Positions 1 through 64,000 of a DNA stretch of 64,000 bases are shown here, piece after piece. The stretch's first letter is position 1; every line of letters begins with the position of its first letter. The notes beneath the pieces are model-generated. The model was not told the origin of the DNA. It searched no databases and worked only from the letters and a program-made list of their open reading frames with translations. The position numbers were made by a program, and so were the translations under genes. This stretch comes from Catenulispora pinistramenti (GTDB lineage: Bacteria; Actinomycetota; Actinomycetes; Streptomycetales; Catenulisporaceae), in the NCBI RefSeq assembly GCF_018274385.1, contig NZ_JAAFYZ010000003.1:1-64000 (forward strand), read 5' to 3'.

Positions 1-3
1 CGC

Positions 4-3000
4 CTAAGCCACCCCCCACACCTGATCGCCCGCACCCGAGCAATCCTCAATATCCACCTGCGTCCCGGAACCACCACCCCCCGGATCGGTCAGGCACCGT
101 CCAGACTGCGGGTTCAGCAACTCCCCGTTGGGCTGCGGCTCCCACAACTGCGCGCCGGTCTGGTTGCAGCGGTACAGATCCACCAGCGTGCCGTTCGCGG
201 TGCCGCCGAGGGTGATGTCCAGGCACTTGCCGAAGGCCCGGAGGGTCTTGTCGCTCAGGTTCCACTGCTGCGCGAAGCTGGTGTTGCAGGTGTAGGCCTG
301 TACCGGGTTGTCGTCGGCGGAGTTGGAGAGGCGGTCGTCCAGGCAGAGTCCGTTGACGCCGGTTGTGGGGCCCACCGGAGCGCGGAGCGTCCAGGTCTGG
401 TCGGCGCCGCCGCTGCAGTCCTCGATGTCGAGCTGTGTTCCGGAGCCGCCGTTCGCCGGGTCCGTCAGGCAGCGGCCGGATTGGGGGTTCAGTAGCTCCC
501 CGTTGCTCTGCACCTGCCAGCTCTGTGCCCCGGTGTTGTCGCAGTCATACAGCTGCACCGGCGTCCCGTTGCCGGTCTGCCCGCCCTGCACGTCCAGGCA
601 GCGGCCCATCGCCCGCATAGTCCCGTCGGGGGACGCGGTCCAGGTCTGCGCGCCGGTGCCGTTGCACGCGTAGGCCTGAATCGGGTCTTGCGATTGCCCG
701 GCCCCGCCCCGGTCGTCGGTGCACCACCCGGCCGAGCCGAGCCGGATCTGCTGCCCGGGCGGCCCGATCACCAGCTCGCTGACCTGCGCGGTGGCGGACG
801 GATCGGCCTGGTAGCGGAGGTAGCGCCAAGAGCCGGTCGGGAACGCGGCCGTGCTGGTCGAATCCGGGATCGCCGCCTGCACCGCCAGCGTGGTCCACGC
901 GGACCCGTCGTTGGAACCCTCGATGCTGTAAGCGGTCGTGGCCCCGTCCGACTGCACCTGCACCTGGTCCATCGCAGTGCTCGTACCCAGATCCACCGTC
1001 AGGTTCGCGCCGGCGGCGGTGGCGTGCCAAGCGGTGGCCGGGCTTCCGTCGACGGCGGCCTCAGCGGGGTAGCTGGGGTCCTGGCTGGAAGCGGTGGCCG
1101 GCTTGCAGGCAGCCGCGTTCGACGATGCGGTCGGTGTCCGCGTGGCCACCGTCGCTGGCGATCCGGGGCTCACCGTCTGTGTGGCACCGCCGGCGACGCT
1201 GACCGGAAGCGCGGGCCCGGCTGTGACCGTGATGGTGGTGCCGCTGGGCCGGATTGACAGCGAGTAGGTGGTCCCGTGCCACTGCAACCCGGTCAGGTCC
1301 AACCCCGGCAGCTGCGGCGGCAGTGAAGGATCGAGCTGCACCGCATCGGCGTTCCACCGCAACCCGGTGAATCCGTACTCGAACTCCTGCAGGAAGCCAC
1401 CGGCGGCGGTGTCGAACGTGAACGCGCCGCCGCCGCGCGTCTCATGGAACTGATCGAACGGCGCACCCATGAACGGATCAACACTGCGCTTGAGATATGT
1501 GTAAGAGTCGCACCGACTCCCAGCCAGCGCGGAGGCGTCGATGGACGCGACCGAGTCCGTCATCGACGGCCCGTTGATGTCGGTGACCGAGGTGTAGTAG
1601 TCGAGGTCGTTCTCCGCGACCTGGGACGACATCGGCTGAGCCCACGGGTACTGCAACATCGTGACGTCGGCCTGCTTGATGCCCTGTCCCGTCGGATACC
1701 CGTCGTACTCCAGATACCGGTTGTCGGCGGAGTCGAACGGGACCTCCAACCCGCCGGCCACCGTCGCCCACTTCGGATCCGCCGAGTTCCCCGTGATCTG
1801 CGCCGCCTGCGTGGCGATCCGCAACACGGTCTGCGCCGCGACATCGGTATAGGCGCTGTCATTGACCCCGTCGTGGTACTCGTCCGGCGGCATGACGTCG
1901 AGAATCCGGTAGCTGCCGGCCGCATTCGGGTCCGGCACAGCCCGCGAAGCCCAGAACGTCGCGATGTCCCGCAACACCGGCCATGCCTTGCCGCTCAGCC
2001 AAGCCGTGTCTCCGCTGGCCAAGTAATACTGCCACTGAGCGAGCGCGACATCGGAGCTGATGTGCAGCTCATCGCAATACGCGCCGAGACCGGTATACGT
2101 GTCCTTACCTGTGAGCGCGCTCTCCCACGGATACCGCGCCCCACTCACCGACTGGCCGGAAGGCGCACAAGTAGAGCTGTTCTGATCCGCCTGGCCCAGC
2201 AACGCCTGTCGATAGCCGTCGGCGGCCTCGGAGATATCAGGATGCTGTGCCAGCAAGGCCGGGTTCATCCAGGTGTCCATGTCCCAGAACACATGGCCGT
2301 TGTAGCCGTCGGACGACAACCCGCCGGGCGGCATGCTCCACGGCACATCGGCCCGCGAGCTCTCCAGCAGATAGAACATGCTGGCCCGCACCTCGCCGGT
2401 GAGCGTGTCATCGCCCGGCACGGCGATGTCCGCGTTCCACAACCGCGACCAAGCCTGGTCGTTGCGCGTCGTCACGGTCTTCGCCCCGGCGTTCGCCGCC
2501 GCCGTCGCCTGGCTGAGCGCGACCGGCTGCGGATCGACGGCCGGGGCATCCGGACCGCCGTCGTTCGTCGCCGCGACGCCGACGAACTTGGTCGCGGTGT
2601 ACGTCGTCCCGGCGGCCACAGCCATCGTCGCGCTCTGCGCGGCCGGCGCGCCGGCGGTGGGGCTCGTGGCGGTCGGCGAAGAAGACCCACCTGTCCGCAG
2701 CACCGACGCGAGAGCAGCGGTCACCCCGGTCCCATCGGCGACGTCAGTCTCGGTCAGGGTCCCGTTGGCCCCGTCGACCGTCGCCGCGGACGTCCCGGAG
2801 TTGACGACCCCGCGCCCGTCCAGCGCGTCGACGACGGTCGCCGATCCGGACCAGTGCGGCGTGAAGGCCATCGTCACCATGCCGACATGCGCGTCGCTCT
2901 GATCGGAGTTCACCGTGTAGGTGAAGTCCGTCGTCCGCCCCGAAGGCGCGGTCCAGGTGAACGACGTCGTGAGCGTCCCGGTGCTCATGTCGAGCGTCTG

Positions 3001-3909
3001 CTTGTAGCCGGACTCGGTCCCGGCCTGTGCCTGGGCGACCGTGGTCGGGGCCGTGGCGCCGGCCGGGTAGAGCGCGACGGTGTCCAGGTTGACCTGGCCG
3101 GAATCGTTTGCGCCGACCGAGACGGAGACGCTGTCGGTGCCGCCGTTGAGCGTCGCCGGAAGAGTCAGGGTGTTCCAGGAGTCCCAGTTGCCGGTCGGCG
3201 GCAGCGATACCTGCTGCGGGGCGGCGCCGTCGACGCTGAACGACACGGTCTCGTTGCCGGCGTTGCCGTTGGCATACCGGATCGCGACCGTGGCCGGACC
3301 CGCCTGCGTGCCCGCGACCGGCACCGTGACCGTCGATCCGACCTCGGGGGAGCTGTAGCCCAGGCCCGCCACGAACAGCCCGCCGGCCGAGCCGTTGTGG
3401 TCGTGCGCGGGTGTGGCGCCGCCGGACAGCCGGCCGGCAGCGGCTTCGCAGAGCTCGTCGAAGCCGCACGTCGGCAGGTTCCCGAAGCTGTCGCCGCTGC
3501 CGTCGGTCAGCCCGAGGGTGGTCCAGGCGGGAAGGCTGGCCCGGATCTCAGACCACGAAGTCTCGGCGGGCGGGTTGGAGTAGAACCCGGCCAGCTCGCT
3601 CTCGGTGGGGATCGGGTTCATGCTGAACCCCGTGCCCTCGGCGGGTACCCGCGCGGCGAGATAGCCGTTGCCGATGAAGGTCGGTGCGTAGTTCGTCGTG
3701 GGATCCGTGGTCGACAGCGTCCACGGCCCGCCGAGCGCCGGTCTCGTCCGGGCCGTAGCTGTCGCTCCCGCTTCCGATCGCGCCCGCGACCCCGCAACCG
3801 TGCCCGCCCGGGCCGTGCTTCCCGCTGCCATCGGAGCTGCGGCGGCGACCAGCGCCAGAGACGCCGTCGCCGCCCAGACCCGAACCTGTACTCGCCGTTG
3901 CCGTCGCAT
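4..3909 (-). CDS. Secreted GH65-type glycoside hydrolase with CBM, F5/8C and two ricin lectin domains
   Basis: The 1301-residue protein starts with a Sec-type signal peptide (about residues 1-36, Arg-rich then Ala/Leu-rich). A GH65 N-terminal domain follows (YAPTFIGNGYLAARV near residue 75). It is interrupted at about 175-285 by a CBM6/35-like beta-sandwich. The catalytic barrel at about 500-860 contains HVFWDMDTWMNP and MPPDEYHDGVNDSAYT; in GH65 the Glu of DEYH (about residue 677) is the general acid. A discoidin/F5-8C domain (about 933-1045) and two ricin-B domains (about 1050-1170 and 1175-1301) finish the protein. GH65 enzymes act on alpha-glucosides such as trehalose or kojibiose. Secretion suggests a hydrolase rather than a phosphorylase, but the substrate is not readable. 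It lies downstream of a GH30 gene in the same direction, with a ROK regulator nearby. Confidence 0.85.
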   Translation of the reverse strand: MRRQRRVQVRVWAATASLALVAAAAPMAAGSTARAGTVAGSRARSEAGATATARTRPALGGPWTLSTTDPTTNYAPTFIGNGYLAARVPAEGTGFSMNPIPTESELAGFYSNPPAETSWSEIRASLPAWTTLGLTDGSGDSFGNLPTCGFDELCEAAAGRLSGGATPAHDHNGSAGGLFVAGLGYSSPEVGSTVTVPVAGTQAGPATVAIRYANGNAGNETVSFSVDGAAPQQVSLPPTGNWDSWNTLTLPATLNGGTDSVSVSVGANDSGQVNLDTVALYPAGATAPTTVAQAQAGTESGYKQTLDMSTGTLTTSFTWTAPSGRTTDFTYTVNSDQSDAHVGMVTMAFTPHWSGSATVVDALDGRGVVNSGTSAATVDGANGTLTETDVADGTGVTAALASVLRTGGSSSPTATSPTAGAPAAQSATMAVAAGTTYTATKFVGVAATNDGGPDAPAVDPQPVALSQATAAANAGAKTVTTRNDQAWSRLWNADIAVPGDDTLTGEVRASMFYLLESSRADVPWSMPPGGLSSDGYNGHVFWDMDTWMNPALLAQHPDISEAADGYRQALLGQADQNSSTCAPSGQSVSGARYPWESALTGKDTYTGLGAYCDELHISSDVALAQWQYYLASGDTAWLSGKAWPVLRDIATFWASRAVPDPNAAGSYRILDVMPPDEYHDGVNDSAYTDVAAQTVLRIATQAAQITGNSADPKWATVAGGLEVPFDSADNRYLEYDGYPTGQGIKQADVTMLQYPWAQPMSSQVAENDLDYYTSVTDINGPSMTDSVASIDASALAGSRCDSYTYLKRSVDPFMGAPFDQFHETRGGGAFTFDTAAGGFLQEFEYGFTGLRWNADAVQLDPSLPPQLPGLDLTGLQWHGTTYSLSIRPSGTTITVTAGPALPVSVAGGATQTVSPGSPATVATRTPTASSNAAACKPATASSQDPSYPAEAAVDGSPATAWHATAAGANLTVDLGTSTAMDQVQVQSDGATTAYSIEGSNDGSAWTTLAVQAAIPDSTSTAAFPTGSWRYLRYQADPSATAQVSELVIGPPGQQIRLGSAGWCTDDRGGAGQSQDPIQAYACNGTGAQTWTASPDGTMRAMGRCLDVQGGQTGNGTPVQLYDCDNTGAQSWQVQSNGELLNPQSGRCLTDPANGGSGTQLDIEDCSGGADQTWTLRAPVGPTTGVNGLCLDDRLSNSADDNPVQAYTCNTSFAQQWNLSDKTLRAFGKCLDITLGGTANGTLVDLYRCNQTGAQLWEPQPNGELLNPQSGRCLTDPGGGGSGTQVDIEDCSGAGDQVWGVA

Positions 3910-4032
3910 CCCGGGCTCCGTTTGCTTTGGTTTGGAGCTGTTCGACTCTGTTCGGTCTGGTTCTACTGCCGAACTCGGAGTCCGTCAATGCCACGACATA
4001 CATGCCTTATAAGTGCTCTGATCAAAAAGGGA

Positions 4033-5937
4033 TCAAGAAGGCAGCGTCCACTGCTGGTTCGCCGCGTCCGTACAGTCCCAGATCTGCAATCGGGTCCCGT
4101 TGGCCGAACTCGGTCCGGTGGCATCAAGGCAGCGCCCTGAGTTCGCGTTCACCAACTCCCCGTTGGACTGGTGCTGCCATTGCTGCGCGGCTGTGCCGTT
4201 ACAGTCGTAGAGCTGAACTTGCGTCCCGTTCGTGGTCCCGGCCCCGGTGACGTCCATGCACTTCCCGAGCGCCTGAAGCGTCCCGCCGGCGGCGACCGTC
4301 CACTGCTGGGCGCTGCTCCCGTTGCAGTCGTAGAGCTGCACCGCGGTGCCGTTCGCCGAACTCCCGCCGGCGTTGTCGACGCACTTGCCGCCGTAGCCGG
4401 TGAACTGCCCGGTCGGCGCGCCGCCGCCCCCGCCGTTGCTCTGCGTCCCGTTCCAGACGAACGTCGCAGAGGTCTGAGCCGGCAGCGAGTAGCTGAAGGT
4501 CTCGTTGCCCCAGTTGACGGTCAGCGTCTGGGTGCTGCCCGACTCGTTGTACGCGACCAGCGCCTTGGAGCCGTCCGGGTTGATCCACGCGACGTTCGGG
4601 ACGCTGGTGTCGGCCGTGGAGTCGATGCGGTAGGCACCGGGCTTCACGAACTTGGTCAGCTGGCCCATGTCGTAGTACTCGATGTTGTAGTCGACCTGGC
4701 CGGACTGCGAGTCGCCGTTGTGCACGGTGACCAGCCCGGTGCAGGTGCCGCAGCCGCCGTTGTGCGGGCCCATGTTCTGGTCCACCGCCAGCGACCACTT
4801 CACCACCGACTTACCCCAGTTCCGGGTGTAGTCGATGATGTTGTTCATGTCCTCCTGCTGCTGGTTGGCGATCCAGGTGCCGCCGGAGTGCTCGGTATCG
4901 TAGGAGTCCACGTCCGGGTACTGGTTGTGGATGTCGGTCTGGGTGCTGACGTCGCCTTCGTAGCCGTGCCAGGCGATGCCGCCGAAGTTCGGGTCGTTGC
5001 GCACGGTGGCGTCGTCGACCGTCGGGGCGCCGTAGGAGGCGTAGGAGTCGGGGTTCCAGTCCAGCGCCAGCACCTTCGTCGACAGGCCCGCGGCGTGGAA
5101 GGCCGGCAGCAGGTCGTTGACGGTGAAGTAGTCGAGCCCTGATCCGTTCCACTGCATCGACGGGTAGCCCGAGCAGCAGGTCGGCTCGTTCTGCACCGAG
5201 ACGAAGTCGATCGGCACGCCCTGGGCCTGGTAGGCCTGGATGTACTTCACGAAGTACTGCGCATAGGCGGCGTAGTACTGCGACTGGAGCCAGCCCTGGC
5301 TGTAGGCGCCGCTGTCCTTCATCCACGGCGGCGCGGTCCACGGCGTCCCCATGACCTTCAGCCCGGGGTTGAGCTGCTGCGCCTGCTTGGTCAGCGGCAG
5401 CACGTCGACCAGGTCGTGGGCGATCGAGAAGTTCGCCAGCGACGGGTCGGTCTGCCCCGACGGCATGTCGTCGTAGGTGTAGTTGTAGCGGGCCAGGTCC
5501 GAGGCGCCCATCGGGTTGCGCAGGAAGTCCAGCCCGATGCCGGCGGTCGGGCTGAACAGGTTGTTCATCAGGGTATTGCGGGTGCTGGCGCTGAGCGCCC
5601 CGCTGCTGTTGATCAGCCAGGCGGCGGTGTCCGTGAAGGACGCCCCAGCCCCGGTGAACTGCTGGTACTTGGTGTTCTCGTCGACCGTCACGACCTGCCC
5701 GGAACTTCCGGACCCGGCGCTGAACGAGATCGGGGCCTGCTGCGCCAGCCCCTGGGTGACGTTTCGGCCGCCGGAGTCGTTCGTGGTGGTCAGCCAGACG
5801 TTGACCGGCTCGTTCGCGGCGTGCGCGGGAACGTCGGCGATCGCGACTCCGGACGCGACGAGCGCGGTCGCCGACACCGCGCGTATCAGGAGCCGGATAC
5901 GACGTCTTGCGGTGGAGCTTGCGGACGTTTTGGGCAT
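4033..5937 (-). CDS. Secreted GH30 family glycosidase with C-terminal ricin-type lectin domain
   Basis: The 634-residue protein has a signal peptide ending near AHA (about residue 41). A GH30 (beta/alpha)8 domain spans about residues 60-500. The acid/base Glu is in VSVQNEPTCC (about residue 247) and the candidate nucleophile Glu in YDTEHSGGTW (about 347). A ricin-B trefoil (about 510-634) carries repeated GKCxD and QLYDCNG motifs. GH30 members include glucosylceramidases, beta-1,6-glucanases and endo-xylanases; the WTAPPWMK motif fits the glucosylceramidase/glucanase branch, but the substrate is unproven. Start: ATG 5937 followed by a basic stretch and hydrophobic core. It is divergent from the ROK regulator, with 143 bp between the two starts, so repression by that regulator is plausible. 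The GH65 gene follows in the same direction after 123 bp. Confidence 0.88.
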   Translation of the reverse strand: MPKTSASSTARRRIRLLIRAVSATALVASGVAIADVPAHAANEPVNVWLTTTNDSGGRNVTQGLAQQAPISFSAGSGSSGQVVTVDENTKYQQFTGAGASFTDTAAWLINSSGALSASTRNTLMNNLFSPTAGIGLDFLRNPMGASDLARYNYTYDDMPSGQTDPSLANFSIAHDLVDVLPLTKQAQQLNPGLKVMGTPWTAPPWMKDSGAYSQGWLQSQYYAAYAQYFVKYIQAYQAQGVPIDFVSVQNEPTCCSGYPSMQWNGSGLDYFTVNDLLPAFHAAGLSTKVLALDWNPDSYASYGAPTVDDATVRNDPNFGGIAWHGYEGDVSTQTDIHNQYPDVDSYDTEHSGGTWIANQQQEDMNNIIDYTRNWGKSVVKWSLAVDQNMGPHNGGCGTCTGLVTVHNGDSQSGQVDYNIEYYDMGQLTKFVKPGAYRIDSTADTSVPNVAWINPDGSKALVAYNESGSTQTLTVNWGNETFSYSLPAQTSATFVWNGTQSNGGGGGAPTGQFTGYGGKCVDNAGGSSANGTAVQLYDCNGSSAQQWTVAAGGTLQALGKCMDVTGAGTTNGTQVQLYDCNGTAAQQWQHQSNGELVNANSGRCLDATGPSSANGTRLQIWDCTDAANQQWTLPS

Positions 5938-6080
5938 GGGGGTACCGCCTGAGGACTACGTGGGGGTGTGTGGGGGGGTGTCGGGGCTTGATCGCCATCA
6001 GCCCTTTTGTTCACTTCTTATTCCAAGACGTGATTGAACTCTCACCACCGACGGGCGTCAAGGGTGGCAGAATCCGGCCC

Positions 6081-7286
6081 GTGACCACCCGCACCCAGAA
6101 AACGACCCGCGACCTGCGCTGGCACAACCGCGCCGACCTGTTGACGCGGCTGTATCTGGGGGAGTGCACCAATCGCAATGATCTGGCAAGCACCTCAGGG
6201 CTGAGCGCGGCGACCATCAGCAACGTGGTCTCCGACCTGATCGCCGACGGTCTGGTCGGCGAGAACGGGTCGCAGAGTTCGGCCGGCGGCCGGCCGCGCT
6301 CGCTGCTGCGGGTCCTGCCCGACTTCGGGTACGTGGTCGGCGTCGACATCGCCGAGACCGCGATCCGGGTGGGCCTGTTCGACTGGACCTTGGAGCCGAT
6401 CGCCGAAGAGGTGCGGTCGGTGGCTACCGCGCAGGTTCCGCCGCAGAAGGTGGCCGACCAGATCCTGTCGGAGATAGCCGCGGTCACGGCCCGAGTCGGG
6501 ATCACCCCGGCCGGCCTGCTCGGCGTCGGCGTCGGCGTCCCGGGCGCCGGCGGCGCGGTGATCCACGCCCCCACGCTCGGCTGGTCCGCGGTCCCGCTGG
6601 CCGGTCTGCTCCGCGACGGCCTCGGTTTCGCCCCCGAGGTGGACAACGGCGCCATGGCCTTGGGCCAGGCCGAGGTCTGGCGCGGAGCCGCGCGCGGTTC
6701 CGAACGTGCCGTGACCCTGCTCCTCGGGATCGGTGCGGGCGGCGCTCTGTCGATGGCGGCCGGTCCCGGCGGCCGGGCCCGCAGCTTCACTCTGGAGTGG
6801 GGGCACACGGTCGTCGACCTCGACGGGCCCACCTGCCGCTGCGGAGCGCGCGGTTGTCTGGAGACGTACATCGGCGCGGAGGCGATCCTCGCGCGCTATG
6901 CGGCGACTCGCGGCAGCACGCCTTTCGCCACCGAAGGCGTGGTGGAGCAGCTGACCGAACTGGTCGACCGGGCCGTCCAGCACCGCGAACCCGCGGCCCG
7001 CACCGTCCTGGACACCACGGCCGGCTACCTCGGTGCCGGAATCAGCAACCTGATCAACCTGGTCGCCCCGGACCGGGTGATCATCTCCGGCTGGGCCGGG
7101 GCGCTGCTGTGTCAGGCGCTGCTCCCGGCCATCCGCCTCATCGCGCGCCGGCACGCCCTGCCGTACCTGTTCGAGCTCGCGCGCATCGAGCCGGGCGAAC
7201 TCGGCCACACCTCGGGGACCCTCGGCGCGGCGACGCTTCCGGTCGCGCGGCTGTTGGCCGACGGCGGGCGGCGCGGGCCGGGCTGA
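6081..7286 (+). CDS. ROK family transcriptional repressor
   Basis: The 401-residue protein has an N-terminal winged helix (about 10-70; DLASTSGLSAATISNVVSDL is the recognition segment) and a sugar-kinase-like ROK domain. The zinc-binding ROK signature CRCGARGCLETY is present near residue 255. GTG 6081 is chosen because the upstream in-frame extension is non-conserved and proline/tryptophan-rich, whereas VTTRTQKTTRDLRWHNRADLL is a typical ROK N-terminus. Such proteins repress sugar-utilisation genes and are released by a sugar ligand. Divergent orientation from the GH30 and GH65 genes suggests they are its targets. A degenerate 20-bp tandem repeat begins at the stop codon. Confidence 0.9.
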   Translation: MTTRTQKTTRDLRWHNRADLLTRLYLGECTNRNDLASTSGLSAATISNVVSDLIADGLVGENGSQSSAGGRPRSLLRVLPDFGYVVGVDIAETAIRVGLFDWTLEPIAEEVRSVATAQVPPQKVADQILSEIAAVTARVGITPAGLLGVGVGVPGAGGAVIHAPTLGWSAVPLAGLLRDGLGFAPEVDNGAMALGQAEVWRGAARGSERAVTLLLGIGAGGALSMAAGPGGRARSFTLEWGHTVVDLDGPTCRCGARGCLETYIGAEAILARYAATRGSTPFATEGVVEQLTELVDRAVQHREPAARTVLDTTAGYLGAGISNLINLVAPDRVIISGWAGALLCQALLPAIRLIARRHALPYLFELARIEPGELGHTSGTLGAATLPVARLLADGGRRGPG

Positions 7287-7402
7287 ACAGACACAGGCCA
7301 GGCTGGACAAAAGCAGGCCGAGCTGAACCAACGCGGGCAGGGCTGAACAAGCGCGGGCCAAGCTGAACAGCCCGCGGGCCGCGGCGAACAGCCGCGGGCA
7401 AT
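7281..7402. repeat. Six degenerate 20-bp tandem repeats at the ROK gene stop
   Basis: Units begin near 7281, 7301, 7321, 7341, 7361 and 7382, each close to ggctgaacaagcgcgggcca. The fifth unit is 21 bp. The array starts at the last codons and stop of the ROK gene and ends about 95 bp before the next gene. The function is unknown; a transcription-termination or slippage-derived array is possible. Confidence 0.8.
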
Positions 7403-7496
7403 TACCGCGCCGGCCCGGCGCGCCGAAGGTGTCGCCGAACTCCGAGGCAGTAGCTTCTGCGTAGTTGATCATGACTACCGAATCGGAGACCGCACC

Positions 7497-8030
7497 ATGA
7501 GATCCGCCATCCTCGGCACCGTGCTGACCGTCGCCGCGGGACTCGCCGTCACCGCGCCGCCGCGGGCCGAAGCCGCCGTGCTGGTCGCCAGCTGCACCGC
7601 GACGTTGAGCGGGAGCTGGAGCGCACCGCTGGACCCGGGCAGCACCAACGCCGCGCAGCCCGAGACGCTCCAGCAGAGCGGGCCGGTCGGGTGTTTCGAC
7701 GACGGCGGCGCCCCGCTGGTCGGCGGCACCATGACCCGGACCACGGTGCTCCCGGCCGCGCAGTGCACCGGCATCGCCTACAGCGACCCCTCCACGACCT
7801 TCATCACCTGGTCGGACGGCACCGTCTCCACCCTGTCGCTCGGCCAGGCCGCCGTGGTCACCGTCCTGGGCAACGCCTCGACCAACGGCTCCGGCTCGAT
7901 GGCCCCCGCCAGCGCCAAGTTCGGCGGCGACGCGATCGACGGCGCGGTCATGACCACCGGTCCCGGCTGCGGCACGGCGTCCGGCCAGACCAACGTCACC
8001 TCGACCGTGGTGTTCACCCTCGCGCGCTGA
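7497..8030 (+). CDS. Small secreted protein of unknown function
   Basis: The 177-residue protein has a clear Sec signal peptide (MRSAILGTVLTVAAGLAVTA, cleavage likely near AEA-AVL at about residue 26). The mature part is rich in Ser, Thr and Gly and has four Cys (SCTATL, GCFDDG, QCTGIA, GCGTAS), probably two disulfides. No catalytic motif was recognised. The start at ATG 7497 is preceded by GGAGA. It ends 18 bp before the convergent NhaA-DsbA gene. Confidence 0.7.
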   Translation: MRSAILGTVLTVAAGLAVTAPPRAEAAVLVASCTATLSGSWSAPLDPGSTNAAQPETLQQSGPVGCFDDGGAPLVGGTMTRTTVLPAAQCTGIAYSDPSTTFITWSDGTVSTLSLGQAAVVTVLGNASTNGSGSMAPASAKFGGDAIDGAVMTTGPGCGTASGQTNVTSTVVFTLAR

Positions 8031-8048
8031 GCACCGCGCGGGACCGGC

Positions 8049-9938
8049 TCACGCCCGCGCGATCTGCGCGCGGGCGTAGGCCGCCCGGACCGCCGTCGTC
8101 AGCGTCTCGATGTCATAGGCGCCATGGTGCCGCCGGCCGTTGATGAAGAACGACGGCGTCCCCGACACCCCGCTCAGATCGGCCGAATCCGCGTCCTCGG
8201 CGATCCGCGCGGCGAAGACGTGCTGGCGCAGTTCGGAGGCGAACCGCTCGACGTCCAGCCCGAGCTCGCTCGCGTACCGCCGCAGGTCGACCGGCGTCAG
8301 CGCGTCCTGACGGTCCAGCAGCAGGTCGTGCATCGGCCAGAAAGCACCCTGCTTCGCCGCCGCCTCGGACGCCTCGGCGGCGATCTCGGCCCGGGGGTGC
8401 ACGTCGCTGAGCGGCAGGTGCCGCCACACGTAGCGCACGTCCCCGAACGCCGCCAACAGCTCCCGCACCACCGGCTCGGCCTGCCCGCAGTAGGGGCACT
8501 CGAAGTCCCCGTACTCGACGATCGTCACCAGCGAGTCGGCCGGCCCCCGGATATGGTCGCGGTGCTTGTCGACCGGGACCGCCAGGTCGATGATCGACTC
8601 CGAGGTCCCCAGCAGTGCCCGCTGCCGCAGCGGCTTGGGCAGCAGGGCCGTGATCCGGAAGACCGCCCATGCCCCCGCCGAGGCCACCAGCGCCGCGGAG
8701 AGCACCCCGAGCTTGGCCTGCTCCAGCTGCACGCCGTGGAAGGCGAGCGTCGCGATCAGCAGCGACACCGTGAACCCGATCCCGGCGGCGGCCCCGGCCC
8801 CGGCGGCCCCGGCCCAGCCGACCGGCAGCCGCACCCGGCCCCGGCTCACCCGGGTGAGCACCCACGCCGCGCCGACCGTCCCGACCGGCTTGCCGACCAC
8901 GTAGGCGATCAGGATGCCCAGGGTGATCCGGGAGGTGTAGGCGTGGGCCAGGAACCCCGCGTCGATCGGGATGCCGACGTTGGCCAGCGCGAACAGCGGA
9001 ACGATCGCGTAGCTGGTCCACGGGTGGTACCAGCTCTGCAGTCGCTCGTTCGGCGAGATCGCCGCCGACACCCCCAGCCGCGCGCTCTGCGCCAGCTCGG
9101 CCGTCGGCTGCTCGCGGAAGCTCCGGAACAGCTCGCTGGCCTGCTGCAGATCGTCGCGCGCGGCCGGATAGGCGAAGGTCAGCAGCCCGATCGCCAGGCC
9201 GACCGACACCGGGTCCACCCCGGACTTGAAGAACGCGACCCAGGCCGCGAGCCCGATCACGAAGTACGGCGGGCCGTATCGCACCCCGCGCTGCCGCAGC
9301 ACCAGGACCACGCCGAGCAGTGCCAGCCCGACCAGCAGCGCCGCCACCCGGATGTGCTCGCTGTAGAAGAACGCGATGACCAGGATGCCGACCAGGTCGT
9401 CGACGACTGACACGGTCAGCAGGTACGTCCGCACCCGCAGCGGCAGCCCCCGGCCGACCAGCGCGAGCACGCCGAGCGCGAACGCGGTGTCGGTGCTCAT
9501 CGCCGCGCCCCAGCCGTGCGAGGAGGGGTGCCCGGCGTTGATCGCCAGGAAGATCGCCACCGGCAGTACCGCCCCGGCGACCCCGGCCGCCAGCGGCAGC
9601 GCGAGCTGGCTGCGCCGGCGCAGCTCGCCCATGTCGAACTCGCGGCGCGCCTCGAGCCCCACGACCAGGAAGAAGAAGGTCATCAGGCCGGAGTTGACCC
9701 AGCCGCGCAGATCCTGGGCCACGCCGGTGTGTCCGATCGTGACCGAGGCCTGCGTCGCCCACACCGAGTCGTAGTTCGCCGTGGAGACGTTCGCCCAGAT
9801 CAGTGCCGCGACCGTGGCCGCCAGGAGCAGCGCGGAGCTGCCGGTCTCGGTCCGCAGGAACTTCCGGCGCGGCGTGTCGCCGTCGGCCGCCGTCGTCGTT
9901 CCGGCCTCGGCGGAAGCCGGTGATCGGGAGAGGGCCAT
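8049..9938 (-). CDS. nhaA: NhaA-type Na+/H+ antiporter fused to a DsbA-like thioredoxin domain
   Basis: The protein has 629 residues. About 1-430 is an NhaA antiporter with roughly 12 membrane segments. The conserved MSTDTAFALGVLALVG segment and the ion-binding Asp pair (SVVDDLVGI) are visible. About 445-629 is a DsbA/thioredoxin fold with a CPYC active site (EYGDFECPYCGQAEPVVREL) and the cis-Pro region GTPSFFINGRRHHG. NhaA exchanges Na+ or Li+ for protons at the cytoplasmic membrane. NhaA-DsbA fusions occur in several actinobacteria, and the role of the appended oxidoreductase is not established. It is convergent with the small secreted protein gene. Confidence 0.92.
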   Translation of the reverse strand: MALSRSPASAEAGTTTAADGDTPRRKFLRTETGSSALLLAATVAALIWANVSTANYDSVWATQASVTIGHTGVAQDLRGWVNSGLMTFFFLVVGLEARREFDMGELRRRSQLALPLAAGVAGAVLPVAIFLAINAGHPSSHGWGAAMSTDTAFALGVLALVGRGLPLRVRTYLLTVSVVDDLVGILVIAFFYSEHIRVAALLVGLALLGVVLVLRQRGVRYGPPYFVIGLAAWVAFFKSGVDPVSVGLAIGLLTFAYPAARDDLQQASELFRSFREQPTAELAQSARLGVSAAISPNERLQSWYHPWTSYAIVPLFALANVGIPIDAGFLAHAYTSRITLGILIAYVVGKPVGTVGAAWVLTRVSRGRVRLPVGWAGAAGAGAAAGIGFTVSLLIATLAFHGVQLEQAKLGVLSAALVASAGAWAVFRITALLPKPLRQRALLGTSESIIDLAVPVDKHRDHIRGPADSLVTIVEYGDFECPYCGQAEPVVRELLAAFGDVRYVWRHLPLSDVHPRAEIAAEASEAAAKQGAFWPMHDLLLDRQDALTPVDLRRYASELGLDVERFASELRQHVFAARIAEDADSADLSGVSGTPSFFINGRRHHGAYDIETLTTAVRAAYARAQIARA

Positions 9939-10034
9939 ACCGGGATTCTGCCGAGTCGGCGCGCCGGACGCGCGGTGTGGTCGGCATCAGAGACCGGCAG
10001 CGGCCCCGATCGGCGATCGGCGGCGGCCCCGATC

Positions 10035-10078
10035 GTCAACCACGGTTGACAGGAGCCCGGGCGTCAACTTACATTGAC
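10035..10078. promoter_or_regulatory. Twin 16-bp palindromes upstream of the HTH/Clp-N pair
   Basis: Two imperfect palindromes, GTCAACCACGGTTGAC (10035-10050) and GTCAACTTACATTGAC (10063-10078), lie 28 bp apart. The second ends 4 bp before the ATG of the HTH gene. The shared arms GTCAA/TTGAC suggest a dimeric regulator, perhaps the adjacent HTH protein itself. No Shine-Dalgarno sequence lies at normal distance, so the transcript may be leaderless. Confidence 0.6.
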
Positions 10079-10082
10079 TTTT

Positions 10083-10331
10083 ATGACCGAGGCAACAGAT
10101 CTGGCGGCGGCCGCCGCCGGCGCCGAGCCGCGCGAAGGACTCCGCGCGGTCGCGGCGCTGGGCCGGCTGCTGGAAACCCTGGAGACCCTCCAGGTCAACC
10201 ACGCCCGGGCCAAAGGCTGGTCGTGGCAGGAGATCGCCGACGAGCTCGGCGTCAGCAAACAGGCTGTCCACAAGAAGCACGCGGGGCGGGCGCGGAGCGT
10301 GTCCGTCCCGGCGTCCGGACGGGAGATGTGA
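10083..10331 (+). CDS. Small helix-turn-helix DNA-binding protein
   Basis: The 82-residue protein has an Ala-rich N-terminal helix. A compact HTH follows (GWSWQEIADELGVSKQAVHK, about residues 45-65) with the form of a sigma-region-4/MerR-like two-helix reader. ATG 10083 is chosen; an in-frame TTG 9 nt upstream lies inside the palindrome. Its stop overlaps the ATG of the Clp-N gene by 1 nt (TGATG), so the two are translationally coupled. It probably autoregulates the pair through the twin palindromes (inference). Confidence 0.8.
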   Translation: MTEATDLAAAAAGAEPREGLRAVAALGRLLETLETLQVNHARAKGWSWQEIADELGVSKQAVHKKHAGRARSVSVPASGREM

Positions 10332-10954
10332 TGTTCGAACGGTTCACCGGCGAAGCCCGCCAGACGGTGGTGGTCGCCCAGGATTCGGCCCGGTTGCTGG
10401 GGCATCCGCGCATCGGGACCGAGCACCTGCTGCTCGGACTGCTCCGCGGAACCGACCACGCCGGGGCCCGCGCGCTCGCCGAGGCCGGGATCACCCGCGA
10501 CGGGGTCCTGGCCACCATCGGGCGGCTGGAGCAGGCCGGGCCGGAGTCCGAGCGCGACCTGGCCGAGAAGGACGCGGCGGCGCTGCGGACCATCGGTATC
10601 GACATCGACGCGGTGCGGGCCGCCCTGGAGGAGTCGTTCGGACCCGGCGCGCTCGACAACGGGCCCGCGCACGGCGCCGGCGGCCAGGGGCCGTGGTGGC
10701 GCCGCCGCACCCGGAACGAACCGCCGACCAGCGCTCCGCGCGGCCACATCCCCTTCACCCCCCGGGCCAAGAAGGCGCTGGAGCTCTCGCTGCGCGAAGC
10801 CCTGGCCCTCAAGCACGGCTACATCGGCACCGAGCACGTGCTGCTCGGGCTCATCCGGGAAGACGGCACGGCCGTCCGGATCCTGCGCGAGGAGGGCGTG
10901 GAACCGGGGCGGTTGCGGAGTCTGGTGCTCGCCGAGCTCCAGCAGGCGGGCTGA
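10331..10954 (+). CDS. Clp N-terminal domain protein without AAA+ module
   Basis: The 207-residue protein consists only of Clp-N repeat sequence. The first repeat includes MFERFTGEARQTVVVAQDSA and IGTEHLLLGLLRG (about 1-75). The second (about 135-207) includes FTPRAKKALELSLREAL and YIGTEHVLLGLIREDGTA. In between is a Gly/Arg-rich linker with WWRRR. The AAA+ ATPase, Walker motifs and ClpP-binding loop of ClpC/ClpA are absent. Stand-alone Clp-N proteins may act as substrate adaptors or decoys for ClpC; their role is poorly known. It is coupled to the upstream HTH gene. Confidence 0.88.
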   Translation: MFERFTGEARQTVVVAQDSARLLGHPRIGTEHLLLGLLRGTDHAGARALAEAGITRDGVLATIGRLEQAGPESERDLAEKDAAALRTIGIDIDAVRAALEESFGPGALDNGPAHGAGGQGPWWRRRTRNEPPTSAPRGHIPFTPRAKKALELSLREALALKHGYIGTEHVLLGLIREDGTAVRILREEGVEPGRLRSLVLAELQQAG

Positions 10955-11009
10955 CGCCCCGACGCCCCGACGACACCACGACGTCCACCAGGCGCGACCG
11001 CGGCGCGCC

Positions 11010-12428
11010 TCAGGACGACCGGGCCTGCTTCACCAGGGTCTTGCCGAAGTCCCACATCATCCCGGTGCCCTTGTGCGCGTCCTCCATGACGTCCGCGAAG
11101 GCCGCCAGGAACTCCTCGACCTCGCGCTCGCCGATGGTCAGCGGCGGCAGCAGCTTCACCACCTCCAGATAGTCGCCCGAGACCTGGGTCAGGATGCGGT
11201 GACGCCGGTAGAGCGCCATCACGATCATCTGCGAGAACAGGCCCTTGCGCGCCGCCTGGAGCATCGACCACCCGGCCTTGAGCCGCAGCGAGGAAGCCTT
11301 CCCGAACTCGATGCCGATCATCAGCCCGCGGCCCCGCACGTCCGCGAGCATCTCGTACTGTCCGGCCATCTCCTTCAGCCCGGTGAGCAGCTGGTCGCCG
11401 GTCCGAGCGGCGTTCGCGGTGAGGTCTTCGTCGTCCAGCACGGACAACGTGGCCAGCGCCGCGGTCATGGCCATCGCCATGGAACCGAAGGTGGAGTCGT
11501 GGACCAGGACCCGGTCCATCGAGGAGTAGACCTTCTGGAAGATCCACTCCTTGCCGAGCGTCGCCCCGACCGGCACGAACCCGCCGGACAGCGTCTTCGC
11601 CACGGTCACCAGGTCCGGCTCCAGCCCCTCGGCCTGGTAGGCGAAGAAGTCCCCGGTGCGGCCCAGACCGGTCTGCACCTCGTCGCAGATCAGCAGGGCC
11701 TTGTGCTTACGCAGCAGCTCCTGCGCTTCCCGCAGGTAACCGTCCGGCGGCAGGAACACGCCCTTGCCCTGGATCGGCTCGACGATGAACGCCGCCACGT
11801 CGCCCTTGCGCAGTTCGGCCGCCAACGCCCCGAGATCCCCGAACGCCACCGAACCGCCGGGCAGCAGCGGCCCGAACCCGGCCCGGAACTCCTGCGCCCC
11901 GTTCACCGACAACGACCCGGCCGTCAGCCCGTGGAACGCGTGGTCGGCGTAGAGAACCCGCGGTTTGCCGGTCGCGCACCGCGCGAACTTCAGCGCCGTC
12001 TCGACCGCCTCGGTCCCGCTGTTGGCGAAGTACGCCCGCTCCATTCCCGGCGCCTTGCCCACCAGCCGCTCGGCCAGCAGCCCGGCCAGCAGCGCGCAGT
12101 CGAACTGCACCAGATCGGCGACCTGCGCGTCCAGGTACTGGTGCAGGGCCTGCCGGACCACCGGGTGGTTGCGGCCCAGGCCGAACACCCCGAAGCCGCT
12201 GAGGAAGTCCAGGTACCGCTGCCCGTCCGCGCCCACCAGGAACGCACCCTCGGCCTGCTCGTAGACCGTGTCGAAGCCGATGGTCCGCAGTATCCGGGCC
12301 AACTGCGGGTTGCCGTACCTGGCGTGCAGGCCGTATCCCTCGCCTCGGCGCGCGGCGAGTAGTTCGGCGAGGTCGAATCCCATGTCACGAGTCTCGCGCA
12401 CGGAAGTCCCGTAGGCGACCTTTGACAC
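11010..12428 (-). CDS. Class III PLP-dependent aminotransferase
   Basis: The 472-residue protein is a fold-type I class III (ornithine/4-aminobutyrate-like) aminotransferase. It shows YFANSGTEAVETALKFAR (phosphate/PLP cup), HAFHGLTAGSLS, ICDEVQTGLGRTG (the Asp that contacts the pyridine N) and VAKTLSGGFVPVGA with the Schiff-base Lys. The start is GTG 12428; an alternative ATG at 12383 (MGFDLAELL) would shorten it by 15 residues. The amino-donor specificity cannot be read. It is convergent with the Clp-N gene and no pathway partner is adjacent. Confidence 0.88.
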   Translation of the reverse strand: MSKVAYGTSVRETRDMGFDLAELLAARRGEGYGLHARYGNPQLARILRTIGFDTVYEQAEGAFLVGADGQRYLDFLSGFGVFGLGRNHPVVRQALHQYLDAQVADLVQFDCALLAGLLAERLVGKAPGMERAYFANSGTEAVETALKFARCATGKPRVLYADHAFHGLTAGSLSVNGAQEFRAGFGPLLPGGSVAFGDLGALAAELRKGDVAAFIVEPIQGKGVFLPPDGYLREAQELLRKHKALLICDEVQTGLGRTGDFFAYQAEGLEPDLVTVAKTLSGGFVPVGATLGKEWIFQKVYSSMDRVLVHDSTFGSMAMAMTAALATLSVLDDEDLTANAARTGDQLLTGLKEMAGQYEMLADVRGRGLMIGIEFGKASSLRLKAGWSMLQAARKGLFSQMIVMALYRRHRILTQVSGDYLEVVKLLPPLTIGEREVEEFLAAFADVMEDAHKGTGMMWDFGKTLVKQARSS

Positions 12429-12499
12429 GATTTACGCCTCGGCCGACCCGGCCGCACCGCGTGGTTGTTCGAGTCGGGCCGGGCCCGCGGGCGCGGCGA

Positions 12500-12532
12500 A
12501 GGGCGGCGGATCGCCCAGAGATCCGCCGCCCT
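12500..12532 (-). terminator. GC-rich hairpin downstream of the S53 protease gene
   Basis: Perfect 13-bp arms (12500-12512 and 12520-12532, AGGGCGGCGGATC) enclose a 7-nt loop, 23 bp past the protease stop. There is no U-tract, as is common for high-GC terminators. Confidence 0.6.
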
Positions 12533-12555
12533 CCGTTACCTGCTCAGTGCTGCTG

Positions 12556-14916
12556 TCAGCTCACGTTCAGACCGGTGTCGTCGACGACGAACGAGGTCTG
12601 CAGCGAGGCGTCCTCGGTCCCGGTGAACTTCAGGGTGACGGTCTGGCCGATGTAGCTGGCCAGGCTGAAGGAGTGCTGGCTGTAGCCGCTGTTGTGGTTG
12701 AGGTTGCTGTAGGTGGCCAGGGTGCCCAGCACGGTGCCGGAGGCGTTCAGGACCTGGACGTTCAGCTTGTCGTAGGCCGTGGTGGTGGTGGTCTCGTCGG
12801 TGTCGATGTGCAGCCAGAAGGAGAAGTTGGCCGTCTTGCAGGTGGCCGGGATGGTGACCTTCTGCGCGAGGGTGTCGGTGTGGGTGGTGCCGTAGCCGTC
12901 GAGCCAGGCGTCGTAGCTGCCGGAGTGGGCGGGCTCGTCGGTGGTGTCGCTGTTGATGACGCCGGAGGACGCGGTCCACGGGGACGCGCTGCCGGTCTCG
13001 AAGCCGGGGTTGCCCAGCAGCTGCGCCGCGGTGCAGCCGCCGCCGGAGGCGTTGACCGTCCAGGTGAAGGAGGTCGTGCCGGAGGCGGTGCCCGAGGACG
13101 CGGTCACGGTGACGTTCGACGTGCCGGCCGCGCTCGGGGTGCCGGTGATGGCGCCGGAGCTGCTGATCGACAGGCCGGCCGGCAGACCGGAGGCGCTGTA
13201 GGTCAGCGCCTTGCCCGCGGAGTCGGTCGCCGCGATCTGAAGCTTCGTGATCGCAGTGCCCTGAGTGGAGGTCTGGTTGCCGGGGTTGGTGACCGAGACC
13301 GTCTCAGTGCCGCCCTGCGCGTTGACCGTCCAGGTGAACGAGGTCGAGCCGGAGGCGGTGCCCGAGGACGCGGTCACCGTGACGGTGGACGAGCCGGTGC
13401 CGGTCGGGGTGCCGGTGATGGCGCCGGAGCTGCTGATCGACAGGCCGGCCGGGAGTCCGGTGGCCGAGTAGGTCAGCGACTTGCCCGCCGAGTCCGTACC
13501 CGAGATCTGCAGGGTGCTGATCGCAGTGCCCTGCGTCGAGGTCTGGCTGCCGGGGTTGGTCACCGAGACGGTCTCGGTCCCGCTGCCGCCGGTCTGCAGG
13601 CCGGCGACGCCGTTGGGGGTGCCGATGCCGGTCGGGCCGTCGTAGCCGGTTCCGGCGGTGCACAGGTAGGACGGGGTGCAGGTGCCGTCGTTGCCGGAGG
13701 TGACGTCGTAGAAGTTGCTGGTGTGCTGGTAGATGTCCTGCGCCGGGGTGGCGCCGGCGTTACCGGCGAGGGCGAACATGGCGGCGACCATGGGGGAGGA
13801 GGCCGACGTGCCGCCGACTTCGTTCCATCCGGTGTTGCCGTTGGAGGTGTCGTAGACGGCGACACCGGTGGCCGGGTCGGCGTCCGCGGCGACGTCGTTG
13901 TCGATCCGGTTGGAGCAGCCGGAGGGCAGGTTCAGTGCGGTCTGCCAGGCAGGCTGCGCCTCGTAGGACGAGCAACCGGAACCGGTGCCCTCAGAACCCT
14001 GCGTGGTGTTCCACACCGACTCGGTCCAGCCGCGCGAGTTGGACGACGTGGTCAGGTTGGTGCCGCCGACCGAGACGACGTTCGGCGAAGTGGCCGGGTA
14101 CGACGCGCCGTAGTCGGAGTCACCGGCCGAGACCGTGGTCACGATGCCGGAGGCGTGGGTGAAGTACTGGCTGTCCTGCGAGCTCTCGGTCGAGGACTCG
14201 CTGCCGCCCCACGAGTTGGATATGTAACCGGCCAGGCTCGCCGCGGTGTTCTGCGCGATGTAGAGGCCGTCGCTGGAGTCGTCAGCCGCCTCGACCAGCA
14301 CGATGCTGCACAGCGGGCAGATCGCGGAGGCCATGTCCAGGTCCAGGGACTCCTCAAGAGTCCAGTCGTCGCCGGCCGGCGGGGCCGAGGGCAACGGCGA
14401 GGTCTGGCCGGTCTGGTTGACCTTCTTGAAGTTCCCCGCGGGCAGGCCCGCTGCGGACCGGTACGCGGCCAGGTCGGACGCGGCGTTCGCGTCATCGTAG
14501 GCGTCGACCAGGGCGATGGTCTTGCCGGCCCCGTTCGCGGCCGAGGTGGAGGTGAGGTTGTAGGCCGACTGCAACTGCGAGGGCCCGTACCCGACACCGG
14601 AGGGGATGGCGTTGGGGGAGATCGCCGTGTTGGGGTGGACTCCGTCCCGCTTCAGCGCGAAACAGGACTGGTGCCCGACGACGATCACCGCCGAACAGGC
14701 ATGGCTCGAATCCTGATTCGCCGGGGTGACATCGGGCTGGGAGGCGTGGGCGGAGCCGGCGGCCTCGGCGGCGATCAGGTTCGCGGATGCCGACGGGGTC
14801 GCGGACGGCGCCGGGGAGGCGGTGGCCCCCGAGGCGACGGCGATGGTCAGCGCGCTGCCCAGGGCGGCGGCTGTCGCCACGCGCGCGGTCGCGCGCAGGC
14901 GTGAACTGAGATTCAC
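12556..14916 (-). CDS. Secreted sedolisin-type (S53) serine-carboxyl peptidase with two Ig-like repeats
   Basis: The 786-residue protein starts at GTG 14916 ([20 protein letters not shown]), which gives a clean signal peptide; the upstream in-frame sequence is Arg/Pro-rich and looks non-coding. The S53 catalytic elements are present: Glu/Asp in [13 protein letters not shown], the oxyanion Asp in [10 protein letters not shown] and Ser in [13 protein letters not shown]. Unlike many kumamolisins it lacks a long Pro_kuma propeptide. Two putative Ig (He_PIG) domains of 90 residues follow, then a C-terminal beta domain ([14 protein letters not shown] to [10 protein letters not shown]) common in secreted bacterial S53 enzymes. 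Likely an extracellular endopeptidase. Confidence 0.9.
13041..13580 (-). repeat. 270-bp in-gene tandem duplication coding two He_PIG domains
   Basis: Two copies with period 270 bp (for example gccggtgatggcgccggagc at 13141 and again at 13411) encode near-identical Ig-like domains. The DNA similarity is high enough to suggest recent duplication or gene conversion. Confidence 0.8.
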
Positions 14917-15110
14917 TGGGGTGGCTTCCCTCTCGGTGTGGGGAGCGGTCGGACGCGGTGTCCGAACGCCTTTCGGCAGGAGACGACGCGACCGATGCCT
15001 TGGGGTGACGCGCGAGCCATCTGCGGTGCTGGGCTTGCCAGGTGGGTTCCGCCGCAGGTGGCCGGTGCGTCTGGGACCGGCCGTGCCGTTGTGCGCCGTG
15101 CTGATTGTGG

Positions 15111-15139
15111 AAGCTAGCGCCACGCGGAGTAACGGTCAA
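15111..15139 (-). promoter_or_regulatory. Candidate sigma-70-type promoter of the S53 protease gene
   Basis: On the minus strand TTGACC (15139-15134) and TAGCTT (15116-15111) are separated by exactly 17 bp, giving a leader of about 190 nt before GTG 14916. Position 14917-15309 otherwise holds no recognisable gene. Confidence 0.5.
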
Positions 15140-15309
15140 CGGTTTCTTATGTAAGGGCGTGGATGACGACCGACTGCTATCCGTAGTAGCCGATGGTCTA
15201 CACCATCACCGTTGGCCTGGTATTTCGCGGCGGGCTATAAGATCCGGTACCGCGCCGACGAGCTTGATTCGTAGTTCCGTTCGAGCCTTCTGCTATGCCG
15301 CGTAGTAAC

Positions 15310-16680
15310 TCAGGGCATAGATATGCCGGGATCCCGGCTTTGGACCAGGGTGATGCGACTGGTGTCGAAAACGCCGCGTGCGGTGGTTTTCGGCCCGATC
15401 TCGACGGCCGTGAACAACGCCCGCAGCACCGCGGCCCGGCGCTCCTCGGGCAACCGCCGCCAAGCCGCCGGCGCCTTCGGCCCGGTGACCACCCCGTCCA
15501 GCGCGTGCACGTCCCGTAGGTCGATCTGTCCGTGTCCGGCCCGGAACCCGTCGCGCCCGGCCGGCGGTCCGGCCGGTCCGCGCCGGACGCTGACCGGCCG
15601 GTCCGGGTCGATCATCGAGTCGTTCCCGTCGAGCAGCAGCCCCACGGCCGCCTCACAGACGAAGTCCTCCAACGAGGCCGCGGCGATGTGCATGGTGCAG
15701 GTCCTGGGCAGCGGACTGTTCAACGAGGCGCAGGCGTACATCCGGTATTCGCCGACGATCGAGCCGACCATGTGCACATGGCACCGTCCGCACATGACGA
15801 GGCCGGTCAGCAGGTACCGTGCTCGCTGCCGCCGCCCGGCGCTGTTCGCGGCGGCCCGCCCCGCGCGTTCCTTCTGTGCCCTGCGCCAATCCCCGATGTC
15901 GACGCACGCCTCCCACCTGCCCGGACGGAGCCCGCCTTCCTCGCGGTCGACGCTGCCCCGGAACACCCGCAGCCCGCAGTACCGTGGCGCCAGCAGGATG
16001 CGGTCGACGCCGGTGGTGGTCCAGGTGCTGCCGGTGGAGGTCGGGACGCCGCGGGCGTTCAGGTCCCAGGCGATGGCGCGCAGGCTCTCGCCGTTGAGAT
16101 AGCGCGCGTAGACCTCCCGGACCACGCGGGATTCCTCGGGAATCAGGGCCCGCATTCCCAGCTCGTACCCGTACGCGCGGCGCCCGCCGCCGTGCGGACG
16201 TCCGGTCGCGGCGGCTACTTCGTGCGCGGCCCGAGCCGCTTCGGACAGCGCCGAGGCGGTCTGGCTGGACTGGCGCGCCCGGTCCAGCACCGCCGACCGC
16301 ACCCCGGGATCGCTCAGGTCCACGTCGTCGCCGAAGCCGTGCAGTGCCACCCGGCGTTCCTCGGCCAAAAGCAACAGTTCCACCGCGTCGGCCGGGCGAT
16401 GCCGGATCAGCGTCGAGGGCCGGAACACCAGAGCCGCCCTCGCCCGGCCGGCGCGGATCGCGGCGAGCAGGTTCGTCCAGCCGGTCCGATCCGTCTCCGG
16501 CTGCCAGACCGCACGCTGCCGGTCCGCGAACACCGATTCCGGGCGCACGGTGATCCACAACGAGGCGGCCAGGGCCCGTCCCTGCCGTTCCTGGGCGTCG
16601 ACCGGCAGTTGGTCGGCGTCGGTGCGGTGCGGGACGCAGCAGTACAGCGCCCCGCGTTCGCCCCGCCTCGGCCCGGCCAT
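15310..16680 (-). CDS. Large serine recombinase-like protein with degenerate catalytic site
   Basis: The 456-residue protein has the layout of a large serine recombinase: a resolvase-like domain (about 1-140), the recombinase domain (GGGRRAYGYELGMRAL, YLNGESLRAIAWDLNARGVP, WTTTGVDRILLAPRYCG, about 150-270) and a zinc ribbon (LTGLVMCGRCHVHM, then YACASLNSPLPRTC). At the N-terminus, where active enzymes have Y-x-R-V-S, this protein reads ALYCCVPHRTDADQ. Both the catalytic Ser and the preceding Arg are replaced, so strand cleavage is doubtful. DNA binding through the C-terminal domains may persist. It starts 1 nt after the stop of the iron ABC ATPase gene (TGACATG), so it is probably cotranscribed with the iron operon. 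No att site or prophage lies nearby. Confidence 0.8.
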   Translation of the reverse strand: MAGPRRGERGALYCCVPHRTDADQLPVDAQERQGRALAASLWITVRPESVFADRQRAVWQPETDRTGWTNLLAAIRAGRARAALVFRPSTLIRHRPADAVELLLLAEERRVALHGFGDDVDLSDPGVRSAVLDRARQSSQTASALSEAARAAHEVAAATGRPHGGGRRAYGYELGMRALIPEESRVVREVYARYLNGESLRAIAWDLNARGVPTSTGSTWTTTGVDRILLAPRYCGLRVFRGSVDREEGGLRPGRWEACVDIGDWRRAQKERAGRAAANSAGRRQRARYLLTGLVMCGRCHVHMVGSIVGEYRMYACASLNSPLPRTCTMHIAAASLEDFVCEAAVGLLLDGNDSMIDPDRPVSVRRGPAGPPAGRDGFRAGHGQIDLRDVHALDGVVTGPKAPAAWRRLPEERRAAVLRALFTAVEIGPKTTARGVFDTSRITLVQSRDPGISMP

Positions 16681-16681
16681 G

Positions 16682-17806
16682 TCAGGACACGGGGTTGCCG
16701 ACGGCCATCGTGGGCGGCCGGACTATGGCGTCCGCGGAATCGGCCGACGTGCCGATCGGGTAGGCGGATCCCTGGACGCCGACGTGAACCTGCTGCCCGA
16801 CCGGCGGTGGCGCCGTGCTGACATAGGCGATCAGCGGTGGGCCCGCGACCGCGCTGTCTTCGAGCGTGAGCTCGACGCGCCAGTCGGTGCCACGGAAACG
16901 GGAATCGAGGATCCGGGCCGGGGTGGTGTCCATGCCTTCCGCCGCGAGCCGGAGCTGGCCCGGGCGCAGCATGACGGTTTGCGATCCGTGCGGGGTCTCC
17001 GCCTCATCCGCGAGCTCATCCGGTAGCCCATCCGCCAGCGGAACCGCGCCGAGCGCCGTGTCGGCCCGTCCGTCGCGCAGCACGGCCGGAAGCAGGTTCG
17101 CCTCGCCGAGCGTCCGCGCGATCTGCGCGTCGGCGGGCCGGTGGTAGAGCGCGTGGCCGCTGTCGGCCTGGACGATCCGGCCGTCGCGCATCACCGCAAT
17201 GAGGTCGGCGAACGACAGGGCCTCGTCCACGTCGTGCGTCACCAGGATCGCGGTGGCACCGGCCGCGCGCAGGGTCGCGGCGACCTGGGCCCGCACCTCG
17301 GTCCGCAGCGCGGCGTCCAACGCCGCGAACGGCTCGTCCAGCAACAACAACTCCGGACGCGGGGCGAGCGCCCGGGCCAGCGCCACGCGCTGCTGCTGGC
17401 CCCCGGACAGCTGGTGCGGATGCCGGTCTCCGAGCCCTGACAGCCCGACGAGATCCAGCAGTTCGGCCACCCGCTCACGCCGGTCTGCCCGCGGCAGCCC
17501 GAACCCGATGTTGGCGGCGGCCGACAGATGCGGGAACAGCGCGCCGTCCTGCGGGACGTAGCCGATGTGCCGGCGCTCGGCCGCGACGTGCGTCCGGTCG
17601 TCGTTCAGGACCCGGCTGCCGACCGCGACGGTTCCGGTGCCCGACCGGTGGAATCCGGCGATCACCCGCAGCAGCGTGCTCTTGCCGCAGCCGGAAGGAC
17701 CGAGGATGCAGGCCAGCGTCCCGTCCTGGACCGTCAGGTCGAGTCCGTCCAGGACCGGGGCGCCGCCGTGGCCGGCCCGCAGCCCGGAGATCGTGAGTCC
17801 GCTCAT
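16682..17806 (-). CDS. fbpC: Ferric iron ABC transporter ATP-binding protein
   Basis: The 374-residue protein has Walker A GPSGCGKSTLL, Q-loop, signature LSGGQQQRVALARAL, Walker B LLLLDEPFAALD and switch His (VTHDVDEAL). A C-terminal TOBE-like regulatory region lies at about 250-374. It energises uptake through the permease encoded immediately upstream; the 1-nt junction TGACATG implies coupling. It is the last transport gene of the operon, and the recombinase-like gene follows with the same spacing. Confidence 0.9.
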   Translation of the reverse strand: MSGLTISGLRAGHGGAPVLDGLDLTVQDGTLACILGPSGCGKSTLLRVIAGFHRSGTGTVAVGSRVLNDDRTHVAAERRHIGYVPQDGALFPHLSAAANIGFGLPRADRRERVAELLDLVGLSGLGDRHPHQLSGGQQQRVALARALAPRPELLLLDEPFAALDAALRTEVRAQVAATLRAAGATAILVTHDVDEALSFADLIAVMRDGRIVQADSGHALYHRPADAQIARTLGEANLLPAVLRDGRADTALGAVPLADGLPDELADEAETPHGSQTVMLRPGQLRLAAEGMDTTPARILDSRFRGTDWRVELTLEDSAVAGPPLIAYVSTAPPPVGQQVHVGVQGSAYPIGTSADSADAIVRPPTMAVGNPVS

Positions 17807-17807
17807 G

Positions 17808-19397
17808 TCAGGCTTCTTCCTTCGACAGACGGGCAGGGCCGAGCGTGCGGCGGGTCAGCAGGACGACGGCCGGGACCGACAGCGCGGTCATCATCGCCGC
17901 GTACGGGGCGGCGGCGCCGTAGGCCAGGCCGGTGGTGTAGGACCAGAACCGGGTGGCCAGGGTGTCGGTCCCGGTCGGGTGCAACAGCAGCGTGGCGGTC
18001 AACTCGGTGCTGGCGGTCAGCGCCACCATCGCGAACGAGGCGGCCAGCCCGGGCGCGATCAGCGGCAGCGTGACCCGGCCGAGCACGACCAGGCGCCGGC
18101 GGCCCAGCGAGCGCGCGACGTCCTCGACGCCGTGCGGGACCTGGGCCAGCGAGGCGCGCACCGCGGTCAGCGCGAGCGGGAAGAACAACACCACGTAGCC
18201 CGCGACCAGCATCGGCGGCTGCTGATACCACGGTGTGGCATAGCGGATCGCGAAGAACACCACGGCCAGCGCGACCGCGATGCCCGGCAGGGCCCGGGTC
18301 AGGTAGGCCAGGCGCACGATTCCCACGGACAGGTGTCCCGGATGCCGCCAGGCCAGCAGCGCGACCGGCACCGCGGCCGCGGTCGCGATCGCCGCGCTGA
18401 CCAAGGCGTAGCCGGCGGTGGTCGCGGTCGCCGACCAGATCGAGGCCGAGGGCAGGGTGCTGGAGTTGCCCTTGGCCAGCCAGTATCCGAGCGCGTAGAC
18501 CGGGACGCCGAGCGTGGTCCCGACCAGCGCTGCCAGTCCCACGACCGCCGGAGCCGTCCAGCGGCCCAACCGCAGCGGATCGGCGGGCCGCGTGGCCGCG
18601 CCTTCCCGGACCACCCGGCCGCGGCGCCGTCCGGCTCCGGCCTCCGCGCCGATCACCAGGACCGCCAGCACGATCAGCACCAGGGCCAGCACGGATGCCG
18701 AGACGGTGTCGAAGCTGGTCTCGAACTGGGTGTAGATCGCGGTGGCGAAGGTGGTGTAGCGCACCATCGCGAATGCCCCGTATTCGCCGAGCAAATACAG
18801 CGAGACCAGAAGTGCCCCGCCGGCCAGTGCGGGCCGGGTCTGCGGCAGCGTCACCCGCCACAGGATGTGCCAGCGGCCGTGACCGAGGCTGCGGGCCACC
18901 TCCTCGGTCGCGGCGTCGCCGCGTCGCAGGGTCGCGGCGGCCGGCAGGAAGACCAGCGGGTACAACGAAGTCGTCATCACCAGCACCGCGCCCCAGAACC
19001 CCTGCACCGAGGGGAACAGCGAGACCCAGCAATAGCCGTGCACGAACTCCGGGACCGCCAGCGGCATCGCCAGCAGCACGGTGAACACCCGGCGCCCGGG
19101 TATGTCCGTGCGCTGCGTCAGGAAGGCCGCGCAGAACCCGATGACCAGCGTCGCGGCCGTCACGGTGACCGTGAGCTCCACTGTGTGCCACAAAAGCGTG
19201 GTGACGAGCGGACGGCCGAGCAGCTGCCGGACCGAGGCCCAGCCGGACTGCCCGGCCTGCATCGCCACGAACACCAGCGGGCAGCACACGACCACGGCGA
19301 CCGCGGCGGCCACCAGCGGCAGCGCGAACGGGGCGCCGGAAGCCCGGCGACGCAACGCCGCCGGGCCGATCGCCTTCAAGAACGGCTGGTCGCTCAC
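17808..19397 (-). CDS. fbpB: Ferric iron ABC transporter permease (fused two-domain type)
   Basis: The 529-residue protein has about 12 membrane segments in two halves, each with a binding-protein-dependent permease EAA-like loop (EEVARSLGHGRWHILWRVTLP and VEDVARSLGRRRLVVLGRVT). This matches FbpB/SfuB-type permeases in which two domains are fused. It overlaps the substrate-binding gene by 4 nt (GTGA) and moves Fe3+ across the cytoplasmic membrane with FbpC. Confidence 0.9.
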   Translation of the reverse strand: MSDQPFLKAIGPAALRRRASGAPFALPLVAAAVAVVVCCPLVFVAMQAGQSGWASVRQLLGRPLVTTLLWHTVELTVTVTAATLVIGFCAAFLTQRTDIPGRRVFTVLLAMPLAVPEFVHGYCWVSLFPSVQGFWGAVLVMTTSLYPLVFLPAAATLRRGDAATEEVARSLGHGRWHILWRVTLPQTRPALAGGALLVSLYLLGEYGAFAMVRYTTFATAIYTQFETSFDTVSASVLALVLIVLAVLVIGAEAGAGRRRGRVVREGAATRPADPLRLGRWTAPAVVGLAALVGTTLGVPVYALGYWLAKGNSSTLPSASIWSATATTAGYALVSAAIATAAAVPVALLAWRHPGHLSVGIVRLAYLTRALPGIAVALAVVFFAIRYATPWYQQPPMLVAGYVVLFFPLALTAVRASLAQVPHGVEDVARSLGRRRLVVLGRVTLPLIAPGLAASFAMVALTASTELTATLLLHPTGTDTLATRFWSYTTGLAYGAAAPYAAMMTALSVPAVVLLTRRTLGPARLSKEEA

Positions 19398-20497
19398 GAA
19401 AGCAGGCCGACGCTCTGCAACAGGCTCAGCGCCTGCTTGCCGTCGCCCAGATCGGTCGCGGGCACCACCGGCCCGGCCGCCGACAGCGGCTTGGCCAGCT
19501 TGGTGGCGGCCACCCCGGCCAGCAGCGGGTACTCATAGCTCTGCGAAGTGGCGATGATCTGCTGCGCGGGCTGGGCCACCAGGTAGTTCAGGAACGCCTG
19601 CGCCGCCGGCTGGTGCTTGCTGGAGCCCAGGATCCCGGCCCCCGAGACGTCCACCATCGACCCGGGGTCCCCGGCGGCGAAGTAGGACAGCTGGCTGTGC
19701 ACGGCACCCGCGCCGACCTCATCGCGCATCCGGTACCAGTAGTAGTGGTCGACGACACCCCCGGCGACCTCGCCCTTGTTGATCGCGGCGATCAGGTCCT
19801 CGTTCGAGTCGTACACCTTGCCGTTCGCCTTCAGCCCCCGCAGCCAGGTCTTGGTCGCGTCGGCGCCGACCGACTGGATCATGCGGGTGACGATCGGGGT
19901 GAAGTCGGTCTCGCTGGGCGCGATGCCGAGCTTGCCCTTCCAGGCCGCACCGGCCAGATCCTTCACCGATGTCGGCAGCTGCGAGGCCGGCACCGCCGCG
20001 GTGTCGTAGGCGAAGACCGCGCTGCGGGCCGAGACTCCGATCCAGTCCCCGGCCGCCGCGCTGTCCGCGGCCGGGACGGCGGCCAGCGTGTCCGCGTCCA
20101 CCTTGGCCAGCAAGCCCTTCTCCTCCAGCGTGGTCAGCGTCGGCGGGTTCTCGGAGACGAACACGTCCGCGGGGGAGGCCTTGCCCTCAGTGAGGATCTG
20201 GTTCGCCAGTTCCGCCTCGTCCCCGGACCGCACGTTCACCTTCACACCGGTCTTGGCTTCGAAGCCCTTCACCAGTGCCTGCATGGTCTGCTCGTGCTGG
20301 CCGCTGTAGATGGTGATCGACTGCCCGCTCAGAGCGGTCCCGGACGCGGCCGCCACCGGCACGGTCGACGGCTTGGAGGTGCCGCTGCCGCAGGCCGCCA
20401 GCACCACTGAAGTCACGGCCGCCCCGGCGGCCAATACCGCTGACTTCCGACCGGATCGCTGGGCAGACGTGGGCACCGAGACCTCCATGGGGAACAC
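19394..20497 (-). CDS. fbpA: Ferric iron-binding lipoprotein of ABC transporter
   Basis: The 367-residue protein has a lipobox (SVVLAACGSG, Cys about residue 36) marking a membrane-anchored solute-binding protein. FbpA family features are TIYSGQHEQTMQALVKGFEAK at the mature N-terminus, ADVFVSENPPTLTTLEEKGLL, and the Tyr pair region VVDHYYWYRMRD that ligates iron in FbpA relatives. Starts: GTG 20497 or ATG 20488. An IdeR/DmdR-type iron box lies 54 bp upstream, consistent with repression by iron-loaded DtxR-family protein. Confidence 0.9.
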   Translation of the reverse strand: MFPMEVSVPTSAQRSGRKSAVLAAGAAVTSVVLAACGSGTSKPSTVPVAAASGTALSGQSITIYSGQHEQTMQALVKGFEAKTGVKVNVRSGDEAELANQILTEGKASPADVFVSENPPTLTTLEEKGLLAKVDADTLAAVPAADSAAAGDWIGVSARSAVFAYDTAAVPASQLPTSVKDLAGAAWKGKLGIAPSETDFTPIVTRMIQSVGADATKTWLRGLKANGKVYDSNEDLIAAINKGEVAGGVVDHYYWYRMRDEVGAGAVHSQLSYFAAGDPGSMVDVSGAGILGSSKHQPAAQAFLNYLVAQPAQQIIATSQSYEYPLLAGVAATKLAKPLSAAGPVVPATDLGDGKQALSLLQSVGLLS

Positions 20498-20550
20498 AAG
20501 TAGCCACCCGACGGACGACGGGCGTGGGGGTGGAACTGAGGCACACCATA

Positions 20551-20566
20551 CTTAGGCTTGCCTAAG
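20551..20566. promoter_or_regulatory. Iron box (DtxR/IdeR/DmdR-type operator)
   Basis: CTTAGGCTTGCCTAAG is a 7+2+7 palindrome matching the core of the known actinobacterial iron box (TTAGG-CCTAA spacing). It sits directly upstream of the fbpABC operon. Confidence 0.8.
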
Positions 20567-20727
20567 CAAAGAAGAGGGGGGTCTCCAGGGCTTCGCGGAC
20601 GCCGGGGAGCGCTCGGCTGGCGCCAGTGGGGGGCTTGGCGACAGTGGGGACTTGACGACACCGCGTCGCGGTGGTCAGATCCGGGAGGTTGGTCGTCCGG
20701 ACTCGGCATGGTGTGGGGGATGGGGCT

Positions 20728-21561
20728 GTGGCTAAGCAGGACGCTCAGGACGAGAAGTCCGCACGGGCCCGGGTGGTGGCTGAACGCGAAGCTCAAAAGC
20801 GCAAGAGCATGCAGCGCCGCCGGGTGTCCGTCCTCGCCACGGTCGTGGTGGTGATCGGCGTCTCGGTCGGCGTCGGCATCGCGGTGAGTACGGCCTCTGC
20901 CAAACCGAAGGCCTACACCCCGCCGGCCGACGGCTCTGTGGTCGCCGACAAGTACGCGAACCCGGCGAACAAGGCGACGGCGCTGGCTTACGGTCCGGCG
21001 ACGGCCCCGCACACCCTGACCATCTTCGAGGACTTCCGGTGCCCCTACTGCAAGGCGCTGGAAACCGGGTCGGCGTCCGTCTACAAGGCTTATGTGGCCA
21101 AGGGCACGCTGCGGGTGCTGTTCCACCCGGTGACGCTGATCGACACCAACGACAACGGCAGCGGCTCGTTGCAGGCCGGCAACGCGGCCGTGTGCGCGGC
21201 CACGGCCGGCAAGTTCATCGAGTACCACGACGTGCTGTTCGCCAACCAACCGGACGAGACCACCGACGGCTACAGCGCCACCGCTACGCTGATCGCCTTG
21301 GCCAAACAAGTTCCGGGGCTGGACACACCGGCCTTCGAGTCCTGCGTGACGGCCGGTACCTACAAGGGACTGGTCCAGCAGAACTGGTCGGACTTCAACG
21401 CGTTGTCATTGAAGGGCACCCCGACGCTGATGCTCGACGGCAAGGCCCTGACACTGCCGGACAACCTGTGGAAGGCCTCGAAGGACGGCTCGTCGCTGGC
21501 CGGTTCAGATCCGGCGGTGCTCCGGCAGGTGCTCCAGGCCGCGGGGCTTCCGGCGCAGTAG
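20728..21561 (+). CDS. Membrane-anchored DsbA-family thiol oxidoreductase
   Basis: The 277-residue protein has a charged cytoplasmic N-terminus (KQDAQDEKSARARVV), one membrane helix (about 34-55), then a thioredoxin fold facing outward. The active site is CPYC (FEDFRCPYCKALETG) and the cis-Pro motif is GTPTLMLDGK. GTG 20728 is selected by its GGGGGATGGGG ribosome site. This organisation matches actinobacterial MdbA/DsbA-like disulfide oxidoreductases that fold secreted proteins. It is convergent with the VOC gene. Confidence 0.88.
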   Translation: MAKQDAQDEKSARARVVAEREAQKRKSMQRRRVSVLATVVVVIGVSVGVGIAVSTASAKPKAYTPPADGSVVADKYANPANKATALAYGPATAPHTLTIFEDFRCPYCKALETGSASVYKAYVAKGTLRVLFHPVTLIDTNDNGSGSLQAGNAAVCAATAGKFIEYHDVLFANQPDETTDGYSATATLIALAKQVPGLDTPAFESCVTAGTYKGLVQQNWSDFNALSLKGTPTLMLDGKALTLPDNLWKASKDGSSLAGSDPAVLRQVLQAAGLPAQ

Positions 21562-21573
21562 TAAGCCGAGCGC

Positions 21574-21972
21574 TCAGACGTCGGCCTCGATCGCGAAGGT
21601 GTTGCCGTCCGGATCCTGGATCCACGCGATCCGCCCGCCGCCGGCGCGCGCGCTGATCCCGCGCGCGTCGTGCTCGAACTGCTCGTAGCGGACGATCTCG
21701 ACGCCGGCCGCGGTGAGCTCGTCCACGACCGGCTCGATGTCGTCGACGTACCACACGGCCAGCGTCGCCGCGGTCTTCCCGGCGGTCACCGACTGGTACA
21801 CGTTCAGCGCCGGTCCGCCGCCGGAGCCGTAGATCCGACTGCCGCCGGCGATGTGGGCGCTCGGCCCGGACCACAGTACCGGCAGGCCCAACTTGCCTTC
21901 GTAGAACTCGACGGCCTTCTGGATGTCGGACACGGCGATCGAGCATCTGAGTTCGTAGTCACTCAAGGGCAT
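21574..21972 (-). CDS. VOC superfamily (glyoxalase/bleomycin-resistance-like) protein
   Basis: The 132-residue single VOC domain starts MPLSDYELRCSIAVSDI, with paired beta-alpha-beta-beta-beta modules and a C-terminal IQDPDGNTFAIEADV. Only the Glu metal ligand near the C-terminus is obvious, so catalysis is uncertain. It lies downstream of the LLM oxidoreductase gene with a 65-bp gap and may share its transcript. Confidence 0.8.
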   Translation of the reverse strand: MPLSDYELRCSIAVSDIQKAVEFYEGKLGLPVLWSGPSAHIAGGSRIYGSGGGPALNVYQSVTAGKTAATLAVWYVDDIEPVVDELTAAGVEIVRYEQFEHDARGISARAGGGRIAWIQDPDGNTFAIEADV

Positions 21973-22037
21973 GATCCAGGGTCGCACAGCCGGCGCGCCG
22001 AGGGGGCACCGCTGACTCCCCGTGTCGGGGGCGCCGC

Positions 22038-22928
22038 TCACTCCCCGCGCAGCGCCTCCAACACCGGCGCGAAGCTCTCCATCGCCGGCTCCAGCACGGT
22101 GAGGTACGTGAACCCGTACCGCTCCCGCTGCGCCCGCAGCTGCTCGGCCATCTGCTCGGTCGTGCCCAGGAGCAGGATCGGCAGGGCGAGCGTCTCGTCC
22201 TCGGTGAGGTGCGGGACGCTGCCGAGGTGCGGCCGGATCGCGGCGCGCCGGTCGTCGGTCGGGATCACGAAGTTGATCAGAAGATTGAGTTCGGCGGGCT
22301 CGGCCCGGTCGGCGGCGAGCTTGCGATACGTGGCGACGCGCTCGTCCAACTGCTCCGCGCTCAAGGCCCGCGGGGCCCCGCTCGGGTCGCCCGGAGCGGT
22401 GCCCGCCCCGGTGAAGGCGACGATGTCCGCGTGCCGCGCGGCCAGTTCCAGGACCTTGTTCCCATTGCCGCCGATCAGCAGCGGCGGACGGGGAGTCTGC
22501 GCCGGATGCGGTGCGAAGTCCTCGGCGACCGCGAGCCGGTCCAACTCCTCGATGGTGTGGCGCAGGTGCGCGACCCGCTCGCCGGGCGTGCCGAACGGCA
22601 GGTTCGCCTTGTCGTGCTCGGCCTTCACATAGCCGGTGCCCAGCCCCAGCTCCAGCCGGCCCCCGGTCAGCTGGTCCGTGGTGGCGACCTCGCGGGCCAG
22701 CAGCGTCGGGTTGAAGAACGCGGCGTTCAGCGTGAACGTCCCCAGTCGCGGCCGCTCGGTGGCCTCGGCGGCGGCGACGAGGGCCGGGAACGGCGCGGGC
22801 ATCCCGAGATGGTCGGCCACGGCGATCACGTCGTACCCGAGCGCTTCGGCCCGGCGGCACTTCGCCCGCCATTCGGCCGCGGACGCCGGGATCATCATGT
22901 TGACACCGAATCGGAACGGGCGGTCCAT
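22038..22928 (-). CDS. LLM-class (luciferase-like) F420/FMN-dependent oxidoreductase
   Basis: The 296-residue TIM-barrel protein carries family segments YDVIAVADHLG, LTGGRLELGLGTGYVKAEHD, PRPPLLIGGNGNKVLELAARHADIV and the C-terminal LTVLEPAMESFAPV. ATG 22928 is preceded by GAGGTGAGG; a GTG 9 nt upstream is the alternative. Actinobacterial relatives are mostly F420-dependent; substrate unknown. Confidence 0.85.
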   Translation of the reverse strand: MDRPFRFGVNMMIPASAAEWRAKCRRAEALGYDVIAVADHLGMPAPFPALVAAAEATERPRLGTFTLNAAFFNPTLLAREVATTDQLTGGRLELGLGTGYVKAEHDKANLPFGTPGERVAHLRHTIEELDRLAVAEDFAPHPAQTPRPPLLIGGNGNKVLELAARHADIVAFTGAGTAPGDPSGAPRALSAEQLDERVATYRKLAADRAEPAELNLLINFVIPTDDRRAAIRPHLGSVPHLTEDETLALPILLLGTTEQMAEQLRAQRERYGFTYLTVLEPAMESFAPVLEALRGE

Positions 22929-23028
22929 GAACCTCACCTCACGAGTGCGTTGTCGCCAGCGGTAAGTGGCACCTCGCGGTGGATCATAGTACTGATATTC
23001 ACGGTATGGGGCGTTCGACCTCAGCCGA

Positions 23029-23607
23029 TCATCGAGGCCTGAGTCCGTCCATCAACAGATCCAGCAGCCGCGCGGCCTGCTCGGTGTCCTCGCGCTTCCC
23101 GGCGACGGCGAGCAGGCCGAGGATCGCGCTGCTGACGTCTTCGGCGCGGACATCGGCCCGGATCTGCCCGGCTTCGGCCCCGGCGTCGAGGATGGTGCCG
23201 ATGGCCGTGAGCAGTTCCCGCCGGGTGTGGGCCAGCGAGATCTCGCCGGTGTCGACCATCGCCAGCAGCGTGTCGGTCATCCCGTGCTTGGTGGCCAGCC
23301 ATTGCGCGAACAGGTCCATCCACCGCCGCAGCGCCTCGGCCGGCGGATGCTCGGCCAGCAGTTCCCGCGCGCCGGTGGTCAACCGGCCGACCTGGTCCTG
23401 GTACACCGCGTCGACCAGCGCTTCGCGGGTCGGGAAGTGCCGGTACAGCGTGCCGACCCCGACGCCGGCCGCGCGGGCGATCTCGCGCATCGAGGGCTCG
23501 TCGTCGGAGCCGGCGAAGACGCGGGTGGCGGCGGCGAGCAGCGTCTGGCGGTTGCGCGCGGCATCGGCGCGGACCTGGCCGGCAGCCCGGGAGGAGTCAG
23601 CGATCAT
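23029..23607 (-). CDS. TetR family transcriptional repressor
   Basis: The 192-residue protein has an N-terminal TetR HTH (TRVFAGSDDEPSMREIARAA, then GVGTLYRHFPTREALVDAVY) and a helical ligand domain. It is divergent from the MDR oxidoreductase gene. Two 14-bp palindromes in the 137-bp divergent region are its probable operators, so it likely represses both itself and that gene. Confidence 0.9.
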   Translation of the reverse strand: MIADSSRAAGQVRADAARNRQTLLAAATRVFAGSDDEPSMREIARAAGVGVGTLYRHFPTREALVDAVYQDQVGRLTTGARELLAEHPPAEALRRWMDLFAQWLATKHGMTDTLLAMVDTGEISLAHTRRELLTAIGTILDAGAEAGQIRADVRAEDVSSAILGLLAVAGKREDTEQAARLLDLLMDGLRPR

Positions 23608-23614
23608 GTCTAAA

Positions 23615-23680
23615 CGGAACGTGTTCCGATTGAGCCCTGCATCGGGTTAGTATAGATCAGAGAAAGCGGAACATGTTCCG
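23615..23680. promoter_or_regulatory. Two TetR-type operators in the divergent region
   Basis: CGGAACGTGTTCCG (23615-23628, one mismatch pair) and CGGAACATGTTCCG (23667-23680, perfect) have the same orientation and lie 52 bp apart (about five helical turns). The first is 7 bp from the tetR start. The -10-like TATACT of tetR (minus strand, 23654-23649) lies between them. Confidence 0.8.
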
Positions 23681-23744
23681 TTTCGCTGGATCCCGTGCTG
23701 CTCAGCCGCACGAAGCTGCATAAAGCCGTTTGAAGGAGCCCCCC

Positions 23745-24749
23745 ATGACTGCCGCCCCCGACACCACCCGCACGGTGCGCTTCCACGAATTCGGCGAACC
23801 CGCCGACGTCCTGCGCCTGGAAACCGTCCCGGTTCCGGCTCCGGGCCCGGGCCGCGTCCGCGTCGCCGTCCACGCGACCGGCCTGGCGCCTGCGGACTGG
23901 GCCCTGTGCCGCGGCCTGTTCCCCGGAGGCCTGCCTCGGGGCATCGGATGCGACGTCTCCGGCACGGTCGAGGCCGTCGGCGCGGGTGTCACCGACGTCA
24001 AGCCCGGCGACCTGGTCTTCGGTACCGCCGACTGGGCCGGGCAGCCGATCGCCGGCGCGTCGGACCACGCGATCATGGATCACTGGTTCGCCGTGCCCGA
24101 AGGCCTGGACCTCATTCAGGCCGCGGCTCTGCCGATGGCGCTGAGCACCGCCTATTGGCACTTGACGCGCCTGGGGCTGACCGATGTCCCGGCCGACGGC
24201 ACCGATGGCCCGGCCCCCGACCGCACGGTCCTTATCAACGGGGCCGGAACCACCATCGGCTACGCGGCCGTCCAGATCGCCCTCACCCGAGGGCTACGCG
24301 TGGTGGCGACCGCCGGCGCCACCTACACCCGGCAGCTGACGGACCTCGGCGCGGTCGTGACCACCTACGGCCCCGGCCTGCCGGCGCGTGTCAAGGCGCT
24401 CACCGACGCCCCGATCGATGCCGCCTTCGACACTGCCCCGGCCAACAACGCGCTGCCCGAACTCGTCGAGATCGTCGGCGGTGCGGCGAACAGGGTCCTG
24501 ACTTGCTCGGATGTCGCCGCGGCGCCGGACCTCGGTGTCCGCGACTCGTTCCACGAAGACCCCGCGACCTTTACCGACGAAGAGCGCTACGGCGCGTTCC
24601 CCGAGTTCGCGCAGCTGGCCGCCGCCGGACGCTTCGCCGTGCCGATCGCCGGGACCTACCCGCTGGAGGACTGGCGCACCGCTCTGGACGTCAGTCTCAC
24701 CGGCCATGCCCGCGGAAAGCTCCTGCTGCTTCCGTCCGGGTCGCACTGA
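23745..24749 (+). CDS. MDR/quinone-oxidoreductase family NAD(P)-dependent dehydrogenase
   Basis: The 334-residue protein has a GroES-like N-terminal half (VRFHEFGEPADVLRLETVPV, GCDVSGTVEAVGAGV) and a Rossmann half (LINGAGTTIGYAAVQIALTRG). The zinc ligands of classical alcohol dehydrogenases are absent, as in quinone reductases. ATG 23745 follows an AAGGAG site at 23733. It is probably induced when the divergent TetR protein releases its operators, for example in response to an electrophile (inference). Confidence 0.87.
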   Translation: MTAAPDTTRTVRFHEFGEPADVLRLETVPVPAPGPGRVRVAVHATGLAPADWALCRGLFPGGLPRGIGCDVSGTVEAVGAGVTDVKPGDLVFGTADWAGQPIAGASDHAIMDHWFAVPEGLDLIQAAALPMALSTAYWHLTRLGLTDVPADGTDGPAPDRTVLINGAGTTIGYAAVQIALTRGLRVVATAGATYTRQLTDLGAVVTTYGPGLPARVKALTDAPIDAAFDTAPANNALPELVEIVGGAANRVLTCSDVAAAPDLGVRDSFHEDPATFTDEERYGAFPEFAQLAAAGRFAVPIAGTYPLEDWRTALDVSLTGHARGKLLLLPSGSH

Positions 24750-24772
24750 GCCGGACCGAACCAGGAGAGTAC

Positions 24773-25720
24773 TCAGGGCTCTGCGTCGGGTGCGGGCCCG
24801 GCTGCCGCCGGCCACACGCTGACGTGGTCCTCATCCAACGCCACCCGTACCCGATCGCGCAGCGCCAGCCGCTCGACGTACTCGCCGGGCAGCTGCAACC
24901 GCCCGGCCCGGTCCAGCATCACGTACTCCTCGGCGATCTGTCGCTCCGAGCCGTCGTCGTTTACCGCGACGTCCCGCACGGTCTCCGAGCTGGTCCGGCC
25001 GTCCCGGATCGCCACGGTCCGCCGTACCTGTCCGGCCACCGTCGCATCGTGCGTCACCACCAGCACGGTCACTCCCAGCTCCTGGTTCGCGGTCCGCAAC
25101 GCCTCGAACACCTGCTGCGCGCCAGCGCTGTCCAGCTCGCCGGTCGGCTCGTCCGCGAAGAGCACGTCCGGCGCGTTGGCCAGCGCCACCGCGATCGCCA
25201 CGCGCTGCTGCTCGCCCCCGGACAGCGCTCCGGGGCGGCGGCGCTGGACGTGGCCGACGCCGAGCAGCTCCAGCAGTTCGCCGGCCCGCCGCCCGGCCGC
25301 CGCGCCACGGGTACCGGCGTAGCTCATCGGCAGCATCACGTTGTCCAGCGCGTCCAGGTGGGAGAACAGATTCCGCCCGGTCTGCTGCCACACGAAGCCG
25401 ACGACCTCGCGCCGATACCGCAACCGGTCGCGCGCCTTCATCGTCAGCAGATCGCAGCCCGCGACCGAGGCCGCACCCGCGGTCGGCGTGTCCAGTCCGG
25501 CCAGAATGGTGAGCAGCGTGGACTTCCCGCTGCCGGACGCCCCGACCAGCGCGACCAGGTCGCCCTTGTCGACAAGCAAGTCAAGGCCCTGAAGCGCCTG
25601 CACCTGCACCCCCTCGGCCTGGTGGATCCGGACCAGGTTGTCGCAGACGATGTGTGCCTGCGCCCCGAACCGCTCGCGCGGCTGCGCTGCGTGCGCTTCG
25701 AGGTCGTCCAGGGTGGTCAT
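24773..25720 (-). CDS. MacB/LolD-like ABC ATPase with C-terminal AbrB-like tail
   Basis: The 315-residue protein has Walker A GASGSGKSTLLTILAG, signature LSGGEQQRVAIAVAL and Walker B VLFADEPTGELD, typical of ATPases that work with FtsX/MacB permeases. After about residue 250 there is an extra segment reading VMLDRAGRLQLPGEYVERL and a following beta-rich stretch. This resembles a SpoVT/AbrB swapped-hairpin DNA-binding fold. It is the last gene of a three-gene operon behind two FtsX-type permeases (31-bp gap). Confidence 0.88.
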   Translation of the reverse strand: MTTLDDLEAHAAQPRERFGAQAHIVCDNLVRIHQAEGVQVQALQGLDLLVDKGDLVALVGASGSGKSTLLTILAGLDTPTAGAASVAGCDLLTMKARDRLRYRREVVGFVWQQTGRNLFSHLDALDNVMLPMSYAGTRGAAAGRRAGELLELLGVGHVQRRRPGALSGGEQQRVAIAVALANAPDVLFADEPTGELDSAGAQQVFEALRTANQELGVTVLVVTHDATVAGQVRRTVAIRDGRTSSETVRDVAVNDDGSERQIAEEYVMLDRAGRLQLPGEYVERLALRDRVRVALDEDHVSVWPAAAGPAPDAEP

Positions 25721-25751
25721 GGATCTCCTTCCGTCGGGCTGTGGAGTCGCG

Positions 25752-28439
25752 CTATCGGGAGTCGAATCGCAGGACGGACCCGAGCCGTCGGCGCCGCGCC
25801 AGACCGCTGTCGATCAGCGCGGCCAGCAGGACCAGCGCTACGACCCCGCTGCCCAGCGCCACGGTGGTGGCGAAGTCCACGCGGATCACCGGCTCGGCCG
25901 CGCCGCCGGTCACCGCCCGCAGCTCCAGCGCCGAGCCCAGCAACCGGGGAATCAGGACCCCGAGACCAGCCCCGGCCAACGCGGCCAGGAACGCCGGCGG
26001 CAGCAGCTGCACGATCAGCATGGACGTGGCCGACCGGCTGCGCAGGCCCATCGTCCGCAGGAACGAGACCGTCTCGCCGCGTGAGCGGGCCCCGGCCAGC
26101 AGTTCGAGCACCAGCGCGGCCAGCGCGAAGGCCGAGGCCAGTGCGGCACAGGCGTTCGCGACCAGGGCGAGTGAGGCAGTCAGGGTACTGGTGTCGAGGT
26201 TGTCGGTCAGGGTTCTGCGGGTCTGGATCCGGTACGTGATGTTCGCCGGCAGCGCCGCGCGGAGCTCGGATTCGCTGACGGCCGGACCATCGATCACCAG
26301 GGTGTCGGGGTCGGAGCCCGCGGCCAGCGGGACGATGAGGAAGGGACCGGCGGGGGACAGGCCGCCGAGTTCGGTGCTGACGACCCGCAGATCTGACGGG
26401 CTCAGGGCGGCGCCGGGGACGGCGCCGGCGCCGGTGAGCAGATGGGCAAGCCGCGAGGCGGGGTCGGCTTCCATCAGAGCCTTCACATCCACGGCGATCG
26501 TCTTGACAGGTGGTGAGGCGCCGCCGCCAGGGGTCCACAGCGCCTCTTCACCGATGACGTGCTGAACTCCCGCGACCGCCCCGACCTCGGCGCGTACCGC
26601 CGGGGTCAGCCCGCGTCCCTGAACGACGGCGTCGCCGCTGACCTCGTTCGCGGCATCGACGTGCGCTCCGGTGACCGTCCTGGTGACCAGGCCGCCGAAC
26701 ACCAGCCCGGCCAGCGTCAGCACCAAGACCAGCAGACCGGCGGCGCCGAGTCCCGGCCCGCGCCGGGCCTGAGCGAACGCCAGCACCGGCACCGCCGAAC
26801 GTCGGCGACGGGCCCAGCGCAACGACCCGCCGAGCACGACCGGATGGACGCGCAGCAGCACCACCGCGCCGACAGTGCCGAGCAGCACCGGAACCAGGCT
26901 GATCTGCGGGTCGATGCCCGCTGCTCGCAGACCGCTGATACCTCGGCTGCGCAGGGAGACGACGGCCGCGACCGCGAGGATTCCCACCCCGGCCTCGACA
27001 ACCAGGCGCCTGCGGCGCACCACGGCGGGATCCGCGGCCACGGACCGGAAACGACTCCTCGCCCACGTCAGCCCGGGCAGGAGGACGAGGCCCGCGACAC
27101 CGATCGCCGCGAGGAGCCAGCCCGGTCCCGGCCCACTGCTCTGCGGGCCATGGCTCCCCAGCACAAGCCACACGCGCGCCGCGATCCACCCGACGACCAG
27201 CGCCGGAACCGTCACCACGGCACCGTGCACCGCACGCACCGCCATCAGCCCTCTCACACTGGCACCCCTGACCCGATGCAGCACGAGATCACGCTCGCGC
27301 CTGCCAACCGTCAGCCGGGCCGCGCTGAACATGGTGATCAACGCGACGGTGGCCAGGCTCGCCAGCGAGAACGAGTCCACGACCCACACCTCGGCGCGCG
27401 CCGTGACGAACCGGTCCAGCGTCGGCTTCACATCGGCGGCGATCGCCAACCCGCCCCGGGCGACCGTGAACGGGCCGCACTGCTCGGGCATCCCATACGA
27501 CGCGGGGGTGCAGGGGTTGTCGAACGCGGGGTCCGTCATCCGCCCCAACTGCGCGGACAGGGCTGCCGCGCTGTCGGCGGTCATCGCGGCCGGCGCGAGC
27601 GGGAACGTGATCGTGGCGCCGACCGACCCGGCGGCGCTCGCCGTCGGCGTGATGGCGGCTATGCCGCCGGCGCTGGTCAATACGGTCGCGCGCTGAATCA
27701 GAGGACTGAAGCCGTCGCGTGCCGGACCCTGTCCGGACACGGGAGCGCGCAGCCAGGGGTGGGCGTACCAGAAGGCCGCCGTCGTCGGTGACGTGGTGTC
27801 GATCGGCTGGAAGAAGCCGACCACCCGCGCCGTGGCGGGCGTGGATCCGGGTGTGCCGGGGGACAGGGCGACAGTCTCGCCGATGGTGAGGTGCAGCACG
27901 TCCCGCGTCGCCGTCGACGCCGCAATCGGCACCACCCCGCTCGGCCCGGGCGAATCGACCGGCGGCGCCGTTCCGGCAACGTACCGCAAGCCTCCCGGCA
28001 CCTGATCCGCGTACTCGACGCGCACCTCAGGCGCGACGCCACCCACGGTGGCCAACCCCGGTGCGGCCGCCGGCATGAACGGCGTGGCGATATCGATCGA
28101 CGGCACACCCAGCATCGGCCGTGCCCACCCGGGCAAAGGCGCCAGCAACTGACTGGCGAAGCCACCGAACGCGTGCGCTGGCGTCCCCGCCGCACTGGCA
28201 TCGATACCGAGCGTGTCCACCGTGACAGACACCCCGAGTCCCTGCTCAGCAGCGGACGCGACGCTTCGTCGCAGAGCCCGGTCATCCAACCGCGCCACCA
28301 AAGCCGGCCCCGCGCTCACCATCAGAGTGCTGACCCCTACGAGCACCGCCATACACGCCAGCAACGCTCCGTCGGCCCGCAACTCGCGCAAGGCGGTGCG
28401 GACCCGAACCCCCCGAAGTCCCCGAACCCCCGCGCTCAT
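25752..28439 (-). CDS. FtsX-type ABC transporter permease (895 aa)
   Basis: A large permease with an N-terminal membrane helix (GALLACMAVLVGVSTLMVS), a long extracytoplasmic domain, and several clusters of membrane helices. The C-terminal FtsX domain (about 770-895) has LRTMGLRSRSATSMLIVQLL. Its ATG overlaps the stop of the 1135-residue permease gene by 4 nt (ATGA), so the two are coupled and probably heterodimerise. Exporter-like function (lipid, peptide or lipoprotein release) is inferred from the family. Confidence 0.85.
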   Translation of the reverse strand: MSAGVRGLRGVRVRTALRELRADGALLACMAVLVGVSTLMVSAGPALVARLDDRALRRSVASAAEQGLGVSVTVDTLGIDASAAGTPAHAFGGFASQLLAPLPGWARPMLGVPSIDIATPFMPAAAPGLATVGGVAPEVRVEYADQVPGGLRYVAGTAPPVDSPGPSGVVPIAASTATRDVLHLTIGETVALSPGTPGSTPATARVVGFFQPIDTTSPTTAAFWYAHPWLRAPVSGQGPARDGFSPLIQRATVLTSAGGIAAITPTASAAGSVGATITFPLAPAAMTADSAAALSAQLGRMTDPAFDNPCTPASYGMPEQCGPFTVARGGLAIAADVKPTLDRFVTARAEVWVVDSFSLASLATVALITMFSAARLTVGRRERDLVLHRVRGASVRGLMAVRAVHGAVVTVPALVVGWIAARVWLVLGSHGPQSSGPGPGWLLAAIGVAGLVLLPGLTWARSRFRSVAADPAVVRRRRLVVEAGVGILAVAAVVSLRSRGISGLRAAGIDPQISLVPVLLGTVGAVVLLRVHPVVLGGSLRWARRRRSAVPVLAFAQARRGPGLGAAGLLVLVLTLAGLVFGGLVTRTVTGAHVDAANEVSGDAVVQGRGLTPAVRAEVGAVAGVQHVIGEEALWTPGGGASPPVKTIAVDVKALMEADPASRLAHLLTGAGAVPGAALSPSDLRVVSTELGGLSPAGPFLIVPLAAGSDPDTLVIDGPAVSESELRAALPANITYRIQTRRTLTDNLDTSTLTASLALVANACAALASAFALAALVLELLAGARSRGETVSFLRTMGLRSRSATSMLIVQLLPPAFLAALAGAGLGVLIPRLLGSALELRAVTGGAAEPVIRVDFATTVALGSGVVALVLLAALIDSGLARRRRLGSVLRFDSR

Positions 28440-31400
28440 AGCTCGTCTCCCGCGCGGAGCACCCTGGCCACATCGAGTGCGGCCGCCGCCCGCGCGATCA
28501 GCGCCAGCGCGGCGACAACAGCCACGACCGTGCCCAAGCCGAGTCCCGCGGTACGCAGCCAGGGAATCAGCACCGCCATCTCCGGCAGCGCCGCCGACCC
28601 GTCAGGCGAGGTGGCCAGCAGCGGTTCGGTGAGCGCGGCGACCCCCGCGCCGATGACGCTCCCGCTCACCAGCGCCAGGACGGCCACCAGCCCCTGCTCG
28701 ATCAGCAGCGCCGAGGCGAGTTCCCGGGGGCGCGCGCCGAACGCCCGAAGCGCGGCCAGGCCCCGCGAGCGTTCCCGGACCGAGCTGACCGTGTCCATCG
28801 CGAAGCCGAGCAACGCGAACAGCGGTGCCAGGACGACGCAGGCCGCGAACAGCCCCGACGATCCGGCGCGCACGACGTCGTAGCGTCCGGCTGCCACCGC
28901 GCCGCGCAGCATCGGCGTCCCGAGCTCCGGATGCGCGGCGAAAGCTTCGCTGACTTCTGATTCGTTGCCCGGCGCGGCCTTGAGCAGCCACGTCGCGTCG
29001 GTCGGCGGGGCCAGGCCGAGCGTGGGCAGCTGATCGGCGAGGGTGGCGAGGTCAAGGATCACGGCCGGTCCAGCGCTCTGTCCGGGCACGGCGGTGACGA
29101 CCCCGGTGATGCGCAGCGTGAGCTGAGGCGGCGGGGCATCCGCACCGGCCAGGGCGGACGGCGGCGGCGAATCGTCGGTGTCGAGCGTGACCGTGTCGCC
29201 GACATGCGTCCCGGTCCCCTTCAGCAGATCCTGGTTGACGACGGCGGGCAGGGCCGGAGCCAACCCGTCGGCGAGCGGAACCGGGAGCGTGGCGCTGACC
29301 GTGAACGGCCCACGCCGATCCGCGCCGACGTCGTTGTCTCCCGGCGTCAGGAAGGCCAGCGTGGTCAGCGCGTTGCCTGGCGCGCGACCGCGACACAGAA
29401 CGCCGCCGGACTCCTGGCCCGGGGCAGGCTGGTGAACCGGCAGCGTGCAGGCGACCGTGTCGGATCCCGCACCCGGTACGCCCGGCTGCATGCCGTCGAC
29501 CAGCCACGTGGCGCCGTCAGCGGGCATCACGCCGGGACCGGTCGGCACGCCGTGAGCATCGACCCCGGTGATGCTGCGAACGTCGATGCGCACCAGGTGC
29601 GTGATCGGTGACTCGGGCGTCAGAGCACTGATGGACGTGACCCGGAGCGGATACGACAGCGGTCCGGCGTCCGTGAGATCGAACACGGCTTCCCCGGTGG
29701 TCAACGGCACCGCGCGGGTCGTAGTGAGCCCGTCGGCGTCCACGACACCGAGTTCGAGTTCTGACCCCACCGGGAGCGCGCCGTCGGAAACGGCGGTCGT
29801 CATCGCCACCGTGAGCCGCACCGGCCGACCGGGCAGCGGCAGTCCGCCGAGCGGCGTGCCGCCGAGCCGGGCCAACGCGCCGCGCGCCGCCGCCGAGGCG
29901 GTGCCGGGACCGAACGCCAACACGGCGCCGGCGGTGCGCGGGTCCACGCCGATCAACGTGGTCGCGGTGTGGGTGCCGTCGGCGGTGGTCGCCGGTGTGG
30001 ACCACAGCGGCGTCTCGGCAGTGACTCCGGGTACTGATGTATAGGCGGCATGCCGAGCCGAAGGCGGCAGCGCGGAACTGTCGACCCGCACATCGGCGCC
30101 GATCCCGAACGCCGCCTGGTCGTCGACGTTGCGCGTCCGCATGGCGGTGGCGGTCAGCGCGAGGGAACCCACCGAGATCGCCATCACCATGAGCAGCAAC
30201 GCCCCGGTCAGCCGGGAGGTACGCCGACTGACCTGCCAGATCCCGAAGGCGCCGGTCAACCCACGTCGCCGCCGCGCACACCGGTCCAGGGGCCGCGCCA
30301 GTAGCGGAAGCAGGCGCGGCACCAGGATCGCCAGGGCCCCGGTCACCACGGCCGGGACCAGGATCAGCACCGGATCGAGGGAGAGCGGCGTATCGACCGT
30401 CTGAGTGCTGATTCGGTCGGCCAGCGGTGACCGGTAGTGGTCGAGTTGCACCAACCCCCAGGCCGCGACCCCGGCCAGCATCAGGTCCGTCCCGGCCCGC
30501 TGGAACCGGGCGGCCCGGGCACTCCGGCGACGTATCGCGGCGCCGGGAAAACGCTCGACCGCGTCCGGCCAGGTGGCGGCGACGGCGAGACCGGCGTGCG
30601 CGATGCCGACCGCGGTCGCTATCGCCACGGTCAGCAGTCCGGTCGCCGGGAAGGTCAGATCCCTGACATGAGCTACGTCGCCCAGCAGCCGAGCCGCAGC
30701 GGGAGCGACCAGGGGAACGGCCACGACCAGCACCACGCCGACGCCGAGCCCCTCCGAGCCGGCCGCGCCCAGAACGCCTATGGGCCCGGCGCCCCGGCTC
30801 CGAGCCAGCACCACATCCGCCCGCCGCCGCGCCGCCACCGTCCGCGCCGCCCGCACCATCGCCGTCCCGGCCAGCAGGACCAGGACCCCGATCGGCACCG
30901 CGAGCCCGGCCTCCCCGACGAGCGCCGCGCGCCGCGCCACCGTCCGCTGCGCCGGGAGCGCCGAGGAGACGATGATCGCCGGACTGATCGGCGCGGCACC
31001 GGGCGCCGCCCGGGCGTCCTGGCTGATGATCGCGGCGTCCGCGCGATCCACGAGCCCTGACAACCGGGCTGCCGACAGTCCGTCCAGTCGCGGATCGACG
31101 ATCCAGGTCGAGCTTCCGGCCAGCCCGAGCGCGTCAGTCCCGCTGAGCGCATCCGGCGCCACGACCAGTACCTGAGCGGGACGCGCGGCGGTGTGCGGCA
31201 GCGCGGCCGGCGGCAACGCCTGCCACAGGGCACTGTCATCAGCCCGATAGACGCCGACGACCGTAGCCGAACGCGTAGTGGCCGGATCCGCGAGCTGACC
31301 GATACCGCCGAGGCTGAGGACGCTGCCCGGCCCGAGGCGAAAGGAACCCGCCAATGTGTCCGGCACAGCGACTTCGAGCGGCGGCGCGGTACCAGTACCC

Positions 31401-31843
31401 GCCGAAACCACCTGCGCGACCGGCCACCTACCGGCGGTCAGCGTCGCATGACCGGCGATATCGGGACCGGTGACAGCCACGGCCTCATCGCTGAACGGCT
31501 CCGCCGCACCCCCGGCCACCTCAAGCGACCGCGAGGCGTCGACCCGATACACCGCCCCGGGCACATCCGCCAGAAACCGCCGCGCCGCGCTCTGTACCGC
31601 CGCGTCCTCGTTCCCCGTACCGGCAGCCTCAGCAGCCTGATACGTCCCCAAGTACCGCAGCACCCGGTCGGCGGCCGAAGCCCCGCGCACCACCACCGGC
31701 GCCTCAGAACGGGCCAGTCCCGCGACGAAACACCCGAGCGTCCCGAAGACCACCGCGGCCGCCGCCGCGACCACCATCGCGGGCAGCCCCGTACGCCACC
31801 GATGACCGGCGCGCCTGAACCCCCGCCGAACGCGCCGTCTCAC
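28436..31843 (-). CDS. FtsX-type ABC transporter permease (1135 aa)
   Basis: The first gene of the exporter operon. It has an N-terminal Arg-rich cytoplasmic end and helix (PAMVVAAAAAVVFGTLGCFV), then a large extracytoplasmic domain. Two membrane blocks follow, ending with a C-terminal FtsX domain (about 1010-1135; GFAMDTVSSVRERSRGLAAL, FGARPRELASALLIEQGLVA). The permease pair plus single ATPase matches actinobacterial MacB-like transporters of unknown substrate. No accessory membrane-fusion protein is adjacent. Confidence 0.85.
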   Translation of the reverse strand: MRRRVRRGFRRAGHRWRTGLPAMVVAAAAAVVFGTLGCFVAGLARSEAPVVVRGASAADRVLRYLGTYQAAEAAGTGNEDAAVQSAARRFLADVPGAVYRVDASRSLEVAGGAAEPFSDEAVAVTGPDIAGHATLTAGRWPVAQVVSAGTGTAPPLEVAVPDTLAGSFRLGPGSVLSLGGIGQLADPATTRSATVVGVYRADDSALWQALPPAALPHTAARPAQVLVVAPDALSGTDALGLAGSSTWIVDPRLDGLSAARLSGLVDRADAAIISQDARAAPGAAPISPAIIVSSALPAQRTVARRAALVGEAGLAVPIGVLVLLAGTAMVRAARTVAARRRADVVLARSRGAGPIGVLGAAGSEGLGVGVVLVVAVPLVAPAAARLLGDVAHVRDLTFPATGLLTVAIATAVGIAHAGLAVAATWPDAVERFPGAAIRRRSARAARFQRAGTDLMLAGVAAWGLVQLDHYRSPLADRISTQTVDTPLSLDPVLILVPAVVTGALAILVPRLLPLLARPLDRCARRRRGLTGAFGIWQVSRRTSRLTGALLLMVMAISVGSLALTATAMRTRNVDDQAAFGIGADVRVDSSALPPSARHAAYTSVPGVTAETPLWSTPATTADGTHTATTLIGVDPRTAGAVLAFGPGTASAAARGALARLGGTPLGGLPLPGRPVRLTVAMTTAVSDGALPVGSELELGVVDADGLTTTRAVPLTTGEAVFDLTDAGPLSYPLRVTSISALTPESPITHLVRIDVRSITGVDAHGVPTGPGVMPADGATWLVDGMQPGVPGAGSDTVACTLPVHQPAPGQESGGVLCRGRAPGNALTTLAFLTPGDNDVGADRRGPFTVSATLPVPLADGLAPALPAVVNQDLLKGTGTHVGDTVTLDTDDSPPPSALAGADAPPPQLTLRITGVVTAVPGQSAGPAVILDLATLADQLPTLGLAPPTDATWLLKAAPGNESEVSEAFAAHPELGTPMLRGAVAAGRYDVVRAGSSGLFAACVVLAPLFALLGFAMDTVSSVRERSRGLAALRAFGARPRELASALLIEQGLVAVLALVSGSVIGAGVAALTEPLLATSPDGSAALPEMAVLIPWLRTAGLGLGTVVAVVAALALIARAAAALDVARVLRAGDEL

Positions 31844-31948
31844 CCCACGGGTCCTTCCCGGCCGCTGTGCTCGGTGTGCCCGTACAGCGGCGAGAGTACC
31901 GAGAATCGACGCCGGGTTGCAATAACCAGACAGCCAGCCGCAATTTCC

Positions 31949-32719
31949 CTACGTGTCCGGCCCCGCCCACTTCGTCCGCCGCTGAGCCCACTCAAGCCGC
32001 GGCCACATCAGGTAGAGCCCGGCGACCGCGAGCGGCACGACGAAGCTCGCCGCCACCTCCGTGTCGTACGCGTGCGAGAGGCTCAGCGCCGCGGTCACGG
32101 CCACCGACAGAGCGGCCAGAAGATACGCGGCAGCCATCCGCTCAGGATGCACCCTGAAGTAGGTGAAGTAGAGGGCTGAGACGGACTCGAACAGCACGGT
32201 GAACACCAGCAGCGCCAAGAACCCGCCGCCGTCGTTGCTGCCACGCCGGGCCGGGTTGGCGTAGGTGGAGACGTCCCCGTCGCCGACAGTACGAACCGTG
32301 ACGCAATGGCCCCGCCACAAGGTGACGACGGTGGCCGCCCCGAAATCGGGCTCGCCATCCGTGTCGTCTATATCGGCGACGACCAGTGCGCCGCTCGATA
32401 GTCGGAGCGTGAGGTTCCACACCGGGTCTTTGCCTCCGGACAGCGAGGCAGACTTCAGCGTCGCCGCCACCTCCGCCTTGCAGTCCGCCGAAGCGGAAGG
32501 CGGCACGGAAGGTGGCGCGGCTGAGGCGCACATCGGCGCGGCATCGAAGCGCACCGATTCGGCATGGGCCCTGGCATCGGCCAGCGCGAGCAGCACTGAC
32601 CCTACGGCGGCCAGCAGGGCGAGGAACCCGAAGACGCAGCCCGCGCCGTGCGCGAACTTCCGCGTCATCGGCTGCCGGGGGCGCGATGCACGGCCTGACG
32701 ACACCTGAGACAGCGACAT
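31949..32719 (-). CDS. Predicted four-helix membrane protein of unknown function
   Basis: The 256-residue protein (ATG 32719, MSLSQV; an upstream in-frame start at 32767 is possible) has one helix near residues 27-48. An outward loop of about 120 residues follows with Cys in PMCASAA, DCKAEV and GHCVTV. Three further helices (about 165-240) end in a short basic tail. The loop-between-helices plan resembles DUF3592-like proteins, but the match is weak. It is downstream of an MDR gene in the same direction. Confidence 0.65.
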   Translation of the reverse strand: MSLSQVSSGRASRPRQPMTRKFAHGAGCVFGFLALLAAVGSVLLALADARAHAESVRFDAAPMCASAAPPSVPPSASADCKAEVAATLKSASLSGGKDPVWNLTLRLSSGALVVADIDDTDGEPDFGAATVVTLWRGHCVTVRTVGDGDVSTYANPARRGSNDGGGFLALLVFTVLFESVSALYFTYFRVHPERMAAAYLLAALSVAVTAALSLSHAYDTEVAASFVVPLAVAGLYLMWPRLEWAQRRTKWAGPDT

Positions 32720-32804
32720 TCGGTTTCCCCTCCCGAAGCCACTGATCGTACGCGGCGGCGCGGTCATGTACGTTCTCGCCTACGGGGAACCCTGCCGCCG
32801 GCTC

Positions 32805-33689
32805 TCAGACGGCGATGACCCGGCGTCCTCGCGTGTGACCGGCCTGGCTGTCGACGTGTGCGGCGGCGGTCTCGGCGAGCGGATAGGTCTTCTCGACCGG
32901 GATGCGGAGCCTTCCGCGGGCGATGAGGCCGACGGCCTCGGCGAGTGCGTCCGGCAGGCTCCCCGCCACGCCGGAGAACCGGACGCCGAATTCCGGCGCC
33001 CCGAGATCGGCGATCGAGATCACCTTCCGCGGATCCCCGGTCAGCTCCACGAGTTCGCGCACCACGCCCGAGCCGGCCAGGTCGAGCGCCGCGTCGACGG
33101 GGCCGAACCGCCGTACCCGCTCGACCCAGCCCTCGCCGTAGGTGGTGGCCAGGGCGCCGAGGCTGCGTACGTAGTCCTGGTTCGCGGCGCCGGCCGTGCC
33201 GATCACCTTGATGCCACGGTCGCGGGCGACCTGGAGCACCGCCGATCCGGCCCCGCCGGAGGCGCCGCTGACCAGCAACGTCTGGCCGGGCCGCACCCCG
33301 ACCTCGTGCAGGACGCGCAACGCCGTCTCGACCACGGACGGATATCCGGCCGCCTCCTCGAACGCCAGGCCCTCGGGCATGCGGGCCCACACCGAGAGCA
33401 CGGCGTACTCGGCGAAAGTACTCGAGCCCTCGCCGAACACCCGGTCCCCGACTTCGAACCCTGTGACGCCCGCGCCGATCTCGTCCACCACCCCGGCGCC
33501 CTCGATCCCGATCCCGGCCGGCAACTCGATCGGACGCGCCTGCTGGAACTGGCCCTCCCGGAGCCGCCAGTCGTGGGCGTTCACCGCCGCGGCGCGCACC
33601 GCTATTCGTATCTGGCCCGGGCCCGCGTGGGGCTCGTCGGCGTCGGTGAGCCGCAGGACATCCGGACCGCCGAACTCGGCGAAGATCAC
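32805..33689 (-). CDS. NADP-dependent MDR-family oxidoreductase
   Basis: The 294-residue zinc-less MDR protein has the GroES-like start IFAEFGGPDVLRLTDADEP, GIEGAGVVDEIGAGV, the Rossmann motif VSGASGGAGSAVLQVA and a YGEGWVERVRRFGPVDAALD segment. The annotated GTG start lacks a clear spaced ribosome site. The preceding codons (LRIVGTKK) would also fit the family, so a non-standard upstream start is possible. The substrate is unknown; quinones or enals are typical. Confidence 0.85.
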   Translation of the reverse strand: MIFAEFGGPDVLRLTDADEPHAGPGQIRIAVRAAAVNAHDWRLREGQFQQARPIELPAGIGIEGAGVVDEIGAGVTGFEVGDRVFGEGSSTFAEYAVLSVWARMPEGLAFEEAAGYPSVVETALRVLHEVGVRPGQTLLVSGASGGAGSAVLQVARDRGIKVIGTAGAANQDYVRSLGALATTYGEGWVERVRRFGPVDAALDLAGSGVVRELVELTGDPRKVISIADLGAPEFGVRFSGVAGSLPDALAEAVGLIARGRLRIPVEKTYPLAETAAAHVDSQAGHTRGRRVIAV

Positions 33690-33827
33690 CTTCTTCGTGC
33701 CGACGATCCGCAGGCCGCGTCGGACGAGGTGTTCCGGATGATCGACGCGGCCTGGGAGGCCGCGCTGAGTTCGTCCGAAGACGGTGAAGAAGGCTCCTGA
33801 TTCGGCTTTCCTACTGGATCGGGCGCG

Positions 33828-34445
33828 TCAGATCGCCAACAACCGGCGCAGCTTCGGAACCGTGATCTGCTCATCGACGCCGTGCAGCGTGGCCATCCCC
33901 ATGGCGGCGGCCGGCGGCAGATTCTGCTCCGAATCGTCGACGAAGACGCAGTCCTCGGGCGCCACCTTCAACAGCTCACAGGTCAGCTCGAAGATCCGCG
34001 GATCCGGCTTCCGCATCGCATAGCGATCGGAGAACACGACGACATCGAACTTCCCCGGCAAGTCATACAGCGCATAGGGATCGTAAGGCGCGCGTCCCAA
34101 CGAGTTGGTCAGCACCGCGGTCTGCACGCCGGCGGCGCGCGCATCGGTGACAAGCCGCAGCATCTCGTAGGCCGGATCCATCTCCAACAAAAGCCGGCCC
34201 ATCAGATCCTCCGGCCGCACCCCGATCAGCGCCGCCATCCCGACATTCCACTCCGCCTGATCGATCTCCCCGATCTCCAGCTGCTGATACAACTGCCGGC
34301 CTTCCGGCGACCCCCACCCTTCGCTTAAGAACGTCATCGGCCGCAATCCCTCGCGCTGCTCAAAACGTGCATATACCTCCACCAGGCTGTCGGTCAGCAC
34401 GCCGGCGAAATCCGTGATCAAGGCCTGATAGCGGGGTGACGTCAT
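33828..34445 (-). CDS. HAD-superfamily hydrolase (epoxide hydrolase N-domain-like)
   Basis: The 205-residue HAD subfamily IA protein has motif I ALITDFAGVLTDS (nucleophile Asp present, but the +2 Asp replaced by Ala), motif II AVLTNSLGRA, motif III Lys in AMRKPDPRIFEL and motif IV CVFVDDSEQNLPPA. The DFxGVLT form matches the N-terminal phosphatase domain of soluble epoxide hydrolases and related bacterial proteins. Phosphatase activity is possible but the acid/base Asp is missing. Confidence 0.85.
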   Translation of the reverse strand: MTSPRYQALITDFAGVLTDSLVEVYARFEQREGLRPMTFLSEGWGSPEGRQLYQQLEIGEIDQAEWNVGMAALIGVRPEDLMGRLLLEMDPAYEMLRLVTDARAAGVQTAVLTNSLGRAPYDPYALYDLPGKFDVVVFSDRYAMRKPDPRIFELTCELLKVAPEDCVFVDDSEQNLPPAAAMGMATLHGVDEQITVPKLRRLLAI

Positions 34446-34811
34446 GGGATGAGATTAGCGATGTGGTGGCGATGGCCGCACTTGGCATGGAATGGTGTGA
34501 TCCAGAAGCACCGCATTCTGTGGGCCGACAAGTGGAATTGGTGACAGGCCCCTGAGGGGTCTCGGATGTACTCCCCGACGGCGGACATCGCTGCTCGCGT
34601 CCTGGTGGGGCGGAGGCGTTCACGCTTCAGTTGGACGAACGGACCGACCAGCTCGCGCAGCAGCCGGAGATTGTCTGAGCCGGGCCTGTACGACAGCAGG
34701 CCCCCCGCACGGCGCGAAGGCCGTGTCCGGATCGCGAAGGCCGGGACCAGATCGCGACGGCTGCGCGATTCGACCTTCGCGGAGATAGCCCCGCGACTAG
34801 CATCTCCAAGT
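34446..34811. other. Intergenic region without recognised gene
   Basis: 366 bp between the divergent HAD and PucR-type genes. No conserved protein, strong hairpin or repeat was recognised. It should hold both promoters. Confidence 0.5.
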
Positions 34812-36017
34812 ATGGCGGCAGCTCATTCGCCGGAGGTCGAGGCTGAGGCCCGGGCCCTCGTGGCGCGGTTCGCGGAACGGCTCGACGAGCTGGCCGATCT
34901 CACGGCCGCGCACATCCTGGCCGAGTCGGCCGTATTGCGTTCCCTGGTGGCCGAGCCCGAACTGCGGGTCACCTGTGCCCAGAACATCAACCAGCTCCTG
35001 ACCGTGCTCGGCGGCCGGCCCCCGGCCGGCTCGGCACCGGCCGACACCGGGCGGGCCGGCGTACGCGACGGCGTCCCGATGTCGGCGCTGTTCGACGCCT
35101 ACCAGATCGGGGCGACCTTCCTGTGGGAGGAACTCGCCGAAGCCGGAGCCCGCGACGGGTGGTCGGCGGCCGCGGTGATCCTGCTCGCGACCAAGTCCTG
35201 GCGGCACCTTCACGACTTCACCACCGCCATGTCCGAGAGCTACCGTGTCGAGCTGGAAGCGCGGGTCCGCAAGCAGGTGCGCAGGCGCTCGGCGTTGGTG
35301 CAGGCGCTGCTGGAAGGGAACCTGGCCGACCCCGAACTGTGGGAAGCCGCAGACCTCTTACGGCTCCCGCACCGAGGCCCGTATGTGGTGATCGCCGCGC
35401 GAGTGGCCGCGATCGCGGAGTCGGCACTGCCGAGCATCGAGCAGACACTCGACGCCCTGGGCATCGGTTCCGCCTGGCAGCTCACGCACGACCTGGAAGT
35501 CGGTGTGGCCAGCCTGCCGCGCCCCGGCGACCAGTTCGACCGGCTGATCGAGAAGCTCGACGCGGACGGCGCGAGCCGGGTCGGTGTCAGCCCCCTGTAT
35601 GAGGACCTGGCAGCCACCTCGCAGGCCGTACGGCTGGCGCAGATCGCCCTGCGCGGCGCCGCAGACCAAGGCCGGGTCGTGGTTTTCGGGCGGGACCCGC
35701 TATCGGTGGCAGCGGCCAGCGCCCCGGACGTGATGAGGCGGCTGGCCCGCGCGATCCTGGCCGGACTCGACACCATGCCGGGCGAGGACCGGGTCCTGCT
35801 GCTGGACACGTTCGGCGCGTGGCTGGACTGCTCCGGCTCGGCCGAGGAGACGGCACGGCGCCTCCACGTCCACCCGAACACGGTGCGCTACCGCCTTCGG
35901 CGCCTGGAGGAGCGAACCGGGCGCTCATTGTCGGACCCCCGGCAAGTGGCGGAGTTGAGCCTCGCTTTCGAGGTCGTGCGGGGGCGGGAGCCGAGGTCGA
36001 CAGTTGTCGAGACATAG
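34812..36017 (+). CDS. PucR/CdaR-type transcriptional regulator
   Basis: The 401-residue protein has an N-terminal RsbRD-like helical domain (about 10-150; MSALFDAYQIGATFLWEELAE), a degenerate GGDEF-like middle domain (about 170-310) and a C-terminal PucR HTH (HVHPNTVRYRLRRLEERTG). ATG 34812 is chosen because the upstream frame is low-complexity Arg/Ser. It lies head-on against the Dpp-type importer operon (16-bp gap between stops). Such regulators often control uptake and catabolism of nitrogen compounds. Confidence 0.85.
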   Translation: MAAAHSPEVEAEARALVARFAERLDELADLTAAHILAESAVLRSLVAEPELRVTCAQNINQLLTVLGGRPPAGSAPADTGRAGVRDGVPMSALFDAYQIGATFLWEELAEAGARDGWSAAAVILLATKSWRHLHDFTTAMSESYRVELEARVRKQVRRRSALVQALLEGNLADPELWEAADLLRLPHRGPYVVIAARVAAIAESALPSIEQTLDALGIGSAWQLTHDLEVGVASLPRPGDQFDRLIEKLDADGASRVGVSPLYEDLAATSQAVRLAQIALRGAADQGRVVVFGRDPLSVAAASAPDVMRRLARAILAGLDTMPGEDRVLLLDTFGAWLDCSGSAEETARRLHVHPNTVRYRLRRLEERTGRSLSDPRQVAELSLAFEVVRGREPRSTVVET

Positions 36018-36033
36018 CGGGTAGCGGCGCGGA

Positions 36034-36825
36034 TCAAGACCTCTGCTGAAGCGCGCGCCGCTGCTCGGAGATCTCCTCGGGGCTCCATCCCGCATGCGGC
36101 ACCGAAGAGATCAGCAGCCTGGTATACGGGTCCTGCGGATCGGTGAGCAGCGCCTCGATCGCTCCGCGTTCGACGACCACGCCTCGATGCAACACCAGCG
36201 CCTCGTCGCAGAGGTAGCGCACGACGGCCAGGTCGTGGCTGACGAAGACGATGCCGATGCCGGTCTCCCGGCGGATGTCGGCCAGCACGTTCAGTACCTG
36301 GGCCTGGATCGAGACGTCGAGCGCCGAGACGGCTTCGTCCAGGACCAGCACGTCCGGTTCCACCGCCAGCGCCCGGGCGATGGCGGCCCGCTGCCGCTGG
36401 CCGCCGGACAGCCCGCGCGGCTTCGCCGCCGCCTCCCGCGCTCCCAGCCCGACCTGGTCGAGCAGCTCGGTGACGCGCGCCGCCCGGTCCGGGTGACGGT
36501 GCAGGCGCAGGACGTCGTCCAGGGCCGCGCGGATCGTCAGGCGCGGGTCGAGCGACAAGTAGGGGTCCTGGAAGACGATCTGCACCGCCTTGGCCCGGGC
36601 CAGCCGCGAGGCGGCGGCCAGCGGCTCGCCCTTCACCAGGATCTGGCCCCGGTCCGGGCGCTCCAGACCGATCAGCATCCGGGCGGTCGTGGTCTTGCCG
36701 GAGCCGGATTCGCCGACCAGGCCGAGGGATCCGCCGGCGGGCAGCGTGAAGGACAGGTCCGAGACGGCGACGTTCGTGCCGTATGTCTTGCACAGGCCCG
36801 TGACGTCGAGCAGCGGCGTGCTCAT
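36034..36825 (-). CDS. dppF: Peptide/nickel-type ABC transporter ATP-binding protein (DppF-like)
   Basis: The 263-residue protein has Walker A GESGSGKTTTARMLIGLER, signature LSGGQRQRAAIARAL, Walker B VLVLDEAVSALD (Glu replaced locally as in many DppF) and H-loop VSHDLAVVRYL. Its ATG overlaps the DppD stop by 4 nt (ATGA). It is the last gene of a five-gene importer operon running 41288 to 36034. Confidence 0.9.
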   Translation of the reverse strand: MSTPLLDVTGLCKTYGTNVAVSDLSFTLPAGGSLGLVGESGSGKTTTARMLIGLERPDRGQILVKGEPLAAASRLARAKAVQIVFQDPYLSLDPRLTIRAALDDVLRLHRHPDRAARVTELLDQVGLGAREAAAKPRGLSGGQRQRAAIARALAVEPDVLVLDEAVSALDVSIQAQVLNVLADIRRETGIGIVFVSHDLAVVRYLCDEALVLHRGVVVERGAIEALLTDPQDPYTRLLISSVPHAGWSPEEISEQRRALQQRS

Positions 36826-37811
36826 CGCAGCCCCTCTCCTTGGGTTTCGTCGATCAGTTCCGCGGCCCGCAGGCAGGCGACCTGCGAGTCCCCGTGCCGC
36901 TCCAGCGTCGGGGTCGTGGCGTCGCAGAGCCCTGGCACCACGTGCGCACACCGTGCGGCGAACGGGCACCCGCTGACCGCTTCGGCGAGCCCCAGCGGTG
37001 CGCCGGGGATCGGCGCCAGCCGGGGCATCGGCCCGGTCAGCGGCGGTGCCGAGCCGAGCAGGCCGCGGGTGTAGGGGTGCCGCGGTACGGAGGTGAGCGC
37101 GGCCGAGGGCGCCGCTTCCATGATCCGGCCCGCGTACATCACGTAGACCCGGTCGCAGACCGAGGCTGCCAGGTCCAGATCGTGGGTGATCAGCAGGATC
37201 CCCAGTCCGCGGTCCCGGCGCAGCCGACCGAGGATCGCCATGATCTCGGCCTGCGTCGTGACGTCCAGCGCGGTCGTCGGCTCGTCGCACAGCAGCAGCC
37301 GCGGATCGGCGGTCAACGCGTAGGCGATCATCACTCGTTGCAGCATCCCGCCGGACAGTTCGTGCGGGAACTGCCGCAGATGCCGCGGCGGGTCCGGCAT
37401 GCCCACCGCGCCGAGCAGCTCCAGCGCCTGCGCCGTCGCCTCAGCCTTGGACCTGCCCTGGATCCGCCGAAGCGGTTCGGTCAGGAAGTCGCCGATCCGC
37501 CGGACCGGGTTCACCCCGGCCCGCGGGTCCTGGAAGATCATGGACGCGACCGAGGTCCGGACCCGCCGCAAGTCCCCTGGGCCGGCGGCGACCACCTCGG
37601 TGCCGCCGACGACTACGGACCCTGAGACGGTGGCGCCGCCCGGGAACAGCCCCAGCGCGGTCCGCGCCGTGACCGACTTCCCCGAACCGGACTCGCCGAC
37701 CAGGGCGACCGCCTCGCCGTCGTGCACCGCCAGCGAGACCTCGTCCAGGATCGGGCGCCCGAGGCCGGCCATCGCCACCGTCAGGCCTTTGATGTCGAGC
37801 AAGGTGTTCAC
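36822..37811 (-). CDS. dppD: Peptide/nickel-type ABC transporter ATP-binding protein (DppD-like)
   Basis: The 329-residue protein has Walker A GESGSGKSVTARTALGLF, signature LSGGMLQRVMIAYAL, Walker B LLLCDEPTTALD, and the Opp/Dpp C-terminal Cys motif (CPFAARCAHVVPGLC, later VACL) that binds a cluster in family members. GTG 37811 overlaps the upstream permease stop by 4 nt. It pairs with the DppF-like ATPase. Confidence 0.92.
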   Translation of the reverse strand: MNTLLDIKGLTVAMAGLGRPILDEVSLAVHDGEAVALVGESGSGKSVTARTALGLFPGGATVSGSVVVGGTEVVAAGPGDLRRVRTSVASMIFQDPRAGVNPVRRIGDFLTEPLRRIQGRSKAEATAQALELLGAVGMPDPPRHLRQFPHELSGGMLQRVMIAYALTADPRLLLCDEPTTALDVTTQAEIMAILGRLRRDRGLGILLITHDLDLAASVCDRVYVMYAGRIMEAAPSAALTSVPRHPYTRGLLGSAPPLTGPMPRLAPIPGAPLGLAEAVSGCPFAARCAHVVPGLCDATTPTLERHGDSQVACLRAAELIDETQGEGLR

Positions 37812-38689
37812 GCCTTCGCCTCCCGTCCGGCCAGCCGGTCCCCGAAGTGCTCGCCGATCACGGTCACCGCGACGACCACCACGACCACCAGCACCGCCGG
37901 CAGCACCGCGGACAGCGGCTGGCCCTCCAACACCGCGGCCTGGCTCTGGTTGATCATCGCGCCCCAGTCCGGCGTCGGCGGCTGGACGCCCAGCCCCAGG
38001 AACGACAACGCCGCCAGGTCCAGCAGCGCGTAGCCGAAGTTCACCGTCGACTGCGCCAGAATCGTCGGCCCGACGGCCGGCAGCAGCCGGCGCAGCGCGA
38101 TGAAGGCGGGGGAGTGCCCCTGCACCCGGTACGCGGCTATATAAGGACGCGTCTTCTCCTGGGCGGTCAGGCTACGTACGAGCCGCGCCGTGTAAGGCAT
38201 GTAGGCGATCGCCATCGCGACCACCGGCGCACCCAGCCCCTTGCCGAACAACGCCACCGCGAGAATCGCCAGCAACAACGACGGGAACGCGAACATGACG
38301 TCCAGCACCCGCCCGATCAAGGCATCCACCCAGCCGCCGCGCCACGCGCTGAACAAGCCGACCAACGCCCCGAACACCGTGGAGAACAGCACCACGCCCA
38401 ACGGCCCGAGCAGACTCGTCCGGCCGCCGGCCAGCAGCTGGGAGAAGGTGTCGTGGCCGCCGGCGTCGGTGCCGAGCCAGTGCGCGCCGCTCATCGCGAC
38501 CAACGTGTTCGACAAGTCGCCGTCGGTCGGGTCGTAGGGCTCGAGCCAGGGTGCGAACACCGCGCCGAGCCCGACCAGTACCAACAGCACCGCGCAGATC
38601 CGCACCGGCCAGGTCAGCCGTCCCAGCCGGGCCGCCCAACCCCCGAGCCGGGACTGGAGCCGTGGATGTGAAACCGTCGCCGTACTCAT
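37808..38689 (-). CDS. dppC: Peptide/nickel-type ABC transporter permease (DppC-like)
   Basis: The 293-residue protein has an N-terminal OppC domain (WLGTDAGGHDTFSQLLAGG) and five to six membrane helices with the EAA loop (YIAAYRVQGHSPAFIALRRL). The start ATG 38689 overlaps the DppB stop by 1 nt (TGATG). It forms the membrane channel with the DppB-like permease. Confidence 0.92.
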   Translation of the reverse strand: MSTATVSHPRLQSRLGGWAARLGRLTWPVRICAVLLVLVGLGAVFAPWLEPYDPTDGDLSNTLVAMSGAHWLGTDAGGHDTFSQLLAGGRTSLLGPLGVVLFSTVFGALVGLFSAWRGGWVDALIGRVLDVMFAFPSLLLAILAVALFGKGLGAPVVAMAIAYMPYTARLVRSLTAQEKTRPYIAAYRVQGHSPAFIALRRLLPAVGPTILAQSTVNFGYALLDLAALSFLGLGVQPPTPDWGAMINQSQAAVLEGQPLSAVLPAVLVVVVVVAVTVIGEHFGDRLAGREAKA

Positions 38690-39633
38690 CACGCCGCCCG
38701 CACTCTCGGATCGATCAGCGGATACACCAGGTCCACCACCGTGTTCACCACCACGAACGTCGCGACCACCAGCAGCACGATCGCCTGCACCACCGGGAAG
38801 TCCATGTGGTCCACGCTGGTCACCAGCAACGACCCCACACCGTTCATCCCGAACGCCGACTCCACGATCGCCGTGGAGACCAGCAGGCCGGAGATCAGCA
38901 GGCCCGACACGGTCACCACCGGGCCGAGCGCGTTGCGCAGCACGTGCCGCCGGATCACCGTCGAGCGCGACAGCCCCCGGCTGGTCACCACCTCGACGTG
39001 CTCGCGTCCCAGCTCCTCCAGCATCGACGCCCGCGTCACCCGGGTGACCAGCGCCATGAAGGTGATCGTGAGCGCGACCGCCGGCAGCACCATGTGGTGC
39101 AGCTCGTCGCCGAACCCTGATCCGGTGCCCACGGTCGGGAACCACCCGAGCCTGACCCCGAACACCGAGCGCAGGACGATGGCCGCGGTGAACGACGGCA
39201 CCGCGGCGCCGACCGTCACCAGCACCACGACGCCCTTGCCCTTGCGCAGCGCGCCGAAGATCCCGAGCCCGACGCCGAACACCACGATCAGCACCGTGGA
39301 CAGCCCGACCAGCAGCAGCGTGGACGGCAACCGGGAGCCGATCACCGAGGCCACGCTGGCGTGCAGCTGGTAGGACTGCCCGAAATCGCCGTGCAGCATG
39401 CCCGTCAGCCAGTCCCAGTAGCGGACCGGGAACGGCTTGTCGAAGCCGTACTCGTGCCGGATCGCGGCCAGCTGGTCCGGACTCGGCGAGCGGCCCTTCA
39501 CCAGGAACGCCACCGGATCGCCGGGCGCCAGGTACAGCGAGGAGAAGACCAGGAACGAGGTGACCAGCAGGGTCAGCGCCATCGCGCCGACCCTGCGCAG
39601 CCACATCACAGGGCCGAGGTTCGCGCTTTTCAC
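38689..39633 (-). CDS. dppB: Peptide/nickel-type ABC transporter permease (DppB-like)
   Basis: The 314-residue protein has six membrane helices, the periplasmic YLAPGDPVAFLVKG region near the N-terminus and the EAA loop (EVVTSRGLSRSTVIRRHVLR). It ends YPLIDPRVRAA like DppB. GTG 39633 is chosen because it overlaps the stop of the binding-protein gene as GTGA; longer frames run into that gene. Confidence 0.9.
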   Translation of the reverse strand: MKSANLGPVMWLRRVGAMALTLLVTSFLVFSSLYLAPGDPVAFLVKGRSPSPDQLAAIRHEYGFDKPFPVRYWDWLTGMLHGDFGQSYQLHASVASVIGSRLPSTLLLVGLSTVLIVVFGVGLGIFGALRKGKGVVVLVTVGAAVPSFTAAIVLRSVFGVRLGWFPTVGTGSGFGDELHHMVLPAVALTITFMALVTRVTRASMLEELGREHVEVVTSRGLSRSTVIRRHVLRNALGPVVTVSGLLISGLLVSTAIVESAFGMNGVGSLLVTSVDHMDFPVVQAIVLLVVATFVVVNTVVDLVYPLIDPRVRAA

Positions 39634-41288
39634 CGTGACCCGATCTCGGCGGCCCACGGGTAGTACAGGTAGTCGATCGACGGCTTCAGCCCGGTGATCT
39701 TCGAGCCCAGATACACGCTCACCGGCTCGAAGTACAACGGCAGCCACGGCAGGTCCGTCAGCGCGATCTGCTGCGCCTTCTGCGTGGCCTGCGCTCGCGC
39801 CGCCGGGTCGGAGGAGGCGACGGCCTGCTCGAAGGCCGAGTCGAAGTCCTTGTTCGAGTAGTTCCCGTAGTTGCTGTAGGAACCGGTCTCCAGCGAGGCA
39901 TACATGTCCAGCGGATCGGTGATCGACGTGTACCAGAACGTCAGGAACAGGTCGACGCCCTTGCGCGCCGCCGGGTCGGTGAACAGTGCCGTGTACTTGT
40001 CGGCCGAGATGGTGTCGATCTTCGGCGTCAGACCGATGTCGCTGCAGGCCTGCGCGATCGCCTGGGTGATGATCGTGGTCTGGGTGTCCAGCGGGCTGGT
40101 GGCGATCACCACCTCTTGGCCGTGCACGCCGGCCGCCTGGGCCAGAGCCTTCGCCTTGGCCTTGTCGTACGGATACGACGGCAGGCCCGTGGTCCCGGCC
40201 TTCTTCTCCGCGTCCGGGGCGTTGTTCCAGTTGTCCGCGGTGACCAGCGAGTCGGCGACCTCCCCGACTCCGCCGTCGCCGGCGTTGATGATGCCCTTGC
40301 GATCGGTGGCCATCAACAGCGCCTGCCGCACCCGCGGGTCGCCGAGCGGACCGCTCAGATTCGAGACCACCTCGTCGGCGACGGTCGTGGACTTGCCGAA
40401 GTAGACGTTGGGCGCCAGCTGCGCATACGAGCCCGGCGGCACCATCCAGCCGCCGTCCACCTCGCCGGTCTGGAACGCGTTGACCCGGGCGGTCGGGTCC
40501 ACGATGAAGACGAACTTCACCTGCTTGCTGTGGGCCTTCAGGCTCGGGTCCCAGTAGTCGTCGAACCGCTTGAGGACGATGGACTGACCGGGCTGCCAGG
40601 AGCTGAAGGCGAACGGGCCGGTGCAGTTCACCCCCTTGGCCGGGCCGCCGTAGTCCTTGCCGTCGGCGGCCAGCGTGGCGGCTGACTCCACGGTCCCGGG
40701 GCTGGCCGCCATGTACTCCAGGAACGTCGAGTCAGGGTTCTTCAGATGTACGGTCACCTGGAGCGGCCCGGTCTTCTCGATCTTGTCGACGTTGCGGTAC
40801 TGATTCGCCCACACGCTGGCCACGGCCGGGTCCAGGTTGCGATTGAGCGAGGCCACGACGTCGTCGGCGGTCAGCGTGGTGCCGTCGTGGAACTTCACGC
40901 CGGCCCGGATGTCGAAGACCCAGGTCTTGGGATCAGGGTTCTTCCAGTCGGTGGCCAGGCCCGGCGAGGTCGTCAGGTCCGGGTTCCAGCGCAGCAGGCT
41001 CTCGCAGACATTGGCCAGCACCTGGTTCGGCGGGTAGTCGAAGGCCTGCGTGTAGTCCAGCGACGACGGCTCGGCGAAGATCGACCAGGTGAAGGAGTCC
41101 AGGTCGCCCTTCGGGGTGCCGGTGTCGGCGGTGAGCTGGTAGGAGGTCCGGCCGTCGGCGGAACCGCCGGCGCCGCTCTTGGACCCGCTCGATCCGGCCT
41201 TGCCGCTGCAGGCCGCCGCGCTCACGGCCAGCAGCAGCGCCGTCGCCGCGGCCAGCGCCCCGCGCCGGCCTCGGATGGTCACAGTCAC
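39630..41288 (-). CDS. dppA: Family 5 extracellular solute-binding lipoprotein (DppA-like)
   Basis: The 552-residue lipoprotein has a lipobox (LLAVSAAACSG, Cys about residue 27) and a family 5 binding fold. Characteristic elements are VCESLLRWNPDLTTSPGLATD, FDIRAGVKFHDGTTLTADDVV, and LGDPRVRQALLMATDRKGI. GTG 41288 follows GGAGAGAG. The ligand is probably a peptide, glycoside or amide. The neighbouring amidohydrolase suggests that an imported compound is hydrolysed afterwards. Confidence 0.9.
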   Translation of the reverse strand: MTVTIRGRRGALAAATALLLAVSAAACSGKAGSSGSKSGAGGSADGRTSYQLTADTGTPKGDLDSFTWSIFAEPSSLDYTQAFDYPPNQVLANVCESLLRWNPDLTTSPGLATDWKNPDPKTWVFDIRAGVKFHDGTTLTADDVVASLNRNLDPAVASVWANQYRNVDKIEKTGPLQVTVHLKNPDSTFLEYMAASPGTVESAATLAADGKDYGGPAKGVNCTGPFAFSSWQPGQSIVLKRFDDYWDPSLKAHSKQVKFVFIVDPTARVNAFQTGEVDGGWMVPPGSYAQLAPNVYFGKSTTVADEVVSNLSGPLGDPRVRQALLMATDRKGIINAGDGGVGEVADSLVTADNWNNAPDAEKKAGTTGLPSYPYDKAKAKALAQAAGVHGQEVVIATSPLDTQTTIITQAIAQACSDIGLTPKIDTISADKYTALFTDPAARKGVDLFLTFWYTSITDPLDMYASLETGSYSNYGNYSNKDFDSAFEQAVASSDPAARAQATQKAQQIALTDLPWLPLYFEPVSVYLGSKITGLKPSIDYLYYPWAAEIGSR

Positions 41289-41317
41289 AGCTCTCTCCTC
41301 GGGACGTCGGTCAGTCA

Positions 41318-41397
41318 GGGTTCTGTCGCGGATCGCGGGCGTTCTGTTGTGGACCGCGGGATTGCGTCGCGGACCGCGGGATCGCGTCGCGGCCCGC
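41318..41397. repeat. Four degenerate 20-bp tandem repeats between dppA and amidohydrolase gene
   Basis: Units at 41318, 41337, 41358 and 41378 resemble gggatcgcgtcgcggcccgc. They fill the gap right up to the amidohydrolase stop codon. The sequence differs from the 20-bp array at 7281 but the unit length is the same. Confidence 0.7.
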
Positions 41398-43149
41398 TCA
41401 GGCGTCGGCGGCGAAGACGAGTTCGCCCTCGACGTAGGTCCGCCGCACCCGCGTGGCCCCGATCTCCTCGGCCGGGTGCGCGAACGGGTCCCGGTCCAGC
41501 ACCGCGAGGTCGGCGAGCTTGCCGACCGCGATGGTCCCGGTCCGGTCGTCCAGGTGGTTGATCCACGCGCTGCCCTCGGTGTAGGCGGTGAGCGCCTGCG
41601 CCAGGGTGAGCGCCTGTTCCGGATAGAAGGGTTCGGGATTCTCGCCGAGCCGCGACCGGTTCACGGCCACGTGCATGCCGAGCAGCGGATCCGGGCTGCT
41701 GACGTTCCAGTCGCTGCCGGCGACCAGCCGGGCTCCGGCCCGCGCCAGGTCGCCGAACGGGTACTGCTGCGCCGCGCGCTGGGCGCCGAGGAACGGGATG
41801 GTGAGTTCGTCCATCTGCCGTTCGTGCGCGGCCCACAGCGTCTGGATGTTCGCCGCGGCGTCCAGGGCGGCGAAGCGCGGGACGTCGTCGGGATCCACGA
41901 CCTGGACGTGGGCCAGGTGATGCCGCTGGTCGTTGGCGCCGTTCGCGGCGCGCGCCGCTTCCAGCACGTCCAGCGCCTGCCGCACGGCGCGGTCGCCGAG
42001 GGCGTGGAAGTGCAGTTGGAAGCCGTCGGCGTCCAGTCGGCGAACGGCCTCGCGCAGCACGTCCGGGTCGATGAAGCTCAGGCCGCGGTTGGCGGTGGCG
42101 CAGCCGCAGCGGTCCAGGTAGGGCTCGAGCATCGCCGCGGTGAAGTTCTCGGCGATGCCGTCGAGCATCAGCTTCACGGTGGTGGCGCCGAACCGCCCGA
42201 CCGTCCCGGACGCGCGGCGCTGGAGGATGTCAGGGATCTGTTCCAGGCCGCGCTCGCGGTTCCACCACAGCGCCCCCACGACACGCGCCTTGAGCTCGCC
42301 GCTGCGCGCGGCGTCCCGATAGACGTCGTAATTATCGGGATTACCGGGATGGTCGCCGATCATCGCGTCCTGCCAGCCGGTGATGCCCAGCGTGAACAGG
42401 TGGTGCTGGGCGGCCAGCAGGCCGGCGACCGCGTCGGCGCGGGTGGCGACCGGGACCGGGACCAGGTCCATGGCTCCTTCCTGGAGCATGCCGATCGGGG
42501 TGCCGTCCGGCTCGCGCTCGATGCGGCCGTCCGCCGGGTCGGCAGTGTCCTTCGTGAGGCCGGCCAGTTCCAGTGCGCGGGTGTTGACCCAGGCGCCGTG
42601 GCCGTCGCGGACCGTCAGGTACACGGGGCGGTCCGGGACGACGGCGTCCAGTTGGTGCCGGGTCGGGATGCCGCCGGGGAAGCTGTCCATCGACCAGCCG
42701 CCACCGAGGATCCAGGGCGCGTCGGGGTGTGCGGCCGCGTAGTCCGCGACGGTCTTGAGGTACTGGTCGGCCTCGTCCTGGCCGGACATGTCGCAGCGGG
42801 TGAGCTGCAGACCGGCGAAGGCGGCGTGGTTGTGCGCGTCGACGAAGCCGGGGACCAGCAGGCCGCCGGCCAGGTCGACGACGTCGGTGGCCGGGCCGAT
42901 CAGGGGTCTGACTTCGGTCTCGGCAGCCGCCGCCACGATGCGTCCGGCGTGCACGGCCACGGCCACCGGGCGCGGCGCTCCGTCGATGAACGCCCGGCCG
43001 CCGACGAACACGGTCTGGGCCGTCGCCGCGTCCGGGGTCCGCGGACTCGGCCCCGCGGCCGAACCCGCGGCCGAACCGGCACCCGAACCGACGCCCGAAC
43101 CTCGATCCGGAACCGGACCGGTACCTTCGGCGCTCACAGCGTTTCGCAT
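41398..43149 (-). CDS. YtcJ-like metal-dependent amidohydrolase
   Basis: The 583-residue protein has a urease-superfamily barrel with the metal-binding HxH in GLLVPGFVDAHNHAAFAG, VKLMLDGIAENFTAAM (Lys), HFHALGDRAVRQALDVLEAA, and AGSDWNVSSPDPLLGMHVAV with the catalytic Asp. ATG 43149 (MRNAVSAEGTG) is chosen since an upstream frame would overlap the divergent TetR start. The N-terminus has a low-complexity Gly/Ser/Ala stretch. YtcJ relatives deacylate or hydrolyse amides and formamides. It follows the regulator-operator site and precedes the importer operon. Confidence 0.87.
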   Translation of the reverse strand: MRNAVSAEGTGPVPDRGSGVGSGAGSAAGSAAGPSPRTPDAATAQTVFVGGRAFIDGAPRPVAVAVHAGRIVAAAAETEVRPLIGPATDVVDLAGGLLVPGFVDAHNHAAFAGLQLTRCDMSGQDEADQYLKTVADYAAAHPDAPWILGGGWSMDSFPGGIPTRHQLDAVVPDRPVYLTVRDGHGAWVNTRALELAGLTKDTADPADGRIEREPDGTPIGMLQEGAMDLVPVPVATRADAVAGLLAAQHHLFTLGITGWQDAMIGDHPGNPDNYDVYRDAARSGELKARVVGALWWNRERGLEQIPDILQRRASGTVGRFGATTVKLMLDGIAENFTAAMLEPYLDRCGCATANRGLSFIDPDVLREAVRRLDADGFQLHFHALGDRAVRQALDVLEAARAANGANDQRHHLAHVQVVDPDDVPRFAALDAAANIQTLWAAHERQMDELTIPFLGAQRAAQQYPFGDLARAGARLVAGSDWNVSSPDPLLGMHVAVNRSRLGENPEPFYPEQALTLAQALTAYTEGSAWINHLDDRTGTIAVGKLADLAVLDRDPFAHPAEEIGATRVRRTYVEGELVFAADA

Positions 43150-43198
43150 CCTCGCCCCTCCACCTGCGGCCTCTGCCGCTTGATCGAGGATCGAAGCG

Positions 43199-43233
43199 CA
43201 GCGCAACGCCGATGTCAACACTGTTGCGCTGAC
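43199..43233. promoter_or_regulatory. Operator region between amidohydrolase and TetR genes
   Basis: The 20-bp element GTCAACACTGTTGCGCTGAC (43214-43233) matches, in reverse orientation, an element at 43999-44018 in 18 of 20 positions. Perfect 9-bp inverted arms CAGCGCAAC (43199-43207) and GTTGCGCTG (43223-43231) overlap it. A -10-like TATACT lies at 43249-43254, 10 nt before the tetR ATG, so tetR is probably leaderless and autoregulated. Confidence 0.7.
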
Positions 43234-43264
43234 CCGTTTCCGTCTCGTTATACTGGCCGGCACC

Positions 43265-44017
43265 ATGGCCACTCATTCATCGGCGCGGCCCGGAGCCAGC
43301 AAGCGCTCCGGAAGCCAGCTGTCACCCGAGGCGATCATCGAGGCCTCACTGCGCGTCGCGGCACGCGGCGGCGACGACGCGTTCACCGTGCGCCGCCTCG
43401 GACAGGAACTCGGCTGCGATCCCACCGCGATCTACCGCCACTTCCGCGACAAGGACGAACTGCTGCTCTCGGTCGCCGACCGCACCCTGGGCGAGGCGCT
43501 GGACGGCGTCCCGCACGGCCTGCCCTGGCGCGACCGGCTGCGCACGCTGGCCGCCGAGTCGCTGCGGGTCGGCATGAAGTACCCGGTCGTCAGCTCCCTG
43601 ATGGCCTCGCGCACCACCCGCAGGCCGAACGAGTTCCGCATCGTGGAGCTGATCCTCGGCGCGGTCCACGAGGCCGGGCTCAGCGGCCCCGACGCGGTCG
43701 TGCACTACCGCATGTTCGGCGACTCGGTGCTGGCCTACGTCGGCCAGCACGCCGCACTGCAGATGTTCGCGCCGACCGAGCGCGAGGGCGATGAGTCGGC
43801 GTGGAGCCGGGAGTACCGGCTGGCCGACCGCCAGCGCTTCCCGTACATCGCGGGCCTGGTCGAGGAGCTGGCGGCGGTGACGCACGAGGAGATCTACGCC
43901 GCCCGGATCGAGGCGCTGCTGGACAAGATCGAGCGGCGCGCGGCCGAGGCGCGAGCCGTCACGGACCCGGCCGGGGCCGGGGCGCCCAGCGCCGAGACGA
44001 CAGCGCAACAGCGTTGA
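43265..44017 (+). CDS. TetR family transcriptional regulator
   Basis: The 250-residue protein has an N-terminal HTH (IIEASLRVAARGGDDAFTVR, then LGQELGCDPTAIYRHFRDKD) and a large helical C-terminal domain (TetR_C type, with VVSSLMASRTTRRPNEFRIV). It is divergent from the amidohydrolase gene and upstream of the amine oxidase gene. Near-identical operator-like elements lie at its own start and stop, so it probably controls both neighbours. Confidence 0.9.
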   Translation: MATHSSARPGASKRSGSQLSPEAIIEASLRVAARGGDDAFTVRRLGQELGCDPTAIYRHFRDKDELLLSVADRTLGEALDGVPHGLPWRDRLRTLAAESLRVGMKYPVVSSLMASRTTRRPNEFRIVELILGAVHEAGLSGPDAVVHYRMFGDSVLAYVGQHAALQMFAPTEREGDESAWSREYRLADRQRFPYIAGLVEELAAVTHEEIYAARIEALLDKIERRAAEARAVTDPAGAGAPSAETTAQQR

Positions 44018-44018
44018 C
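43999..44018. promoter_or_regulatory. Second copy of the TetR operator, before the amine oxidase gene
   Basis: GACAGCGCAACAGCGTTGAC matches the reverse complement of 43214-43233 at 18 of 20 positions. It overlaps the tetR stop codon and lies 66 bp before the amine oxidase ATG. Confidence 0.65.
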
Positions 44019-44084
44019 ATCAGCGTTGTGAGGCGGTTCACTCCTGGGTCATCGCCTCCACTGTTTCCCGACCCGGGAGTGCTT

Positions 44085-45812
44085 ATGTCTGTGCCAACCA
44101 GCGGAACCGTGAGAACCGGAAGCGGAATACCCAGCGCCCTGCGCCAGGCGTTCGCCGCCGAGGGGGAGTCGCGCCGGACCGGGATACCGGTCGATGAGCT
44201 GACCGGAATGCGCGCCGAGCACGTGCACCGGGCCCAGGCCCGGGCCCAGGCCCAAGACCGGGACCAGGCTCAAGACCGGGACCAGGCTCAAGTCCGAGCC
44301 GCGGCTTCCGGCCGGGCCGAGCGGTACTGGGCCTCGCGCGCGGTGTCGCGCCGTACGGTGCTGGCCGGAGCCGCGGGCGCGGCAGCCGCCACGGCGCTGA
44401 TCCGGGCCCCGCGCGCCAACGCCGCGACGTCGCCGCGAGTGGTGATCGTCGGCGCCGGGCTGGCCGGGCTGCGCTGTGCGCACAGCTTGTGGACCCAAGA
44501 CGGCGTCGCCTCGACGGTGTACGAGGCCGACACGTCGCACCTCGGCGGCCGGTGCTGGTCGCTGCGCGGCTTCTTCGCCGGCGGCCAGGTCAGCGAGCAC
44601 GGCGGGTCGTTCATCAGCTCCACCGACACCGCGGTCCTGAACCTCGCCACCGCTCTCGGCCTGTCCACCGAATACGCCAACGGCGGCGCGCTGGACTCGG
44701 GCAACTACGCCGCCTGGATCAACAGCGCCTCCTATCCCAGCAAGCGGCAGCAGCAGGACTGGGTCGCCGACGCCTACTCCGCGTTCAGCGCCTCGTACCA
44801 GGCGATGGGAACGCCGCGCTACAACTCCTACACCGCCCAGGCCGCGCGCCTGGACCAGATGTCGTGCCTGGACTACCTGGCGTCCATCGGCCTGTCCTCG
44901 GGTGCGCCGCTGACCCAGCTCATCGAGACGCTCCAACTCCAGTCCGGCGGCGAGCCGGGGTCGGCGTCCGCGATCGGGCTGATCGGATTCCTGGGCTCGT
45001 CGAAGACCTTCGACAGCTCCGCCGGCTTCGACGAGAAGTACCACCTGGCCGGCGGCAACGACCAACTGGTCACCGGCATGCTCGGACAACTCCCGGCCGG
45101 GACGGTTCAGCAGGGGCACCAGCTGATCGCCATATGCCAGAACTCTGATGGCAGCTACACCCTGACCTTCGACGCGGCCGGCACCACGGTGACCACCGTC
45201 GCGGACCACGTAGTCCTGGCCCTGCCGTTCCGGACGTTGAGGAACGTCGACTACAGCCGCGCCGGATTGTCGGCGCTGAAGAACACCGCGATCCAGCAGC
45301 AGGGCATGGGCCAGAACGCGAAACTGGTGCTCCAGCTCACCGCCAAGACCTGGCCGGCCGCAGGCGGCAACGGCGTCAGCAACACCGGCCCGACCGGCTA
45401 CCAGAGCGCCTGGGACGGCTCGGTGAACCTCGGCGCCAAGGGCGCTCCGGCGCTGTTGGTGAACTTCCCCGGCGGCAACGTGGCGCAGAACACGCTGACC
45501 GGCGCGGCCCACGGCCCGGCCCCGGCAGCCGACGTGACCTGGTTCCTGAACCAGATCGAGAACCTGTATCCGGGAACAAAAGCGGCGTACAACGGCCGCG
45601 CCTACGAGGACCACTGGAGCCGCGACCCGTGGCACTTGGGCGCGTACCACTACTACGAGGTCGGCCAGTACACGACCATCGCAGGGTACGAAGCAGTCCA
45701 GGAAGGCCGCGTCCACTTCGCGGGGGAGCACACCGACGTGGACAACATGACGCTGGACTCGGCGGTGCGGTCCGGGGAACGGGCCGCGGCGGAGATCCGA
45801 GCGCAGGTCTAG
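44085..45812 (+). CDS. Flavin-containing monoamine oxidase family protein with displaced Tat-like motif
   Basis: The 575-residue protein has a dinucleotide-binding motif RVVIVGAGLAGLRCAHSLW, the GGRCWSLRG flavin-wrapping loop, the family C-terminus RVHFAGEHTDVDNMTLDSAV and a GG-doublet. It fits FAD amine oxidases that deaminate amines or amino acids. A Tat-like VSRRTVLAGAAGAAAATAL sits at residues 87-105 instead of the N-terminus. It is preceded by a repeat-rich QAQDRD stretch. ATG 44085 follows CGGGAG; an upstream GTG at 44028 is less likely. Probably regulated by the upstream TetR protein. Confidence 0.87.
   Translation: MSVPTSGTVRTGSGIPSALRQAFAAEGESRRTGIPVDELTGMRAEHVHRAQARAQAQDRDQAQDRDQAQVRAAASGRAERYWASRAVSRRTVLAGAAGAAAATALIRAPRANAATSPRVVIVGAGLAGLRCAHSLWTQDGVASTVYEADTSHLGGRCWSLRGFFAGGQVSEHGGSFISSTDTAVLNLATALGLSTEYANGGALDSGNYAAWINSASYPSKRQQQDWVADAYSAFSASYQAMGTPRYNSYTAQAARLDQMSCLDYLASIGLSSGAPLTQLIETLQLQSGGEPGSASAIGLIGFLGSSKTFDSSAGFDEKYHLAGGNDQLVTGMLGQLPAGTVQQGHQLIAICQNSDGSYTLTFDAAGTTVTTVADHVVLALPFRTLRNVDYSRAGLSALKNTAIQQQGMGQNAKLVLQLTAKTWPAAGGNGVSNTGPTGYQSAWDGSVNLGAKGAPALLVNFPGGNVAQNTLTGAAHGPAPAADVTWFLNQIENLYPGTKAAYNGRAYEDHWSRDPWHLGAYHYYEVGQYTTIAGYEAVQEGRVHFAGEHTDVDNMTLDSAVRSGERAAAEIRAQV
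44253..44288 (+). repeat. Two perfect 18-bp coding repeats (QDRDQA)
   Basis: caagaccgggaccaggct occurs at 44253-44270 and 44271-44288, with a partial third copy. They encode the charged QDRDQA repeats ahead of the Tat-like motif of the amine oxidase. Phase-neutral length change (18 bp) would vary the linker length. Confidence 0.85.
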
Positions 45813-45872
45813 CTGATCGCCGCTGCCGGGTACGCCGCTGCCAGGCATGCCATCGCCGGGCCCCGAGCCGGG

Positions 45873-46523
45873 TCAACCTCGGAGTGCGGCGGCTTCGCGG
45901 GTGAACTGGCGGTGGCCGATCAGCCTGTAGGCCAAACGGGCTGGGGCGGGTACGACCTGCATGAACTGCTGGCGTTCCGCGTCGTCGGCTTCCTCGGTGA
46001 TGTGGCCGAGGATGACCAGTCGCCGGGTGAGCGGGATCGCGCTCATGCCGTGCTTGCCGAGTGCGTCCCATTCGCTCTGCGTCAGGGTCGCCGAGACGAC
46101 CGGGAGCAGCTTCTCCTCCTCCTCGGCCAGGTGATCGATCAGCGTCGGCAACGTGGCTTCGATGCGGGCGGCCATCTTCTCGCCGATGGCCGCGTCGGCG
46201 GTCGCTGTCCACGCCGGCAGTTCCGCGTTGAGGGCCGCGACGGTGTCGTCGACCTGTGCGTGCTGTGCGTCCATCCGGTCCATGAGATCCGGGTCGAGCG
46301 TGGTCCGCTTGCGCAGCAAGGGAAAGAGCAGCTCGTCCTCGCCGGTGTGGTGCGTGTGCAGGAAGTCCAGCATCTCCCGGGCGTGCGCACCGACGACTTT
46401 CGATCGTGCCCGGTCGTCGGCCGCGGAGCGGAACAGCCGGGGGAGTCGGCCGAACTCACGCCGGATGACACGGTGGATCAGAACCATCTCGTGGGTGTCG
46501 ACCCCGGGGCCGGAGGCCGTCAT
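45873..46523 (-). CDS. Hemerythrin HHE cation-binding domain protein
   Basis: The 216-residue four-helix protein has the metal-ligand pattern of HHE domains: IHRVIRREF, HTHHTGEDELLFPLL, DAQHAQVDD, and IDHLAEEEEKLLPVV. It probably binds a di-iron centre that senses or stores O2/NO or protects from oxidants. Its ATG overlaps the stop of the NmrA-like gene by 4 nt, so the two are coupled and are presumably controlled by the MarR-type operator at 47476. Confidence 0.88.
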   Translation of the reverse strand: MTASGPGVDTHEMVLIHRVIRREFGRLPRLFRSAADDRARSKVVGAHAREMLDFLHTHHTGEDELLFPLLRKRTTLDPDLMDRMDAQHAQVDDTVAALNAELPAWTATADAAIGEKMAARIEATLPTLIDHLAEEEEKLLPVVSATLTQSEWDALGKHGMSAIPLTRRLVILGHITEEADDAERQQFMQVVPAPARLAYRLIGHRQFTREAAALRG

Positions 46524-47407
46524 CGTGACTCCTCGATGGTCGCGGCGTGCTGGCCGGCTTCGGGAGCGGGGAACTCGTTGCGGTGGGCCTGGGCCCAGTC
46601 GGTAAAGCTGCGTGCCGAACGGCCGGTGACGACGGTGACGTCACCCGTCGGCTCGGAGTTGTACGGTTCGACGGTCGAGCGGAAGAGCTCGATGACGGCG
46701 TGCGCGTGCTCCTCGGACATGCCATAGGACACCATCTGCGCGAGCGTGCCGGCCGGGTCGGCTTCGGCGTAGCGCAGGTCGCGGCCCAGCACCCGGCCGA
46801 GGATCGCGACCTGGTCGGAGGGGCTGAGCGGGTCGGGGCCGGTGAGTTCGTACACGCGGTGATCGTGGCCCTCCTCGGTGAGACAGGCCACTGCGACCGC
46901 CGCGATGTCCGCCGGGTCGACGACAGCGGCCCGGCCGGCGGCGAACGGGGCGTACACGACCTGGTCGGCCGCGATCATCCCCGCCCAGTTGAGCGCGTTG
47001 GACATGAACGCGGTGGGCCGCAGGAACGTCCACCCGATGCCGCTGGCGCGGATCGCCTCCTCACCGGCCCGGTGCAAGGCGGTGATCGGGTCGGTGGCGT
47101 CGTGTCCGACGTTGCGCACGGACAGCTTGACGATCCGCTTCACGCCCGCTCGCTGCGCCGCGGCTATGAGCCGCTGATCGTGTGCGGCGATGTGGAGCCC
47201 GTCGGTCAGCAAGAACACCGCCCGCACACCATCCAGCACGGGCGCCAGATCGCTCTCACCGAGATCGGCCACGACCTTCTGGACGCCGTCGGGGAGGACC
47301 GCGCCAGGGTTGCGAGTGAGAACCCTGACGTTGCCTGCCTGGGTGGGGAGGAGTGCTGTGATGACTTCCGAACCGACCGTGCCGGTGGCTCCGGTGATCA
47401 AAATCAT
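46520..47407 (-). CDS. NmrA-like NAD(P)-binding oxidoreductase
   Basis: The 295-residue atypical SDR has MILITGATGTVGSEVITALL (Rossmann), VFLLTDGLHIAAHDQRLIAA, KLSVRNVGHDATDPITALH, and WTFLRPTAFMSNALNW. NmrA-like members sense redox state or reduce quinones. It is divergent from the MarR gene and first in a two-gene unit with the hemerythrin protein. Confidence 0.87.
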   Translation of the reverse strand: MILITGATGTVGSEVITALLPTQAGNVRVLTRNPGAVLPDGVQKVVADLGESDLAPVLDGVRAVFLLTDGLHIAAHDQRLIAAAQRAGVKRIVKLSVRNVGHDATDPITALHRAGEEAIRASGIGWTFLRPTAFMSNALNWAGMIAADQVVYAPFAAGRAAVVDPADIAAVAVACLTEEGHDHRVYELTGPDPLSPSDQVAILGRVLGRDLRYAEADPAGTLAQMVSYGMSEEHAHAVIELFRSTVEPYNSEPTGDVTVVTGRSARSFTDWAQAHRNEFPAPEAGQHAATIEESR

Positions 47408-47475
47408 GAGTCCTGGTCCTTTATCCGAGATCGAGTTTCGGAACTGAGTTGGAGTGGCCCAACCCTCATCCGAAC

Positions 47476-47494
47476 TAGTCAGCTTTCATGACTA
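47476..47494. promoter_or_regulatory. MarR-type operator, copy 1
   Basis: TAGTCAGCTTTCATGACTA has 6-bp inverted arms TAGTCA/TGACTA. A partly overlapping second half-site (TTTAGTCA) follows at 47496-47503. An almost identical element lies at 48129-48147. Confidence 0.8.
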
Positions 47495-47604
47495 CTTTAG
47501 TCACGGATCCGAACCGATGGCAACAGCGGCAGGTAGGAGGTGGTCGGCGGCGGCGTAAGGTGTGAACCTTGCAAAATCACGCGGGCGACGGAGCTGGGAG
47601 CGGC

Positions 47605-48048
47605 ATGGACGACGAGCGGCGGGTTGATCTGGGGACGTCACTGTTCATCCCGTACCGGTACACCGAGGACCGGATTTTCCGAGCCCTGCAGGACGCCGGG
47701 TTCGACGACTGGACCCTCGCCCAGTGCCGGGTGTTCCAGCGCGTCGCCCAGGACGGCTCGCGCCTCACGGACCTCGCTGACCAGGCGCAGATGACCAAGC
47801 AGAGCGCCAGCGTGATGGTCGATCAGCTGGAGAACCTGGGCTACGTCCGCCGGATCCCCGACCCCGCGGATGGCCGCGCCCGGCTGATCGTGATCGAGCG
47901 GCGCGGCCGGCAGGCGGTCGAGGTGGCCATGGCCACACGCGACGAGATCCTCGCGGAGTGGAAGGAATACCTGGGCACCCGCAACTTCACACTGCTCCAG
48001 CAGATCCTGGACCAACTCCGCGAGATCACCGACCCCTACGCGCGGTAG
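47605..48048 (+). CDS. MarR family transcriptional regulator
   Basis: The 147-residue winged-helix protein has DLADQAQMTKQSASVMVDQL (recognition helix) and the wing YVRRIPDPADGRARLIVI. ATG 47605 follows GGGAG; an upstream in-frame start at 47569 is less supported. It sits between two NAD(P)-oxidoreductase units whose promoter regions carry the same 19-bp palindrome, which makes it the likely regulator of both. Confidence 0.9.
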   Translation: MDDERRVDLGTSLFIPYRYTEDRIFRALQDAGFDDWTLAQCRVFQRVAQDGSRLTDLADQAQMTKQSASVMVDQLENLGYVRRIPDPADGRARLIVIERRGRQAVEVAMATRDEILAEWKEYLGTRNFTLLQQILDQLREITDPYAR

Positions 48049-48128
48049 ACCCGGCCACGGCGACCGGTCCCGCCTGCCCCGAGCCACCGGATCCGGCTGG
48101 CTTCAACAGGCCCGACTCCGCTTTGACA

Positions 48129-48147
48129 TAGTCAGTTTCATTGACTA
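48129..48147. promoter_or_regulatory. MarR-type operator, copy 2
   Basis: TAGTCAGTTTCATTGACTA shares the arms and most of the spacer of 47476-47494. It lies 53 bp before the GTG of the SDR gene. Confidence 0.8.
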
Positions 48148-48200
48148 GATTAGTTGATGATCCTGACTATGTTCTGATGATGGGCGGAGAGCGATCCACC

Positions 48201-48833
48201 GTGAGATTTCTTGTTCTCGGAGCAACCGGGCGCACCGGCGTGCTCCTCACGAAGAAGGCACTCGACCAGGGGCATCAGGTCACTGCCATCGTCCGGCGGC
48301 CCGACGCCACCGTCGACCCGCGCGCTCAAACGGTCGTCGGCGACGTCACCGACGCCGCCGTGATCGCGACGGCAGCCCGCGGCCACGACGCGATCATCAG
48401 TGCCCTCGGCGTGAAGAACGCCCGCGAGGCCCCGACTCTGATCACCGACACCGTCCGCGCGGTCATCGCATCCGCGAAGACATCAGGCGTGGACCGTTTC
48501 GTCATCCTGTCCGCCTTCGGAGTCGGCGACTCCCTCCCCAAAGCGTCATTCCTCGTAGGCCCCCTCTTCCGAACCGTGCTTCGAAAGGTCTACGCGGACA
48601 AAGCCGCATCAGAAGTGCTCTTGAAGGCCAGCGATCTGAAATGGACCCTCGAATACCCCGGAGCGCTGAACAACGGCGACAGCACCCACTACAACGCCGT
48701 CGCGCTCCCGGACGTCACGAAGCTGCCGATCTTCCCCTCGACCTCCCGCGCAAACGTCGCCGACTTCCTCCTCCACTCCGCCGTGGAAACCACCTTCGTC
48801 CGTCAGATCGCCGTAGTCACGGACGCCAAGTAG
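48201..48833 (+). CDS. NAD(P)H-binding atypical SDR (NmrA/BlvrB-like)
   Basis: The 210-residue protein has VRFLVLGATGRTGVLLTKKAL (glycine-rich Rossmann), GDVTDAAVIATAARGHDAII, FVILSAFGVGDSLPKASF and LEYPGALNNGDSTHYN. GTG 48201 (GGAGAG upstream) gives the usual family start; an in-frame ATG lies at 48177. It is likely a flavin or quinone reductase and a member of the local MarR regulon. Confidence 0.85.
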   Translation: MRFLVLGATGRTGVLLTKKALDQGHQVTAIVRRPDATVDPRAQTVVGDVTDAAVIATAARGHDAIISALGVKNAREAPTLITDTVRAVIASAKTSGVDRFVILSAFGVGDSLPKASFLVGPLFRTVLRKVYADKAASEVLLKASDLKWTLEYPGALNNGDSTHYNAVALPDVTKLPIFPSTSRANVADFLLHSAVETTFVRQIAVVTDAK

Positions 48834-48873
48834 GCCGCCGAGGCAGCCCGAGAAACACTGATCACCAGCGCCA

Positions 48874-48935
48874 TCGACCGCATCTTCTCGGGGCCCGTGC
48901 CGCAACTGGCACGGGCCCCGAGAAGATGCGGTCGA
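48874..48935. terminator. 28-bp perfect inverted repeat (exceptionally strong hairpin)
   Basis: Arms at 48874-48901 and 48908-48935 are perfectly complementary over 28 bp around the 6-nt loop gcaact. The element lies between the convergent SDR and VOC genes (41 bp past the SDR stop, 51 bp from the VOC stop), so it can serve as a bidirectional terminator. It is far longer than needed for that. Confidence 0.85.
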
Positions 48936-48985
48936 GGACTTCCCTGCAGGGGGAGCTCACCAACTCACTAGCTCACCTGCCGGGT

Positions 48986-49492
48986 TCAGCGTGGGAGGGC
49001 TGTGGAGACGCCGACGCCGCTGAGGGTCTGGGCGCCGAATCGTCTGATATCGGCGTCGATGTCGAGCGGTGAGGCGACTTCCGGGTGTATTCCGGGAAGC
49101 AGTTCGGCGGGTACGAGCCAGCAGACCTCGAACTCCAGCCCGTCAGGGTCCTTGGCGTAGAGCGATTTGGTGGTGCCGTGGTCGGTCTCGTTGACCAGCG
49201 CTCCGGCTTCGGCCAGCCGGTTCTTGACGTCCTTGAGCTCAGGCAGCGTCTGGACCTCCCAGGCCAGGTGGAAGAGCCCGACCGTGCGTACGCCGGCCTC
49301 GGAATCACCGGCGTCGGCGCCGAGGTGGAACAAGCCGAGGTCGTGGTCGTTGGTGGAGCCCTCGGCCTGGAGGAACGCGGCGTTGGGCGTGCGGAACACG
49401 ACGCGGAAGCCGAGCAGGTTCGAGTAGAACTCGACGCTGCGCTCGAGATCGCGGATGTGGAGGACGGCGTGGTTGAGGCGGTGAATGGCCAT
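48986..49492 (-). CDS. VOC-family protein (extradiol dioxygenase/glyoxalase-like)
   Basis: The 168-residue protein has HRLNHAVLHIRDLERSVEFY (first metal His), GLFHLAWEVQTL (second His) and AKDPDGLEFEVCWLVP (Glu), so the complete His/His/Glu metal triad of the VOC fold is present. It lies third in a row with an SDR and a DsbA-like gene, behind duplicated TetR operators. Confidence 0.85.
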   Translation of the reverse strand: MAIHRLNHAVLHIRDLERSVEFYSNLLGFRVVFRTPNAAFLQAEGSTNDHDLGLFHLGADAGDSEAGVRTVGLFHLAWEVQTLPELKDVKNRLAEAGALVNETDHGTTKSLYAKDPDGLEFEVCWLVPAELLPGIHPEVASPLDIDADIRRFGAQTLSGVGVSTALPR

Positions 49493-49624
49493 GGGATTTC
49501 CTTGATCATCAGGTGGATCGCTTCGCCGGTCGCGATTTCGCGATCTCGTGTGTGCTGCTGAAGCGTCGGGGATTCGACCAGGCGCTGAGGCGACCGTGGG
49601 CCGGTGATTCGGCTGCCGTGTCGG

Positions 49625-50308
49625 TCAGGCGTGGGGAGCCGGCGGCTCGGCGAGCGCGATGTGGTGGTGCTCTGCCCGCTCCGGGTCCTCGTAGAGCTTC
49701 CAGTATTCGCGGGCGATGACGGCGGCGTCCGCGTCGGGATGGCCGCCGTTGATCCAGGCGCTGATGGCCAGGTGCGCGACGTGCACGCCGTGCGGCTTGG
49801 CGGCGTTGTGCAGGTTGAGCGCCCAGTTGCGCAGTCCGGCATGGGCGATGTTGATGTTCCCGATCATGGTGACCGGGGTGATCGAACCACCGCCGGTGGT
49901 GACGATGACGGTCCCCTTGCCGGCTTTGATCATCTCCGGTAGCACCTGCCGTACGGCGGTGATGCCACCGTAGAGGTGGAACTCCAGTTGTGGGGCGAGG
50001 CTGGCGCGGTCGACGTCGAGGGCGTCGACGAAGCCCATGCCCGGGTCGAGCGGTGAGAATTCGAGGACGTCGATGGCGCCGAAGGCATCAGTGGCGGCCG
50101 TGAGCGCGCCGACTATCGAGTCCGGGTCGGTGACGTCTCCGGCGAACCCGCGCGCCTCGATCCCCTCGGAGCCGAGAGTGGCGGCGAGTTCGTCGAGTTT
50201 CGACTGGGTCCGGGAGATCAGCGCGACAGCGAAGCCTTCCTTGCCGAAGACACGGGCGATCTCGAGTCCCAGTCCGGGGCCTGCGCCGACGATGGCGATG
50301 ACGGGCAT
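49625..50308 (-). CDS. Short-chain dehydrogenase/reductase family protein
   Basis: The 227-residue protein has IAIVGAGPGLGLEIARVFGK (TGxxxGxG variant), VALISRTQSKLDELAATL and GFAGDVTDPDSI. The catalytic YxxxK is not clear: the expected region reads ITPVTMIGNINIAHAGLRNW, with no Tyr-Lys pair. It may therefore be an atypical or inactive SDR. ATG 50308 is selected over a longer Cys/Pro-rich extension. Same strand as the neighbouring DsbA-like and VOC genes. Confidence 0.82.
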   Translation of the reverse strand: MPVIAIVGAGPGLGLEIARVFGKEGFAVALISRTQSKLDELAATLGSEGIEARGFAGDVTDPDSIVGALTAATDAFGAIDVLEFSPLDPGMGFVDALDVDRASLAPQLEFHLYGGITAVRQVLPEMIKAGKGTVIVTTGGGSITPVTMIGNINIAHAGLRNWALNLHNAAKPHGVHVAHLAISAWINGGHPDADAAVIAREYWKLYEDPERAEHHHIALAEPPAPHA

Positions 50309-50459
50309 GGCTGTATCTCCTTGTTTTGGTTGTCCGAGAACGGGATCAGCGGTCGGTGCCGGGGTATCAGGCAGCGCACATACTCCGGTCGCGGCGTCGC
50401 AGTAGCCGTGCACGTCGGCGTCGACCTATTCCAGCTGCGCCGGAGTGGATGGGCCGTCG

Positions 50460-51131
50460 TCAGCCATTAGCCCGCTTCCATGCCTGATCTATGGCGGCGG
50501 CGTACTGGTCGACGCCGGCCGCGCCCGGAATGCCGAGCCGGTTGCCGAGGACGGTGAACGGCACCCCCCGCGCGCCCAGGGCCACGGCGGCGTCGTGATC
50601 GGCACGGACTGCGTCTGCGAAGCGGTCGGTGGCGAGGACCTCGCGAACCGCCTCGGCCGGAATACCGAGTTCCTCGCCGATCCGCACCAGCGTGTCGTGC
50701 TCGAACGCCTCCGGGTTCCCGCCGAACACTTCGGCCTGCATCGCCCGCAGGTACTCCCACGCCACGCCGTACGAGGCCCCCAGCTGCACGAGGCGTAGCT
50801 GGTCGAAGGTGTTGCGCGCAAGACGATCGACCTCGTAGGGCAGGCCCTCGGCCGCGGCCAGCCCGGCCAACTTCTGCTCCATGGAACGCGCCTGCGCCAC
50901 CGGGATCCCGTACTTGTGCGCCAGGTAGTCCACAGTCGGCGAGACCCGCGCAGGCGCGTCCGGATCGAGGACGAAAGTGTGGACCTTCACCTCGATCTCG
51001 GCGGCGTGCGGTGAGCTGGCGATGGCGCTGCTCAGCCGCTGTTCGCCCAGGTAGCACCAGGGGCAGAGCACGTCTGCCCACATGTCGATCGTCAGCCGAG
51101 CGGGTGCCTTGGCCGCTGTTGTCATTTCCAT
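50460..51131 (-). CDS. FrnE/DsbA-family cytoplasmic thiol oxidoreductase
   Basis: The 223-residue protein lacks a signal peptide. The active site is CPWC (DMWADVLCPWCYLGEQRL) with a helical insert and the cis-Pro motif ARGVPFTVLGNRLGIPGA, typical of FrnE-like oxidoreductases. ATG 51131 (or 51125) follows GGAGAG. It is divergent from a TetR gene, with two matching operators 22 bp and more upstream. Confidence 0.9.
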   Translation of the reverse strand: MEMTTAAKAPARLTIDMWADVLCPWCYLGEQRLSSAIASSPHAAEIEVKVHTFVLDPDAPARVSPTVDYLAHKYGIPVAQARSMEQKLAGLAAAEGLPYEVDRLARNTFDQLRLVQLGASYGVAWEYLRAMQAEVFGGNPEAFEHDTLVRIGEELGIPAEAVREVLATDRFADAVRADHDAAVALGARGVPFTVLGNRLGIPGAAGVDQYAAAIDQAWKRANG

Positions 51132-51152
51132 CAGGGGTCTCTCTCCAGTAAG

Positions 51153-51204
51153 TTGAGTACCATCTCAAAATTCAGCATAGCACCTAACTTGAGTGCACCC
51201 TCAA
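51153..51204. promoter_or_regulatory. Duplicated TetR-type operators between frnE-like and tetR genes
   Basis: TTGAGTACCATCTCAA (51153-51168) and TTGAGTGCACCCTCAA (51189-51204) share arms TTGAG/CTCAA with a 6-bp spacer. They are 36 bp apart inside the 90-bp divergent region. Confidence 0.78.
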
Positions 51205-51221
51205 GATGGAACGGGGCCACC

Positions 51222-51848
51222 ATGACCGAGACGAGACCGCTACGGCGCGACGCGCGCGACAACATCGCGAAACTCCAGGCCGCCGCGCTCGAGGTCTTCC
51301 TGGCCAAGGGCCTGGACGCCTCGCTGGACGAGATCGCGCGCACCGCGGGCGTCAGCATCGGGACGCTCTACAACCGCTTCGGCTCCCGCGAAGGCCTGAT
51401 CGACGCGGTGATCCCCGAGGTGGCAGGCAGCAAGCTGTTGGCCTTCGGGACCGCCGTGCTGGCGAAGACCACGCCGCGCGAACGGCTCGAAGAGTTCGTC
51501 ACCGGCATGATCGACCTGCAAGGCGAGGACCCCGCCCTCAACGACGCGATCCTGCGCCGCTACCCGGACGCAGTAGCCCTCCTCGGCATCTGCGACCGCT
51601 CCATCGCCCTCGGACAAGACCTCGTACGCGACGCTCACGCCGACGGATCACTCTCACCGGACTTCACCGAGCACGACCTGTTCTGCATGCTCTGGCTCGC
51701 CGGCATCGCGAACCGCGACCCGCATGCCCCGGCCAACTGGCAGCGCGTCATCACCCGCGCCCTCGACCAGGCGTGGACAGTCGGCGCCGCGGGTCAGCAC
51801 GCCCAGACCGAGGTCCGTGGCGGTTCACGAGAAGGTGCTGAAAAGTAG
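51222..51848 (+). CDS. TetR family transcriptional regulator
   Basis: The 208-residue protein has the HTH DASLDEIARTAGVSIGTLYN, then RFGSREGLIDAVI, and a C-terminal ligand domain related to SbtR-like regulators (LLGICDRSIALGQDLVRDAH). ATG 51222 is chosen; an upstream frame would run through the operators. It probably represses itself and the divergent DsbA-SDR-VOC genes. Confidence 0.9.
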   Translation: MTETRPLRRDARDNIAKLQAAALEVFLAKGLDASLDEIARTAGVSIGTLYNRFGSREGLIDAVIPEVAGSKLLAFGTAVLAKTTPRERLEEFVTGMIDLQGEDPALNDAILRRYPDAVALLGICDRSIALGQDLVRDAHADGSLSPDFTEHDLFCMLWLAGIANRDPHAPANWQRVITRALDQAWTVGAAGQHAQTEVRGGSREGAEK

Positions 51849-51947
51849 GCTTCCCAAGCCCGGGCTGGAGGCGGGAAGCTCAGCGCTGCTCCAACTGAGT
51901 TGACCCCCAGCCTTCCTCGCGCCGCTTGTCGAGCCTGGGGGTGCCGA

Positions 51948-51987
51948 CGCGGGCCGGGAAGGCGGGAGCCCCTGTTCCCGGCCCGCG
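51948..51987. terminator. Hairpin between convergent TetR and secreted-protein genes
   Basis: Perfect 13-bp arms (51948-51960 and 51975-51987, cgcgggccgggaa) enclose a 14-nt loop. A weaker 8-bp stem (51903-51910 with 51935-51942) precedes it. Suited to termination from both sides. Confidence 0.65.
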
Positions 51988-52033
51988 CATTGCTGAGCCT
52001 GCTGTTCCGCGCCTTGGTTAGGCCCGGCCTGTC

Positions 52034-54031
52034 TCAGCCGATGGTGTAGGCGTCGGCGACGGTCTGGCTGATCGAGCCGCCGATCGCGTCGGTGGCGGTC
52101 ACCTTCAGCCACGGCGTGCTGCCCTTCGGCGCGTTGTTGGGCCACGCCGCCAGGTAGTGGCCGTCGCCGGTCGGGGCCACGGCGGCCGGGACCCAGGTCT
52201 TGCCCGCGTCGTAGGACACGGAGACGGTGGCGCCGGTGATCGCCGCGTGCGAGCCCTGGCCCTGGTAGGACTGGTGGCCGATGCCGAGGTCGAGCAGTTG
52301 GACCGGCAGGTGGCTGGTGTTGGAGTCGTCGGTCGAGAGCTGGTAGTCCAGGGACAGCGCCGGCAGGATCTCGCACTGCAGGTTGACGAAGTTCGCCGCG
52401 TAGCAGACGTCGTCGGCCGGGAGGGTGGGCTGCTCGGGCGACCCCGGCGCGTAGCGGAAGGTGATGTCGGTGTGGGTCTTCGTGGACTGCGACATCGGCA
52501 GACCGCTGCCGGTGGTGTCGGCGTCGTAGACCATGCGGTAGGTGCCGGGCTGGGCGGTGGTGCCGGGGAGCTCGGTGTGCGGCCAGCCGGACTGGGTGGC
52601 GACCTGGACGCCGTCGCGGTAGACGCTGAACGTCGCGGCGTAGCCGGGGCCGTTGTCGTGGGCGGCGCTGTTCGGGTCGCTGTCGGTGAACTCGGTGATG
52701 CCGAAGTCCGTCATGTCGGTGACGGGGTCCACGCAGGCGTTGCAGGCCATGCCGTTCGTGTACTGGCCGACCTGGGGTGTCAGGGGGCCCCGGCCCCAGG
52801 TACGCCAGGTCTGGCCCGGGCCCCGGTAGATGCCGAGATCCTCGAATTCGAGCTCTGATTCCTGGTTCGGGTCGTTCTCCACCGGCACGTAGTAGGCGGC
52901 CCAGGAGACATCGTCGGTCGACACGCCGATGTAGTCGGTCAGACGTCCCGGGGCGGGGACGATGTACCCCGTTCCGGCGCCGCCGTCCGGCCCGCTGGCC
53001 CCGATGTCCCAGCTGGCCTGGTGAGCGGGGTTGACCGAGTCGGTGGCGAAGACGTTGTGGGTGGTCTGGATCCGCGACGGGTCCGGCCGGTAAGTCTGGT
53101 TCGCGTCGATGTGGTCGGACGGGGCGAAGCTGAGGTCGTAGCGGTAGGGGTCGGGGCCGGCGGGCCCGGCGGCGCCGAAGTCCAGGACGCGGAAGGCGAG
53201 GGCGCCTATCCGCGCGGCCGGCTGCGGCGTCACCCAAGTGGCGCCCGTGCTGCCGGTGACGACGTGGCCCGTGGCGCCGACGGCGTCGGTCCGGTCGATG
53301 GTCTCGAAGTCGGTGTCGGCGGTGGACGGCCTGGGCGTGACAGCGCCGACCTGCGCGGTCGCGGTGCGCTCGTCGGCGGTCAGGGTGGTGGTGCCCGGGG
53401 CGCTCACCGCCAAGTCGGTCCGGGTCACGACGTGCTCGGTGGTGCCCTTCGCGGGGCCGAGGGTGGCGAAGACCGTGACCGCGCAGTAGTTCCCGCTGGG
53501 AACCGCGACCCGGGCGACGCCGCCCTTCAACGGGATCGGCGCCGCGAACCGCTTCATGTCGTCGGTGTTGAGCAGGAAGGTGGTCGCCTGGGCCGCCGCG
53601 CCGTCGAGACCGATGCCGTCGATCTCCAGGATGCTTAGCGGGTAATGCGGTGTGACGGCCGCGGGGTGGGCGGCTGCCGGGGCCGCGGTGTCGTACCCGG
53701 CCGGGTCATAGGCCTGGCCCGAGGCGATGACCGACACCGGGATCACGTAGGCGTGCCCGGCCACGGCCATCTGGACCGCGGGCGCCGAGCTCCCGTCCGG
53801 CGTGGTCACCATCGTCGACGTGTGCGCCCCGGAACCGCGCACGGTGACCCGATCGCCGTCCGGCAGGGTACTGACATGCGCGACGGAGTGGGCCGGCACA
53901 GCTGGAGCCGTCGCCGTGCCGGCCGCCGCGGAGGTGGTTACCGCGGCCGCGGCGGTGGTGGTGGCGACCGCTAGACCGAGGGCGGTGGCCCTCCGACGGG
54001 CCGAGCGACGGGTGATGCTGTTCTCTGACAC
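52034..54031 (-). CDS. Large secreted beta-rich protein of unknown function
   Basis: The 665-residue protein has a signal peptide with twin Arg (ITRRSARRRATALGLAVATT; Tat or Sec) and a Thr/Ala/Val-rich mature region. The N-terminal module (HVSTLPDGDRVTVRGSGAHT, to about 230) resembles the start of actinobacterial secreted subtilisin-like proteins, but no peptidase Asp/His/Ser motif was found. The rest looks like several beta-sandwich units, some with Cys pairs (CNACVD, CYAANFVNLQC). Its ligand or substrate is unknown. Confidence 0.75.
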   Translation of the reverse strand: MSENSITRRSARRRATALGLAVATTTAAAAVTTSAAAGTATAPAVPAHSVAHVSTLPDGDRVTVRGSGAHTSTMVTTPDGSSAPAVQMAVAGHAYVIPVSVIASGQAYDPAGYDTAAPAAAHPAAVTPHYPLSILEIDGIGLDGAAAQATTFLLNTDDMKRFAAPIPLKGGVARVAVPSGNYCAVTVFATLGPAKGTTEHVVTRTDLAVSAPGTTTLTADERTATAQVGAVTPRPSTADTDFETIDRTDAVGATGHVVTGSTGATWVTPQPAARIGALAFRVLDFGAAGPAGPDPYRYDLSFAPSDHIDANQTYRPDPSRIQTTHNVFATDSVNPAHQASWDIGASGPDGGAGTGYIVPAPGRLTDYIGVSTDDVSWAAYYVPVENDPNQESELEFEDLGIYRGPGQTWRTWGRGPLTPQVGQYTNGMACNACVDPVTDMTDFGITEFTDSDPNSAAHDNGPGYAATFSVYRDGVQVATQSGWPHTELPGTTAQPGTYRMVYDADTTGSGLPMSQSTKTHTDITFRYAPGSPEQPTLPADDVCYAANFVNLQCEILPALSLDYQLSTDDSNTSHLPVQLLDLGIGHQSYQGQGSHAAITGATVSVSYDAGKTWVPAAVAPTGDGHYLAAWPNNAPKGSTPWLKVTATDAIGGSISQTVADAYTIG

Positions 54032-54119
54032 TGGTTCCTCCCGTTCGTGGACATTCGACTGTCATACGGAGCCGGACCCGTGTCGGGTTGTCAGTGTCCT
54101 GGTGTGGCTGTCGGCGGAA

Positions 54120-54245
54120 TAGCGACATCGGGGAGGGATCATGCCGCTGCGGCTGTCTGGTCTCCACGCACCGCCTGAACACCACCGGGGCCCGCTGGGG
54201 ACTTGAAGGCTCCGAGGCCGTCCTCAAACTCCGCACTCTGCCTGG
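54120..54245 (+). pseudogene. ISKra4-like transposase C-terminal remnant
   Basis: A short stretch translates as TTGARWGLEGSEAVLKLRTL (about 54180-54237), preceded by GEGSCR. This resembles the conserved C-terminus of ISKra4-family transposases. The upstream part is frame-disrupted and no full transposase is present. It marks an old insertion just before the orphan permease locus. Confidence 0.5.
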
Positions 54246-54286
54246 CCCGCGCCCCGAAGAAGATCGCCAAGGCTTGCCCGCGCATC

Positions 54287-54336
54287 TTGCTTGCTTCGCA
54301 GGCAATGCCTACTATCCCAACATGCCTTTGGATAAT
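54287..54336 (+). promoter_or_regulatory. Leaderless promoter/start, left copy
   Basis: TTGCTT (54287-54292), a 17-bp spacer and TACTAT (54310-54315) precede an ATG at 54322 by 6 bp, so transcripts would be leaderless. 27 bp (54310-54336) are identical to 55589-55615 in front of the ArsR-type gene. The spacer holds the palindrome AGGCAATGCCT. Confidence 0.7.
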
Positions 54337-54402
54337 GCCGGGCCGGCCCCCTCGTGTTCAGCCAGGGCTACTGGACGCACCGCAAAACCGCCGTGGGCGT
54401 GA
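54322..54402 (+). pseudogene. Truncated ArsR-type regulator start (26 codons)
   Basis: The reading frame begins MPLDNAGPAPS, like the MPLDNTGLVPL start of the intact ArsR-type gene at 55601, then diverges and stops. It looks like a broken copy left of the orphan permease. Confidence 0.55.
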
Positions 54403-54452
54403 AGTGACACCGCCCCCTGAGGTCAGACCCCTTCGCTTTCACAGATAGGCAG

Positions 54453-55511
54453 GTGAAGGCAGGGAACCCCGGTACCGCCGGGCGACCGCTGCCGCACTCC
54501 GTGGTTACCTACATCATCAGACGTCTGTTCGCGGCAGTCGTGCTGCTGTTCGTGATCAGCTTGATCACGTTCTTCATCTTCTACGTCTTCCCACGCCTGG
54601 GCGGGCAGACGGCGGAGTCGCTGGCGTCACAGTTCGTCGGCAAGACCCAGAGTCCGCAGGCGATCGAGGGCGTCATCCACCGCTTCGGCTTCGACCAGTC
54701 GATCTGGGTGCAGTACGGGCGTTTCATCAAGGGCATCTTCCTCGGGTACGACTACGACACCGGCACCCAGATGTCGCACTGCTACGCCCCGTGCCTCGGG
54801 TACTCGTTCAAGACCAACGAGCTGGTCTCCCACAGCATCTCCCAGTGGCTCCCGGTGACGATCTCCCTGGCCGTCGGCTCCTCGATCCTGTGGCTGATCT
54901 TCGGTGTCGCCGTCGGCGTCGCCTCCGCCCTGAAGAAGGGCACGCTCGTGGACCGCGCCGGCATGATCACAGCCCTGATCGGCGTGTCGCTGCCGGTGTA
55001 CTTCGTCGGCCCGCTCCTGATGCTGGCGTTCGTGATCAACTGGCACATCTTCCCGAACCCCGGCTACGTGCCGTTCGCCCAGAACCCCGTCGACTGGATG
55101 ACGCACCTGCTGCTCCCGTGGATCTCCGTGGCGTTCGGCCTCGCGGCCCTATACGCCCGCCTCACCCGCGTCGGCATGCTGGACACCATGAACGAGGACT
55201 TCGTCCGCACGGCCCGGGCCAAGGGCCTGCCGGAGCGAACGGTCATCTTCAAGCACGCGCTGCGCGCAGCCCTGACCCCGATCGTCACCATCTTCGGCAT
55301 GGACCTCGGCTTCGCCCTGGGCGGCGTGGTGCTGGCCGAGCAGGTCTTCAACCTGCCGGGCATCGGCCGGGAGGCGGTCGACGCGGTGAACCAGTCCGAC
55401 CTCCCCGTCATCATGGGCGTCACGGTCGTGGCCACCACCTTCATCGTGCTGGCGAACCTGGTCGTAGACCTGCTGTACGGCGTCGTAGACCCCCGAGTGA
55501 GGGCCTCATGA
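54453..55511 (+). CDS. Orphan DppB-like ABC transporter permease
   Basis: The 352-residue protein has six membrane helices, a large first periplasmic loop with a Cys pair (MSHCYAPCLGYSF) and the EAA loop (DFVRTARAKGLPERTVIFKHAL). It ends LYGVVDPRVRAS as in full DppB proteins. GTG 54453 is used; a GTG at 54501 (VVTYIIRRL) is also possible. No partner permease, ATPases or binding protein follow. The stop overlaps an ATG (ATGA) that opens a frame like the start of a DppC gene, but this frame runs into the ArsR-type gene instead. The transporter is therefore incomplete here. Confidence 0.85.
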   Translation: MKAGNPGTAGRPLPHSVVTYIIRRLFAAVVLLFVISLITFFIFYVFPRLGGQTAESLASQFVGKTQSPQAIEGVIHRFGFDQSIWVQYGRFIKGIFLGYDYDTGTQMSHCYAPCLGYSFKTNELVSHSISQWLPVTISLAVGSSILWLIFGVAVGVASALKKGTLVDRAGMITALIGVSLPVYFVGPLLMLAFVINWHIFPNPGYVPFAQNPVDWMTHLLLPWISVAFGLAALYARLTRVGMLDTMNEDFVRTARAKGLPERTVIFKHALRAALTPIVTIFGMDLGFALGGVVLAEQVFNLPGIGREAVDAVNQSDLPVIMGVTVVATTFIVLANLVVDLLYGVVDPRVRAS

Positions 55512-55565
55512 GCAAAAGATTCACCCTGAGGACGGACCCTGATCAAATCGGGCATATCGCACGTC

Positions 55566-55615
55566 TTGCATGCTACGTAGGCGATGCGTACTATCCCAAC
55601 ATGCCTTTGGATAAT
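55566..55615 (+). promoter_or_regulatory. Leaderless promoter/start of the ArsR-type gene, right copy
   Basis: TTGCAT (55566-55571), a 17-bp spacer and TACTAT (55589-55594), then ATG 55601 after 6 bp. The spacer contains GTAGGC and GCGTAC half-sites, a possible autoregulatory operator in the same place as the palindrome of the left copy. Confidence 0.7.
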
Positions 55616-56131
55616 ACTGGGCTGGTCCCCCTCCGAGCCCTGGCCAACCCGCTGCGCCTACGCATCGTGTCGTTGCTGACAGGCACGGCGATGTCGGCGA
55701 CCGAGGTGGCGGACGAGCTCAGCATCGCGCACGCGTCAGCGAGCTACCACCTGCGACAGCTCGCCGCGGCCGGCTTCTTGCAGCGGGTCGAGAACATCAA
55801 GGACCCGGCCACCCCAGCCCGCCGCGGACGGACACGGCTGCTCTATCAATACGACCCGGCCAGCGCCCACCGCCTGGACACCTCCAGCGGCCGCGAACTG
55901 CTGTACGAGGCGACATTCACCGACCTCCGCCGTCGCCTGCCCTTGATGACCAGGCAACGATCGACCACCGACGTTGAGGTATGGGTAGGCCGCGAGGTTT
56001 GGGCCGAGGCATGCGACCTGGTCAATCAGGCTATACAGCTCATCCACGACAAGGCAGGTCAGCCGCGGGCCGAGGGAAGGGTACATGTCAGTATGACGGC
56101 GTTCATGTTCGAGTTGGACGACAGCGCATGA
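55601..56131 (+). CDS. ArsR-type helix-turn-helix transcriptional regulator
   Basis: The 176-residue protein has a winged helix: LANPLRLRIVSLLTGTAMSA, TEVADELSIAHASASYHLRQ, then a wing with Arg-rich RRGRTRLLYQYD. The C-terminal half (about 95-176) is helical and ends MTAFMFELDD, as in ArsR relatives that regulate transporters. No metal-binding Cys motif is seen. ATG 55601 is preferred because a -10 box ends 6 nt before it. An in-frame ATG at 55508, overlapping the permease stop, would add 31 residues. Confidence 0.85.
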   Translation: MPLDNTGLVPLRALANPLRLRIVSLLTGTAMSATEVADELSIAHASASYHLRQLAAAGFLQRVENIKDPATPARRGRTRLLYQYDPASAHRLDTSSGRELLYEATFTDLRRRLPLMTRQRSTTDVEVWVGREVWAEACDLVNQAIQLIHDKAGQPRAEGRVHVSMTAFMFELDDSA

Positions 56132-56168
56132 GCACCAGACCCGGCATTCGAACACGCCTATAAGCAAA

Positions 56169-56247
56169 AACGGTCCTGACCTTGAGGTCGGGGCCGTTAC
56201 CTGCTTGTTCGAACATCGCACGCGACGTTCTTTGTGGAGCTTAGGGG
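56169..56247. repeat. Hairpin plus tRNA-3'-end-like repeat, copy A
   Basis: A 30-nt hairpin (56169-56198) is followed by a 32-nt spacer and TTTGTGGAGCTTAGGGG (56231-56247). Copy A aligns over about 78 bp with 60181-60255. Its 17-bp end is identical to 62438-62454. The end reads as the reverse complement of a tRNA acceptor 3' end (CCCCTAAGCTCCA), and TCGAATCCTGA further on resembles a decayed T-arm. 56248-56481 contains no recognisable gene. Confidence 0.65.
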
Positions 56248-56481
56248 CCTGGTAGTCGAATCCTGAAACTATGCCTGCGAGCTGGCGCGGGACGGTTGCA
56301 TGCTTTCAACTTCCGAAACCGCACCACGCATGCACCGGTGGTGTCGAGACGCGTTGCGACCGGTTGAGACCGGGAGCGTCGCTGCACTACTAGGTGCTCG
56401 GACCAGCCGCGGGCCAAGCGAGCCTGGCCCGGAGCGGGGGCAGCTTCGACAGCCTTGATAGGTACCTCGCGCGGCAGTGGA

Positions 56482-57255
56482 TCAACGTCCCCAGGCACGT
56501 TTGTCGTGTGCCGGATATGCGGGGTTCGGAGGTGCCGGAGGCTGGTAATCTACGCCTTGCAGTCGCCCCTGTAGATCTCGGGTGATCGAAGACAGCCATT
56601 CTCCATGTGACAACCCGCGCGACGGGCGCACCTGGCGGCCGAGCATTGAGGTCGTCATTTCAAGAAAATCTTCGTCGGAACCCATCGCGAGCAGCTCGTC
56701 GATCTCGGACACGGCAGCGGCTACTTCGTAGGGCCAATTTGTGGTGAAGTAGTCGGCGAGAATAACTTCACTGGTCGCATTGTTGCCGTATACGTAGCCG
56801 ATGTCCTGGTGATAGTAGCTGCCAAGCAGGTTGCCCAGATTGGGAAAGCGTTCCCGCCACTCCCACCGGGTCTCCGGCTTCTGAACCGCGGCCTGTTCAC
56901 CGCCTTCCGTGAAGGCAACCAGGTGCGGGATCATCGCCGTCAGGCAATCCTCACGGGTCCTGCCATCCGGAACGATCATGCGCGACATCGAGTCCATGTC
57001 CGCGGTGACCTCCGGGTCGTCCAGGCCACGCTTGAGCGTGTCGAGGATCTCGGCAGTGGCCCTGAAGGCCCGGCCCGGATAGAAGGTGGCCATCCGCAGG
57101 TACGAACGCATTGCCTTCGAGGGCGAGTCCGGTGTATCGGTGAACCGTTCCTGGAGCGGCACGGATGAATAAGCTTCGAGGAGGAGCCTCAGCTCTGGCA
57201 ACCTCTCGGCCCACGGGGCGTCGTCATCGAAAATGTCAGGCTGTGTCATCGTCAA
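56482..57255 (-). CDS. CdiI-like immunity protein
   Basis: The 257-residue protein has a helical N-terminal half (about 1-130) and a C-terminal half like contact-dependent inhibition immunity proteins. Key segments are FPNLGNLLGSYYHQDIGYVY, NATSEVILADYFTTNWPYEV, EIDELLAMGSDEDFLEMTTS and GEWLSSITRDL. It is encoded 25 bp downstream of a toxin-like gene on the same strand, the usual place for the cognate antidote. It probably binds and blocks the toxin domain in the cytoplasm. Confidence 0.8.
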   Translation of the reverse strand: MTMTQPDIFDDDAPWAERLPELRLLLEAYSSVPLQERFTDTPDSPSKAMRSYLRMATFYPGRAFRATAEILDTLKRGLDDPEVTADMDSMSRMIVPDGRTREDCLTAMIPHLVAFTEGGEQAAVQKPETRWEWRERFPNLGNLLGSYYHQDIGYVYGNNATSEVILADYFTTNWPYEVAAAVSEIDELLAMGSDEDFLEMTTSMLGRQVRPSRGLSHGEWLSSITRDLQGRLQGVDYQPPAPPNPAYPAHDKRAWGR

Positions 57256-57280
57256 GACCTCAGGCTATTGCTGGCGGGTA

Positions 57281-58723
57281 TTAAGGGAGCCACGTGGCTG
57301 CGTCAATCCCAGTAGGAAAGCTAGTTAGGATATAATACCCATTTGGCGCGGCCGGATCGGCTCTAATGACTACTCTGGCGCCCAGCACCGGCTTGGACGG
57401 GAGCTTATTCTCCCAATCTTCTCTGGTGAGCTGGCGGCCGGTCACCTCGCCGAGAGTGTCCACTTCGAAATCCCGTGTGCTGCCAGGTTTTGCCTTGCTC
57501 AGCCAATTGGTGATTTGCGCATTATTCTGATCGATCACCATTTGGCTGAACCTCCGTTCGTCTTCGTAGGTCTCGTATGTCGACACCTCGTCCGGCGGAT
57601 TTTCGTCGTTTCTGGTGTCATAGAGCCGATCGCCAAGCTCCTCATTGCTTTCCCCAACATGCTTATCATATGCGTGGCCGCCGTATTGTTGATCTCCGCC
57701 CGGGTCGGCATCGCGGAGCTTCGCCGGCTTCGCTCCGCCCCGTTTGCCCCGGGGCCAGGCGTTGTAGTCGCCGTTGGCCATCGCGGCCATCCAGTCGTAC
57801 AACCCCTTGCCGGCCAGAGCGCCGCCAGCGGTGATGAGCCCGGCCGACACGCCGGCCGCCGGAATACCGAGGACGGCACCGACCCCCGTCGCATCGAGCA
57901 CCACGCCGCCGACCTCGCCGCCGACACCCGCGACCATCAACATCAGCCCGGCGAGCGTCTGGGCGATACCGAGAAGCGAGTTCGGGCTGAACAGCGCCTT
58001 GAGGACGTCTTCGAGTTCGTACGCCATGCCTTCGGCGAAGTGTCCGACGTCCGAAAGGACTTCGCCGGCAGTCGACAGGACACTGCTGGCGACGTGTTGC
58101 CACCAGTGCTTGTTGTGGATGCCGTCGGACTGTGCGTGATGCAACGCCTTGGCGCAGTTCTTGGCTGCGTCGATGCGGTCGTCGTAAGCCTGTTTCGCCT
58201 GCGCGGTGAGCGCGGCCATGTGTGCCTGGGCGTTCTTCAGGCTGGCCTGCGCACTGTCGTGCGCGGTCTGGGCATCGGCAAGAGCCTGCTGGTCGGGGTT
58301 GACGGCATGGCTCTGCTGGGCCGACTTCAAGTCGGACGCGGCGCCGTTCGCAGCGGTGGTGGCACGTTGGAGATCGACCGCGGCGTCTTTGGCCTGGTGC
58401 AACGCCGAGTCCGCCTTGGTCTGCGCAGCCTGCCGCTTCGGCGCGTACGAGGACAGGGCGTCGGAGGCCTCGCTATAGGAGATGTACAACTTCTGTAGAC
58501 GCCCCGGCAGCGGACCGAACTGATCCTTGAACGCCTCAGCGGTCTGGCCCACCCACTGCAACGCTGTCGCATCCGAGCCGAAGGAATTCAGACTCCGATA
58601 AGCGGACTCCACATCGTGCGCGAAGTCCCCGAACTCCTTGGCCAGAGCCTCAACCGACTCCACGACGCCCGGCGTCGGATCCCCATCCAAACTCAGAATG
58701 TCCCAGCCAGATGGACGCGCCAT
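57281..58723 (-). CDS. Polymorphic toxin: WXG100-like N-terminus, membrane region, RNase A-like C-terminal domain
   Basis: In this 480-residue protein, about 1-100 is a WXG100/LXG-like helical module (DATALQWVGQTAEAFKDQFG), and about 100-205 is an Ala/Gln-rich coiled coil. About 215-330 holds Gly-rich hydrophobic helices (LLGIAQTLAGLMLMVAGVGG). The C-terminal 135 residues have GGHAYDKHVGESNEELGDRL, STYETYEDERRFSQMV, NAQITNWLSKAKPGS and YYILTSFPTG. This fits the bacterial RNase A-like toxin domain (CdiA-CT type) with its His-containing start. Likely exported by a type VII system to kill competitors. The immunity gene follows at 25 bp. An 8-G run serves as ribosome site. Confidence 0.82.
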   Translation of the reverse strand: MARPSGWDILSLDGDPTPGVVESVEALAKEFGDFAHDVESAYRSLNSFGSDATALQWVGQTAEAFKDQFGPLPGRLQKLYISYSEASDALSSYAPKRQAAQTKADSALHQAKDAAVDLQRATTAANGAASDLKSAQQSHAVNPDQQALADAQTAHDSAQASLKNAQAHMAALTAQAKQAYDDRIDAAKNCAKALHHAQSDGIHNKHWWQHVASSVLSTAGEVLSDVGHFAEGMAYELEDVLKALFSPNSLLGIAQTLAGLMLMVAGVGGEVGGVVLDATGVGAVLGIPAAGVSAGLITAGGALAGKGLYDWMAAMANGDYNAWPRGKRGGAKPAKLRDADPGGDQQYGGHAYDKHVGESNEELGDRLYDTRNDENPPDEVSTYETYEDERRFSQMVIDQNNAQITNWLSKAKPGSTRDFEVDTLGEVTGRQLTREDWENKLPSKPVLGARVVIRADPAAPNGYYILTSFPTGIDAATWLP

Positions 58724-58730
58724 CAGTCCA

Positions 58731-58738
58731 CCCCCCCC
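58731..58738 (-). promoter_or_regulatory. Homopolymeric G8 ribosome-binding region of the toxin gene
   Basis: On the minus strand eight G residues end 7 nt before the toxin ATG (58723) and are the only Shine-Dalgarno candidate. Homopolymer length change would alter spacing or strength. Confidence 0.55.
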
Positions 58739-59238
58739 GGATGATTCTGCTCAGCCCACGTATGAAGCTTCCCCGCACAGTGAGAACGAGCATACAAGGG
58801 GCCTGCGATACTAGTAACCCGCGAGTACCGATCAGTTGCTCACCGATCCTGTGCACATGAACTCGCCGCCAGCGAGGTGCTTCATGCTGTTCAGAAGCCG
58901 GAGTCGGCAGAGGACGCGGGCCCCATGGCACAAGCATCTGCGGACCGGTCGGGGTACAGGCTCACAGTTCGCGATAATTGCTCCCGTGACGACTGGCGAC
59001 GTGCTCTTACTCAAGCTCGGCCTGCGGGTCGGGACCGGACCGCAGGTTGTTGACCACCACGTACCTCGCGGCGCTTCTTGCCGAGCGAGGTTCCAGCCTT
59101 GTGGAAGCAGGACTGCCTGCTGTCCGAAACTGGCTTAGGTCGGCTCTGTTTCGCCGAGTCCAGCCCCTACGCTGGCAGTACGTGGACCGACGGCGGCACG
59201 ACCGAGCTTCTCCCGGTTTTCCGGCCGGTTCCGGTGGC
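58739..59238. other. Region without recognised intact gene
   Basis: About 500 bp between the toxin start and the IS3 remnant. Short open frames exist on both strands but none has a recognisable family, codon bias or ribosome site. It should contain the toxin promoter, and part may be IS end sequence. Confidence 0.45.
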
Positions 59239-59984
59239 TCACGCCACGATGGCGTGAGCGGTGTGTGCTTGTCCGAACTCTACGGAGCTCAGCATACCGA
59301 TCGCGGAGTGTCGGCGGTGTGGGTAGCACCAGGCATCGATGTACTCGAAGATCGCCTTGGCGAGTTCCTGGCGGGTGTCCCGGGTTTGGCGGTCCAGCAG
59401 TTCCAGCTGCAGGGCGGCAAGGAAGGACTCGACCATCGAGTTGTCGAAGCAGTCCCGATCGTGCCTATCGAGCCGGGCAGCCCTGCGGTGCGCAGCCGCT
59501 GGCCCAAATACCTAGGAGGTGTATTGGCTGCCGTGGTCGGAGTGGGCCACGGTCTGCCCGGCCGCAGGCCGGCGGTGCCAGCGGGCCGTCTCCAGGGCGT
59601 CGCAGACCAGCTCGGTGCGTAGGTAATCGGCGATGAACCAGACCACGACCCGCCGGCTGATGGCGTCCAGCACGACCGCACGGTACATCCAGTCCTGGTC
59701 GGTGCGGTGCTGGGTGATGTCCATACGCCACAGCCGGGCCGTCGGTGGTGAACGCCCGGTTCACCAGGTCCGGATGCGGATCGGCATACGGGTCGGCGCG
59801 AGTGCGGCCACGTGCGTGGCGCTGATAGATCCCGGCCAGGCCGTCGACGACCTTGGCCTGGTCCATCCAGCGTCGCAGACACGAGTACGAGATCCCCAGA
59901 TCCTCGCCAGCTGACCGATCGGCGTCTTTCCGGCACGGACCAACTCTACGGCCGGAACTCCGGAGGATGAGGCTCCAGCATCAT
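59239..59984 (-). pseudogene. Degenerate IS3-family transposase
   Basis: Starting at ATG 59984 the pieces can be ordered across several frames: MMLEPHPPEFR, then AVELVRAGKTPIGQLAR and CLRRWMDQAKVVDGLAGI (OrfA-like HTH). The integrase-core pieces are DITQHRTDQDWMYRAVVLDA (first Asp), AHSDHGSQYTS (second Asp), then MVESFLAALQLELLD and YIDAWCYPHRRHSAIG (Glu region). At least four frameshifts and an internal stop separate them. The element is inactive. Confidence 0.85.
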
Positions 59985-60180
59985 AGATTCCTTCCGGCGA
60001 CCAGTGTCGCCTCCCTTAAGGAGCCCGGGAAGGAAGGGCAAGCTTAGCGGCCCGTGTCAGAGGCCCGTCCGGACTCCCTATGAGCGTGAAACGCCACCAT
60101 CAATTCACCGCGGACGGCGACGAATCAGAATCCAAAACGGGATGAGATGAGAATCGGCGTTCGAGCCCGGCCTGCGCCAG

Positions 60181-60255
60181 AACGGTCTCAACCTGGAGTT
60201 GGGGCCGGTACCTGTCTGTTCGATCGTCGCTCGCGAAGCTCTTTATGGAGTTCGG
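60181..60255. repeat. Hairpin plus tRNA-3'-end-like repeat, second copy
   Basis: It aligns with 56169-56247 over its length (roughly three quarters identical, one gap), including the stem, the TACCTG...GTTCGA spacer and the final TTTATGGAGTTCGGG. Confidence 0.6.
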
Positions 60256-60284
60256 GCGACTCCAACCATCTCGCCAAAAAACGG

Positions 60285-60358
60285 CCCCCGACCTGCGATT
60301 TCGCAGATCGGGGGCGTGCCGTGGAGCTGGTCTTGTGTTACTTGAACACCGCTGACCT
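60285..60358. repeat. Hairpin plus GTGGAGCT repeat, copy C
   Basis: 14-bp arms (60285-60298 and 60301-60314, one mismatch) are followed by GTGGAGCTGGTCTTGTGTTA (60321-60340) and TTGAACACCGCTGACCT. Positions 60321-60358 match 60952-60989 at 31 of 38 bases. Confidence 0.65.
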
Positions 60359-60408
60359 GCCGCAACACTGATCCGGGTCGTTGTCGCCAGTCGGTTGGCC
60401 AACCGCGA

Positions 60409-60933
60409 TCAACGCTCACGGTCGTGTGCGAGAGCATCCCAGTCCAGGCGCTCCAACGCGGTACGCATGGCATCTGAGACAGGCAGGTCCGGTCCATCCT
60501 GAAACCAGGCCACAGCGAGCACTGACTCCGTCAGCATGGAATCTGCCTCCTCATCGATCGGCCCGGACCGGAACAAGCCGATGCATGTAATCGGCGGAAA
60601 CAGCTCCATCGGCCCGAACGGACTGTTGGGTCCGTCATCGGGCGTCGTACGTGATGGTTCCACGATGTGGTTGGTGGCCCGCGGATAGCCCGTCTTCATC
60701 CGCTCAGCCAGCCCTGCGAGCAGCCGGTCATTCCACGACGCTGTCGGGTAGCCCTCCAGAAAATCGTAGGTGCCGACAACCTCGAGACGGATCAAATCGA
60801 TCTGCCGACCCGTCTCAAGGAAGATCCATGCGATGTCCACAGGCTGCCCCGCTCGCTCGATTCCAGGCGGATGATAGCCGATTGGAGACGGCGCTCCGGA
60901 CAATCGGCATACAGCAGAGCGCCTGGTGATCAT
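60409..60933 (-). CDS. Small protein of unknown function, possibly immunity-like
   Basis: A frame of 174 codons with actinobacterial codon bias. The segments DLIRLEVVGTYDFLEGYPTA, WNDRLLAGLAERMKTGYPRA and the acidic C-terminus PVSDAMRTALERLDWDALAH look like a folded alpha/beta protein. The ATG at 60933 lies in a hairpin, so a GTG at 60840 (VDIAWIFLETG) may be the true start. No family recognised. Its position between toxin-immunity genes and repeats suggests an orphan immunity or cassette gene, but that is inference. Confidence 0.5.
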   Translation of the reverse strand: MITRRSAVCRLSGAPSPIGYHPPGIERAGQPVDIAWIFLETGRQIDLIRLEVVGTYDFLEGYPTASWNDRLLAGLAERMKTGYPRATNHIVEPSRTTPDDGPNSPFGPMELFPPITCIGLFRSGPIDEEADSMLTESVLAVAWFQDGPDLPVSDAMRTALERLDWDALAHDRER

Positions 60934-60989
60934 TCGATCACCAGGCGCAATGTGGAGCTGATCTTGCGGTACTTGAACGCCACCGGCCT
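60919..60989. repeat. Hairpin plus GTGGAGCT repeat, copy D
   Basis: Perfect 13-bp arms GCGCCTGGTGATC (60919-60931) and its complement (60936-60948) with loop attc, then GTGGAGCTGATCTTGCGGTA (60952-60971) and TTGAACGCCACCGGCCT. It lies between two divergent genes, where a normal terminator would serve neither. Confidence 0.7.
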
Positions 60990-61092
60990 TGGACAACCGG
61001 TGAATGGGGCAACCACTCCGGTGTGAGAGACAGTGCCGCTGGCCGCGGACTCCTGTGATTGCGCGGGTCCCGACTCTGCAAGGATCGTCACT

Positions 61093-62379
61093 ATGACCGG
61101 GCAAGCAAGCGCGAGCAGCGTGTACGGGAGCAGTCCGTCGCTGCTGGAGCAAGTTCAGGGTTTCGCGCAGTGGATCGCCGCTGGGCGCAAGCTGACCCAG
61201 ACCAGACGGCTGACCATGACCGACGCCCGGGTGCTCGTACCGCTGCTCGGCACCGGCGACCGAGTCGACCCGGTGATCGGCGACCGAAGGTTCCGTACCC
61301 CGTCCAGCCGAGAGCTGGTACGACTGAACCTGCTGTTCGAGTGGTCCAAGGCGGCCGGGCTCACTCGCGTCGTCAGCGGCCGACTGGTACCCGTCAAGAA
61401 GAACGCCAAGCTCCTAGCCGATCCCGACGCGCTGCGAACAGTACTTTCCGAGTCGTTCGCCAAAGTGCCGGCCGACGCTGTGGTGCCATCCCAGTGGATC
61501 ACCTCCTTGGTATTGGAAGCACTGCCTGAGGCCTGCGCGGTACTCCGGTCTGTGCTTGGCTTCGCCGGCGGCACAGATCTTGAAATGCTCCAGAACGCGG
61601 TCTGGGCGGACCTCACCGGCCGATTCGTCCTGGACAACCTGGACCCCGGTCAGATGACCCGGCTCCACGAGGCCACCGACCGCGATGTCGCGATCCTCGT
61701 CGCGCTGTGGGCCGAACTCGGAATGGTCCGCCACGACAAGGGCCGCATCCACCTCGACAAGAACACACCGGCTATGCCGTCGACTACTCACGACAGCGAC
61801 ACGTCAGCCGACCAGTTGTTCCAGCTGCGCGTTGTTCTGCAAGACACCGAACCCGAGGTGTGGCGACGCCTACTCGTCCCCTCCTCGATCCGGCTGGACC
61901 GGCTGCACGGAGTGCTCCAGGCCGCACTGGGCTGGACGGACTCACATCTGCACCTGTTCACCCTCGGCGACACCCGCTACGGCTGGCGCGATCCGGACTT
62001 CGGCGAGGGCGTCATCCCCGAACACACGGTCCGCCTGGCCGACATCGCCACAGAAGGAACAGTCATCGGCTACGAATACGACTTCGGCGACGGCTGGGAA
62101 CACACCGTCCTCATCGAAGCCGTGAGCTCCCCCGACTCGGCGATGCCCCACCTCCGCTGCATCGAAGGATCCAACGCCTGTCCGCCGGAAGACTGCGGAG
62201 GCCCGTGGGGCTACCACGATCTCCGCGAGACCCTGGCCAACCCCGCCGCCGAAGAGCACCGGGAGATGCTGGACTGGCTCGGCATCGACAACGGATCCCA
62301 GTTCGATGCGACCGCCTTCGACCTGAACGCGGCCAACCGCCGGATCACAGCAGACCAGCGCAGGCGAAGCACACACTGA
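61093..62379 (+). CDS. Protein with C-terminal plasmid pRiA4b ORF-3 domain
   Basis: The 428-residue protein has a helical N-terminal part (about 1-235) of unknown role. The C-terminal pRiA4b ORF-3-like domain (about 240-415) has FQLRVVLQDTEPEVWRRLLV, LDRLHGVLQAALGWTDSHLH, YEYDFGDGWEHTVLIE and CPPEDCGGPWGYHDLRETL. Such domains occur in proteins of plasmids and accessory islands; their biochemistry is unknown. ATG 61093 is chosen over a Cys-rich upstream frame. A strong terminator follows 13 bp after the stop. Confidence 0.85.
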   Translation: MTGQASASSVYGSSPSLLEQVQGFAQWIAAGRKLTQTRRLTMTDARVLVPLLGTGDRVDPVIGDRRFRTPSSRELVRLNLLFEWSKAAGLTRVVSGRLVPVKKNAKLLADPDALRTVLSESFAKVPADAVVPSQWITSLVLEALPEACAVLRSVLGFAGGTDLEMLQNAVWADLTGRFVLDNLDPGQMTRLHEATDRDVAILVALWAELGMVRHDKGRIHLDKNTPAMPSTTHDSDTSADQLFQLRVVLQDTEPEVWRRLLVPSSIRLDRLHGVLQAALGWTDSHLHLFTLGDTRYGWRDPDFGEGVIPEHTVRLADIATEGTVIGYEYDFGDGWEHTVLIEAVSSPDSAMPHLRCIEGSNACPPEDCGGPWGYHDLRETLANPAAEEHREMLDWLGIDNGSQFDATAFDLNAANRRITADQRRRSTH

Positions 62380-62391
62380 AACGAGTAACGC

Positions 62392-62454
62392 AAAGCGGCC
62401 CGTTTCGGAATCATCCGAAACGGGCCGCTTTGTAGTATTTGTGGAGCTTAGGGG
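62392..62454. repeat. Perfect terminator hairpin plus tRNA-3'-end-like repeat, copy B
   Basis: 18-bp perfect arms AAAGCGGCCCGTTTCGGA (62392-62409) and complement (62414-62431) with loop atca form a terminator for the pRiA4b-domain gene. TTTGTGGAGCTTAGGGG at 62438-62454 is identical to 56231-56247. The continuation ATGTCAACC resembles a decayed tRNA T-arm. Confidence 0.75.
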
Positions 62455-63013
62455 ATGTCAACCAGATGATTTAAACGAGGGTCTTGACCTGGCCATTGAC
62501 GCTTGACGTGAGGCCCGCAGTCATGATCGGTTCGCGAATGGCTCGCGCATGGCGTCAAGGGGAACAGCGGCCACGCGACCTCCAGAGTGTGCTCGTCGGC
62601 TGGTTCTACAAACTCAGCTGGCCGACCGGCCAACGAGGATCTACTGAACATCAAAGGGCGACGTTGCTATGGCGAGGCCGGCGTGGACAGGCCGCAGTCG
62701 ATGGGTCGGGACCAGGGATGGGGCCGCGAGTACGTCGCTGATAATCAAAGGACTGATAGTCAGAGGTCTCCTAGTCTGGAGCGGGTGGTGACGACTGTTG
62801 GAGCGACTGGGATTCTCTCGGCCTGAGGACTGGTTCCCGGCCGCAAACCTTCCTCGCGACTGTGATATAGATCACCTCATCGTTGGTGGCGCGCGGCAGC
62901 AGTCCGCTGAGATTCTTGATCATCGCTCTGGTGGGCTGCCGGCTTGCCAGGATGCGTCGGCGGCTCATCATCGGGTTTGAGCCGCTTCCATTAACGAGTT
63001 CCGGGGAGATCTC
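62455..63013. other. Intergenic region without recognised gene
   Basis: About 560 bp with lower coding bias and several short frames on both strands. None has a recognisable family. It should carry the promoter of the secreted protein that starts at 63014. Confidence 0.5.
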
Positions 63014-64000
63014 GTGCATAAGCGTTTTCGGGTGGGGTTTTGTCATGCGCTCTTACGGCGACGGCGGGCGGTTTCAGTCCTCGTTTCCGGCGCCTTGGCC
63101 GGCTCGGCCCTTTCGATGCCGATGGCTTCTGCCTCGGCCTACTCTGCGGCGTCTATCAAGTCGGTTCCTCTTCCGGTCTACGCCGGTTCGTGGGATTTAC
63201 ACTCCCCATTGGGGGAGCGCGATCGGGAGGATGCCTGCCTGGCCGGGCAGCGGCTTCACGTGAGTGGTCCGGCGGTACAGAGCGTCGCAGCAGCCTTCTT
63301 GGTAGACATCCTAAAGTCGGACGACTTTGACCAGTCGGTCAAGGACGATGCCGCGCAGCAGGCCGCTTGGGACAGCTCGCAGGATTCGCTTCGATCGTCG
63401 GACCAGGCGATGTTGGCGAGGTTGCCGGTCCCGACCGCTCCAGGCCAAGCCCACGGCGACTCGTTGGTGATCGACTGGCCTGACGGCGCTGACGTCGCGT
63501 GGGCACAGATCCCCGACTACAACGGGCCGGTACGTACCTTCTTGGACCAGCGCGCAGCCAAGGAAGCGGATCCGACCTCCAGCTATCCCGACGTGGTGGT
63601 CCCAGCTGACCAGCCGGCCTTGGACAAGGCTAAGGCGATCGTGTCATCCAGCACGGACCCTTTGCTCACCGCCGCGGGCGGACTGCGGGACAAGATCGCC
63701 AATTCCTCAGGGGGGCACTACGCGACCGATGCCGCCGACATCGCCGAGTTCGTCACCATCGGCGGGTTCCCACAGAGCGCGCCGGATCCCAGTTCGCTGG
63801 AGTTCCGGACCGATGTCGAGGCGATCAAGGCGCGATGGGCTTCCTGCACCAGTTCCAACCCATGGGATCCGCGCCAGGTACTAGGCGGCGAGGTCCAGGT
63901 CGCTCAGGACGAGTGGGAAGATGAGCTGGAATCGCAGAAGAGCCAGCGTGATGACATCGTCAACGCCTCTATTGCGGCTGCTGCTGACCTGCAAAAGGCC
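63014..64000 (+). CDS. Start of a large secreted protein (cut by window end)
   Basis: 329 codons remain open to the last base. GTG 63014 follows GGGGAG at good spacing. The signal peptide has a basic start (HKRFRVGFCHALLRRRR) and a hydrophobic core (SVLVSGALAGSALSMPMASA), cleaved near ASA at about residue 41. The mature part is helical and Asp/Ala-rich (DDFDQSVKDDAAQQAAWDSS). It ends in a likely coiled coil (DEWEDELESQKSQRDDIVNA). This resembles the N-terminal regions of big actinobacterial secreted or polymorphic-toxin proteins, but the effector end lies outside the window. Confidence 0.75.
   Translation, partial: MHKRFRVGFCHALLRRRRAVSVLVSGALAGSALSMPMASASAYSAASIKSVPLPVYAGSWDLHSPLGERDREDACLAGQRLHVSGPAVQSVAAAFLVDILKSDDFDQSVKDDAAQQAAWDSSQDSLRSSDQAMLARLPVPTAPGQAHGDSLVIDWPDGADVAWAQIPDYNGPVRTFLDQRAAKEADPTSSYPDVVVPADQPALDKAKAIVSSSTDPLLTAAGGLRDKIANSSGGHYATDAADIAEFVTIGGFPQSAPDPSSLEFRTDVEAIKARWASCTSSNPWDPRQVLGGEVQVAQDEWEDELESQKSQRDDIVNASIAAAADLQKA

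Follow-up and report, generated by a model that had tools for sequence, protein, structure and literature searches.

A lineage of large serine recombinases without key catalytic residues in Catenulispora and Streptacidiphilus, probably working as gene switches

Large serine recombinases (LSRs), or serine integrases, such as PhiC31, Bxb1 and the Listeria LI integrase are the closest known counterparts of the protein reported here, with which they share domain order, the PF07508 domain, a four-Cys zinc ribbon and the fold. In LSRs the coiled-coil is needed for synapsis, and the N-terminal domain of the resolvase fold forms dimers. The family described below differs from PhiC31, Bxb1 and LI by the loss of the nucleophilic Ser, Arg8, Asp67 and Arg68, and three of its groups (A, B and C) also lack the long coiled-coil.

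The recruited serine recombinases described in the available part of PMC8987985 are active and act by rearranging DNA. A dead LSR has been engineered: dInt7, which carries Ser10Ala, remains able to bridge attB and attP in vivo, in E. coli (PMC8053113). It was tried on attB/attP and is not a natural regulator; Streptacidiphilus homologues of our protein have the same substitution naturally. The nearest concept is that of the TldR proteins, TnpB-derived RNA-guided transcription factors (PMC13418256), in which a former mobile-element enzyme without catalysis has likewise become a DNA-binding regulator, although fold and RNA guidance set them apart. BlaI/MecI repressors (PF03965) likewise have an operator that is a short palindrome and sits at a divergent promoter, but the protein is unrelated. 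Among open-licence full texts on inactive, domesticated or regulatory serine recombinases, no report of this family was found.

The window is a stretch of 64,000 nucleotides of Catenulispora pinistramenti (contig NZ_JAAFYZ010000003.1, positions 1 to 64,000; genome G000 in our survey of ten Catenulispora genomes). Its relevant features are:

12556..15123 (-), secreted S53 (sedolisin-like) peptidase with He_PIG domains
15174..15193 (-), weaker palindrome-like copy with two mismatches, upstream of the S53 gene
15289..15308 (+), degenerate TCTNCTA-N7-TAGTAG with one mismatch, directly past the 3' end of the gene for the recombinase-like protein, with the S53 gene beyond
15310..16680 (-), LSR homologue of group A, catalytically dead, 456 residues, with YCCVP where intact proteins have YCR-I/V-S
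16682..17806 (-), fbpC, ATPase of a ferric-iron ABC transporter, its TGA 1 nt from the ATG of the recombinase-like gene
17808..19397 (-), fbpB, permease
19394..20497 (-), fbpA, ferric-iron-binding protein, best solved structure 8k7n (E=6e-73)
20552..20565 (+), iron-box-like palindrome TTAGGCTTGCCTAA, in front of fbpA

Active site, phylogeny and fold

The recombinase-like protein begins with MAGPRRGERGALYCCVPHRT. Its Recombinase domain is clear in Pfam (PF07508, E=1.2e-18, 67.6 bits versus a cut-off of 21.1), the zinc ribbon PF13408 lies exactly at its cut-off (25.3 bits), and Resolvase PF00239 stays under it (18.8 versus 23.3). The recombinase domain and zinc ribbon, which had been described as intact, are so indeed: the ribbon cysteines C297, C300, C317 and C328 are invariant in all 20 proteins of groups A, B and C. 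A sequence search against solved structures gave nothing for this protein.

The earlier note had read YCCVP as loss of the nucleophile and of the flanking Arg. Alignment with intact relatives confirmed this and extended it. In gamma-delta resolvase numbering, Ser10 is replaced by Pro and Arg8 by Cys, no Ser aligns with the nucleophile position, and the Asp-Arg pair is gone as well (Asp67 to Ser, Arg68 to Thr). Arg45 and Arg71 are retained in all five group A proteins.

Homologues in the genus fall into group A (G000, G001, G005, G008 and G009), A2 (G002 and G004), group B (G000, G001, G003, G005, G007, G008 and G009) and group C, found in nine of the ten genomes (as fragments in G002), the exception being G006, which is 77% complete. 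The full copies, present in 9/10 genomes, are open frames of about 450 residues. A pattern search revealed further homologues of 35–38% identity in six Streptacidiphilus species; by profile search, 6 of 14 genomes of that genus, to which L105 belongs, have one.

R8, S10, D67 and R68 are gone from all A (five), B (seven) and C (eight) proteins. Arg8 is Cys in each of these 20 rows, Asp67 is Ser, Ala, Leu or Gly, and Arg68 is Thr, Met, Ser or Ala; two adjacent cysteines at the former active site are invariant (20/20). Ser10 has become Pro in 21/21 rows of A, A2, B and C and Ala in all six of Streptacidiphilus, where R68 is Glu throughout (6/6). All six residues compared are intact in the 21 closest relatives (three of kind D and 18 related proteins from other genomes of the order), a check that covered those matches of the order-wide search for which a locus was retrieved. 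In the outgroup, R8, S10, R45, R68 and R71 are kept in all eight proteins and D67 in seven.

A 56-protein tree places all 27 dead proteins on a single branch (support 100/99.9), so that catalysis was most simply lost once. The neighbours of this branch are the intact-motif Catenulispora proteins L058 and L060. They belong to a sister subfamily (L058, L060, L061 and L118–L135; from Catenulispora, a sister genus and the same order) which is nearest in the tree, with about 33–40% identity, and differs by its intact catalytic residues (21/21) and by lacking TCTNCTA-N7-TAGTAG at L058–L061. In L058 and L060 a gene of the sigma-70 type (PF08281/PF04542 in L059) precedes the LSR gene. The stretch between the two, CTCAAAGGTTGTTTGCCCACCATG, is identical in both loci while the sigma genes differ; it has the look of an att site located within a gene for a sigma factor.

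Pairwise dN/dS ratios are 0.25–0.33 in group A, 0.10–0.20 in B, 0.09–0.22 in C and 0.28–0.60 in Streptacidiphilus (simple Nei-Gojobori counts, with high dS for some pairs). Each domain of the A, B and C proteins, the dead N-terminal one included, has a ratio far under 1. By this sequence measure the three Catenulispora paralogue groups are under purifying selection and not decaying.

The structure model used here is the second one, built from 41 sequences (mean pLDDT 84.5, pTM 0.69); an earlier 20-sequence model was of low quality (pLDDT 61.6). The model matches the DNA-bound PhiC31, Bxb1 and Listeria integrases along its full length. Its best match is 9y66_C (Z 14.6, 386 residues), where the high rmsd of 10.1 probably reflects domain arrangement. 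A resolvase-fold N-terminal domain is present (Z 12.9 to 3bvp_A over 133 residues, rmsd 4.1). Judged from alignment and model, the long coiled-coil that interrupts the zinc domain of LSRs is absent from A, B and C: a Pro/Gly-rich stretch occupies the place where intact relatives carry a longer charged, helix-type stretch, and residues 352–399 are modelled without any helix longer than six residues. The Streptacidiphilus members retain a longer stretch at this position.

A palindrome at the group B and C genes

Alignment of upstream regions showed that B and C genes share ATCT-N-CTA, seven bases and TAGTAG; the rest appears unrelated. The exact pattern TCTNCTA-N7-TAGTAG occurs at 16 distinct places in nine of the ten genomes (18 rows, two of them the same palindrome on the other strand). 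All 16 lie directly 5' of a B (seven) or C (nine) gene, and no other gene in the ten Catenulispora genomes has an exact site upstream. The pattern read backwards, as a control, occurs at 3 to 8 places per genome. Base composition predicts about 0.1 occurrences per genome, but since the pattern was derived from these very sites only its absence elsewhere is informative.

The arms of the palindrome are nearly constant while the spacers vary. Its end is 7 nt from the start codon of the B genes (8 in L040) and 7 nt ahead of the first GTG of the C genes (ATG in L054); seven C proteins were taken from an ATG 16 nt after the palindrome. The right arm continues as TAGATT, TAGCTT or TAGCGT, each of which fits TANNNT. 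In Mycobacterium tuberculosis TANNNT is the usual –10 element, centred 7–12 bp upstream of the transcription start, as stated in the available part of PMC3898074. The palindrome and the promoter of a leaderless transcript therefore probably overlap. The B and C genes each have a conserved dyad site at their own predicted promoter, one whose exact form is absent elsewhere.

An inherited att site is the less likely origin of the palindrome, as no common palindrome is visible upstream of the active relatives. A site of this type was not seen at the A2 loci either. The group A site lies 3' of the gene and is clear in the window and in G008 but decayed to its core in G001, G005 and G009. With one mismatch allowed, the window genome has twelve more places, one being the group A site and eleven lying away from family genes.

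The Streptacidiphilus homologues have a different element. CTCAGAAGAAACTCAGAGGAA is found upstream of all six (five exact, the sixth one mismatch off), and it is exact only at dead homologues. Two more places match with two mismatches, one beside the same homologue locus and one away from a homologue. In the eight Streptacidiphilus genomes without a dead homologue, the element is absent at up to two mismatches.

Iron operon and S53 peptidase as neighbours

Among solved structures FbpA finds ferric-binding proteins, with E-values as low as 6e-73, so the label 'iron uptake' is right. The recombinase-like gene had been reported to follow the ATPase gene by 1 nt with a junction seen before in the operon, and this is the case: TGACATG stands at both fbpB/fbpC and fbpC/recombinase-like gene, and the latter junction reads TGACATG in four of five group A loci and TGATATG in the fifth. 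TTAGGN4CCTAA was found in all six A-type operon promoters examined (the window, L037, L038, L039, L071 and L073), and imperfect look-alikes lie upstream of fbpA in L055, L072 and L105. The full 19-base IdeR/DtxR consensus gave no match at up to three mismatches. In a control, the box (up to one mismatch) turned up once or more somewhere in the window in 11 of 100 shuffles, so that the argument for the box comes from its position and its presence in 6/6 operons. Being co-directional, joined by 1 nt and predicted to share the iron-box promoter, the gene appears to be a member of the FbpABC operon.

G008 (C. pinisilvae) has lost fbpABC and kept the iron box and the recombinase-like gene. The box and the fbpA start have been joined, with the frame preserved, to the tail of fbpC; the resulting ORF of 40 residues runs into the recombinase-like gene with TGACATG. 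This suggests that keeping expression from the iron-box promoter was worthwhile, although a single deletion proves nothing alone.

The survey of synteny, called for by the earlier note, found the proposed link of homologues to iron operons: such an operon adjoins four of five A, both A2 and one of six Streptacidiphilus loci. It adjoins none of the 15 full B (seven) and C (eight) loci, and two of eight fbp operons (G003 and G007) are without the recombinase-like gene; iron is thus not a theme of the whole family. The link is real but partial. The proposed iron regulation finds support in group A only, from the conserved box and from G008.

In G007 (L071, 6700–7330), the S53 promoter region directly follows fbpC and the recombinase-like gene is cleanly absent; the flanks are near-identical to those of G009, which has the gene. 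In L105 (Streptacidiphilus fuscans) fbpABC, a dead gene and an S53 gene stand together as in the window, with fbpABC divergent; the fbp proteins are 67–76% identical to those of the window and the recombinase-like protein about 35%. Two further window ORFs were noted by eye: an NhaA-type antiporter (8049–9938) whose C-terminus, with the motif FECPYCGQAEPV, resembles a domain of the DsbA/thioredoxin type, and elsewhere (20671–21561) an ORF that is itself DsbA-like. PADLOC gave no match to a defence system.

A commoner neighbour than iron is the peptidase, which we assign to the S53 (sedolisin-like) family; its catalytic part has no Pfam match, and its gene probably starts at the GTG at 14916. 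An S53 gene adjoins all five A, all seven B, all six Streptacidiphilus loci and one of eight C loci, oriented in tandem, convergently or divergently, and is absent at 7/8 C, 2/2 A2 and four D loci. Whole-protein searches gave 10–34 S53-like matches per genome, and the catalytic domain alone 14 in G003 and six in G391. At these numbers an S53 gene should seldom lie next to a family gene by chance, but loci that are related do not count as independent cases. In the S53 tree the neighbours of the dead family sit on different branches and not in one clade, so simple co-inheritance of one pair is insufficient. This tree, built without rows shorter than 300 residues and without L001, L073, L150 and L151 (duplicates or fragments), has long branches and open forks. 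The copies beside A and B genes (window 12556–15123, L038–L046) are not split into two clades, and the window copy pairs with the B-linked copy of G008 (100/98). This pairing suggests gene conversion or copying between the A and B loci.

Possible functions of the family

Most members stand beside a DNA site found almost nowhere else, and the dead LSRs are thus probably gene switches. We favour, with moderate confidence, a domesticated LSR-derived family that does not cut DNA and whose members, as palindrome-binding dimers, would control transcription at their own genes. Recombinase domain, zinc ribbon and resolvase-fold N-terminal domain are retained, so the DNA-binding half would have been kept. 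Dimers would recognise the palindrome beside the gene that encodes them and act on transcription there, autorepression being the most likely mode in view of the –10-like element that the palindrome overlaps in B and C. A dead LSR can still bridge att sites, and A, B and C lack the coiled-coil as well, which fits plain operator binding better than bridging. The group A member would have been captured into the iron operon, which would make the supply of the protein depend on iron; from its place in that operon, the amount of protein probably tracks iron starvation. It is likely to act on its own locus and on the neighbouring S53 promoter; the only plausible site lies between the two genes. Against the favoured reading stand the degenerate group A site 3' of the gene, with arms partly lost in three of five species, the lack of such a site at A2 loci and of a common palindrome at the active relatives, the BlaI-like gene divergent from all seven B genes, and the two-mismatch copy of the Streptacidiphilus element away from a homologue. 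Loss of catalysis and of the coiled-coil, the tree, selection, sites, operon and iron box come from sequence, and it is from these that binding, dimerisation, repression, the iron response and targets are inferred.

The main alternative is that the palindrome belongs to a divergent BlaI-type repressor, with the recombinase-like proteins as its targets and not its readers. A PF03965-type gene is indeed divergent from the B gene in all seven B loci, and CTACTA/TAGTAG resembles BlaI operators. But in the stretches searched such genes occur at B loci only: the eight C loci carry the same palindrome and group A a related site, with no BlaI homologue there, the 64-kb window included, nor at the Streptacidiphilus loci. 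Further, G002 and G004 (81% and 90% complete) have a C gene with its site and no B gene was found in them, and the exact site precedes no other gene in the ten genomes. We consider a BlaI operator doubtful. Slightly better placed, if still on the unlikely side, is a local regulator of secreted S53 genes, independent of iron. It is compatible with the favoured self-binding switch and names its target. It would account for S53 neighbours at every A, B and Streptacidiphilus locus in varied layouts, spread over the S53 tree despite few copies (14 in G003, six in G391); against it, seven of eight C and both A2 loci have no such neighbour, G007 keeps the S53 promoter sequence though the recombinase-like gene is missing, and neighbours may be inherited together.

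Two other readings fare worse. A factor that silences mobile elements, by occupying att sites or forming heterodimers with active LSRs in a dominant-negative manner, is improbable. The N-terminal domain, which forms dimers in this fold, is retained, and an intact sister LSR is co-resident in three Catenulispora genomes (G000, G001 and G008), but dead groups also occur where the sister was not found, the private palindrome is missing from the sister loci, and identity to the sister LSR is just about 35–40%, which makes use of the same sites unlikely. Least probable is a decaying integrase left by a mobile element: its catalytic residues are gone and G007 has no gene between fbpC and S53, but the full copies are open throughout, dN/dS stays low in every domain, the C loci keep conserved gene neighbours, and the upstream sites are unique and conserved. 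A pseudogene was ruled out by dN/dS and the open frames. The earlier suggestion of a domesticated DNA-binding protein is, as we infer from the single clade of dead proteins, from purifying selection on them and from the upstream sites peculiar to their genes, well supported.

A bolder version of the favoured self-binding switch is tentative. It would have an integrase-derived transcription-factor family shed catalysis once, lose the coiled-coil in Catenulispora, have the private palindrome at the leaderless-type promoters of B and C, and wire one paralogue to iron starvation for control of the neighbouring secreted S53 gene, while the Cys-Cys pair could sense metal or redox state.

That enzymes of mobile elements can become regulators is already known. 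A conserved natural LSR lineage free of catalysis, and apparently reading a unique palindrome, would show a further way for an integrase to become a transcription factor. Its members, dead by nature and with sites already predicted, would also be useful for testing the contribution of the catalytic domain and the coiled-coil to DNA binding.
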